Of a DNA stretch of 35,780 nt, positions 1 through 35,780 are shown in pieces. The position numbers and the translations under genes were made by a program. Below the pieces are notes generated by a model, which saw nothing but the letters and a program-made list of their open reading frames with translations, was not told the origin of the DNA and did no database searches. Source of the DNA: a virus. The stretch is taken from positions 1-35,780 of the IMG/VR virus record IMGVR_UViG_3300040960_002556; one strand, written 5' to 3'. The stretch's first letter is position 1, and every line of letters begins with the position of its first letter.

Positions 1-1065
1 GAACCGTCCACCGCTGGAAGGCGTGAGCTCGCGTCCAGTTGAACAAGTTGATTCGCCCCCGTTCCGACGTCCGCATTAAGAGTCGACGTTGCGCCAGTGC
101 CTGATAAGACCAGGCCAGTCCCGTCGATGTTCAACGTAGTATCATCGGCGTAAATGTTGACCGCGCCGGTCGCTCCGTTGACGCTCGTCACTGGAGCGCT
201 CGGAAGGTTGGTCAGCTGTGAGCCATCCACAGCAGGAAGACGAGACGAGGCGTCAAGCTGAACGAGCTGATTCGCTCCTGTCCCGACGTCCGCATTAAGA
301 GTCGACGTTGCGCCGGTCCCGCTCAAGACTAGACCAGTTCCGTCGATGTTTAGCGTCGTGTCGTCCGCGTAGATATTCACGGCGCCCGTCGCGCCGTTGA
401 CCGAAGTTACTGGAGCGCTTGGAAGGTTCGTCAGCTGACTACCATCGACAGCGGGGAGACGCGAGCTCCCATCAAGCTGAACGATCTGGTTCGCCCCTGT
501 TCCGACATCCGCGTTGAGAGTCGAGGTCGCTCCGGTTCCGCTCAAGACTAGGCCGGTTCCGTCGATGTTCAACGTCGTATCATCGGCGTAAATGTTGACC
601 GCTCCGGTCGCGCCGTTGACGCTCGTCACTGGCGCCGCTGGGAGATTCGTTAATTGCGAACCGTCGACCGCTGGCAACCTGGCCGACCCGTCGAGCTTAA
701 CGATCTTATTTGCTGTCGTTCCGCTGTCCACGTCGAGGGTAGAAGTCGCGCCTGTTCCGCTGACGACGATCCCATCACCGGCGAGATTGAGAGTCGCATC
801 GTCCGCGTAAAGGTTGACCGCTCCAGTTGCGCCATTGACGCTCGTCACGGGAGCGCTTGGAAGGTTCGTCAGCTGTGATCCGTCCACCGCTGGGAGACGA
901 GCTGAACCGTCAAGCTTGACGATTTTCCCCGCCGTTGTCCCGCTGTCCACGTCGAGGGTCGACGTCGCGCCCGCTCCATTGACGACGATCCCGTCGCCAG
1001 CGAGGTTTAAAGTCGCGTTGTCTGCATAAAGGTTAACGGCTCCGGTTGCTCCGTTGACCGAAGTC
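1..1065. repeat. 219-bp tandem coding repeats, left array
   Basis: There are five units with exact 219-bp spacing (anchors 177, 396, 615, 834, 1053). Two sequence types are visible. Type A (anchors 1053 and 834) encodes NLAGDGIVV, LDVDSGTTA and KIVKLDGSAR. Type B (anchors 615, 396, 177) encodes NIDGTGLVL, LNADVGTGAN and a QLDxSSR segment. Within a type the DNA is close to identical, which indicates recent duplication or gene conversion. Confidence 0.9.
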
Positions 1066-1118
1066 ACCGCGCCGCCTGCTCCACCCTGACCAATTGGTCC
1101 TGTGATCTTGATAGCCAT
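1..1118 (-). CDS. Repeat-rich tail fibre, N-terminal part (continues across the window ends)
   Basis: The ORF starts with ATG at 1118 (MAIKITGPIGQGG...) and is open to the left edge. After a short glycine-rich leader it consists of tandem 73-residue units, each beginning TSVNGATG and ending near LPAVDGSQLTNLP. The repeated anchor falls at 1053, 834, 615, 396 and 177, exactly 219 bp apart. The same frame re-enters at 35780 and ends at 34394, so this is one gene cut by the window ends. Low-complexity beta-rich repeats with DGSQLTNL motifs are typical of phage fibre or adhesin shafts; the fibre role is inferred from this and from its place after the tail genes. The receptor target is unknown. 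Confidence 0.8.
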   Translation of the reverse strand, partial: MAIKITGPIGQGGAGGAVTSVNGATGAVNLYADNATLNLAGDGIVVNGAGATSTLDVDSGTTAGKIVKLDGSARLPAVDGSQLTNLPSAPVTSVNGATGAVNLYADDATLNLAGDGIVVSGTGATSTLDVDSGTTANKIVKLDGSARLPAVDGSQLTNLPAAPVTSVNGATGAVNIYADDTTLNIDGTGLVLSGTGATSTLNADVGTGANQIVQLDGSSRLPAVDGSQLTNLPSAPVTSVNGATGAVNIYADDTTLNIDGTGLVLSGTGATSTLNADVGTGANQLVQLDASSRLPAVDGSQLTNLPSAPVTSVNGATGAVNIYADDTTLNIDGTGLVLSGTGATSTLNADVGTGANQLVQLDASSRLPAVDG

Positions 1119-1127
1119 GATTCCCCC

Positions 1128-1520
1128 TTAAACAGTCGCGAGCTCAAAGCCGCAGATAATCACGAGCTCGTCTCCCACCGCCGCCTTCTTATAGGCGACC
1201 GTCGATGGAGACGATCCAGCAAGGCCAGCGATATCGATAGAGATCGTGGAGCTCGCTGGGATCTCAAGCTCTCCGCTTGTGGTATCGCCAGCGCCGCCGC
1301 GCGCGCGGAGCTTGAAGAAGGCGCTCGCAGTCGTCGACGAATTGTGGACGGTCACAGCGGTAAAGAGCAGATCAGCCGCGAGAGCGGAGCCGGTCTTCGA
1401 GTCGGTGAAGTCATCCGAAGAGAGATCCGTCCAGTCCGTCGAAGCGTTGCTGGAGGTGTCGACCGACGCGATATAAGCAGCGGTCCGGACTGGTTGAGTC
1501 GTATATGCAAAGCGAGCCAT
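1128..1520 (-). CDS. Hypothetical virion protein, 130 aa
   Basis: This small ORF (MARFAYTTQPVRTAA...) sits between the holin candidate and the fibre gene in the late operon. It has no hydrophobic segment. The composition (Ser/Thr/Ala-rich, alternating polar and hydrophobic residues such as SGELEIPASSTISIDIAG) suggests a beta-sandwich, as in small fibre-base or decoration proteins. I do not recognise a family. Its place directly before the fibre makes a fibre-attachment or assembly role plausible, but that is inference only. Confidence 0.7.
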   Translation of the reverse strand: MARFAYTTQPVRTAAYIASVDTSSNASTDWTDLSSDDFTDSKTGSALAADLLFTAVTVHNSSTTASAFFKLRARGGAGDTTSGELEIPASSTISIDIAGLAGSSPSTVAYKKAAVGDELVIICGFELATV

Positions 1521-1871
1521 TTATTTTCCCTTGAACTTGTGCTCCGCCGCGTTTCCGCCGACGAAGGCGCCGAGCGCAGTTTGAAGAGCGAGTAAGACCT
1601 CGGACGAGGCTTTATCGAGGACAGCGAGAAGAGCGGTCACAATGACAGAGACCAGATAGGCCGCCATCTTCCGCCCGCCGAGCGCGGAGACGATCTTAGG
1701 TGAGATCGGAGACTTGAGGCCGGTAGACGACGGCGACGGTTGAGAGCTCGCGCTCTCTGGTCCCGACTCCCTCTCGATAGCGTCCATCAGGTCCGTTAGC
1801 TCTGGCGTTGCCTTCCCAGGTTGAGAAGCAATCGGCGCCTGGCCGTCGACAGATTGTGATGTGATGTCCAT
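1521..1871 (-). CDS. Putative holin, 116 aa
   Basis: The C-terminal half carries a hydrophobic segment (MAAYLVSVIVTALLAVLD) followed by a second amphipathic or hydrophobic stretch (VLLALQTALGAFVGG) and a short basic tail ending KFKGK. This fits a small phage holin. The N-terminal half is polar and Ser/Pro-rich. I place the start at 1871 (MDITSQS) because GGGAG lies 10 nt upstream; an upstream in-frame ATG at 1910 lacks this support. Its first 176 nt overlap the 3' end of the endolysin in another frame. Pairing with the endolysin supports a lysis role, but no sequence family was recognised. Confidence 0.6.
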   Translation of the reverse strand: MDITSQSVDGQAPIASQPGKATPELTDLMDAIERESGPESASSQPSPSSTGLKSPISPKIVSALGGRKMAAYLVSVIVTALLAVLDKASSEVLLALQTALGAFVGGNAAEHKFKGK

Positions 1872-2430
1872 AAGGTTTGCGCTCCCTATCTGCCTGTGAG
1901 GCCGAATCATTCCACACTACGACTATATCACCCGCTCTCATGTTTGAGGTCGGGATGCGCCTCGACTGCCAGTCTCTCCAGAGACGATAGGTCGAGGGAA
2001 ACGTACGCTTACGGATCTCGGGTTTGAGGATCGCCCAGCAATAAGCTGCGAAGGCGCCGCACCAGGCAAAGTCGCCGTTCTTCTCGTATGGGTTCGCGCC
2101 GTCCTTCTTCATATTCGCGTCAGCCCACTGGAGGCCCTCATCGCTTCGGATGTAGACGTTAATTCGATCAGCGCTGTGAGCTCCGCCGCCGCCTGGCTCC
2201 GTGACGTCGAGCTCCCACTCACCCTCCGCGCGGAGAGTCGCGTCGAGCGCCGCTTGAGAGATCGCGTCCGCGAGTGGCTCCGGAGCTCCAGCGCGGTCGT
2301 CGCCTGGTCGAAGGTCGATCTGGCTCGCGAGGAGCTCGCGCTCGACATGGCGGAGGCGATAAGCGGTCTGCTTAATCTCCGCTTCGAGGTTTGAAACTTC
2401 CGCTTTGAGGCTCTTGATCGTCACTCTCAT
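1696..2430 (-). CDS. Endolysin, CHAP/NlpC-P60-like amidase or peptidase
   Basis: The predicted protein has 244 aa. Residues 1-40 form a coiled coil (KSLKAEVSNLEAEIKQ), followed by a linker and a papain-like hydrolase domain from about 95 to 238. Candidate catalytic residues are Cys124 in DFAWCGAFAAYCW, His189/His190 in GHHITI, and a polar third residue in WEGNA (Glu206/Asn208); GDIVVVW at 167-173 is the usual strand before the histidine. Such domains cleave peptidoglycan peptide or amide bonds at the end of infection. The start ATG overlaps the stop of the tail-tip gene (ATGA), implying translational coupling. The N-terminal coiled coil is unusual for a free endolysin, so a virion-associated lysin is an alternative. 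Confidence 0.75.
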   Translation of the reverse strand: MRVTIKSLKAEVSNLEAEIKQTAYRLRHVERELLASQIDLRPGDDRAGAPEPLADAISQAALDATLRAEGEWELDVTEPGGGGAHSADRINVYIRSDEGLQWADANMKKDGANPYEKNGDFAWCGAFAAYCWAILKPEIRKRTFPSTYRLWRDWQSRRIPTSNMRAGDIVVVWNDSASQADRERKPYGHHITICRRPGADCFSTWEGNARANGPDGRYREGVGTRERELSTVAVVYRPQVSDLT

Positions 2431-5400
2431 AAATATTTGTCTCCGTCATCAGAGGAAGCGCCGATCGTCCCAGAAGAGTCGGCGAGATATGCCCTGATCT
2501 GGTGACGCGCTGGCGCGGTGTCGTATGTGGTCGGCTCGATATGACCGACCGCTGACGCGACCCCATGAGCCGCTGTGAACGTGATCTGATTCGTGGCGGT
2601 GTCGACCGAGTCGATCTTAAGCGTCGTCGGATTGTCCTCGTCGCCTGGTGGGATATATTGAACCCGATCCCCCTCCTCGAAGAGCGCGAGGTCTGTGGTG
2701 AGCTCTCCAGCCGCATCGCGTCCGCGCGTGTATGTATTCGGATCAAATTCGAGGACCGTCGCCGAGACGACCGCCACCACTTCCGCGCTCGCGTTCCACC
2801 CCGCCGCGCCGAGACCATAGTGGAGAAGCTCGACGTCGACCCCCTCGCCGGTGAGAGACTGGCGGACCGACTGAACCAGCGCTAGGCCATCGGTGACACC
2901 GTATGAATCCCCGTAGCCCTTGAAGTGAGGAGACGAGACCTCGACCATCGCGCCGACCTCTAGAAGGTGGCCAAGATCAAAGCCGACCGACCCGCGCCAG
3001 ACTCGGACGGGATCAGAGGCGAGGCGGAAGATCCGCGTGAACATCGGGCGCACCGCTGAATAGAGATCTGCGCTGTTCTGCCCTAGTCGCTCCGCCGTTG
3101 CGCCGTAGAGCTCAAGGTCCATCGACTGGCGCTCTTGAGAGTAAGCCATGATCGCCCGCTCATTGTTAACGATGACCTCGCCGTTGAACTTCTTCTCCGC
3201 GTCGTCCCAATCATACTTGAAGGCGATCTGGTTCACCGAAGCGTCGCGCGTTCCCCATGATGGAGGAGGATCGACAAGCCAGTCACCCGCCGCGATCGTC
3301 TGGCGCACTCGTGAAGCCTGCTCCATCCCGACCGGAACACAAGTCAACTTGAGTCGCTCGTTATCGGTTCCGCTTCGACGGAGGACGATCGCGGCGCCGA
3401 GCGCTTTTAAGATCCCTTCGACGACGTCCAGAATCTCGACATCATCACCAGAGAGCGCGAGCGTCATATCCGAGAGACGAGTCGCATCGGAGAGAGCGAG
3501 AAAGCTGTTCTCGTCGATGGCGCTCGAAGGCAGGTTTAGCCCGATCGCGGAGACGTCATAGTCGCCGTTGACCTGGTTCCCCCCTCCGCTCTCCAGAAGC
3601 TGGAGAATGATCTCGCCAGGGGGAACCGCGTCGAAGAGATTCGCGAGAGCGATCTTTGCTCGACCATCGTCTCCGCGTGACGCCCAGTCGACAATCGGCT
3701 GAAGGTCTTGGGGCTGCCGGTCGGCGAGGATGAGCCCATAACCGACGGTCGCTGTCCCGTAGACCTCGGCGACTTGATGAGTGACCATCACGGTCTGTTC
3801 TATTTCAGAGTCGATCCGTCGATCGTAGCTGATCACCGATACAGGGAAAACGCTGGTCCCAGCTGCGCTGGGTAGCCCTGGGAGCTGATCAGAGACGAGG
3901 ATTCTCCCTTCGCCTGGTTGGAAGAAGGCGAGCGCATAATCGCGGAGATTGTAGACCTGAAGCTTTTGCTCGTCTTGCTCCCATGCGCGCCGGTAGAGAG
4001 TCGCGTCTCTCCTCGCGTTTTCATGCGGTGGGAGAAGGGGATACTCTCGCCGCGCTGGCGGAGACCAGTCGATTGGAAGAACCATGAGCTCGCGACCGGT
4101 CACTTCGCTGACTGGTCTTTGTGGACCGTTCGCGCTCCAGTATCGGAGATTCCTCACTCCCTCGTTGAAGAGCGCCGCCGGATGCGTCCAAAACATGATG
4201 TGAGTGCGGAGGCGAGTATCGGCGAAGGGGAGCAATCGGAGCTGAATCCGTCCGCCTTCCTCGACCAAGCGGACCGAGAAGAAGCCGCCATCGCGACCAG
4301 TGCGACCACTCGGCGCCGCCGCGTTGAATCCAGTGATGAACTCCTCCGGCCATCGGATCAGACCCTCGGATTGTTCATAGCGCTTGATCTCTTGGCAGGG
4401 GATCACGTAGCCGTGTTGATCGTTGTGAAATTCGGAGAGCGGTCGAGGATCGGGGTCAAGGTCATAACCGACGTTAAGACCGGCGTCGATCCGATAGGCG
4501 ACGACCTCGAAGCGCTCGATCTGTCCGCCTTTATTCTCTAAGCCAAGATCACCGATGCGAGGATGATTGCTATATCGCGCGCCGTCCGCTGTGGTGAGCG
4601 TGATATCGAAAATCTCTTCGTGCTGATGTTGTCCAGTCGTGAACTCTTCCGAAGTAGGCAGAGACCCGCCGCCGTGGTGATTCCAAGAACCGATACCGAC
4701 GCCCATGAGATTGGGTTGAGCGGTCGGGCTTGGCGCGTGGAGACCTTGCGCATATTCGACGATGTTCCCGACGCCCGCCTCGAAGCGGTGATAGCCCTGA
4801 AGGAGTGTCGTCTGGCGGGAGATCTCGCCGGTGAGCCCTTGGTCGATCAGCGCGGTGAGGGGAACGACTTCGAGCGTCACCGCGAGACCATCTTCAATCT
4901 GTGGAGTCGAGTCGAGGAAGCCTCTCATGAGCTCGACCCAGCCACCGAAGGAACCATCGTTCCGACCAGGTGAAACCCAGATCGACGCGCGGCGCCCGCG
5001 CCAGTAGCAGATTTGATCCGTCATCTCTGGCGCGTTGGTTCCGCGCAGAGAGATCAGGTGATCCTGTATCGGAGTATCGGCGAGGCCGCGATCGCTGAAC
5101 GTGATGGTGGGGTTAGCGCCGCTCGTCGTCCCAGAGACGAGGAAGGTCTCGGCGCCGATATGCGCATAGTCTCCGCTTGAGTAAACCGCGCTGACGTCGC
5201 GATCGAGCTCGACGGTGATTGGGGTCGAGTCACTGTGATTGATGCCATCGACGAGGAAAGAGTGAGAGGCGCCGCTCGCGCGCGGTCCGATCCGTGAGAG
5301 AATCACGCCTGGATCAGAGTCGCCTCCGTTCCGGTCGATAACGAGCGAGACCGTGATCGGCGTATATGAGGCGACGCCGCCGAGAGGATCGAGATTCGCT

Positions 5401-5588
5401 CCGTAGTCTGTGACGTTGACGATCGCTTCCTTGAACGTCCGGAGCGTCGCGCCTGGCGTCGTTGATAGCGCGTTCCCGATCGCGGGAACACTGGTCAGCC
5501 CTTCGGAGGAGTGCGAATAGTAGACCTCCGGAAGGCCCGCGATAACCAGCGCGAAGCGCCTCTTCTGGCTTCTATCCGTTAAGCTCAT
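2427..5588 (-). CDS. Large tail-tip / baseplate hub protein, 1053 aa
   Basis: This is the largest ORF of the late operon, lying after the tape measure and three tail proteins. I choose the start at 5588 (MSLTDRSQKRRF) because it overlaps the upstream stop as ATGA; the frame is open 20 codons further to 5648 without support. The N-terminal half contains beta-rich segments describing strands and turns. The region around residues 650-960 (WLVDPPPSWGTRDASVNQIAFKYD, RAIMAYSQERQSMDLELYG) resembles hub proteins of siphophage tail tips that close the tube and carry receptor-binding parts. The C-terminus (ATVLEFDPNTYTRGRD...) looks like a small beta domain. Size and position drive the call; no catalytic motif was seen. 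Confidence 0.7.
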   Translation of the reverse strand: MSLTDRSQKRRFALVIAGLPEVYYSHSSEGLTSVPAIGNALSTTPGATLRTFKEAIVNVTDYGANLDPLGGVASYTPITVSLVIDRNGGDSDPGVILSRIGPRASGASHSFLVDGINHSDSTPITVELDRDVSAVYSSGDYAHIGAETFLVSGTTSGANPTITFSDRGLADTPIQDHLISLRGTNAPEMTDQICYWRGRRASIWVSPGRNDGSFGGWVELMRGFLDSTPQIEDGLAVTLEVVPLTALIDQGLTGEISRQTTLLQGYHRFEAGVGNIVEYAQGLHAPSPTAQPNLMGVGIGSWNHHGGGSLPTSEEFTTGQHQHEEIFDITLTTADGARYSNHPRIGDLGLENKGGQIERFEVVAYRIDAGLNVGYDLDPDPRPLSEFHNDQHGYVIPCQEIKRYEQSEGLIRWPEEFITGFNAAAPSGRTGRDGGFFSVRLVEEGGRIQLRLLPFADTRLRTHIMFWTHPAALFNEGVRNLRYWSANGPQRPVSEVTGRELMVLPIDWSPPARREYPLLPPHENARRDATLYRRAWEQDEQKLQVYNLRDYALAFFQPGEGRILVSDQLPGLPSAAGTSVFPVSVISYDRRIDSEIEQTVMVTHQVAEVYGTATVGYGLILADRQPQDLQPIVDWASRGDDGRAKIALANLFDAVPPGEIILQLLESGGGNQVNGDYDVSAIGLNLPSSAIDENSFLALSDATRLSDMTLALSGDDVEILDVVEGILKALGAAIVLRRSGTDNERLKLTCVPVGMEQASRVRQTIAAGDWLVDPPPSWGTRDASVNQIAFKYDWDDAEKKFNGEVIVNNERAIMAYSQERQSMDLELYGATAERLGQNSADLYSAVRPMFTRIFRLASDPVRVWRGSVGFDLGHLLEVGAMVEVSSPHFKGYGDSYGVTDGLALVQSVRQSLTGEGVDVELLHYGLGAAGWNASAEVVAVVSATVLEFDPNTYTRGRDAAGELTTDLALFEEGDRVQYIPPGDEDNPTTLKIDSVDTATNQITFTAAHGVASAVGHIEPTTYDTAPARHQIRAYLADSSGTIGASSDDGDKYL

Positions 5589-6223
5589 GTCCACTGCTCC
5601 TCGTAGAGCTCGAAGATATCGACCGACGTGATCGACACTTGCGTACAATCAAGGCTCACCATGAGCTCGAGGCCGCGAGACGCGGAGGGGATCACCAAAG
5701 GACGAGGCTCGTCGACTCCTCCGCTCGCGTCTCTGATCTGCGCGGTCGTTGTCGCTTCAAGGAGCGCGTATCGAGTACCTACGCCTTCTGAATAGTTGGT
5801 CGATTGAAGACGCCCGTTGGTCGCCGACCAAGAACAGCCGACGTCTATTTGAGTATGAGCTCCGCCGCTCGTGTTCAGCTCGAAGAGCGACGCATTGATC
5901 GAGGCAGACGACGCCGCGCGATAGCGGATAAAGAGGACGACATAACGAGCCATGGGTGAGGAGAGCCAAGGGATCTCCAAAAGCTCCGACGACTCTGGAG
6001 CCTCCGCGTCTATCTCAATCGTGTCTGTATCACCGTCGAGATCGGCGAAGTCTTTGGGCGTCAATCTCGTAAAATTCGCATGAACACAGCGACGAGCTCG
6101 ACCGAGCGCGAGGTGATTCGTGAGGTCGATCATCTGGGCGATCGTCCCGCCAAATACCGGCGAATCGACGTTGCACGCTCGCGTTGATGGAGCGTTGATT
6201 TGATAGGCAGGGATCAGCGCCAT
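5585..6223 (-). CDS. Hypothetical tail protein, 212 aa
   Basis: This ORF (MALIPAYQINAPSTRAC...) lies in the tail-tip block between a 347-aa tail protein and the large hub. It is beta-rich without membrane segments; SSPMARYVVLFIRYRA and DVGCSWSATNGRLQST look like strands of a jelly-roll or carbohydrate-binding-like fold. Three nucleotides separate it from the upstream stop (6227), and its own stop overlaps the next start. It is probably a minor tail-tip or distal tail component. I do not recognise a family. Confidence 0.7.
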   Translation of the reverse strand: MALIPAYQINAPSTRACNVDSPVFGGTIAQMIDLTNHLALGRARRCVHANFTRLTPKDFADLDGDTDTIEIDAEAPESSELLEIPWLSSPMARYVVLFIRYRAASSASINASLFELNTSGGAHTQIDVGCSWSATNGRLQSTNYSEGVGTRYALLEATTTAQIRDASGGVDEPRPLVIPSASRGLELMVSLDCTQVSITSVDIFELYEEQWT

Positions 6224-6226
6224 CGT

Positions 6227-7270
6227 TTAAGGCCCCCATATCTGAACAGACCAGACCGGCGAGGCCGGTGCTACGTTTTCGGTTGGAGGTCGATCAAGAC
6301 CGTCTCGAATGAGATCGGTGTCCGCCTGGTCGCTGATACTCTCGCGCCGAAACGGCTCAAGCGCTGTCAGCTCTTCCCAAGCGGGAGTGACCGTCGCCGC
6401 CGCGATTGTCTTCCGTCGATCTCGCCACAAGATCAAGCGGTCGTCTCCGTTCCCATGAGTCGCGGCGAAGACAAAGGCGGTGTACTCATGATCTCGATCG
6501 CGAGACCCTCCCCAAGCCCTGATGAGTGCGCGGAACTCGCGGAACATATCAGGGAGCATCGTCGCTGGAGCTCGCGCGCTGGCGACCCGCTGGAGACCAG
6601 ACCACGCGAAGAGCGGTCGAGGTCGCTTGGCGAGAGCGCGGAGAGTCTGGACGAGATTCTTCCCGCGCGCGCTGGCGAGGGGATAGTCGGCGCCGCTTCG
6701 GTCCTCTCCGAGTGGAGTGATCTTGAGCGTCCCAAAATGATTCTGGTCGACCTGACCAGCGGCGAGAGGAGAGGTGAGCGGGAGCCAGTGGAGAGAGATA
6801 TACTCGATGATCGTTCCCGTCGAGCTGCTATGAATCGCCTTAGCTGTGATCTCCGCATATTCGTTCGACTGGACGCCAGTTGAGAGCGTCGCGCGATACC
6901 AAGTGGCGACGTTGCTCGTGATGTTGATGGTCGCGGTGTTGCTGTTCTCGGACTCGGTGAAAACGATCGAGCCGGTCCCGACGTTGTTGAGCTTCGCCTT
7001 CACCAGAATCACAAGCGTCTGATGAGCATCACTAGGGACGGGGACGCGCCAGATACAGTTATAGTCCGCTGGAGTTCCTAGGACAGAGAAGACCGCGCCC
7101 TGATAGCCCTGACTGACGACCGGAGAACAGCCAAGGTGAGCATGCGTGAAGTTGACCAGTTGAGTCAGCTTCTGGATCGTCTCCGACTCGATCACCTGAC
7201 CAGAGACGACCGCGTCAGGAGAGGGGACAGCACCCGCGCCGCTAGTTGGAAGTACGAAAGTGTTCGCCAT
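6227..7270 (-). CDS. Hypothetical tail protein, 347 aa
   Basis: The product begins MANTFVLPTSGAGAVPSPDAVVSGQVIESETIQKL and shows a predicted helix (ETIQKLTQLVNFTHAHLG) followed by beta-rich sequence with repeated TINITS and IVFTESEN elements. The beta-rich portion resembles the trimeric fibre-like or accessory tail proteins found near tail tips. It belongs to the co-directional tail operon between the 409-aa and 212-aa genes. The function is inferred from context only. Confidence 0.7.
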   Translation of the reverse strand: MANTFVLPTSGAGAVPSPDAVVSGQVIESETIQKLTQLVNFTHAHLGCSPVVSQGYQGAVFSVLGTPADYNCIWRVPVPSDAHQTLVILVKAKLNNVGTGSIVFTESENSNTATINITSNVATWYRATLSTGVQSNEYAEITAKAIHSSSTGTIIEYISLHWLPLTSPLAAGQVDQNHFGTLKITPLGEDRSGADYPLASARGKNLVQTLRALAKRPRPLFAWSGLQRVASARAPATMLPDMFREFRALIRAWGGSRDRDHEYTAFVFAATHGNGDDRLILWRDRRKTIAAATVTPAWEELTALEPFRRESISDQADTDLIRDGLDRPPTENVAPASPVWSVQIWGP

Positions 7271-7296
7271 GAGACCCCCAAAAGATAGACGCGTGT

Positions 7297-8526
7297 CTAC
7301 CTTACTTGATCATGCTCGATCGTGACAGATAGAGGAACACGGCGACGGATCCTAGTCGGATAATTAAGATCGAAGGTGTTCTCCATCAATCGCCCGATAT
7401 ACCGACCGCGCTCGTCTTGGATCGAGTACAACGGGCCATAGTTGCCGACAACATAGGTTGAGCCGAAGACACTCATCGGCGCCGCATGTCGTCGAGAATC
7501 TCCCCACTCTCCATAATAGGTGAGCGCCTGCCCTGGTCCGGTGTAGGGAGCGAAGCGCTCGACGAAGTGTTGATAAAGATCTCGCTCGTCCGCCGCCGCA
7601 TCGACGAAGAAGTCGACGCGACTCCGCGTATAGGTTCCGAGCTTGTTCGAGACCATTGATCCGCCTAGTCGGCGCCGCCTCGTCGCCATCGTCTCAACCG
7701 AGAGCTGATGACGCTCGACGGGTCGAGTAGGGATCAGGACCGTCGCGCAAGGGTAGGTAGCTTTGAGGCGCTCATAGCTGGAGCCGATCACCGTCGTCGA
7801 GGTCTCGGAGCCCGTGAAGCCTAGAAGATTCCTAAGCGCTGTGGAGCTCCACGTCAGATCAGTGACAGCGGTCGGATAAGAGACGACCGCAAAGCCCTCT
7901 TCATCGATCAACCATCGAATCGAGTTGAGTCCGCTTAGGCTCATGATCGAGGTATCTCGCGCGCTCAAGTTATTCGTACCGTTCGCGTCGTCTACATCGC
8001 CGACCGATCCCCCCTCGCGGAGCGCGACGCGAAGGTCTTGATACTCTCCGTCAATCGTTATGATATCGACGCTCGGCTCTCCGCTTGGCGTGATATCCAG
8101 AACGAACGGACCAGCGACTCTCCCCCTGATCCAGTCGTTCGGCGCGACCACTTGATGAGATCCGCCGACGAGAGTCGAGGAGAGAGAAGCGGACCCGAGA
8201 CCGAGATAGTCCGTTCCCGATACGAGCTCAAGATCGAAGGCGCGGTCAGTATTCGAGATCACGACCTTATCGTCAGCGTTGATCGTCGCGCTCCACGTCC
8301 CCGCCGTTCCCGATCCCGCCGCCGTGAGATAATGGTCGATTGTATCGGCGATCGTCTGGCTCGCGCTGTAGCCGTTCAGAAAGTCGATCATGTCGGCGTA
8401 GATCGTCGAGGCCATCGTGATGTTGATGGCAGTCGACCCGCGTTGATAAAGCGTCTCGCCAGAGAGGTCTCGAAGATCGACCGCTGTCATCAGAGCGAAG
8501 TTAGGCGCGCTGTCAGAGCTTGGCAT
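7297..8526 (-). CDS. Putative distal tail / tail-tip protein, 409 aa
   Basis: The gene follows the tape measure directly; the stop and start share TAATG at 8526-8528. The first gene after the tape measure in siphophages commonly encodes the distal tail protein. The N-terminal half (residues about 20-150, SGETLYQRGSTAINIT... TGTWSATINADDKVVISN) is beta-rich and resembles tail and baseplate beta-sandwich domains. The C-terminal part (RSRVDFFVDAAADERDLYQHFVERFAPYTGPGQ) is mixed alpha/beta. The distal-tail call rests on gene order and is moderate; I recognise no definite family. Confidence 0.65.
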   Translation of the reverse strand: MPSSDSAPNFALMTAVDLRDLSGETLYQRGSTAINITMASTIYADMIDFLNGYSASQTIADTIDHYLTAAGSGTAGTWSATINADDKVVISNTDRAFDLELVSGTDYLGLGSASLSSTLVGGSHQVVAPNDWIRGRVAGPFVLDITPSGEPSVDIITIDGEYQDLRVALREGGSVGDVDDANGTNNLSARDTSIMSLSGLNSIRWLIDEEGFAVVSYPTAVTDLTWSSTALRNLLGFTGSETSTTVIGSSYERLKATYPCATVLIPTRPVERHQLSVETMATRRRRLGGSMVSNKLGTYTRSRVDFFVDAAADERDLYQHFVERFAPYTGPGQALTYYGEWGDSRRHAAPMSVFGSTYVVGNYGPLYSIQDERGRYIGRLMENTFDLNYPTRIRRRVPLSVTIEHDQVR

Positions 8527-10442
8527 TATGCCCCCCTTAGACGGACCGCGCCGCGACGCGGAGTATTGATAGCTTGAACGACGCGGTCAGCGAAGGCTCT
8601 CTCTGCCGCCGCCTTAGTATCGTATATCACCGCTTGACCCATGTTGACGTTGATCGTCACGCCGCCGCGCTCTTCGTCTCGATCGAAGTCTCGATCTCTG
8701 ATCGATTGAGCAGCTCCAGTGGGAGACGCTCCAGCTCCGCCGCCTCCACCGCTCGCGGAGAGTGCAGAACCAGCGGAACCAGCGGCGACCGCTGCCGCGC
8801 CGAAGAAGGCCGCCGCCTTGAAGTGACCTGCCGCCTCCGCTTGTCCCCCTGGCGTGAAGAGCGCCGCTGTCCCCTTAGCGGTCTGCATAATCGCTTCGAC
8901 TCCAGCTTGGAGCGCGATCGCCTTGAGCGCTTCACCCACTGCGACGGAGACGCTCTCTCCGCTTTGGAGTGCAGCGAGTGAGGCGAAGACCAGCCCTTGC
9001 CCGAAGTTTTCAACCGCTAATGTGATCTTTGACATATCGACGGAGGAGAGTTCTTGAAGCGCTTGTGCCTCTTGCCTGGTCAACTCAATCGAGCGCTGGA
9101 GAGCGTCGATCCGTTGCATCTCCGCCGCGCGCCGGTCGGCTTCCTGCTTTTCCTCAAGAGCCATGAGCTCGCGCTGGCGATTAATCTGGGCGGTCTCCAG
9201 TTGAGTCTCATTCGCCGCCGCTCTTTGGGCGCTCTGAAAGCGGAGTTCGATGAGCTGTCTTTGTTGCTCGATCCCTTTTGTCGCCAGCCGAATCCGAGCT
9301 TCTGCAAGCTTCTGCTCATCGGCAAAAGCTCGATCAGCCGCCGCCTTTCTAGCCGCTGCTTCTTGCGCGCGCCCCGCTTCCCTCTGCGCTCGATCGGCTT
9401 TGCGGAGTGCTCGAATCTTCGCGCTGGCGACTCGCTCCGCTTGCCAGGACGCTTTCTCATACTCTTGATCACTAGCAGCCGACTCCACAAGGAGTCGCTG
9501 TCTCTCCGCGAGCTCTCGACGAATGAGAGCGATTCTTTGTGAAGTTGTCGACGCCTCTATTGAGAGCGCTTCCCTTTGAAAGCGCTCTCCGAGCGCTAGC
9601 ATCTGTTTATTTGCCCGCAGTTGATCTTCAACAGCTTTAGTCGCTGCTTCTTGTTGCTTCTGAAGAGCGGCGCGACCTCTAGTTTCTATCAGTTTCTCAA
9701 CTAGCTGTGTCTGCTCTCGGCGCGATTGCATCGCCTTTTGAGTCATCCCATCAAGAGCCTCTTCGGCCTCATTGAGATTCATCGTCGCGACTCTTAGCCG
9801 CGCTCTAGCTGCGACACTTTGTTGTAGGAAGTACGCTTCAGTGTGCGTCCGCTTCCGGATCATGTCGACTTCAGCTTGAGCTTGAGCAAAAGCCTTCTGC
9901 ACTCGCTGGAGTCTCTGACCTTCGACGCCTTCGCCTTCTCTGATCTTCTGTATATATTCAGTCTGCGCTTTTGATACGCGCGTCAGCTGCATCAGCCTCT
10001 GTCTCTCGGCTTTTGTCAGAGTGATATTTTCGTCGGCGAGACGCTCCATAACACTGGTAAACTCTGACGCCGCCGCCTTGAGCGCTTCCATTCTCGTCTC
10101 AAGGTCTTGAGAATTTCGGATATATTGACGCACCGCTTGAACCACAGCGAAGACAGCTGTACCGATCGCGGCGATAGGACCGAGCATCGCAGTAAAGCTT
10201 GTGCCCGCTGTCTTTGAAGCAGTGGATAGGCCGCCGATCCCTTCAGTGAGTGTCCCAACGGTCGAGACGACATTACCTAAAGACGCGGTCATCACATTCG
10301 AGCTCGCCGAGAGCGCCTCTCCTACCTGCGCTGCTTTACCTCCAGCGACTTCGGCGCCTCTTCCGATCTTGTTAAGAGCGCCTTGAACTTTGCCGCCGCC
10401 TTCAAGCTCGACCTGTATCTCGACTTTTCCCCCGCTAGCCAT
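8526..10442 (-). CDS. Tail tape measure protein, 638 aa
   Basis: The N-terminus (MASGGKVEIQVELEGGGKVQGALNKIG) matches the usual start of tape measure proteins, with a short strand then helices. Residues about 60-110 include a hydrophobic Gly/Ala-rich stretch (MLGPIAAIGTAVFAVVQAV), and residues about 120-470 are almost entirely Gln/Glu/Arg/Ala coiled coil. The Gly-rich C-terminal part (SASGGGGGAGASPTG) and a final beta-type tail (GVTINVNMGQAVIYD) follow. It sets tail length and threads into the host envelope at DNA ejection. It lies directly after the frameshifted chaperone, as expected. By the usual rule of about 1.5 angstrom per residue it implies a tail near 95 nm. Confidence 0.9.
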   Translation of the reverse strand: MASGGKVEIQVELEGGGKVQGALNKIGRGAEVAGGKAAQVGEALSASSNVMTASLGNVVSTVGTLTEGIGGLSTASKTAGTSFTAMLGPIAAIGTAVFAVVQAVRQYIRNSQDLETRMEALKAAASEFTSVMERLADENITLTKAERQRLMQLTRVSKAQTEYIQKIREGEGVEGQRLQRVQKAFAQAQAEVDMIRKRTHTEAYFLQQSVAARARLRVATMNLNEAEEALDGMTQKAMQSRREQTQLVEKLIETRGRAALQKQQEAATKAVEDQLRANKQMLALGERFQREALSIEASTTSQRIALIRRELAERQRLLVESAASDQEYEKASWQAERVASAKIRALRKADRAQREAGRAQEAAARKAAADRAFADEQKLAEARIRLATKGIEQQRQLIELRFQSAQRAAANETQLETAQINRQRELMALEEKQEADRRAAEMQRIDALQRSIELTRQEAQALQELSSVDMSKITLAVENFGQGLVFASLAALQSGESVSVAVGEALKAIALQAGVEAIMQTAKGTAALFTPGGQAEAAGHFKAAAFFGAAAVAAGSAGSALSASGGGGGAGASPTGAAQSIRDRDFDRDEERGGVTINVNMGQAVIYDTKAAAERAFADRVVQAINTPRRGAVRLRGA

Positions 10443-11369
10443 TACTCGCCTCCTCGTGTGCGCGCTGTCGAGCGCGAGCCTTCATCAGCTCGGTTTGAGT
10501 GTGGAGCTCCGTCCATAAATCTATCACCGCGCAAGAAGGCTCGCGGTAAAAGTCTCGAAGACTCCCGAGCCCAGCGCAGTGCGCGCGATAGCTGGAGACC
10601 ATCGGAGAGAGTCGATTCATGTCGGCGATCGGGCAGCGCCTCACCCGCTGATCTCCCCAAGACGGGTCGGAGTCTGGCGCGATCCGATAGGCCATGACAT
10701 AGGCGCCTTGCTCGTCTCGCTTGAGCCAGGGGAGACCAGCGCGGAAAGCTCCGCCGCAGTTGCCTCGCCTTCGTCTTAGTGTCGGGTCGCCTTTGCATTG
10801 TTCACAACTCCACGCGCGGGAACCAGCATAGGCGATCCAGACACTGGCTCCCGCTGCTATTTTCCCGCGGGTGGCAAAAGCGAGAGCGCTTGAATATGCG
10901 CGACGAGCTCCCCCATCAAAACTTGACGATGATGATCCGGACGGATCGAGTCGACGAGCTCCAGCGGGTCACCGTCATGACCTTCGATGGAGACGAGACC
11001 AGCGCGAAGCATCTCCCGATAAACGCGCGACAGATAACGATTGTATTCGCCAAGCGCTCGCCGCTCATCTTCTGGAAGATCATGCTGCCAGCGCGCGCGC
11101 TCCTTCGGGTCGTCGGGTTGCTCTGTCCAGAGGATTCTCCCGAGCTCCGATCGAGAATAGGCGCCCGCCTCAACTTCCGCGTCTTCTCTAGCTTGAGGAG
11201 ATAGCGCTCGAAGGGTGAAACGCGTTGCCCCTTCCGTCGAATCGAAGAGGCTCTCGTCGCGCGTCGAGAGATACTCGACCTTAGCCTCTTCAGTCCCGAT
11301 GACCGACGGGTCAACGGTTGAGACAACTTCAACGGTCTGATCGGTGCTCGTGGAGAATATGAACGCCAT
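10435..11369 (-). CDS. Tail assembly chaperone GT, made by -1 frameshift (311 aa)
   Basis: The first ORF (11369-10857) ends GCG GGA AAA TAG, and its heptamer GGGAAAA is a canonical X-XXY-YYZ slippery site placed immediately before the stop. In the -1 frame translation continues for 141 codons to a TAG at 10437-10435, overlapping the tape measure start by 8 nt. The extension contains a zinc-ribbon-like set of cysteines (SCEQCKGDP, then NCGGAF) and ends ARARQRAHEEASNG. Such G/GT pairs between tail tube and tape measure are conserved in long-tailed phages. A separate short ORF starting at 10695 (MAYRIAPDSD) is only the tail of this extension. Confidence 0.85.
10857..11369 (-). CDS. Tail assembly chaperone G, 170 aa
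   Basis: This is the unshifted product, MAFIFSTSTDQTVEVVSTVDPSV... ending LLPPAGK. The N-terminus has beta-strand character and the rest is mostly helical (PEDERRALGEYNRYLSRVYREMLRAG), as expected for the G domain that coats the tape measure during assembly. It lies 2 nt after the tail tube gene and immediately upstream of the tape measure start. Most ribosomes should terminate here and a minority should shift into the T extension. The identification rests on order, size and the slippery site rather than on a recognised family motif. Confidence 0.8.
   Translation of the reverse strand: MAFIFSTSTDQTVEVVSTVDPSVIGTEEAKVEYLSTRDESLFDSTEGATRFTLRALSPQAREDAEVEAGAYSRSELGRILWTEQPDDPKERARWQHDLPEDERRALGEYNRYLSRVYREMLRAGLVSIEGHDGDPLELVDSIRPDHHRQVLMGELVAHIQALSLLPPAGK
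10860..10866 (-). promoter_or_regulatory. Programmed -1 ribosomal frameshift site GGGAAAA
   Basis: Read on the minus strand, the zero-frame codons are GCG GGA AAA TAG. The heptamer G GGA AAA permits both tRNAs to re-pair after a one-base backward slip to GGG AAA, and the next codon becomes ATA. The adjacent zero-frame stop would lengthen the pause. The -1 frame is open for 141 codons from this point. Confidence 0.85.
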
Positions 11370-11371
11370 TC

Positions 11372-12667
11372 TTAGAGCCCCAATCCGATCCGAAGAGGAG
11401 TCCCTCCCGCGTCGCCGGTTCCCGCATCACCACCGAAGCGAGAAGCCGCATAGGTGAGACTCTGCTGAACGATCTCTCCGTCGATGACTCGGATCTGTGG
11501 ATCGACTGTCAGGTAAGCGCCTGGCACGTTCAGCGCCATCCCCTGACCGTCGCCGACTGGACCAGTCCCCACAAGGAGATCTCTCACGACCGCGTCGCGG
11601 AAGTCATTGTTGATCGTCGTATTCGGAGAGTCGACGGTAAGCGAGACCTCTACGGTCTGATCACTTACTTCCATGTCGCTCATCCCGATCAGAGAAGAGC
11701 TCTGACCGATCGGAGTGAGAGTGTTAGTGATCGTCGCGCTGAACTCGGAGACGGAGAGAGCGATGCGCCCGTGTTCGTCTCCGTTATCGGTCCCGATATC
11801 CGTTCGCGAGGTCGAGGCCGCGTCGGAGAGGAGGACATAGCAGCTCCGAAAATGCGGAGTCGCTCCATCGGTCGTCTGTGGTTCAACCGGTCCAGTCGCG
11901 TTCCCGTGATCGTCCTCAATATGAGCAGCTTGGAAGACGAAGTCACCCATCAAGCGCCCGCCGTCGATCGAGATTGAGAGGCTCTCAAGCTTGCATCCGA
12001 AAGCATAGGAGAGGACGCCGACGCCATCGACGCGGAAGGCAAGGCTGTTCGCGACGGATCCGCTGTTGTCTCCCTTGGCCGTGTACCAAGTCTGGAGGAG
12101 ACGGACGGTGTCGGATGTGGTGAGGTCGCGGGAGAGCGCTGGAGAGTAACCGATGTTCCCCGTCCCGCTTCCGTTCTTGGAAGTAACATGGGCGTATTCT
12201 GCGCGCCCGTTGATCTCGATCCCGAAGAGGCCGCCGAGCTTGTAGCTCGCGAGAGTGGTCGGGGTGTATTCATTCGTCCCCACCGCCGCGCTCACCGCGT
12301 CGTTCTCCGCGCCTGGGATCGTGGTCGAGAATCCAGCGGAGAGGAGACGACCGAGAGCGGTCCCAGCGTAGTTTGAACCAGTGCCGAGCGTGGTAAAGTC
12401 GCATCGAACGGTGACGGTTCCGGTTCTGCGCTGTTGCTTGGTTCCGGCGATGTATGTCGTATCAAGCTCCGGAGGGAGACCGTGAGGACCGTCGCGCGCC
12501 TCTGTGCGCTCCGAGACCGGAGGCTCGCCTGGAACGACGATGGGATCTCTCTCACAGGGGATCGAGATAAAGGAGAGACCGGTAGCGCTTGGAGCTCCAG
12601 TCAAAGAGCTAAGCGATCCGAAAGAGCTCTCGACCGCGACCGAGAGTGAACGATGTGTAACTGCCAT
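11372..12667 (-). CDS. Major tail tube protein, 431 aa
   Basis: The ORF begins MAVTHRSLSVAVESSFGSLSS, a typical tube-protein start, and is beta-rich throughout. Repeated strands such as KLESLSISIDGGRLMGDFVFQAAH and VSEFSATITNTL, together with the DQTVEVSLTVD segment, match the pattern of stacked tube subunits. It precedes the G/GT chaperone and follows the tail terminator candidate, with TGATG linking stop and start at 12667. At 431 aa it is larger than minimal tube proteins, so an additional surface domain is likely. No contractile sheath gene is seen nearby, which favours a non-contractile tail. Confidence 0.75.
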   Translation of the reverse strand: MAVTHRSLSVAVESSFGSLSSLTGAPSATGLSFISIPCERDPIVVPGEPPVSERTEARDGPHGLPPELDTTYIAGTKQQRRTGTVTVRCDFTTLGTGSNYAGTALGRLLSAGFSTTIPGAENDAVSAAVGTNEYTPTTLASYKLGGLFGIEINGRAEYAHVTSKNGSGTGNIGYSPALSRDLTTSDTVRLLQTWYTAKGDNSGSVANSLAFRVDGVGVLSYAFGCKLESLSISIDGGRLMGDFVFQAAHIEDDHGNATGPVEPQTTDGATPHFRSCYVLLSDAASTSRTDIGTDNGDEHGRIALSVSEFSATITNTLTPIGQSSSLIGMSDMEVSDQTVEVSLTVDSPNTTINNDFRDAVVRDLLVGTGPVGDGQGMALNVPGAYLTVDPQIRVIDGEIVQQSLTYAASRFGGDAGTGDAGGTPLRIGLGL

Positions 12668-13134
12668 CAGAAGGCCTCCGAGAAGAGAAGGTCGAACGGA
12701 ACAATGAGAAGGAGCGCCGCTGGGTTTCCTGCCTCATCAAGGAGCGGAGTGGTCGTAGCCTCTCCGGTGATCAGTGAGGTGATCCCAGTCGTCGCTAGAC
12801 TATACGCGGGATCGCGCAAGGAGTTGACCAGCTGTGAGCTATCCTCTCCGACGATGCGCTCCAGAAGGCCGACGTCTCGCGGGATATCATAGCGGACGCG
12901 GAGCTCGGCGGTGAGTCGCTTCCTTCCAGTGATTCCCGCTTGCCCATCGTCATGGGGGAAAGTGGTCGTGCGGAGCTCAAAGAGGCGGAGCGTATTCGGT
13001 CGGCGATCTGTTAGCAGCTCCATCCCCGAAGCAGGATCAACACAGACGAATCCTTGCGACTCGTCGGTCTTCGGGATGAGCGCCTCGAGGCGATTGATGA
13101 GGAAAGAGAAAGCGCTCGCGACTCCTTGGCTCAT
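12667..13134 (-). CDS. Putative tail terminator protein, 155 aa
   Basis: The product (MSQGVASAFSFLINRLEALIPKTDESQGF...) has the helix-then-mixed alpha/beta layout of tail terminators that cap the tube at the head-proximal end. It sits immediately before the tail tube gene, the standard position, and is coupled to its neighbours by overlapping stop and start codons on both sides. The C-terminus PAALLLIVPFDLLFSEAF is a hydrophobic strand. The function is assigned from gene order and size; no diagnostic motif is visible. Confidence 0.6.
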   Translation of the reverse strand: MSQGVASAFSFLINRLEALIPKTDESQGFVCVDPASGMELLTDRRPNTLRLFELRTTTFPHDDGQAGITGRKRLTAELRVRYDIPRDVGLLERIVGEDSSQLVNSLRDPAYSLATTGITSLITGEATTTPLLDEAGNPAALLLIVPFDLLFSEAF

Positions 13135-13709
13135 CTTCGACCTCCGATTGCTCTATTGATCGAGCTGATAAAGCTCTTTTGCTCTGCGTAACCATAGCCC
13201 ACTGGAGAGAGCTTCTTTCGCATCCTCGCGGCGATCGCGTTGGTGAGCTTTCTCTGGTCTGAGTTAGAGAGCCCAATGAACGGACGATCTCGGTGAACAT
13301 CATAACCATAAGACTGCACCTTAGAGGAGAGCCCTATCGTGTAGCTCGTCTTCGTCGCGTTGGTCGTGATCAGGTTATTCATGAGCGCGCCGCTCAAGGT
13401 GAGATCGACCTCGGCAGTCTGGTTCTTTCCGCCTGGCGTATAGCGTCGGCTCTTCCGCTTATATTCTCGATAGCCGCCTTTATAGTAGACCCCCTTCGGA
13501 GTCTCCTCGCCGCCTTTTGGCGGAAGGTTCGCTTGATACGAGATATAGATCGGTCGCTCTGAATACTCCTTAAAAGGTCGGTCGCTCGTGTTCTTACCAG
13601 CATAGACGCGAGAGCGGACCAGAGCGATCGTGTCGAGCGCTGTGATCTGACTATCTCTCACCGTCCAGAGCTCTGGAATTGTGATCGAGACTTTAACCTT
13701 GGAGGTCAT
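13131..13709 (-). CDS. Putative head-tail joining / gp10-like neck protein, 192 aa
   Basis: This basic protein (MTSKVKVSITIPELWTVRDSQ...) contains many Lys/Arg residues and a C-terminal segment NSDQRKLTNAIAARMRKKLSPVGYGYAEQ that resembles HK97-gp10-like or virion-morphogenesis neck proteins. It lies between the connector and the tail terminator, as such proteins do. Start and stop overlap the neighbouring genes (TAATG at 13709 and ATGA at 13131). The family assignment is tentative. Confidence 0.6.
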   Translation of the reverse strand: MTSKVKVSITIPELWTVRDSQITALDTIALVRSRVYAGKNTSDRPFKEYSERPIYISYQANLPPKGGEETPKGVYYKGGYREYKRKSRRYTPGGKNQTAEVDLTLSGALMNNLITTNATKTSYTIGLSSKVQSYGYDVHRDRPFIGLSNSDQRKLTNAIAARMRKKLSPVGYGYAEQKSFISSINRAIGGRR

Positions 13710-14692
13710 TAGTGCTGCATCCCTCGCCAGCGAGGATACTCGATCGCGATGTCCTTCTCTCGCTGTGTAGGCTGGACCGATGGGAGGGAGAAGGTTCCGC
13801 GCGCGTCGGAGACTTTCCCACCCGCTCTGCGAAGGTTGATCTCGTCGGAGTCGATCACTCCGTCGTCATCGGTGTCGAGGGTGAGCTGCCTCATCGCCCT
13901 GGTGAAGAGCTCCATCGCTCGATTACTCATGCGCTCCGCGATGTCTAGTTGAGCGGTCATCTCATAGACGCGCGACGCGGAGAGATAGCGGTGAGCTTCG
14001 AGGAAAATGTGAGGATTGAAAATGTCGTCTTCGGTCTGGCTCTCAAGGAGCTCGTCTCTGATATAAAGGGTGAGCTCGTCGAGCGCCGCCGCGATCTGTT
14101 CAGAGAGATCCTGCTGACGTCGCGGGATCATGTCGCCTAATTGGGGCATCTTCGCGACGAGGTCGGAGTGGGTGAGGCCGGTGTCGAATGGTCGACGGAC
14201 GACCTCGATCACGTTCCGCGCGAGGAGTGGTCGATCGTTCGGGCTCTCGTCGCTGGTATAAGCGACGGTCCAGTCGATCAGACCGCGCGTCGCTGTATCC
14301 GCTGCGGGGATTGTATACTCGTATCCAGCCCAGACGAGAGAGGCGCTCTCGGTGAGTGCTAGACCTCGCGGGAGAAGGTCGGCGAGGATCGCGGTTGCCC
14401 CGTCAATCCGATCAACCGTAACGAGAAAGAGCCCGTCCTCATCGGTGACGAGGAAGGCGCGACCCGACCTGGCGCCGATTCGCCCTGAAGCGTCAGCGCT
14501 GGCGGAGAGGGTGAGAGTCCGCCGATCTCCTCCAAGAGCTGTCACCGTCGCCGAAGAGTGCACCGCTGTCATATTCGACGCGGCGCGCGTCGTTCCGTTG
14601 GGGAGCGTATAGGCGAGAGTCGGCGTCGCGGCGAGCGGATAAGGCGACTCCCACGAGAAGATATAATCCTTGTTTTGAGCTGCTTTGATCAT
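13709..14692 (-). CDS. Head-tail connector/adaptor with EF-hand-like loop, 327 aa
   Basis: The N-terminal half (residues 1-160) is beta-rich, including repeated strand-turn units (RRTLTLSASADASGRIG, DGLFLVTVDRIDG). Residues about 170-270 are helical (SEQIAAALDELTLYIRDELLE, MTAQLDIAERMSNRAMELF), as in gp6/gp15-type adaptors under the portal. Residues 273-284 form DTDDDGVIDSDE, an exact EF-hand calcium loop pattern (Asp273, Asp275, Asp277, Gly278, Ile280, Asp281, Glu284). It lies just downstream of the MuF gene with an ATGA overlap. The adaptor role is inferred from order and the helical core. Confidence 0.65.
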   Translation of the reverse strand: MIKAAQNKDYIFSWESPYPLAATPTLAYTLPNGTTRAASNMTAVHSSATVTALGGDRRTLTLSASADASGRIGARSGRAFLVTDEDGLFLVTVDRIDGATAILADLLPRGLALTESASLVWAGYEYTIPAADTATRGLIDWTVAYTSDESPNDRPLLARNVIEVVRRPFDTGLTHSDLVAKMPQLGDMIPRRQQDLSEQIAAALDELTLYIRDELLESQTEDDIFNPHIFLEAHRYLSASRVYEMTAQLDIAERMSNRAMELFTRAMRQLTLDTDDDGVIDSDEINLRRAGGKVSDARGTFSLPSVQPTQREKDIAIEYPRWRGMQH

Positions 14693-15606
14693 CGATCGGC
14701 CCTCGCCTTCTGGTTCGCTTGTCTGACTTCCGCGTCGGTCCCGCGTTCTAGGTTAGCCGATTCGATCAGCTCTTCGGAGACCGGCGACCACGAGTGCCGG
14801 CAGTTGTAACCGCCCCCTCGCGTCAACACTGGCTCAAGCTGATAATTTCGCATCTCTCCGACCTGTGTCTGCGTGTAGACCTTGCCGACGATCACTCGAC
14901 AAAATGAGCGAGTGATCCCGTCTAGCGGGCCGGTGTAGAGATAATGGTTCAGTCCAGCTTCTTCGGCTGCGATAGCGGTGAGCTCGCGACCGTAGCTTGT
15001 GATTCTCGTTCTCGCCTCTGTGATCTGACGACCCTCTGCGGATCGGAGAGCAGCATCGAGGCCGCTGATAACATCAGAGGGTTCCAGAGTAAAAGCGGCG
15101 CTTGAGAGCGCGTCTCTGACCGAGCGCTGAACATCGGGCAAAATGACATCATCGTAGATCCCCGAGATTGTCTGGTCAGCTAGGGCTTGTCCGACGCCTC
15201 CGATTTCGGAGACCGAGAAGCCTTCTTCAGACGCCAAGAGGAGCTCCTCGACATTCGCGAGGGTCTCTCTCTCCGCGTCAGTGATCTGCATGATGGAGGA
15301 AGCTAGGCCATTATCTAGGATCCAAGCGTTCATCTCACCACGGCGCATCCGGCGGAGCTCGTCGAGTCCACCGCGCGCGGCTGCTGCCTTCACTGCGTTC
15401 ACGATTTCAGCCTTGCTTCTTCGGAGCGCTCGACGGAGATCCCGATCGAGCTTCGCCTCAAGCTGTAGTTGAGCTTTAGACGCGCGGAGCACTTGGAGCA
15501 ATCGAGCGTCCGTCGCCGCCTTAATCTGGCGGGTCAAGTCGTCGATCGCTTTCGCGTCCGCGTCCTCTGCGAGGTGAATGTGTGAAGAGCAGTGAAGACA
15601 GCGCAT
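14689..15606 (-). CDS. MuF-like minor head protein, 305 aa
   Basis: The C-terminal domain carries the head-morphogenesis signature: TGPLDGITRSFCRVIVGKVYT followed by GGGYNCRHSWSPVS, the conserved Asp/Arg, Cys and GYNCRH pattern of Mu gpF/SPP1 gp7 proteins. The central region is long helical. The N-terminus has a small possible metal site, MRCLHCSSHIHL. Start chosen at ATG 15606 with AGAGGT about 5 nt upstream; the TTG one codon earlier is not needed. In the family a few copies sit in the virion and may be ejected with DNA. It lies downstream of the major capsid gene, which is less common than next to the portal. Confidence 0.8.
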   Translation of the reverse strand: MRCLHCSSHIHLAEDADAKAIDDLTRQIKAATDARLLQVLRASKAQLQLEAKLDRDLRRALRRSKAEIVNAVKAAAARGGLDELRRMRRGEMNAWILDNGLASSIMQITDAERETLANVEELLLASEEGFSVSEIGGVGQALADQTISGIYDDVILPDVQRSVRDALSSAAFTLEPSDVISGLDAALRSAEGRQITEARTRITSYGRELTAIAAEEAGLNHYLYTGPLDGITRSFCRVIVGKVYTQTQVGEMRNYQLEPVLTRGGGYNCRHSWSPVSEELIESANLERGTDAEVRQANQKARADR

Positions 15607-15615
15607 CAATACCTC

Positions 15616-16623
15616 TTAGGTGAGGCAGTTGGTCAGGAGACGACCGCGGTCTGCGTCGACCTTCTTGAAGAGCTGGACGTGCTCACCCCAGACATGACGA
15701 CGGACGAGGTCGAGGGAGTCGTACTGCCCAGCCTGAAGGCTCTTGTACATCATGTTGAGCGCCGCGACTGGCATAGCCTTGACGCCGCCGCTTTTCTGCG
15801 CGACAGCGTCGGAGCCGCGCATGATGTAGAGGCCGATCGTCTCACCGTTCCAGATATTCGCCTCGCTTGAGGTCGCGCCTGGGATCGCGGTCTCGCGTCG
15901 AGCGCTACCGACAAAGACGTTCGGGATGTTGAGGACCGTGCTAAGAACCTGAAGCACTGCGTCATCAGCGAGGATGCGGTTCCCGCTCGCAATACCGATG
16001 CCTTGTGCGGCGTCGCCAACGCTCACGAATGATCTGATCTCTGGGTTACGAGCGAGAGCGCGGAGCACGTCATAACCAAGGATCAGAGTATCAGCGACGA
16101 TCCCGTGATTCGCCGCGCGAAGGATGTCGAGCTGATCGTGAAGGAAGCTCAAAGGCTCCGCTCCAGCGGCATCGAACTTAGTCCCTGGGGTCGTGTTATT
16201 CGTGAACTCGCTGGTCGAGAAGAGAAGATCTGCGCAGCGCTTCTCTTGAGCGAGGAGAAGAGCGCGGCGAACCTTGCGAGCGCTCCGCTCTTCTTCAGAG
16301 CCTGGGTACTGCGAGTCTTCGATGTCCTCCATCGCGATGGAGTCCTCGAACGAGTGGATCTCCGCCTTGAAGGTGAGGCTGCTTCGGTTGAAGCTGGAGA
16401 GACTCTGTCGGCTTGCGCCTGGCGCGCGGCGAGAGTCAGCCTCTGGAGCACCCATGAAGGAGCGAGTCTCCTCGACGAGGAGGGTCCCGCTTCGCTCTGG
16501 AACGTCGACCTGCTCCATCACGCGACCAGCGATGAGCTGACTGTCGCTTGGGATCGCCTCGGCGACGATGTTGGTCAAGATCTGATCGACGGGATGAAGA
16601 TTGCTATAACTTGGACGGGCCAT
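15616..16623 (-). CDS. Major capsid protein, 335 aa
   Basis: Position and composition indicate an HK97-fold capsid protein. It follows protease/scaffold and cement genes, and begins MARPSYSNLHPVDQILTNIVAEAIPS. The sequence contains an acidic extended-loop region (SFEDSIAMEDIEDSQYPGSEEERSA) and the spine-helix-like SARKVRRALLLAQEKRCADLLF. Later strands such as NIPNVFVGSARRETAIPG and WNGETIGLYIMRGSDAV, and a final PVAALNMMYKSLQAGQYDSLDLV, are typical of the P and A domains of Mu/myophage-type capsids. No N-terminal delta domain is evident, consistent with a separate scaffold encoded upstream. Confidence 0.8.
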   Translation of the reverse strand: MARPSYSNLHPVDQILTNIVAEAIPSDSQLIAGRVMEQVDVPERSGTLLVEETRSFMGAPEADSRRAPGASRQSLSSFNRSSLTFKAEIHSFEDSIAMEDIEDSQYPGSEEERSARKVRRALLLAQEKRCADLLFSTSEFTNNTTPGTKFDAAGAEPLSFLHDQLDILRAANHGIVADTLILGYDVLRALARNPEIRSFVSVGDAAQGIGIASGNRILADDAVLQVLSTVLNIPNVFVGSARRETAIPGATSSEANIWNGETIGLYIMRGSDAVAQKSGGVKAMPVAALNMMYKSLQAGQYDSLDLVRRHVWGEHVQLFKKVDADRGRLLTNCLT

Positions 16624-16636
16624 GATTTACGACTCC

Positions 16637-17041
16637 TTAGGAGGCTTGGCTAGCGCCGGAGAAAATGACCTCAATCTCGTCGCCGTCGGCGTATGAGGTA
16701 ACATTCTGATTAAAGATCACGCGAGCGACGCTGCGCTGGATTGGAGCTCCGCCACCGGTAGCCCACGGGATGAGGCGAGCGGTTCCCGTCTCGACCATAA
16801 GCAGAGAATGAGTCCCTGCGGTGAGAGTGGTGCCAGCGATCGCCTTAGTACGACCACGAAGAACAACCTCAACAGCGTCGCCAGCGTCAGCGCTGCGCTG
16901 TGCGATCCCGTCGACGTTCTCGCCGGTCGTGGTGTCAGCGAGTGCCACCTTCCCGTTGCTGTCGAAGACGACAGCTTGGAGAGCAGTGATCGCCTCGGCG
17001 GCGATAAAAGTATCGATATCAGAGTTTGAAAGACGGCCCAT
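16637..17041 (-). CDS. Capsid cement / decoration protein (DUF2190-like), 134 aa
   Basis: The small beta-rich protein shows the pattern of capsid cement proteins: EAITALQAVVFDSNGKVALADTTTGENVDGIAQRSADAGDAVEVVLRGRTKAIAGTTLTAG, that is, a property that changes from default and is reset, ending with SYADGDEIEVIFSGASQAS. Proteins of this type bind the capsid surface after expansion and stabilise it against DNA pressure. It sits between the protease/scaffold and the major capsid gene, the usual arrangement. Confidence 0.75.
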   Translation of the reverse strand: MGRLSNSDIDTFIAAEAITALQAVVFDSNGKVALADTTTGENVDGIAQRSADAGDAVEVVLRGRTKAIAGTTLTAGTHSLLMVETGTARLIPWATGGGAPIQRSVARVIFNQNVTSYADGDEIEVIFSGASQAS

Positions 17042-17043
17042 GC

Positions 17044-17673
17044 TTAGCCCTCCATAGCAGCGAGGAAGAACTCGCGGTCAGTGGTTCGAATCGTGTTAAG
17101 AGCCTCGGAGAAGCTGATCGACTTCTCCGCTGCAAGCTGCTTCGCGCGGTCAGCGAGGGTCTCGCGGTTGATCTGCTCACCGCTGGCGCCGTGACCGACC
17201 TCGCGGAGAGAGACGACAGAACCTGCCTTGCGCTCGTTGAACATCGCCCAGAATGCGTCGTCGCCGCTCTGCGCTTGGTTCCAAGCCTTCTCGGCGAGTG
17301 CGACCTCGGCGGGAGAGATCCGACCGGAGCGGACGAGCTCGTCGACGGCGCCCTGGCGCTTGACGCTCTGGTTCTCCTCACGGAGAGCGGTGAGCTGCTC
17401 GCGAAGAGTGGAGACCTCGGCGAGAAGGAGAGCAGAACCTTCGCTCATCGCGTAGTTCTTCTTCTCCATCATCTCTTCCTTGTCCTCATCCTCGGCGAGG
17501 CTCTTCTTCTCCTCGTCCTCGGCCATCTCTTTCTTGTCCTCTTCCTCGGCGAGCTCTTTGGGCTCTTCCTCGGTAAGACGACTCTCCATCTCGGCGACCA
17601 TCGCCATCTTCTGAAGCAAGAGATCGACGAGGTCGTCCCGCTCCATCTTCATCAGGTTCTCACGGGTCTCCAT
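17044..17673 (-). CDS. Nested scaffold protein from an internal start, 209 aa
   Basis: In frame with the protease ORF, ATG at 17673 (METRENLMKMERDD) is preceded by GAGGAGGT with 7 nt spacing, one of the strongest ribosome binding sites in the late operon. It lies directly where the protease domain ends (SVDRVLLTEEVN). The product would contain the acidic repeats and the coiled coil, the expected scaffold content. This matches the nested layout known for Mu I/Z and lambda C/Nu3. The start is inferred from sequence. Confidence 0.7.
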   Translation of the reverse strand: METRENLMKMERDDLVDLLLQKMAMVAEMESRLTEEEPKELAEEEDKKEMAEDEEKKSLAEDEDKEEMMEKKNYAMSEGSALLLAEVSTLREQLTALREENQSVKRQGAVDELVRSGRISPAEVALAEKAWNQAQSGDDAFWAMFNERKAGSVVSLREVGHGASGEQINRETLADRAKQLAAEKSISFSEALNTIRTTDREFFLAAMEG

Positions 17674-19023
17674 GAGGTTAACCTCCTCGGTTAGTAGAAC
17701 ACGATCGACCGAGCTCGCAGTCTGCTGCGGTCGAGGGGTAAGAGTGACAGCGAGAAGTTGAGCGCCTCCTGTGGGAGCTCCGCTCTCTCTCGCGTAGACT
17801 TCGCCCAGAACAAACTCTGGAGACGACCAGAGAGAGCCTTGAGCTTCCGCGACTGTTTTAAGTCCGCGCTCGTTATAAGCGGGGATAGCGATCAAACACT
17901 CACCATCCTCGGAGAGGCGAAGATCGACGATCTCGCCGAGCGCTCCTCCGGTTTCAGGAGTGTTTGATCCGTATGAGGGAGAGCTCTGGTGATTCCAGTC
18001 GATGATTACTGGGTCGCTCTCTTTGCGTGCCTGGTAGACGCGGACGATCTCCGCGAGCATTGAAGGCGTAACTTCGGCGATCGTCTCACCGCTCATCCGA
18101 GAAGCGACGGTGCCAGCGCGGAGCGTGACGAATGGGCGCCCAAGCTGCTGACCATCTTCGACGACGACGGTGAGGCCATCGAGGTCGATCTCCTCCGCTT
18201 CGGAGAAGGTGAAAGCTCTTTCTGTAAGTGTCTTCTCATCAGCTGCGTTCATCTGTCCGACTACCTTTCTCGCCCAAGCGAATCCCGCGTCGCCGCCCCA
18301 CCCTTGCCAGGCTTGCCAGCCTTTTCCTTGTTCGTCCCAAGTCTCGCCCTTCTTATCGATCTCGTGTCGCGTGAAGTACGCGAGCATGCGACGGACGGTC
18401 TCCGGAGAGAGCTCGAGGCCGTTCTTAAGATCGCGAGCTCGCGCGATTCCAACCGCTGTCATCCCTCGCTGTGACTCCGGTTTCTCCGCGCGTACCTGCA
18501 AGGCGCGCGCCGCTGCTTCTTGAGCACCCTTTGGAGGCTTGAAGTCGATGTGGGCATATTTCTTGGGGAGCTCCGCCATCTTCTCGCTCGCCTCTTTCGC
18601 CCTGTGTTGAGGGTGATCTTTTGGGAGAAGGTCGAGGTCGGTGTCATAAGCCTCTTTTCGCTGTCCAGTCCCGACCAGTTTCAGGAAGGCTTTGACGCGC
18701 GCGAGCGCCCACTGATCGCGAGAGGTGACCGACGGACGGTGAGAGGTCGAGAAGGCTCCAGCTCCGCGCCGATAAACAGCCTTGAGCATGCCAAGATCAA
18801 CACGACGGCCCTTCGCCTCGTGCTTCTCGTTATGCTCGTCGCGCATATTCTCCAGCGCCTTCTCGGTTCGATCCGAGACCTCGATGGAGCCGCGTGTTCC
18901 GGATGCGGAGCCCTTCGGATTCGTCTTCGATCCGGTCCGCTGATCTCGCTTAGGAGCGGGAGTCTTCGGATCATCCTTGCGACGACGCTCCGCGAGGCGC
19001 CTGGCTTTCCGCTTGAAGCTCAT
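17044..19023 (-). CDS. Maturation protease-scaffold fusion with two extra N-terminal domains, 659 aa
   Basis: Residues 75-140 (VYRRGAGAFSTSHRP, SRDQWALARVKAFLK, LLPKDHP) and 190-258 (SPETVRRMLAYFTRHEIDKKG, GWGGDAGFAWARK) are small domains often attached to phage structural enzymes. Residues about 290-440 resemble the Mu gpI prohead protease, with His345 in IIDWNH and Ser400/Ser401 in SLWSSPEF as candidate catalytic residues. Residues 451-659 are scaffold-like: a highly charged Glu/Lys region (EEEPKELAEEEDKKEMAEDEE) then a coiled coil (LAEVSTLREQLTALREENQ). The enzyme would trim scaffold during prohead maturation. The gene lies between portal and cement. A nested start gives the scaffold alone. 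Confidence 0.8.
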   Translation of the reverse strand: MSFKRKARRLAERRRKDDPKTPAPKRDQRTGSKTNPKGSASGTRGSIEVSDRTEKALENMRDEHNEKHEAKGRRVDLGMLKAVYRRGAGAFSTSHRPSVTSRDQWALARVKAFLKLVGTGQRKEAYDTDLDLLPKDHPQHRAKEASEKMAELPKKYAHIDFKPPKGAQEAAARALQVRAEKPESQRGMTAVGIARARDLKNGLELSPETVRRMLAYFTRHEIDKKGETWDEQGKGWQAWQGWGGDAGFAWARKVVGQMNAADEKTLTERAFTFSEAEEIDLDGLTVVVEDGQQLGRPFVTLRAGTVASRMSGETIAEVTPSMLAEIVRVYQARKESDPVIIDWNHQSSPSYGSNTPETGGALGEIVDLRLSEDGECLIAIPAYNERGLKTVAEAQGSLWSSPEFVLGEVYARESGAPTGGAQLLAVTLTPRPQQTASSVDRVLLTEEVNLMETRENLMKMERDDLVDLLLQKMAMVAEMESRLTEEEPKELAEEEDKKEMAEDEEKKSLAEDEDKEEMMEKKNYAMSEGSALLLAEVSTLREQLTALREENQSVKRQGAVDELVRSGRISPAEVALAEKAWNQAQSGDDAFWAMFNERKAGSVVSLREVGHGASGEQINRETLADRAKQLAAEKSISFSEALNTIRTTDREFFLAAMEG

Positions 19024-20441
19024 TTGATCCCTCTCTTCATCGCGCGATAACGCTCTGAAAGAGCGGTCGCTCCTCCACCGAGACCAGCGCTGACGCGGTC
19101 GAAGTAAGAGCGCGCCGCTTCTTCTGGGAGCTCACCCGCGCCGATCCGCTCTCTGATCGCGCGCTCAAGATCGTCCTCTGGAGTGAGGAGACCGAACTGG
19201 ACCAGCGGAGCGAGAGCGGTGAGGCTCTCCGCGAGCTCGTCAGCATCAAGACCAGAGTGGACGAGTCGAGGGAGCTGGGAGGGTGAACACTCTCCGTAGT
19301 TCCATCGCAGAAGGCGCCCGATTGTCCCGCCGCCTCTCCGATCCATCCCGCCGACGGAAGAGGAGATCATGTCGCAGAGATTGAGCGCGGATCGACGGAA
19401 AACAGAGAGGTGAACTTCGCCGACGCTCCTCGATCCCGTGTCCGTGGTTCCGAGATTCATAAACGAAGCAAGGAAGGCCATCGAGAGCTGGTGATCGCAC
19501 TCTTTGATGGTGGCGAGCGCGTGAGAGCTGTCGAGCTTTTGCTCGCCGAAGGTCTGGAAGGAGACGACCGGATTATCGACGAGGAAGCTCTGCTCTTGTG
19601 CGATATACGCTTGAGCTTGCGCCGCCGCGCGGTCGATCATCTCATCGATATCGGTATCAGTCAGTCCAGCCGCTTCAGCCGCCGACCGATCGACAGCGAC
19701 GCGAGGAGTCGCGACAGCCCAACGCTCCATACCAACGCCGAGAAGGTTCGCGGTTCTTTGCTTGAATCGCCACCACCACCACGCAGGACGAAGAAGGCCG
19801 CGCCCCTCGAAGTTTGAGCCGGTGCGGTTCAGGGTGAGGAGGAGCAGCTTAGAAGCTGGGATCGGCTCCGGTGGGAGAGTGTTCCCGCGGAGCTGCTGAC
19901 AGACCGCTTCGAGGGTCTGACCGTCGAGCGACTCCCAGCGTAAATGCGCTGAAGGCTCGCGGTCGGCGTAGAGGTCGAGCCAGACGCGCGGCGTCCCGTT
20001 CTCGTCGTCGGCGATCTTGTAGATCTCTTCCGCGTAACGGTAGCCGATCGGCGCGAACTCCCAGAGATATTGCAGCTGCTCTTCCCAAGAGAGAGACATC
20101 ATCCCTGGATAACCGTCGAGCCCCCAACATTCGTTGGCATATCGCGCGAACTCTTTCGACTGCGCGTCGTCCTCGTCGCCTGGTATCCATCGCCAAGACG
20201 CCTCAAGAAGGGTCTGCTTCAAGACTCGCCAAGAAGCTTGAATCACTGGATCAGTCGAGAGCATCTCCTCCGCTTCGCGTACCCACTGAAGACCAGTGAG
20301 GCGAAGGTTCTGCTCTTTGCCGGTGATTTGTCCGCCGGAGAGGTAGGTTCCGGTGATCCCTCGCGCGCCGAGAGGGGGAAGCGCTGGAGCGCCCTGATAG
20401 GGCAGATCGCGCCTTCTTTGATAGCCTGTCTTGTACGACAT
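19020..20441 (-). CDS. Portal protein, DUF935 / Mu gp29-like, 473 aa
   Basis: The sequence has the features of the Mu-type portal family: an N-terminal DPVIQASWRVLKQTLLEASWRWIPGD, then GYRYAEEIYKI, a central PASKLLLLTLNRTGSNFEGRGLLRPAWWWWRFKQ, and LSMAFLASFMNLGTTDTGSRSVGEVHLSVF. It forms the dodecameric channel through which the terminase packages DNA. I place the start at 20441 (MSYKTGY) because GGAGG lies 4 nt upstream; an in-frame ATG at 20453 would put the ribosome binding site inside the gene. It is the first gene of the late operon and its stop overlaps the protease start. Confidence 0.88.
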   Translation of the reverse strand: MSYKTGYQRRRDLPYQGAPALPPLGARGITGTYLSGGQITGKEQNLRLTGLQWVREAEEMLSTDPVIQASWRVLKQTLLEASWRWIPGDEDDAQSKEFARYANECWGLDGYPGMMSLSWEEQLQYLWEFAPIGYRYAEEIYKIADDENGTPRVWLDLYADREPSAHLRWESLDGQTLEAVCQQLRGNTLPPEPIPASKLLLLTLNRTGSNFEGRGLLRPAWWWWRFKQRTANLLGVGMERWAVATPRVAVDRSAAEAAGLTDTDIDEMIDRAAAQAQAYIAQEQSFLVDNPVVSFQTFGEQKLDSSHALATIKECDHQLSMAFLASFMNLGTTDTGSRSVGEVHLSVFRRSALNLCDMISSSVGGMDRRGGGTIGRLLRWNYGECSPSQLPRLVHSGLDADELAESLTALAPLVQFGLLTPEDDLERAIRERIGAGELPEEAARSYFDRVSAGLGGGATALSERYRAMKRGIK

Positions 20442-20462
20442 AGAACCTCCCAAGTGTTCAGT

Positions 20463-20491
20463 ACCATAATTTCGTTCAGTATGAGAGACAA
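20463..20491 (-). promoter_or_regulatory. Candidate sigma70-like promoter for the late operon
   Basis: On the minus strand, TTGTCT (20491-20486) and TATGGT (20468-20463) are separated by exactly 17 nt, matching the -35 and -10 consensus at four of six positions each. The predicted start lies only about 15 nt before the portal ribosome binding site. On the plus strand, CATAAT (20465-20470) is a possible -10 for terL, so opposing elements overlap. The 8-bp direct repeats GTTCAGTA at 20456-20463 and 20474-20481 could be activator half-sites. Confidence 0.45.
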
Positions 20492-20498
20492 TGATCCT

Positions 20499-21860
20499 AT
20501 GAAGCTCAACCCATTACAGAAGGATTTGGTTCGCGCTCTCGTCGATGAAGAGACCTTCATCGCGGTCCGCGCCGGATGGGGATCAGGTAAGACCAGCGCG
20601 CTGGTCTTCGGTCTGCTCATGATGAGCAAGCTCCGCCCTGGCTCGTCGTCTCTGCTCATCACTGACACGGCTCCGAGATATCGGACCGTCCTAGCACCCG
20701 AGATAGAGAAGTGGCTTGGCCCGCTTGGCTGGCAGTGGAATCAACTGAAGGGGACGTGGACCGATCCCTCGACGGGCTCTTCGGTCTGGTGTCGCGCATA
20801 CTTCAGACCAGGCACGCGCGACTCGTCACACAACCCACTTGAGGGTATCAACGTCAGCGGCGCCGCCTTCATCGATGAAGCCCAGACGATGAACGAAGAG
20901 GTCGCCCAGAAGGCGCTTGGTCGTCTTCGATCTGGACCCTCGCCGATTCTCGTTATGGTCGGCCTACCAGTCGCCGATGCCTGGTGGGTCCGGATGGCGG
21001 AAGATAACGGTTGCCAGCCGATCTACCACACAAGCTACGCGAACAAGCGCAATCTCTCCGCCGCTTGGTTCAAGGCGACCGAAGCGCTCCCCCCTGAAGA
21101 GCGCGCGGCGATGATCATGAATGAACCGCGTCCGCCGACGGGAACCGTATATCCCGAATGGTCGGAGGAGAATATCGTCGACGGTTGGAAGTACAAGCCG
21201 ACGATGGAGGGGAGAATCGCGGTTGACTGGGGATTCCGTAAACCATCCGTCCTCATTATCGCGCATGATCCAGATCTCGGAGCGGACATCATCTGCGGAG
21301 AGCTGAACCCTCATGAGGTGACGCTCGAAGAGCTCGCGCGGTTAATCCTCAACATCGCTTGGCCAAGGAAGCACAAGGCGAGCGCGCCTGGTCCGCGTAT
21401 CTGGCTCGACGCGGGATGCGGTGACAAAGCGGGCGCCGCTCGAAACGATCAGACCGCCCTCTCCTCGTTCCGCGTCCTCTCCGGAGCTCCGCCGCGCGGT
21501 ATCGGTCTGCGTCTCCGTCATACGACTTCGCCGGTCCGCGTCGACATCATCAACGGAGTGCAGCGCCTCAAGCGCTCGATCTGGCGACGGAACTATCGAG
21601 TCACTCGCGAGGTCTGGGAAGCTGGACGCAAGGCGAGCGGGAACAGTCTGCGGAAAGCGCTGGAGAGCTATCGGTGGGATAAACGCAAAGAGTCGCCAGT
21701 GAAGGACGGCAGAGAAGACCCGCTGGACGCTCTCCGCTATGACTGCATCATGTGGAGGTGGAACGACGACGAGGCTCTTGAGAAGAAGGAGAAGCCGCGC
21801 CGCTCCTACTCTCCACCGAAGAAGACGCGGAAGCCTTGGGAAGGCGCCGGAGGCTTCTAG
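20499..21860 (+). CDS. terL: Terminase large subunit, 453 aa
   Basis: The protein has an ATPase with Walker A AGWGSGKT (residues 25-32) and Walker B FIDEAQ (124-129), then a nuclease domain with Asp243 in AVDWGFRKPS and Asp304/Asp309 in IWLDAGCGDKAG; the C-terminus includes EDPLDALRYD. It translocates DNA into the prohead through the portal and cuts the concatemer. The frame is open far upstream into the portal antisense; I choose ATG 20499 because GAGAG lies about 11 nt before it. ATG 20481 would add six residues and has no clear site. It is alone on the plus strand, divergent from the portal and distant from terS. Confidence 0.92.
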   Translation: MKLNPLQKDLVRALVDEETFIAVRAGWGSGKTSALVFGLLMMSKLRPGSSSLLITDTAPRYRTVLAPEIEKWLGPLGWQWNQLKGTWTDPSTGSSVWCRAYFRPGTRDSSHNPLEGINVSGAAFIDEAQTMNEEVAQKALGRLRSGPSPILVMVGLPVADAWWVRMAEDNGCQPIYHTSYANKRNLSAAWFKATEALPPEERAAMIMNEPRPPTGTVYPEWSEENIVDGWKYKPTMEGRIAVDWGFRKPSVLIIAHDPDLGADIICGELNPHEVTLEELARLILNIAWPRKHKASAPGPRIWLDAGCGDKAGAARNDQTALSSFRVLSGAPPRGIGLRLRHTTSPVRVDIINGVQRLKRSIWRRNYRVTREVWEAGRKASGNSLRKALESYRWDKRKESPVKDGREDPLDALRYDCIMWRWNDDEALEKKEKPRRSYSPPKKTRKPWEGAGGF

Positions 21861-22369
21861 CTCTTATCCTCTCCTCCAAAGACATCGTCGAGCGACGATC
21901 TCTTAGGGAGCGGCGTCATCGTCGCTGGGATCTGCGGAGCTCGTTCGCCTGGTATCCATCGCGCGACCTCTTCTGGCATCGAGCGCTCGTCCGCCAGCGC
22001 CGCGAGCTCGCCGAGTCGCTTGTCCTCTGCGAACACGGAGAGCTTGGAGATAACCAACGCCTGAAGCCCTTCATGTTGCTTCCGAAGGATATCCTTATCG
22101 ATCTGCGCATCGCGGAGCCGAGCGATGAGCGTGTTTCGATCGTCGGAGAGCTCTTCAATCTGCCCCTTCAGCGCGGCGACGTCATCGGGATCGCGACCGA
22201 CGAAGATTGAGATCGCCATCGAGATCGAGCCGACGAGCATACCTATGATCGAGGTGATAAGGTCTTTGTTCTTGTCTGGGATCTCCAAGAACGTGAGAAA
22301 AAAAATCAGCCCCACGACCATCGTCAAGAAGATCAGTGAGGCTAACCAAGAGCGCGCGGATTTTGACAT
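21857..22369 (-). CDS. Membrane protein with two transmembrane segments and coiled coil, 170 aa
   Basis: Residues about 8-28 (WLASLIFLTMVVGLIFFLTFL) and 38-58 (ITSIIGMLVGSISMAISIFVG) are transmembrane, joined by a short polar loop. A coiled coil follows (LKGQIEELSDDRNTLIARLRDAQIDKDILRKQH) and the rest is soluble, ending LDDVFGGEDKS. This could be a holin-like or envelope-remodelling protein, but it is in the block with SSB rather than the lysis genes. AGGGGGA precedes the ATG by about 5 nt. Its stop is convergent with terL, the two stops sharing CTAG at 21857-21860. Confidence 0.7.
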   Translation of the reverse strand: MSKSARSWLASLIFLTMVVGLIFFLTFLEIPDKNKDLITSIIGMLVGSISMAISIFVGRDPDDVAALKGQIEELSDDRNTLIARLRDAQIDKDILRKQHEGLQALVISKLSVFAEDKRLGELAALADERSMPEEVARWIPGERAPQIPATMTPLPKRSSLDDVFGGEDKS

Positions 22370-22392
22370 GAGATCCCCCTATCTGTGGAGGC

Positions 22393-22473
22393 TCACTCTA
22401 CTCTTCTTCGTCTTTTCCGACGAGGCCGCGCGGCGATCCAGAGCGCGAAGGCTAAAAGAAGACCGTTGCTCAT
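22393..22473 (-). CDS. Candidate 26-aa membrane miniprotein
   Basis: This very short ORF (MSNGLLLAFALWIAARPRRK...) has one hydrophobic helix followed by a strongly basic tail (RPRRKRRRR). Its ATG overlaps the stop of the preceding gene as ATGA, and GGGGAG lies a few nt upstream, so it looks translated. The layout, a short helix with an Arg-rich end, resembles small phage membrane toxins, antiholins or positioning peptides. The region would otherwise be a 100-nt gap in a tightly packed block. Chance occurrence cannot be excluded. Confidence 0.45.
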   Translation of the reverse strand: MSNGLLLAFALWIAARPRRKRRRRVE

Positions 22474-23096
22474 CCCTCTCCCCTTTGAAGGTTCAAAGCT
22501 TTCTCGACCGCACGAGCGAGCTCCGCATCTATCAACTTTTCCGGTTGTCCCTTTGGTGCGATATTGATCACCTTTTTCTGCTTATCTATGAACTCCGCGT
22601 AGATCTGCTTTTGGAAGGCTGACAAGCCTTGTATCGGGTCGACCTCTTCATCCTCGTCTTCTAGCGGATCTGGATTCTCGACGATCTCTTCTGGCAGATC
22701 TGGATTCTCGTTGAGTTCAAGTCTCCGCTTACTCTCTAACAAATCGCATTCTCGAAGCATAGAAGCTGCGGTCTCCTCTGGAGCGAGGAGAAGAGCGCGA
22801 GTGACCGCACGAGAGGACTCCATCTCTGACACGCCTTGTAGCGGATCGAACTCTTCATCCTGATCTTCTGGCGGATCTGGATTCTCGTTGAGCTCACGTC
22901 TCCGCTTACTCTCTAACCGTTCGAGCCCTAAGCTGACTGCTATCCTGTAAACGTCTGTCAGTTCAGCAGAGCCGGATGGAGAGAGCTCCGCATTTCCAGC
23001 GACCCACTCCAAGAGGAGTTCGGCGCGCGTTCTTATGTTCTTATGGATCCGAACTTGAAGCATCTCTTGCTTAGGTGCGACTCGCTTCCTGGTCAT
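22470..23096 (-). CDS. Ribbon-helix-helix-like protein with duplicated acidic segment, 208 aa
   Basis: Residues 10-62 fit a ribbon-helix-helix DNA-binding domain: strand MLQVRI, helix IRTRAELLLEWVA, second helix LTDVYRIAVSLGLERLE. Two related acidic segments follow: ESKRRRELNENPDPPEDQDEEFDPLQG (62-88) and ESKRRLELNENPDLPEE...EDEDEEVDPIQG (121-157), separated by a helical stretch. The very high Asp/Glu content could mimic DNA or bind basic proteins. The start overlaps the stop upstream (ATGA at 23093). It is in the SSB block, so a role in replication or its control is plausible but unproven. Confidence 0.65.
   Translation of the reverse strand: MTRKRVAPKQEMLQVRIHKNIRTRAELLLEWVAGNAELSPSGSAELTDVYRIAVSLGLERLESKRRRELNENPDPPEDQDEEFDPLQGVSEMESSRAVTRALLLAPEETAASMLRECDLLESKRRLELNENPDLPEEIVENPDPLEDEDEEVDPIQGLSAFQKQIYAEFIDKQKKVINIAPKGQPEKLIDAELARAVEKALNLQRGEG
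22630..22918. repeat. Imperfect intragenic duplication encoding the acidic segments
   Basis: Two related DNA stretches, about 22630-22739 and 22835-22918, share long near-identical runs (for example GGATCTGGATTCTCG and CTCCGCTTACTCTCTAA). The first has an additional internal copy of the GGATCTGGATTCTCG element. They encode the two ESKRR...DPxQG segments of the 208-aa protein. Confidence 0.7.
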
Positions 23097-23374
23097 GATC
23101 CCTCCCCTACGAGCTCCGCGACGATCAGTCGATCGAGATAGTCGACTTGCTTCGCCCAGGCGTCTCTCTGTTTGATCGCCGCGTTCTTCTTTGCCTTGAG
23201 AATCTGTGGGCTCTCCCCCTCGACGAGTTCGCGCGCCTCGATCATCCCTTGGGTGATCTGGGCGACGACGATCTCCTCGACTGGCGTTCCCTGGTTCAGT
23301 AGCTGACCAGCGATCCGAACGATCAGCTCGAGGGAGTGATACGCGGTCTCTCTTGGGTCGACTCTATCTTCCAT
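23093..23374 (-). CDS. Hypothetical protein, 93 aa
   Basis: The ORF begins MEDRVDPRETAYHSLELIVRIAGQLL and is predicted to be almost entirely helical, with a Lys/Arg-rich middle (LKAKKNAAIKQRDAWAKQVDYLDRLI). I choose ATG 23374 because AGGAG lies 7 nt upstream; the frame is open 12 codons further to 23410. It overlaps the SSB stop by 11 nt, and its own stop overlaps the next start (ATGA), so it belongs to the SSB operon. I do not recognise a family. Confidence 0.65.
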   Translation of the reverse strand: MEDRVDPRETAYHSLELIVRIAGQLLNQGTPVEEIVVAQITQGMIEARELVEGESPQILKAKKNAAIKQRDAWAKQVDYLDRLIVAELVGEGS

Positions 23375-23690
23375 GAGAGCGCTCCTCTCGGTCGAGGAAG
23401 CGGACGTCATAAGCGACGACGCGCCAGTCCTTCCGCTTCATCCCCTCCTTTTCCCATTCGTTGCTTTTGAGGCGACCGCGCACGAAGACGCGAGCCCCTT
23501 TGCGAAGATAGCGCTCGCAAGTCTGGGCAGCTGCGCTCCAGACTTCGACCCGATGCCACTCGGTCTTCTTCTGCTCTCCCTTGCCGATCGAGGTCGCGAC
23601 AGAGAGGACGCAAAACTCTTTACCCGCTGCGGTCCGCTTCAGTTCAGGGTCTTGGCCTAGACGACCAAGAAGGACAACATCATTAACCAA
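23364..23690 (-). CDS. ssb: Single-stranded DNA-binding protein, 108 aa
   Basis: The sequence fits the bacterial OB-fold SSB: VNDVVLLGRLGQDPELKRT at the N-terminus, FCVLSVAT, TEWHRVEVW, then CERYLRKGARVFVRGRLKSNEWE and WRVVAYDVRFLD. It coats single-stranded DNA in replication and recombination. The C-terminus ends DREERSHGR with no acidic DDDIPF-type tip, so the usual partner-recruiting tail is missing. The best start is a TTG at 23690, five nt after AAAGGGGGA, giving the normal SSB N-terminus; ATG 23741 would add 17 residues unlike SSB. It overlaps the stop of the GHKL gene. Confidence 0.85.
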   Translation of the reverse strand: MVNDVVLLGRLGQDPELKRTAAGKEFCVLSVATSIGKGEQKKTEWHRVEVWSAAAQTCERYLRKGARVFVRGRLKSNEWEKEGMKRKDWRVVAYDVRFLDREERSHGR

Positions 23691-25401
23691 GGAATCCCCC
23701 TTTAAGCTCTCGACGGAGAGCGATTTCAATCGCGTGCTCAATCCCGAAGAATCCGAGCGAGATCATGGTGAGAGCTCCGTCGGATAGAAGCTGCTCATTG
23801 ACTCCGCGCACTCCCCAGCGCGCGACCTTCTTATGACGGAGAGCGTGTGAGATCTTCGTCGCGTAGTCAGCTCCAATCGTGTTGTGGATAACGCCCGCGC
23901 CGAGCTCTTGATACTCCTCACCGATCCGACCAGCGAAGCGCTGCTTGATCTCTGTGAACACTGAATAAGCGGCATTTAGGAAAATGCACCCGTCGGGATA
24001 CTCTCGCCCAGGCGGAACCCAATAACCGACACTATCTTCCTCGTGATATCCATCCCATCGCCACTCTGGAAATCCGGTCTTTCTCTTTCGGTTGTCATGA
24101 CCGGGCGGTGTTTTGTTTTGGCCGGTGACGCCTTCGAGCTCGCCCTGCTTTGGCTTGGCCTTCTTCGCTGCTGTCCTCTTCTTCGCGCCGCCTGGACCGA
24201 GGACATCATTAAATCGATTGCCGTATTCGCTCGCGAGGCGCTTCCGATACTCGTCGATCTCTAGATTATTCGCCTTCTCCGCGATGAGCTTCCGTTGTTC
24301 GTTCAGGAGATACTCTGGGAGATTCGCTCGGAAGTATTCGCCGAAGGTGGCGAAGTCGGGAGCCTCATGAGTGTCGCTATTCTTGAGAGCGGTTCGCGCG
24401 GCGTTCTGAGTCAAACTGCTATCTTTGACCACGATATAAAGGCGAGACCAGATACTCTTTTGATGGATGCCAAAAGCCCGCCATGTCTGCGGATGGCTCC
24501 TGTGCTGGAAGAGTTCCCCCTTATTTTCAAGCGCTATAAAACCGCTCCCGAAGCTATACTGTCTCATGCTCTTATTGAACTTCAGTAAGAACCATTCGAT
24601 CGACACTTGGTCATCTCGGACCAAAAACCCAGAAGACTCGATATACTTTTCGTCTAAGCCAGATAGACTCTTGACTAGGTCGGTCATTTGATTGTCGCGC
24701 GATTCACCGTATGCGAAACGCGAGATCTGTATAGGTACAGTTAGCTCTTTGTACCTCCTCGACAAATATCTACTGTATTCCTCCTTGGAGGCTCTTTCTT
24801 TTAAGATCTGCGGATTATAAGTGTCCTCAAGCTTCTTGTTCCCCAAGAGCAGGACAGCGGATCCGCTCGCGTGATTCCAGTCTTCTCGCAAGAGACGAAA
24901 GTCGACCCCATACTCGTAGCCCACTTCTTCATAGTACTGATCGAGGGGTAGAACTTCGACGACGTCCTCTTCTTCGTCCACGAACTCGCGCGCACCATAG
25001 ATTCCAGAGCGCTGCTCATGAAGCCAGACCATCGCGCCTGGATCGTCTTCGGAAGTCCATGAGACGAAGACGACGCCGAGCTTGTTCCAGGGGATCGTCG
25101 AGGTCTTCGCGCCGATCCCATAGTTCTTGTCGACTCCGACCTCTTTCCCGCTTGAGGAAAACTTGTTTAAGAACTCACCGAGCTCCTCGACGCTCATCCC
25201 CTTGCCATCGTCTTGGATGAGGAAGCGCTTCACCTTATACATCTCGAAGCCCTGCCTCTCATAAGAGATCTTGATCTTCGAGGCGCCTGCTTCGATCGAG
25301 TTCTGGACGAGCTCGCGGACGAACTGAAACTTGTCCGAGTCCGAGTAGATAATGTCGACGAGATTATTCACGCCGGCCTTGCCGATACGCATATCTCCCA
25401 T
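23683..25401 (-). CDS. GHKL-superfamily ATPase of unknown function, 572 aa
   Basis: Residues 20-110 carry the Bergerat ATP-binding motifs: an N-box with Glu30 and Asn34 (FVRELVQNSIEAGASKIKI), G1 with Asp64/Asp65, Gly66 and Gly68 (IQDDGKGM), and G2 around 94-100 (YGIGAKTS). This resembles Hsp90, MutL, MORC and gyrase-B ATPases, which clamp on ATP binding. The middle includes an arginine/serine switch-like region (NAARTALKN), and the linker at about 395-430 is Lys/Pro-rich. The C-terminal 140 residues are unlike known nuclease or protease domains that I recognise. It heads the SSB operon. Possibilities include DNA processing or defence interference; the role is unknown. Confidence 0.75.
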   Translation of the reverse strand: MGDMRIGKAGVNNLVDIIYSDSDKFQFVRELVQNSIEAGASKIKISYERQGFEMYKVKRFLIQDDGKGMSVEELGEFLNKFSSSGKEVGVDKNYGIGAKTSTIPWNKLGVVFVSWTSEDDPGAMVWLHEQRSGIYGAREFVDEEEDVVEVLPLDQYYEEVGYEYGVDFRLLREDWNHASGSAVLLLGNKKLEDTYNPQILKERASKEEYSRYLSRRYKELTVPIQISRFAYGESRDNQMTDLVKSLSGLDEKYIESSGFLVRDDQVSIEWFLLKFNKSMRQYSFGSGFIALENKGELFQHRSHPQTWRAFGIHQKSIWSRLYIVVKDSSLTQNAARTALKNSDTHEAPDFATFGEYFRANLPEYLLNEQRKLIAEKANNLEIDEYRKRLASEYGNRFNDVLGPGGAKKRTAAKKAKPKQGELEGVTGQNKTPPGHDNRKRKTGFPEWRWDGYHEEDSVGYWVPPGREYPDGCIFLNAAYSVFTEIKQRFAGRIGEEYQELGAGVIHNTIGADYATKISHALRHKKVARWGVRGVNEQLLSDGALTMISLGFFGIEHAIEIALRRELKGGFLG

Positions 25402-25444
25402 GTTGTAACCTGTCTCCAGCCTTGCGCTGGACTATGTTAAGTGA

Positions 25445-25476
25445 GCCGCTCCGCCTTAGTGCAGAACCGGAGCGGC
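25445..25476. promoter_or_regulatory. 9-bp GC-rich inverted repeat in the divergent control region
   Basis: Perfect arms GCCGCTCCG (25445-25453) and CGGAGCGGC (25468-25476) are separated by 14 nt. Neither side has a T-rich run, so a simple rho-independent terminator is unlikely. It lies in the leader of the GHKL gene and could form an RNA hairpin or be an operator. Confidence 0.5.
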
Positions 25477-25487
25477 CTCTAAAATCT

Positions 25488-25532
25488 CGGTTGAGATCGC
25501 GACAGTGATCTAACGAAGAATGATCTCAACCG
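25488..25532. promoter_or_regulatory. 11-bp inverted repeat between GHKL ATPase and thyX
   Basis: Perfect arms CGGTTGAGATC (25488-25498) and GATCTCAACCG (25522-25532) are separated by 23 nt. The right arm lies where the -35 region of a TATATT -10 (25548-25553) for thyX would be. The arrangement fits an operator with two half-sites serving both divergent genes. No other feature occupies 25402-25576. Confidence 0.55.
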
Positions 25533-25576
25533 CACATCAATTAACACTATATTAAGACGAAGAAAGCAAGGCGAAA

Positions 25577-26257
25577 ATGGAGCTCGACATCTACGGCGAC
25601 GGGATCGGCCTGGTTCAGTACATCGATCACATGGGAGACGACCGAAGAGCCGCCGCGTCAGCGCGCGCATCTTTCGCGAGGGACATCGAAGAGCGACCGG
25701 TCGAGGACGATCAGAAGCTGATCTTCTTCTTGCTCCGTCATGGTCATACGACACCTTTTGAGCACTCGTCGATCACGATTCGGATGACGGTCCCGCTCTT
25801 CGTTCGCGCCCAGATTTTCAGGCATAGGACCTTCTCGTTCAACGAGCTCTCTCGCCGCTACACTTCAGCGGAGCTCCGCTTCTGGTCGCCTCGCGAGCTC
25901 CGCGCTCAAGCCAAGAAGAACCTACAGTGCTCCTCCGAAGAGGTGATCGACGATCCAGCTCTTCTGGAGAGCTTCGCCAGGCATAACCGCGCGAGCCGAG
26001 ATCTCTACTATGACCTGATCGGGAAAGGTGTCGCGAGGGAGCTCGCGCGGTCGGTTTTGCCCGTGAGCTCATACACTGTTTTCTGGATGAGTGGAAACCT
26101 GAAAAACTGGCTCAACTTCTTTCACTTGCGCCTTGCACCCGACGTGCAACCGGAGACGCGCGAAGCGGTAGAAGCAGCCTTTCAGATCGTCGAATCACTC
26201 TTCCCGATGACGACTAGCGCTCTTCGGGAGCAGGGATATCTGAAGGCCCCAAAGTGA
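25577..26257 (+). CDS. thyX: Flavin-dependent thymidylate synthase, 226 aa
   Basis: The ThyX signature RHRTFSFNELSRR (residues 82-94) is intact, and the flanking conserved blocks FFLLRHGHTTPFEHSSI, ARSVLPVSSYTVFWMSGNLKNWLNFFHLR are present. The enzyme makes dTMP from dUMP with FAD, NADPH and methylene-tetrahydrofolate, supplying thymidine for phage DNA. The length is normal. It is alone on the plus strand, divergent from the GHKL gene, with AAGG before the ATG. Its 3' end overlaps the small minus-strand gene at 26214 by 44 nt. Confidence 0.95.
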   Translation: MELDIYGDGIGLVQYIDHMGDDRRAAASARASFARDIEERPVEDDQKLIFFLLRHGHTTPFEHSSITIRMTVPLFVRAQIFRHRTFSFNELSRRYTSAELRFWSPRELRAQAKKNLQCSSEEVIDDPALLESFARHNRASRDLYYDLIGKGVARELARSVLPVSSYTVFWMSGNLKNWLNFFHLRLAPDVQPETREAVEAAFQIVESLFPMTTSALREQGYLKAPK

Positions 26258-26462
26258 TCGCCTCCGCGTCTCGTCGATCCATTGGCTGGAGCGCTTCGCA
26301 TAGTTCGATGACGCGGTCGAGGTATCCGGTCGGCGCATCGAGTGACAGACGCTCTTGGACCTTGCGGAGCTCCGCGCGCGCTCTATGCAGCTTGGCGGAG
26401 TGACTAGGGAGATAGATCGAGATCCCTTGAGCTTGAGCGGCGAGGATCCGATCGTCACTCAT
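26214..26462 (-). CDS. Hypothetical protein, 82 aa
   Basis: The ORF MSDDRILAAQAQGISIYLPSHSAKLHRARAELRKVQERLS... is helical and charged, without membrane segments. I choose ATG 26462 because it overlaps the 3' end of the terS-like gene by 8 nt, a coupling arrangement; the frame is open further upstream but antisense-like in composition. It overlaps the 3' end of thyX on the other strand. It may be a terminase accessory protein by position. I do not recognise a family. Confidence 0.6.
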   Translation of the reverse strand: MSDDRILAAQAQGISIYLPSHSAKLHRARAELRKVQERLSLDAPTGYLDRVIELCEALQPMDRRDAEAITLGPSDIPAPEER

Positions 26463-26880
26463 CGTCGCTCTCCTCTTCGTCGGTCTCGCGGAGCTGCGCG
26501 AGCATCGACAGCACCTCTTTGGTCCCGTCGCTCTTCTGCTCCTGACTGATCTGGATCTCTCGCTTCTCGCTCCAGCGATCAGGGTGACGCCTGGCGAGTA
26601 GCCACGCCGCCGCGCGCCAGTCACCTGACGAGCCTTCGAGCGCCGCGCGCCTCATGACGGTGACGAGCGAGACCTCCGCCAGCGCTTGAGCCTCGCGAAC
26701 CTCGACCGCGAGCTTAAGGTGGAGCTCCGAAGCGTCGGGCTCTTGGGATCGCCTGAGCCAGTTTCGGAGAGTCATCCGGTGAATCCCCGCCGCTTCCGAA
26801 GCAGCTTCGAGGGAGACGCCTTCAGCGAGTCGTCGGCAGATCGTATCGATCGCCTCTTCGGTCAATTTGCTCGCCGGCAT
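26455..26880 (-). CDS. terS: Terminase small subunit-like protein, 141 aa
   Basis: The N-terminal half is a homeodomain-like helix-turn-helix: KLTEEAIDTICRRLAEGVSLEAASEAAGIHRMTLRNWLRR (residues about 5-45). The middle fits small terminases: ALAEVSLVTVMRRAALEGSSGDWRAAAWLLARRHPDRWSEKREI. The C-terminus is acidic (RETDEEESDDE). Such proteins recognise the packaging site and stimulate TerL. I start at ATG 26880 (MPASKL), with a GGGG tract upstream; ATG 26916 would add 12 residues. It is 5 kb from terL and downstream of dnaB, an unusual separation. Confidence 0.75.
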   Translation of the reverse strand: MPASKLTEEAIDTICRRLAEGVSLEAASEAAGIHRMTLRNWLRRSQEPDASELHLKLAVEVREAQALAEVSLVTVMRRAALEGSSGDWRAAAWLLARRHPDRWSEKREIQISQEQKSDGTKEVLSMLAQLRETDEEESDDE

Positions 26881-27147
26881 AGCTACCCCGCGCGCGCGCG
26901 TTGATTGATAAAACACTTCTCCGGAGTAGATTCTCTCTCATGAACACCCTTTACTCGCCCGCTGGGAAAAGTTGATAGACAACTGGACCCTTAAGGGTCG
27001 GTTAAGGAACCGGAGAAGCGCCTTATAATAAGAAACGCCGCTTGCCCTTGTAAAGAGCTCGCGGCGCCTCCGATCACACATACATCGATTTTCAGGTCCG
27101 TCAGGGTTTGAAAATGTCGACTCTCGTCGACTCGATGAGAGGTCAGG
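26881..27147. other. Noncoding gap between dnaB and terS with two palindromes and a hairpin
   Basis: No ORF in this 267-nt gap looks real. It contains GACCCTTAAGGGTC, a perfect 14-bp palindrome (26986-26999), followed at once by the small hairpin CGGTT-AAGG-AACCG (26999-27012). On the minus strand a CGCCGC/GCGGCG stem (27066-27061 with 27041-27036) is followed by TTTCTTATTAT, a weak terminator for dnaB. The palindromes could be an operator for terS or part of the packaging site. Confidence 0.5.
27024..27066 (-). terminator. Weak candidate rho-independent terminator after dnaB
   Basis: Read on the minus strand, a six-base-pair stem CGCCGC (27066-27061) with GCGGCG (27041-27036) and a 19-nt loop is followed by the T-rich TTTCTTATTAT. 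The stem is short and the loop long, so efficiency is doubtful. Confidence 0.35.
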
Positions 27148-28473
27148 CTACCACCCGTTCTTCTCGTAGTCACTCGAATAATAGTCGACCGCATAGAAGC
27201 GGACGGTCTCACCAGAGAAGGCGAGCTTCGTCGTTCCGGTTCGTCCGCTTCGGTTCTTTGCGATGATCACCTCGGCGAGACCCTTATCCTCACTCTCTTG
27301 GTGATAGTATTCGTCGCGATAGACAAAGAGCACCATGTCGGCATCTTGCTCGATTGATCCGCTCTCGCGCAGATCAGAGAGGAGAGGTCGCTTGTTAGGT
27401 CGACTCTCGACGCCGCGATTGAGCTGACTTAAGCAGATCACTGGACAGTCGAAGTCCTTCGCGAGCTCCTTAAGCGATCGCGAGATCTCGGAGACCTCTT
27501 GCTCTCTAGATCGGCGCGCGCCCTTCTTGCTCCCTCCCATGAGCTGGAGATAGTCGATGACGACCATCCCGATCTCGATCTGTTTACTCTGGAGGAGTCG
27601 AAGTTGACCCTTGATATAGCTGACGCTCGATCCCGCACTGTCATCTACCCAGAGCTTGTTATCCTTGATCGACTCCGCCGCGCTGACGAGGTGGGGGATC
27701 TCGTCGGTCTTGACCGTCGCCTCGTCGATGCGCTGGACGGAGACGCCAGAGTAAGAGGAGAGAAGGCGCTGGCCTATCTGCTTCTTTGGCATCTCCAAGC
27801 TGAAGAAGGCGACGTGCTCCTTGAGAGAAACGGCGCTTGCGATGTTGAGCGCGAGCGCAGTCTTCCCCATCGCGGGACGCGCGGCGAGGATATAGAGCGC
27901 GCCTGGCTTGAAGCCGCCGATGGATTTGTCGAGGGAGGAGATCCCGCTCTTTAAGCCGGTCGTCTCTCCGCTCTTCTGGATCCGCTCGATATCGTCGATC
28001 GCCTCTTCGACGGGTCCGCTGATGAGCTCGAGGCCGTTCCGGTTTTGATGTGAGCTCGCGCCGAGAGAGAGGAAGGTCTCTTGAGCTTTCGCGATGAGCT
28101 CTTCGTTCTCGACGTCTCCCTCGGTGAACCATCCCGCGACCTGATGAATCGCCGCCTCGATCTGGCGCCGCGTTCCGCTCGTCTTGAGCTTGTCAGTTAG
28201 ACCGCTTGTCCCAATCGGGATATGAGACGCGACCTGAAGAAAGCGCTCCTCATTTACTTCGCCCTTGCTTTGAAGGTGGGAGAGGACGTCGGTCGCATAG
28301 GTCGGCTTCCCCTTCTCGACGAGCTCCCCGATCGCTCCCCAGATCTGGCGATGAAGCGGGTCGGTAAAGTCAGCGGCGGAGAGAGTCGCGCGCGCCTCAA
28401 GATAGCCTTTGATGTCGACCATCGCGCCGCCGAGAAGCGCCGCCTCTGCGTTTAGCTGATGAGTGTTGCTCAC
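27148..28473 (-). CDS. dnaB: Replicative DnaB-type helicase, 441 aa
   Basis: The protein has the DnaB N-terminal helical domain (EAALLGGAMVDIKGY, DFTDPLHRQIWGAI) and the RecA-like domain with Walker A ARPAMGKTA (near 199), GFKPGALYILAARP, FFSLEMP, Walker B VVIDYLQLM and the CLSQLNRGVESRPNKRPLLSDLRESGSIEQDAD motif. It unwinds DNA ahead of the fork. The start is a GTG; that at 28473 overlaps the loader stop as GTGA, and another GTG lies one codon upstream (28476). It forms a loader-helicase pair with the DnaC-like gene. Confidence 0.95.
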   Translation of the reverse strand: MSNTHQLNAEAALLGGAMVDIKGYLEARATLSAADFTDPLHRQIWGAIGELVEKGKPTYATDVLSHLQSKGEVNEERFLQVASHIPIGTSGLTDKLKTSGTRRQIEAAIHQVAGWFTEGDVENEELIAKAQETFLSLGASSHQNRNGLELISGPVEEAIDDIERIQKSGETTGLKSGISSLDKSIGGFKPGALYILAARPAMGKTALALNIASAVSLKEHVAFFSLEMPKKQIGQRLLSSYSGVSVQRIDEATVKTDEIPHLVSAAESIKDNKLWVDDSAGSSVSYIKGQLRLLQSKQIEIGMVVIDYLQLMGGSKKGARRSREQEVSEISRSLKELAKDFDCPVICLSQLNRGVESRPNKRPLLSDLRESGSIEQDADMVLFVYRDEYYHQESEDKGLAEVIIAKNRSGRTGTTKLAFSGETVRFYAVDYYSSDYEKNGW

Positions 28474-29312
28474 CACTGCACACCCTTCGAGCGCTGGCTC
28501 TTGCCGGTGAAGTGATGAACTAAGCGCTTTCCTTCTGTCCCTTCGATGAGTCGGTCCTTGATCCGTCTATCGAGGAAAGAGCCTAAGCGCTCCCATCCGA
28601 TATCAGTGGCGAGGACGAGCGCTTGTCCAGATTGCCAGGCATGGTGGAGGAGTTCGTTGATGGTTGCCTTCTCCCAGTCGGTCTGGCGCCCATAGCCGAT
28701 CTCATCGAGGAAGAGAGCTCTTGAGCCGGTGACGCGCTCGACCCGCTTATGCGGATCGTCAAAGCCCGCCTTGACCTTAGAGAGATAGTGAGGTTGGGAG
28801 ATATAGTTCACCCGCATCGATCCGCCTTGAGAGATCGCCGCGAGATAGGCCATCGCATAAAGAAGGTGAGTCTTGCCGGTCCCTGGATCGCCGACAAGGA
28901 TAAGAACTTTACGCTCTCCCTCGGAGAGAGCCTTGAGGAAGTATTCAACTTTCCCGACGAGCTCTTGACCTTCGATCTTCCAGTCATAGTTCGCGTGATT
29001 CTTTTCGGCTGCCTCGACTGGCAGCTTCATAGCCTTGATCGAGGAGAGACGCTGGTTGGCTTTCCCGCAAGGACAGAGGCGAGCGCATCCTTGGTTAGCT
29101 TTGAAGTGAAGGCCGTTCTCGGAGCGAATACAGTCGCTCTTGCAGTTAGGGAGAAGATCGACCGTGGTGATCTCCTTTCCCCTGATCACTTGCTCGACCA
29201 AGCGAGAATTAGGAACTACTCCATCCACAGCGGGACACGGTGGCCGATTGTCCGGAGCGTTCTTAGCGAGAGCTTTGAGGGTGTCGAGTGTTCTTTGTAG
29301 ATCCAGATTCAT
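28470..29312 (-). CDS. DnaC-like helicase loader ATPase with cysteine cluster, 280 aa
   Basis: The AAA+ core has Walker A GDPGTGKT (141-148), Walker B ALFLDEIG (199-206), and ATDIGWERLGSFLDRRIKDRLIEG with the usual sensor and arginine positions. Upstream is a cluster of Cys57, Cys61, Cys76, Cys80 and Cys82 (CKSDC, CARLCPC) that could bind zinc. It would load the DnaB helicase at the origin. It lies between the initiator-like gene and dnaB, and its stop overlaps the dnaB start. Confidence 0.85.
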   Translation of the reverse strand: MNLDLQRTLDTLKALAKNAPDNRPPCPAVDGVVPNSRLVEQVIRGKEITTVDLLPNCKSDCIRSENGLHFKANQGCARLCPCGKANQRLSSIKAMKLPVEAAEKNHANYDWKIEGQELVGKVEYFLKALSEGERKVLILVGDPGTGKTHLLYAMAYLAAISQGGSMRVNYISQPHYLSKVKAGFDDPHKRVERVTGSRALFLDEIGYGRQTDWEKATINELLHHAWQSGQALVLATDIGWERLGSFLDRRIKDRLIEGTEGKRLVHHFTGKSQRSKGVQW

Positions 29313-29323
29313 CGTCGGGCTCC

Positions 29324-29857
29324 TTAGTAGTTCTCAAGGAAGTTCATGAAGTCGTCGAAGCGGTCCTCTTCTTGGCTCGCGCGCTGTTTGGGTCGACTTG
29401 GATTTGAGAGGGAAAGAGAAGAGGGAGAAGTAAGAGAAGTATTGTGGTCCGTTTTCGGACGGGGGGTGGTCTGTTTTCGGACGGGGGGTGGTCCGTTTTC
29501 GGACGGGGGGTGGTCCGTTTTCGGACCGGTCTGTTTTCGGACCGGTCTGTTTTCGGACCGGTCTGTTTTCGGCCCAGTCACTTCTGACCGGACCCAAGCT
29601 GACGCGTCGAAGTAGTCCCCCTGGATGAAGCCGAGCTCTTCCAACTTCTTCTTGGTCTTCTTCGCTGCGGTCTGCCCTCGACCGATGGTGCGTCTGATAT
29701 GCGCGGCGATCACTCCTCGGCACTTGAGCCGTCGAGTATTCCAGTCAGTGTGATAATAGAGCTCGATTGCTGCGCAGCGCTCTAGCGGGTTCAAGCGCAC
29801 GTCTTGAAGGATTCCTCTTATATGCTCCTCGACTGGAGCGTAAGGCGGACTAGCCAT
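29324..29857 (-). CDS. Replication initiator-like helix-turn-helix protein, 177 aa
   Basis: The product begins MASPPYAPVEEHIRG. Residues about 15-85 look like a winged-helix DNA-binding domain (LNPLERCAAIELYYHTDWNTRRLKCRGVIAAHIRRTIGRGQTAAKKTKKKLEELGFIQGD). Residues 95-145 are low-complexity (TGPKTDRSEN, PVRKQ) and arise from an iterated DNA sequence. The C-terminus (EEDRFDDFMNFLENY) is acidic, perhaps binding the helicase loader. I choose ATG 29857 because GGAGG lies 4 nt upstream; ATG 29896 is in the operator. It precedes the loader and helicase, like lambda O before P. Confidence 0.75.
   Translation of the reverse strand: MASPPYAPVEEHIRGILQDVRLNPLERCAAIELYYHTDWNTRRLKCRGVIAAHIRRTIGRGQTAAKKTKKKLEELGFIQGDYFDASAWVRSEVTGPKTDRSENRPVRKQTGPKTDHPPSENGPPPVRKQTTPRPKTDHNTSLTSPSSLSLSNPSRPKQRASQEEDRFDDFMNFLENY
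29445..29574. repeat. Seven iterons inside the initiator gene: candidate replication origin
   Basis: Units 1-3 have a 22-bp period (29445, 29467, 29489) and each contains GTYYGTTTTCGGAC followed by a G tract. The fourth (29511) lacks the G tract, and units 5-7 follow at 16-bp spacing (29527, 29543, 29559). The core GTCCG-TTTT-CGGAC is itself a dyad. Neither 22 nor 16 is a multiple of three, so the units are translated in shifting frames, implying selection on DNA rather than protein. Next to it, 29401-29441 is a nearly pure purine run on the plus strand, which could be the unwinding region. This is analogous to lambda ori in gene O. Confidence 0.75.
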
Positions 29858-29889
29858 CCTGCCTCCTTTCATCTCGTCCTCTTTTACTG

Positions 29890-29915
29890 TTGACATACCG
29901 TTAAGCGTAAGTCAA
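29890..29915. promoter_or_regulatory. 26-bp palindromic operator between divergent early units
   Basis: The sequence has dyad symmetry TTGAC-n-TAC-nn-TTAA-nn-GTA-n-GTCAA, centred on TTAA. It includes the -35 TTGACA of a plus-strand promoter (29890-29895) whose -10 CAATCT (29913-29918) is 17 nt away, and a matching TTGACT on the minus strand. A repressor bound here would block both transcription units. The adjacent ribbon-helix-helix gene is the obvious candidate binder, by inference. Confidence 0.65.
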
Positions 29916-29946
29916 TCTGTTTGAGAACAAGAAAGGAGGCCCGCTG

Positions 29947-30117
29947 ATGGCCATCAAGAAGCTCGTTTCAATCAACTTCGATCCGGAGACGCTCGCGCTC
30001 CTCGACTCCTTCGTGGCCAAGCGCCGCGCCGCTGGCGAGGAAACCTCTCGCTCTCAAATTGTCCGCAAGCTCTTGAGAGCTGCTATCGCGATGGAGAACG
30101 CCCGCTATGAGCATTAA
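29947..30117 (+). CDS. Ribbon-helix-helix (Arc/CopG-like) regulator, 56 aa
   Basis: The short ORF encodes MAIKKLVSINFDPETLALLDSF..., a clear ribbon-helix-helix: strand KKLVSINF, helix DPETLALLDSFVAKRR, turn with Gly30, second helix TSRSQIVRKLLRAAIAM. A strong AAAGGAGG precedes the ATG by 7 nt. It is the first gene of the rightward early block, next to a 26-bp palindrome, so it probably represses its own promoter and perhaps the replication promoter. Its stop overlaps the next start by 11 nt. Confidence 0.8.
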   Translation: MAIKKLVSINFDPETLALLDSFVAKRRAAGEETSRSQIVRKLLRAAIAMENARYEH

Positions 30118-30343
30118 GACTTTCTTCGCGTTCCCCGCTTGGGTGATGCCCGACGAGGCGATCGAGGCCGCTTCACAGAACTTCCCATTTAATCCAGCCG
30201 GTGACGACTTCGCGGTCGTCGTACATGGCGAGTGTCATAACTGCGATCACGTCGGCGCTTGGCCGGTCGACCTCGAGGTCGGCGCTAACAACAACCTGAC
30301 TTGCTTCGCTTGCGCGGAGATCATTGAGGAGAGTGCATCATGA
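30107..30343 (+). CDS. Small zinc-ribbon protein, 78 aa
   Basis: The product contains a two-knuckle cysteine pattern, GECHNCDHVG (Cys43, Cys46) and LTCFACAE (Cys66, Cys69), spaced about 20 residues, typical of a zinc ribbon. The N-terminal half FFAFPAWVMPDEAIEAASQNFPF is hydrophobic and aromatic. It overlaps the ribbon-helix-helix gene by 11 nt and the next gene by ATGA, so it is co-translated. The role is unknown; early phage zinc-ribbon proteins often alter host enzymes, an unsupported guess here. Confidence 0.7.
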   Translation: MSIKTFFAFPAWVMPDEAIEAASQNFPFNPAGDDFAVVVHGECHNCDHVGAWPVDLEVGANNNLTCFACAEIIEESAS

Positions 30344-30540
30344 ATCGTTACGAAGAAGAGAATGGCCCATTCTGCTCAACAGATCTCCGACCTCTTCGGA
30401 GCCAGACCCCAACAGACGAGTGGGTCCGTCCCGCTCCGCTGGTCGAGAATGACCCCTCACTTGTCGAGCATATCGCTGGCGCTCTTGTCGTCGGCGTCGT
30501 CATCATCGCGACCGTCGTCGGTCTTCTTCTTCCCCTGTAA
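30340..30540 (+). CDS. Single-pass membrane protein, 66 aa
   Basis: The N-terminal part is polar (MNRYEEENGPFCSTDLRPL...) and the C-terminal about 22 residues are hydrophobic (IAGALVVGVVIIATVVGLLLPL), making a tail-anchored-type membrane protein with most residues cytoplasmic. It begins on the ATGA of the zinc-ribbon gene. Early-region small membrane proteins are common, but I do not recognise a family. Confidence 0.65.
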   Translation: MNRYEEENGPFCSTDLRPLRSQTPTDEWVRPAPLVENDPSLVEHIAGALVVGVVIIATVVGLLLPL

Positions 30541-30547
30541 ATAAGTA

Positions 30548-30582
30548 GGGGAGGCGACCCCATAACCACGAGACGCCTCCCC
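30548..30582 (+). promoter_or_regulatory. Strong hairpin before the RecT-like gene
   Basis: Perfect arms GGGGAGGCG (30548-30556) and CGCCTCCCC (30574-30582) with a 17-nt loop form a GC-rich hairpin in the 59-nt gap between the membrane protein and the RecT-like gene. No T run follows, and AAGGAG of the next gene starts about five nt later. It may be an RNA stability or processing element rather than a terminator. Confidence 0.6.
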
Positions 30583-30599
30583 GACAAAGGAGTAAAACA

Positions 30600-31421
30600 A
30601 TGAGTATCACCACAGAGAAACTCGCACAAGACAAGGCGATGGCGGAAGCGCTCTCCGCTTCACGTTTCGCGAAGGGGATGAGCCCAGCGGATATTCTCTT
30701 CGCTCACTATGCCGTTGGTCAGCCGAGAGGCTGGAACATGGCTCAAACAGTACAGAATGTTCACCTCATGAGAGGTGATAAGCTATCGGAGCACGCGACA
30801 GTTCAGTGGGCTGATGTCCTCGGCTCCGGTCTGGTCGAGGAGCTCGAATATACAACGTGGACGCCGGAGAGAGTCTCGCTTCGAGTGAAGCGGAAGGGGC
30901 TCAAGGCTATGTCCTTCAGTTGGACGATCGAACAAGCTCGCCGCGCGAACCTGGCGAACTCAAACACATGGAAGCAATATCCAGAGCGGATGCTCGCCGC
31001 TCGTCTCCATACTGAAGTGGCGAGCGTCCTCTTTCCAGATATCGTCTGCCAGAACTCCGGTGCGAATACCTATTCAACCGAAGAGGCCGCGTTCTTCGAC
31101 TCGCGCGATCAAGACAAAGTCGCGGAGACCATCAACGTCCCCGAGCTCGCGCCGACGGAAGAGAGCGCGCCGCCTCGACCAGCGCCAGCGCCAGCGCCAA
31201 AGAAGAACGCGCTCGACGAGCTCCGCGAGCGACTCGCTGACATGGGGATCCCCAACGATGACGCGCGGGTCTATCTCCAAGGGAAGAAGATCGCGGCGCC
31301 GACGACGAGCGACGAGGTCGAGGCGATCCTCGATGAACACTTCTCCATTGATTCCCCCTTCTTTACGCTTCACCCTCACCTTCTAGGTGATTCACAAGAA
31401 CTAAACTTCGGAGAGCTTTGA
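30600..31421 (+). CDS. RecT-like single-strand annealing protein, 273 aa
   Basis: The central region matches the family: VQNVHLMRGDKLSEHATVQWADVLGSG, then AMSFSWTIEQARRANLANSNTWKQYPERMLAARLHTEVASVLFPDIV, with the conserved tryptophan, Tyr-Pro and the Met-Leu-Ala-Arg run. These proteins anneal complementary DNA strands in recombination-dependent replication. The C-terminal part is a Pro/Ala linker (PPRPAPAPAPAPKK) leading to a small domain (LDELRERLADMGIPNDDARVYLQG). AAGGAG lies 7 nt before the ATG. No exonuclease partner is obvious nearby. The assignment is from pattern similarity, moderately sure. Confidence 0.65.
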   Translation: MSITTEKLAQDKAMAEALSASRFAKGMSPADILFAHYAVGQPRGWNMAQTVQNVHLMRGDKLSEHATVQWADVLGSGLVEELEYTTWTPERVSLRVKRKGLKAMSFSWTIEQARRANLANSNTWKQYPERMLAARLHTEVASVLFPDIVCQNSGANTYSTEEAAFFDSRDQDKVAETINVPELAPTEESAPPRPAPAPAPKKNALDELRERLADMGIPNDDARVYLQGKKIAAPTTSDEVEAILDEHFSIDSPFFTLHPHLLGDSQELNFGEL

Positions 31422-31672
31422 TGGACAGAGACGGCAAAGTCTCCAGAAAGGTTTTGCGGTCGCTTTATGCGTCTCAAGACCCTTTCGGGTTTTCAACCGA
31501 GAATGGGATAAGCGCCTTAATTTGGAACCATCCAGGCAAGGATGACGAAGGCGAGGGAGTGATCTTCATCGACGCGAAAGAGGGTCTCTCGTTCGAATGG
31601 TGGATCGAGAGAGGGAAGCGTCAGTCAGCGCTTGCAGAGTCTTGGCGACTCGCCGAGATCATCGGCGGATGA
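31421..31672 (+). CDS. Hypothetical protein, 83 aa
   Basis: The ORF begins MDRDGKVSRKVLRSLYASQDPF and has mixed alpha/beta character (GEGVIFIDAKEGLSFEWWIERGKR). The ATG shares TGATG with the stop of the RecT-like gene, with GGAGAG upstream, so it is coupled. It could act with the annealing protein. No family recognised. Confidence 0.6.
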   Translation: MDRDGKVSRKVLRSLYASQDPFGFSTENGISALIWNHPGKDDEGEGVIFIDAKEGLSFEWWIERGKRQSALAESWRLAEIIGG

Positions 31673-32046
31673 AGATTAACGTCGACGGGATCTGGTGGAT
31701 CCCGATCACTCGCGAGGCTCACCTATGCCTGATATCTCGCGAACTCGACTTCGCCACCGCTCACCGTGATCGACTCACAGAGCGAGAGGTCGAGTGCTAC
31801 GAAGCGCCGGAGCACATCAGGAGAGAGATCTGGTATCGGCTCCAAGAGGCGAAGCGCCGCGTCGAGGAGCTCCGGAGGGAGTGGCATAGTTTCGGAGAGG
31901 ATCGCATCGACGAGCAAGTCCGCGCGCTCCTCTATCGGTGCCGATGGGACTGGACCGTCATCGACTGGCCAGCCTGGCTCGTACACTTCACGCGGGAGGA
32001 GGGGTCCGTTTCAAGTAGCCTTCCAACCTCATATAGAGAGCCTTGA
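31669..32046 (+). CDS. Hypothetical Trp-rich protein, 125 aa
   Basis: The product begins MKINVDGIWWIPITREAHLCLISREL and is rich in Trp and Arg (RRVEELRREWHSFGEDRIDE, CRWDWTVIDWPAWLVHFTREEG), with a helical middle. I choose ATG 31669 because it overlaps the previous stop as ATGA; the same frame is open upstream as antisense-like sequence. It is the last gene of the rightward block and converges with the membrane coiled-coil gene, overlapping by 59 nt. No family recognised. Confidence 0.6.
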   Translation: MKINVDGIWWIPITREAHLCLISRELDFATAHRDRLTEREVECYEAPEHIRREIWYRLQEAKRRVEELRREWHSFGEDRIDEQVRALLYRCRWDWTVIDWPAWLVHFTREEGSVSSSLPTSYREP

Positions 32047-32236
32047 TCTCCGAGAGGTCGGATCTGATCGCCTTCAGGTCAGCGTCGACCGACTTCGCGC
32101 GAGCCTCGAGCGAGACGACCCGTTGCTCTAGCGTCGCCATCTGTGCGGCGCTCTCGGTCTTGAATTTGATCACTTGGAGGAGGATCGCGACAAGAGCGAT
32201 CCCGCTCCCAAGAGAGATTGTCGTCATCGTTTCCAC
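31988..32236 (-). CDS. Membrane-anchored coiled-coil protein, 82 aa
   Basis: A transmembrane segment near the N-terminus (LGSGIALVAILLQVIKF) is followed by a coiled coil (LEQRVVSLEARAKSVDADLKAIRSDLSEIK). This arrangement suggests an inner-membrane spanin-like or XhlA-like lysis protein. It is the last gene of the late operon. Assignment is by topology and context only. Confidence 0.6.
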   Translation of the reverse strand: METMTTISLGSGIALVAILLQVIKFKTESAAQMATLEQRVVSLEARAKSVDADLKAIRSDLSEIKALYMRLEGYLKRTPPPA

Positions 32237-32240
32237 GGGT

Positions 32241-32693
32241 CTACTCCATCACTAGGATGAGGGTGAAGGTGGTGACGATAGCAGCGGCGCCGCCGAGCGT
32301 CCCCACCTTCCACCAGTATAAGCGATTCTTCTCCGTCGCGAGCTCTTCTTGAAGGCGATCCTCGATCCGCTGGAGCTCGTCGATACGAGTGACCATCGGA
32401 GCGAGACGCTCTTCGCATCGACGCGCGCTCGCCTGGAGCTTCTCTTCGTATGATAAGCCCTGATCACGGAGACGAGCTTCACAACGACTAGGCGCGGTGC
32501 TCACATCTCCGAGAAGTCGCGCGAGCTGATTCCGCGTGAGGAGGAAGCCTGGTCGCGGCGCCGGTTCCCCCGCATCGAGGAAAGCCTCGTCGAGGCCGAG
32601 CTCCGCCGCCGCTTTGACGACGACGCCGAAGGAGTGATCGGTCTCAATAGGCGCTTGAGCCAAGAGACCGACAAGAGCAAGTTGGGGGATCAT
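32241..32693 (-). CDS. Exported coiled-coil protein with C-terminal membrane anchor, 150 aa
   Basis: The N-terminus MIPQLALVGLLAQAPIETD is a short signal-like hydrophobic segment. The middle contains RNQLARLLGDVSTAPSRCEARL and a coiled coil (YEEKLQASARRCEERLAPMVTRIDELQRIEDRLQEEL), and the C-terminus is a transmembrane segment (WWKVGTLGGAAAIVTTFTLIL). The start at 32693 overlaps the upstream stop (ATGA). With its neighbours it forms a membrane-protein cluster that could complete lysis. Function is inferred. Confidence 0.65.
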   Translation of the reverse strand: MIPQLALVGLLAQAPIETDHSFGVVVKAAAELGLDEAFLDAGEPAPRPGFLLTRNQLARLLGDVSTAPSRCEARLRDQGLSYEEKLQASARRCEERLAPMVTRIDELQRIEDRLQEELATEKNRLYWWKVGTLGGAAAIVTTFTLILVME

Positions 32694-33001
32694 GGGATGC
32701 TCCCATCTGTGCAGCGCTTGCGGCAGATAATGCAGTCGAGCGCGCTCCCCGCCTCTTCGGTCGCCTCGATCTGGCCCTGACACAAGCGCCGCTCGCGAGC
32801 GATGCAGGCCTTCAGCCCTCGCGCCTCCGCGCCAGCGAGCGCCGTCTCTAGGTCACTGATCTGCTTCTCTGCGACTTCGATTGCCTCGATCTCTGGACGA
32901 CACTCGTCAGAGTGAGCGACGGATGAGACCGACGCTCGACCGCCGAAGAACGAGATCAGGAAAGAGAGCGCGATAGCGGCATAGGTCTGCTGGTCGGTCA
33001 T
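32690..33001 (-). CDS. Cysteine-rich membrane coiled-coil protein, 103 aa
   Basis: An N-terminal transmembrane segment (YAAIALSFLISFFGG) is followed by a coiled coil (PEIEAIEVAEKQISDLETALAGAEARG) and several cysteines (CIARERRLC, CIICRKRC). This resembles an inner-membrane spanin in layout (anchor then periplasmic helix). Stop and start of neighbours overlap on both sides. The cysteines could form disulphides in the periplasm. Moderately supported. Confidence 0.6.
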   Translation of the reverse strand: MTDQQTYAAIALSFLISFFGGRASVSSVAHSDECRPEIEAIEVAEKQISDLETALAGAEARGLKACIARERRLCQGQIEATEEAGSALDCIICRKRCTDGSIP

Positions 33002-33531
33002 GCTGGATACTCCCGAATAATCAGACGCGAGTCAGAGCGACCCCACGATGTGCCGCCTGATCCGTTGGTATAGTTCATCTGAACACTGCCCGTCACATCC
33101 AGTTCAATGGATTCAACCTTCCAATAAAATGACGAGACGGAAGAGCCGTCAACTACCGCGTAGCTTGTTTGGTCTGTGACTTTCTGAAAATCGGCATAAT
33201 ACCGCTGCGCAGAAAGGAAAATCCCAATCCCTCTACAACTATCGGTTAACTCTGTGCCTGTGCCATCCGTCAGCATAGTGACCACGGACCCATTAGATGC
33301 TGTACCTATCACTCGGCCCGCATATAGGTCTGCTTCAATCAAATAGATATGCGAACTTGAGAGGGAAAATAATCCTGTGCTTGAGTTATAGGTCCAGTTT
33401 CCACTGGCCCCCCACGTGGTCGAGCTTTGAGGCTTGATGATGTATCCAGCCGATAACGTGATATTATCACCGGCAGCGTAATATCGAGCACACGCGGCCG
33501 AGCTCACCTTAGATTCAGCTATGAAGGTCAT
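32998..33531 (-). CDS. Beta-rich tail-associated protein, 177 aa
   Basis: The sequence MTFIAESKVSSAACARYYAAGDNITLSAG... consists of short strands and Tyr/Ser/Gly-rich turns (WTYNSSTGLFSLSSSHIYLIEADLYAG, VQMNYTNGSGG), resembling C1q/TNF-like jelly rolls. The local DNA is visibly more AT-rich than the rest of the operon. It follows the fibre gene, so it may be a receptor-binding or fibre-tip protein. No direct family recognition. Confidence 0.65.
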   Translation of the reverse strand: MTFIAESKVSSAACARYYAAGDNITLSAGYIIKPQSSTTWGASGNWTYNSSTGLFSLSSSHIYLIEADLYAGRVIGTASNGSVVTMLTDGTGTELTDSCRGIGIFLSAQRYYADFQKVTDQTSYAVVDGSSVSSFYWKVESIELDVTGSVQMNYTNGSGGTSWGRSDSRLIIREYPA

Positions 33532-33983
33532 GATTGATCTCCTCTCACCATGGCCCCCGATAGGTCAGAGTCGAGCGTGAAAGAAGAGCCAGATGCCGCG
33601 ATGCATTTGATTCTTACATTGGTCGCGCTGGTGATCGTAAAGACAGCCTCAGCGACATTTGAAGAGACCCGCTGATTTGTTGAGTTTTGGTAGCGGTCCC
33701 AACCGCTCTCATTACCAACTAGAGAGCCCCCCACCTCGATCTGATAATAAATATAATCAGTATTATTTTGTGCAGCGGTGGAGCGCTCGCCACCCACGAC
33801 GACCCTAAACAGATAGGTGCCGGCGGGGAAAGAGAGAGTCGATGTGCCGCTACCTGTGATTGAGAGATTATTCACGCCGCCTACGGTGAGCGTAAAGTAA
33901 TCACCTGACGCAGGGACCCCAGAGAAGGAGGGAGCGAACCAGGCAAGGCCTAAGTCTACAGTTTGAAAAGTCAAGTGAGTCAT
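33528..33983 (-). CDS. Beta-rich tail-associated protein, 151 aa
   Basis: The product is also jelly-roll-like: FSGVPASGDYFTLTVGG, STLSFPAGTYLFRVVVGGERST, SNVAEAVFTITSATNVRIKC. The PAGTYLF segment is frequent in such fibre-tip domains. It overlaps both neighbours by 4 nt (ATGA). Together with the 177-aa protein it looks like a pair of related accessory adhesins. DNA composition is lower in GC than in the tail genes. Confidence 0.65.
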   Translation of the reverse strand: MTHLTFQTVDLGLAWFAPSFSGVPASGDYFTLTVGGVNNLSITGSGTSTLSFPAGTYLFRVVVGGERSTAAQNNTDYIYYQIEVGGSLVGNESGWDRYQNSTNQRVSSNVAEAVFTITSATNVRIKCIAASGSSFTLDSDLSGAMVRGDQS

Positions 33984-34384
33984 AAGAAGAGCTCACATAT
34001 TGTACTGTATCCAGGATAATCTCGGATCGGTGCTGACGCAGTTTGATAGGCGTTGTGAATCCGGTACTCAATATAATTTAAAACACATACTAAGGCCTCG
34101 GATCCGCAAAAATTGGTTGTGCCTTCCCAATTCTCAACAAATGCGTGTTCTGATCTAGACGCGCCCTGATATGGCTTATAATTCGAATAGTACCGGTCGA
34201 CGGTGCTGGGCTCCATATCAATCGAAGATCTTAAGCACCAGTCAGCCTTATAATAGGAGGGCAGCTCTGCCTTGTTATTCGTCGAGGAATAGGTGATGCG
34301 CGGGTCTGTCCAGGTGTCTTGCACATCGGACGTAGAGAGCCCCTGAATCAAACAGGGTGATGGTGCTTTTCCTGTATAGCTCAT
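33980..34384 (-). CDS. Hypothetical Tyr-rich protein, 134 aa
   Basis: The product begins MSYTGKAPSPCLIQGLSTSDV and is rich in Tyr, Ser, Asn and Trp (YYSNYKPYQGASRSEH, NYIEYRIHNAYQ). It lies just after the fibre stop (34394) and its stop overlaps the next start. Composition suggests a compact surface-exposed protein, perhaps part of the fibre tip or its chaperone. I do not recognise a family. Confidence 0.6.
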   Translation of the reverse strand: MSYTGKAPSPCLIQGLSTSDVQDTWTDPRITYSSTNNKAELPSYYKADWCLRSSIDMEPSTVDRYYSNYKPYQGASRSEHAFVENWEGTTNFCGSEALVCVLNYIEYRIHNAYQTASAPIRDYPGYSTICELFL

Positions 34385-34393
34385 GATGCTCCC

Positions 34394-35780
34394 CTAGATA
34401 ATGTGCCAGTTCGTTCCGTCCGTTGTCAGCGTATAGGCCGAATACTGGACAGAAAGAACCTGTGAAGCCGCCCCGTCGATCGTCCCGCTCGCGGGTGAGA
34501 TCGTGACGTTTGCAGTACCTAGCCGCTTGATGTTGACCTTATAGCCGCTGTTTCCGGTAACAGTGGGGAGCGTGATCGTAACAGCGCTCGCGCCATTTGA
34601 GACGAGATAAATATCTTCGAGGGTTCCCGCCGCTGGATTGCTGATCGTGCTATTCGTTCCGCTTGAGTCTGTGGTGACTGTCGGACGAGAAGCGCCTGGA
34701 AGGTTCGTCAGCTGTGAGCCGTCGACCGCTGGAAGACGAGAAGAGCCGTCAAGCTGAACTATCTGATTCGCTCCGGTTCCGACGTCAACATTGAGCGTCG
34801 AGGTCGCGCCAGTTCCCGAAAGGGTCAAGCCGGTTCCGTCGATGTTCAACGTCGTGTCGTCGGCGTAAATGTTGACCGCTCCGGTTGCACCGTTGACGCT
34901 TGTCACTGGAGACGACGGCAGGTTCGTCAGCTGTGAGCCGTCGACCGCTGGGAGACGCGAGCTCGCGTCAAGCTGAACTAGCTGATTCGCTCCCGTCCCG
35001 ACGTCCGCATTAAGCGTCGAGGTCGCTCCGGTCCCGCTTAGAACCAGACCAGTCCCGTCGATGTTCAAGGTGCTATCGTCGGCGTAGATATTCACGACTC
35101 CCGTTGCCCCGTTGACGCTCGTCACTGGCGCCGCTGGGAGGTTGGTCAGCTGTGAACCGTCGACAGCAGGCAATCGCGCCGAGCCGTCGAGCTTAACGAT
35201 CTTATTCGCTGTCGTTCCGCTGTCCACGTCGAGGGTCGACGTCGCGCCCGTTCCGCTGACGACGATCCCGTCGCCGGCAAGATTTAAGGTCGCGTCGTCC
35301 GCGTAAAGATTAACCGCTCCGGTTGCACCGTTGACGCTTGTCACTGGCGCCGACGGAAGGTTAGTCAGTTGACTACCATCGACAGCGGGAAGACGAGACG
35401 AGGCGTCAAGCTGAACGAGCTGATTTGCGCCCGTCCCGACGTCCGCATTAAGCGTCGAGGTCGCTCCGGTTCCGCTCAAAACTAGGCCGGTTCCGTCGAT
35501 GTTCAACGTCGTATCATCAGCGTAGATATTCACGACGCCGGTCGCTCCGTTGACGCTCGTCACTGGAGCGCTCGGAAGGTTGGTCAGTTGGCTACCATCA
35601 ACCGCTGGAAGGCGTGAGCTCGCGTCAAGTTGAACGATCTGGTTCGCTCCCGTCCCGACGTCAGCATTAAGAGTCGACGTTGCGCCAGTCCCTGATAAGA
35701 CCAGACCAGTCCCGTCGATGTTCAGTGTCGTGTCGTCTGCGTAGATATTGACCGCGCCGGTTGCGCCGTTGACTGAAGTC
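34394..35780 (-). CDS. Repeat-rich tail fibre, C-terminal part (continuation from position 1)
   Basis: This is the remainder of the fibre gene that starts at 1118. Five more repeat anchors lie at 35768, 35549, 35330, 35111 and 34892, again 219 bp apart. The last repeat is followed by a unique domain of about 100 residues (beginning SRPTVTTDSSG, ending TDGTNWHII), probably the distal tip. No internal start is needed: the GTG at 35563 lies within a repeat and the frame is open through 35780. Joined directly, the two parts give 834 aa; with the 30 missing bases restored, 844 aa. Additional full repeats may have been lost in assembly. Confidence 0.8.
   Translation of the reverse strand, partial: TSVNGATGAVNIYADDTTLNIDGTGLVLSGTGATSTLNADVGTGANQIVQLDASSRLPAVDGSQLTNLPSAPVTSVNGATGVVNIYADDTTLNIDGTGLVLSGTGATSTLNADVGTGANQLVQLDASSRLPAVDGSQLTNLPSAPVTSVNGATGAVNLYADDATLNLAGDGIVVSGTGATSTLDVDSGTTANKIVKLDGSARLPAVDGSQLTNLPAAPVTSVNGATGVVNIYADDSTLNIDGTGLVLSGTGATSTLNADVGTGANQLVQLDASSRLPAVDGSQLTNLPSSPVTSVNGATGAVNIYADDTTLNIDGTGLTLSGTGATSTLNVDVGTGANQIVQLDGSSRLPAVDGSQLTNLPGASRPTVTTDSSGTNSTISNPAAGTLEDIYLVSNGASAVTITLPTVTGNSGYKVNIKRLGTANVTISPASGTIDGAASQVLSVQYSAYTLTTDGTNWHII
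34690..35780. repeat. 219-bp tandem coding repeats, right array
   Basis: Units are anchored at 34892, 35111, 35330, 35549 and 35768. The unit anchored at 35330 is type A (NLAGDGIVV, LDVDSGTTAN) and the others are type B, so type A is not confined to the N-terminal end of the protein. The last full repeat ends near 34690, where the unique C-terminal domain begins. Confidence 0.9.

Follow-up and report, generated by a model that had tools for sequence, protein, structure and literature searches.

The 35,780-nucleotide stretch of viral DNA analysed here (the window) very probably contains a replication origin of the iteron type that lies within a small initiator gene of a phage, melts at an adjoining tract, and is served by a DnaC-like helicase loader together with a phage DnaB. 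This arrangement is known from phage lambda and some plasmids and is seen here in an uncultured phage; no title or abstract found in the literature concerns this phage, and the general architecture is already in print. The relevant features of the window are the following.

29324..29857, minus strand: initiator-like gene, 177 aa from an ATG at 29857 with AGGAGG just upstream
29391..29444: 54-bp tract, pyrimidine-rich on the coding strand and purine-rich on the plus strand, identical in the relative L023; candidate DNA unwinding element
29446-29574: array of seven dyad units, with plus-strand starts at 29446, 29468, 29490, 29512, 29528, 29544 and 29560
29446..29526: tract-proximal sub-array, units 29446, 29468, 29490 and 29512, at 22-bp intervals and separated on the coding strand by runs of C
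29512..29574: tract-distal sub-array, units 29512, 29528, 29544 and 29560, 16 bp apart and abutting
28470..29312, minus strand: DnaC/DnaI-like AAA+ helicase loader (phrog_50, E 5e-28; IstB_IS21 in Pfam; DnaI/DnaC models below their cut-offs)
27148..28476, minus strand: DnaB-like replicative helicase (phrog_19, E 1e-105; DnaB_C in Pfam)
26455-26916: small terminase gene, 2.5 kb from the array

Genome context

The two ends of the window (1 and 35780) lie 30 bp apart in the near-identical contigs L092 and L100, so the window represents a nearly complete circular phage genome. The profile matches confirm the gene order read in the initial annotation, in which the array-bearing gene stands just upstream of the loader and then DnaB, and its length of 177 aa for the product fits the ATG behind AGGAGG; the longest open reading frame extends to 29896 and would encode 190 aa. 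The cumulative GC skew, which had been proposed as a check on the origin, has no minimum at the array (the plain minimum is at 31409 and the detrended one at 27679); the curve is roughly flat from about 27 to 34 kb and is uninformative on the origin. Elsewhere in the window, the minus-strand ORF 34394-35563 consists of four near-identical blocks of about 70-75 aa each (PVTSVNGATGAVN...) and is perhaps tail-fibre-like, and the 572-aa minus-strand ORF 23683-25401 has a start that reads like a GHKL ATPase and has only weak PHROG matches.

Anatomy of the array and tract

The array lies in the 3' half of the gene, and on the coding strand each unit is a dyad of the form GGTCYG-AAAA-CRGACC. Six of the seven match GTCYGTTTTCGGAC exactly and the unit at 29560 has one mismatch; the inner Y/R pair is perfectly paired in three units and places C opposite A in four. 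Successive units are 22, 22, 22, 16, 16 and 16 bp apart, which bears out the seven dyad cores at 22-bp and then 16-bp spacing within the gene that were initially described; the repeat core given there is likewise real, except that its "YY" should read CY. Each spacing leaves a remainder of 1 on division by 3; the units are therefore read in rotating frames and give the peptides PKTD, SEN and VRKQ, as had been noted, and all three frames of the gene strand are open across the array region. The iterons of lambda are also read in different frames; the argument from frame is therefore sound, yet the feature is not unusual. Chance does not account for the repeats: the gene contains seven copies of the 14-mer with at most two mismatches, against no more than two in 300 dinucleotide shuffles of the gene and no more than five in 300 synonymous-codon shuffles that encode the same protein.

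Directly downstream of the array, in the sense of the gene, is the pyrimidine-rich tract. The purine-rich character attributed to it on the plus strand holds, since the 40 bp at 29400 include 36 purines, the maximum in the window. Its predicted stability is low; 0.4% of window stretches are less stable at a length of 40 bp, 0.9% at 60 bp and 7% at 100 bp.

Tandem dyads are also well suited to a dimeric repressor, and the units could in principle serve as an operator array through which the initiator itself, or the product of a divergent gene, represses the replication operon (autoregulation or silencing). A candidate for such a divergent gene is the 56-aa plus-strand ORF 29947-30117, which starts divergently from the initiator gene at 29947 and reads like a ribbon-helix-helix protein (MAIKKLVSINFDPETLALLDSF...). 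We consider this improbable, because the array is about 280 bp inside the gene rather than at a promoter, the tract that it adjoins is unusually weak, and the same place is the origin in lambda O and in RepA_N genes (PMC5703833).

Conservation in relatives

A search of viral contigs found the N-terminal domain of the initiator-like protein at four loci, L001 through L004. The first three are identical to one another in this region and L004 (on the same contig as L021) has diverged, but it retains all seven units with the same spacing, as well as the tract. Between the window and L004 there are 24 substitutions in the 321 bp of the gene before the array (7.5%; 17 of them synonymous), four in the 130 bp of the array, none in the following 71 bp, and 12 in the 51 bp of the short C-terminal part, where 21 additional bp are present in L004 only. 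Gene positions 375-522, 148 bp of array plus tract, have no substitutions at all; at the upstream rate such a stretch would arise with a chance of about 1e-5, and by our arithmetic about eight synonymous changes would be expected in it. The four changes in the L004 array are at unit positions 3, 5, 12 and 5, of which that at position 3 restores the consensus and the other three fall on the Y/R positions. This pattern of changes, and the 148 bp free of them, is what selection on a binding site would be predicted to look like, and it agrees with the initial annotation's view that the array is conserved as DNA.

More distant relatives were found by searches with the loader (L011, L012 and L013) and with DnaB (L023). 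All four contigs are cut and begin inside the initiator gene, and the start of the array is visible in L013 alone. The units of L011 are the same as those of the window, and those of L012 and L023 are of the TCCAAAAAYGGA type, recurring every 22 bp in L023 with spacers rich in C. In L013 there are just two copies of TGTCA-CTAC-TGACA, at a distance of 18 bp. The repeats of all four precede the tract and occupy the same place. As far as GCGCGCGAGC, the tract matches that of the window at 62 of 69 positions in L011, 68 of 69 in L012 and 52 of 68 in L013, so that the most different unit and the most different tract are both found in L013. Loader DNA identities to the window are 69%, 69% and 70%, respectively, and the piece between tract and loader is 42-44% identical in these three. 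In L023 the 54-bp tract block is identical to the window's letter for letter, though the loader protein is just 46.5% identical. The tract and the habit of placing dyads before it thus appear to outlast the proteins, and the half-site appears to be exchangeable; the frozen tract could, however, partly reflect recombination between phages instead of selection.

The initial annotation had named relatives with the gene but no repeats as a finding that would count against an origin. Nine contigs among the matches listed have a DnaB at least 48% identical to that of the window, and repeats are present in all eight that reach this part of the gene (L001-L004, L011, L012, L013 with its two copies of another dyad, and L023); the ninth, L022, begins inside the loader gene. 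We note that TCGACCCAAACAGCGCGCGAGC (window 29375-29396), just past the tract, is exactly present in L012 and L013 and could be a module junction or an origin element; a similar sequence, CGCGCGCGAG, follows the array in L104.

The array might instead be kept for a useful peptide at the protein level (PKTD/SEN/VRKQ), and it is true that the reading frame is open throughout and that L023 and the window share the frame in which the tract is read. Rotation of the units through three frames means, however, that successive units encode different peptides; two of the four L004 array changes alter residues and keep the DNA pattern, and 148 bp lack even synonymous changes, so we give this explanation very little credence. 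Hairpins in the transcript that act as terminator, attenuator or stabiliser are similarly hard to credit. Each unit can be read as a short stem with an AAAA loop, but the C-A mismatch falls within that stem in four of the seven window units and in three of the seven L021 units, and scans of the window found no Rfam family (at gathering scores) and no tRNA.

The initiator-like protein

The protein comprises an N-terminal domain (putatively a winged helix-turn-helix), an iteron-encoded linker and a short C-terminus, with only about 40 residues after the array. It has no match in Pfam at E values up to 1 and none in NCBIfam. The PHROG "replication initiation" profile phrog_270 matches the whole protein at E 4e-4 and the first 106 residues alone at E 0.16, so the match depends on the iteron-encoded part and does not establish the family by sequence. 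No match was found by phmmer against the PDB, by tblastn against named phages, or by tblastn of the first 106 residues against plasmids (all at E up to 10).

Structure prediction gave poor models (pLDDT 52 for the full protein and 64 for the N-terminal part alone); the latter has helices followed by a short hairpin, and fold searches with the models gave no hit within an E cut-off of 0.001 (the best had E 6.9 and 3.3). The helix-turn-helix of the initial annotation is weakly suggested, by this moderate N-terminal model and by short profile alignments. In one such alignment IRRTIGRGQTAAKKTKKKLEELGFI of the window protein is paired with IAEMLDKGQTAIKAALNELDAAGLL of a RepA_N element (E 0.006 for a single comparison, probability 6%). 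Because Pfam and NCBIfam matches are lacking and PHROG and helix-turn-helix support is weak, membership in the lambda O or RepA_N family is not claimed.

Occurrence of the unit elsewhere

Pattern scans, which were derived from the window's own unit and so are not an unbiased census and are silent on the frequency of other iteron types, found two adjacent window-type units at ten stretches of viral contigs, all ten in initiator-like genes. Five are kin of the window, and five belong to another phage group (L093, L094, L095, L098 and L099). Like the window's gene, those of the latter group contain units in the same region, here three of the GTCCGAAAACGGAC type spaced by 22-23 bp, whose two reading frames give PKTD, SEN and PKTD; in L094 one of the three is a variant. 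They differ in that protein similarity is limited to the final part of the N-terminal domain plus the peptide that the iterons encode (BLASTP of the window protein against L137, the L093 gene, gives E 6e-5 for a single comparison), in a longer C-terminal part, and in an A+T-rich stretch after the array that lacks the window's pyrimidine tract.

A looser pattern, three units of GTCNNAAAANNGAC, was scanned in viral and genome contigs. The viral contigs gave 15 stretches on 14 contigs; the array is inside an initiator-like gene on ten (the contigs of L092, L096, L097, L100, L011, L093, L095, L098, L099 and L104/L106) and outside one on four (L101, L103, L105 and L102). The initiator-like gene of the L104/L106 phage contig has GGTCGG-AAAA-CCGACC units spaced by 16 and then 21 bp. 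The genome contigs gave 29 loci, 22 of which carry one RepA_N-type protein in two versions that are 72% identical; its type is assigned from HMM analysis of one member (L131; PF06970, E 1e-14) and from solved RepA relatives. At seven loci (L109, L110, L114, L120, L123, L132 and L133) no initiator ORF overlapping the array was found.

Several of these loci merit separate mention. At L102:9727-9830 an array of GTCCAAAAAAAGAC units overlaps none of the ORFs found and is followed at about 0.4 kb by an ORF resembling that of a winged helix-turn-helix protein, possibly a case of the same kind of unit upstream of, and not inside, an initiator gene. TGTCAAAAAACCGACA-type units form a common array at L101:2533, L103:1005 and L105:3831, where the strand concerned has no ORF; in L103 no replication gene was recognised next to the array. 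Among L107-L135 the RepA_N-type element protein is letter-identical in many records, whose names point to various Firmicutes, a Fibrobacter MAG and a Bifidobacterium, implying recent spread or assembly contamination. Finally, in a Bacteroidales MAG (L133:989) GTCTCAAAACGGAC / GTCAAAACGGAC units lie in a long ORF that reads like the exonuclease VII large subunit, a similar-shaped repeat outside any replication initiator.

Tandem arrays can arise by slippage, and the repeat could be recent and without function. There is little to recommend this here, as the diverged L004 retains the full set of seven units with their mixed 22/16 spacing as well as the tract, and the same unit recurs at the same place in initiator-like genes from another phage group. 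Repeat arrays also occur at packaging and partition sites; a pac/cos or partition site is the least likely of the explanations considered, since the small terminase gene is 2.5 kb away and no partition gene was found among the neighbours examined.

Survey of DnaB loci and named phages

A search with DnaB found at least 79 loci, and 63 of those listed, the window relatives L014 and L021 among them, were surveyed for arrays in upstream ORFs. Nine loci were left out because their match begins no more than 223 bp into the contig (L022, L025, L029, L030, L040, L049, L056, L069 and L073), as were four further pieces of window kin (L017-L020) and three kin cut inside the array (L011, L015 and L016); scanned separately, the last three have at most two copies at that setting. 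Among the matches listed, 17 of 63 loci have an array of at least three units in an upstream ORF, compared with one of 315 codon-shuffled regions; because repeat arrays are also present in eight of 50 downstream control regions, and because the 17 include several that are peptide repeats preserving the frame or that belong to other genes, a general enrichment is suggestive and not convincingly shown.

One gene each was examined in named phages, with lambda as positive control, in which the array was recovered. Pseudomonas phage psageK9 has an array, Marinomonas phage P12026 only a 14-bp repeat, and KS9 no array in the one gene examined. The loader of psageK9 is the best-ranked named relative of the window loader, and gene 51 directly before it contains three CACGAAGCGTGC dyads, 21 and 22 bp apart. 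It differs from the window in its half-site, in that gene 51 is annotated as hypothetical, and in that the two loaders are 29% identical.

Proposed mode of initiation and its implications

We suggest that each GGTCYG-AAAA-CRGACC unit is recognised by the N-terminal domain of the 177-aa protein, probably in dimeric form so that each half-site receives one subunit. Once occupied, the units would make up a compact nucleoprotein complex whose strain on the tract at 29391-29444 would open it, the DnaC-like loader from the next gene would place the phage DnaB on the opened strand, and replication would start at the array. The array-encoded peptide would be mainly a flexible, dispensable linker, and this would allow the DNA to be conserved as binding sites while the units run through three frames.

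The window thus offers a defined candidate origin for a group of uncultured phages, for which no close named initiator relative was found, and a natural case in which binding sites apparently dictate part of a coding sequence, since tract and array outlast the surrounding proteins. In the series formed by the window, L004, L011, L012, L013 and L023 the iteron type shifts, its place stays and the tract is largely kept; the set should be useful for studying co-evolution of initiator and origin and the escape of phages from incompatibility. Two features may be of specialist interest, the mixed phasing of 22 and 16 bp and the combination of a frozen tract with an exchangeable iteron type.

A more speculative reading, which we hold to be possible but on balance doubtful, is that GTC-N-S-AAAA-S-N-GAC dyads are one ancient recognition site used by the initiators of dissimilar replicons (the window phage, the L093 group, contig 3300021387_001634 and the Firmicutes RepA_N elements), and that the iteron-plus-tract block is an exchangeable phage origin module, in which half-sites have been swapped (GGTCYG to TCCA to TGTCA) and the melting tract kept, once letter for letter. 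If there were such an ancient site, matching half-sites would accompany a shared "GQTA" start of the recognition helix.

Comparison with known embedded origins

The window has the features of an embedded origin, namely tandem dyads in coding sequence after the putative DNA-binding domain, an adjacent easily melted tract, and loader and helicase genes downstream; the in-gene dyads, weak tract, gene order and DNA-level conservation fit it to the architecture of lambda and RepA_N replicons. Lambdoid origins have been described as lying in the middle of O and as combining iterons with an AT-rich region that is crucial for unwinding (PMC7466680), and O dimers on the iterons as forming an O-some that is joined by a P-DnaB complex (PMC3985674). 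In the lambda O record the four annotated iterons are ATCCCTCAAAACGAGGGA-like dyads round an A-tract, 20, 24 and 23 bp apart, in frames 0, 2, 2 and 1. The window shares with lambda, as far as described in these sources (PMC7466680, PMC3985674), the position of the iterons in the initiator gene after the N-terminal domain, dyads round an A-tract, spacing that does not preserve frame, and a helicase-loading gene (P in lambda) next to the initiator gene. It differs in half-site sequence, in having seven units in two phasings (22 and 16 bp), in a pyrimidine-rich coding strand beside the iterons where that of lambda is purine/A-rich, in encoding a DnaC-like loader plus the phage's own DnaB, and in the length of its protein (177-190 aa, against 299 for lambda O). 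The "lambda-like embedded origin" of the initial annotation is therefore supported in its position, its dyads round an A-tract, its weak tract and its conservation at the DNA level; kinship with the lambda O family is not, as PF04492 (Phage_rep_O) matches lambda O at 6e-36 and has no match to the window protein.

The origin of the RepA_N plasmid pSK41 is reported to lie within the rep coding region, where the linker derived from it is dispensable; proteins with the central domain deleted can rescue replication, and replacement of the A+T-rich part of the pSK41 box lowers binding tenfold (all PMC5703833). The DNA-binding domain and origin of pPR9 are described in the same source as replaced together (PMC5703833). 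Most characterised RepA_N iterons are said to include inverted repeats that converge on a poly-A tract (PMC7145576). Like these pSK41-type systems, as portrayed in the two accounts (PMC5703833, PMC7145576), the window has, in the part of its initiator gene that encodes the central linker, iterons whose inverted halves meet at an A-tract. The RepA_N element L131 has four in-gene units (such as GGTCGGAAAAGCGACC) with the GTC..GAC half-site, read in changing frames, and there is a short helix-turn-helix similarity that includes GQTA. In contrast to RepA_N proteins, the window protein has no PF06970 match, and its approximately 40 residues after the array leave no room for a C-terminal domain of the RepA_N type; the window also differs from RepA_N elements in encoding loader and helicase alongside. 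In shape the unit is as close to RepA_N plasmid origins as it is to lambda.
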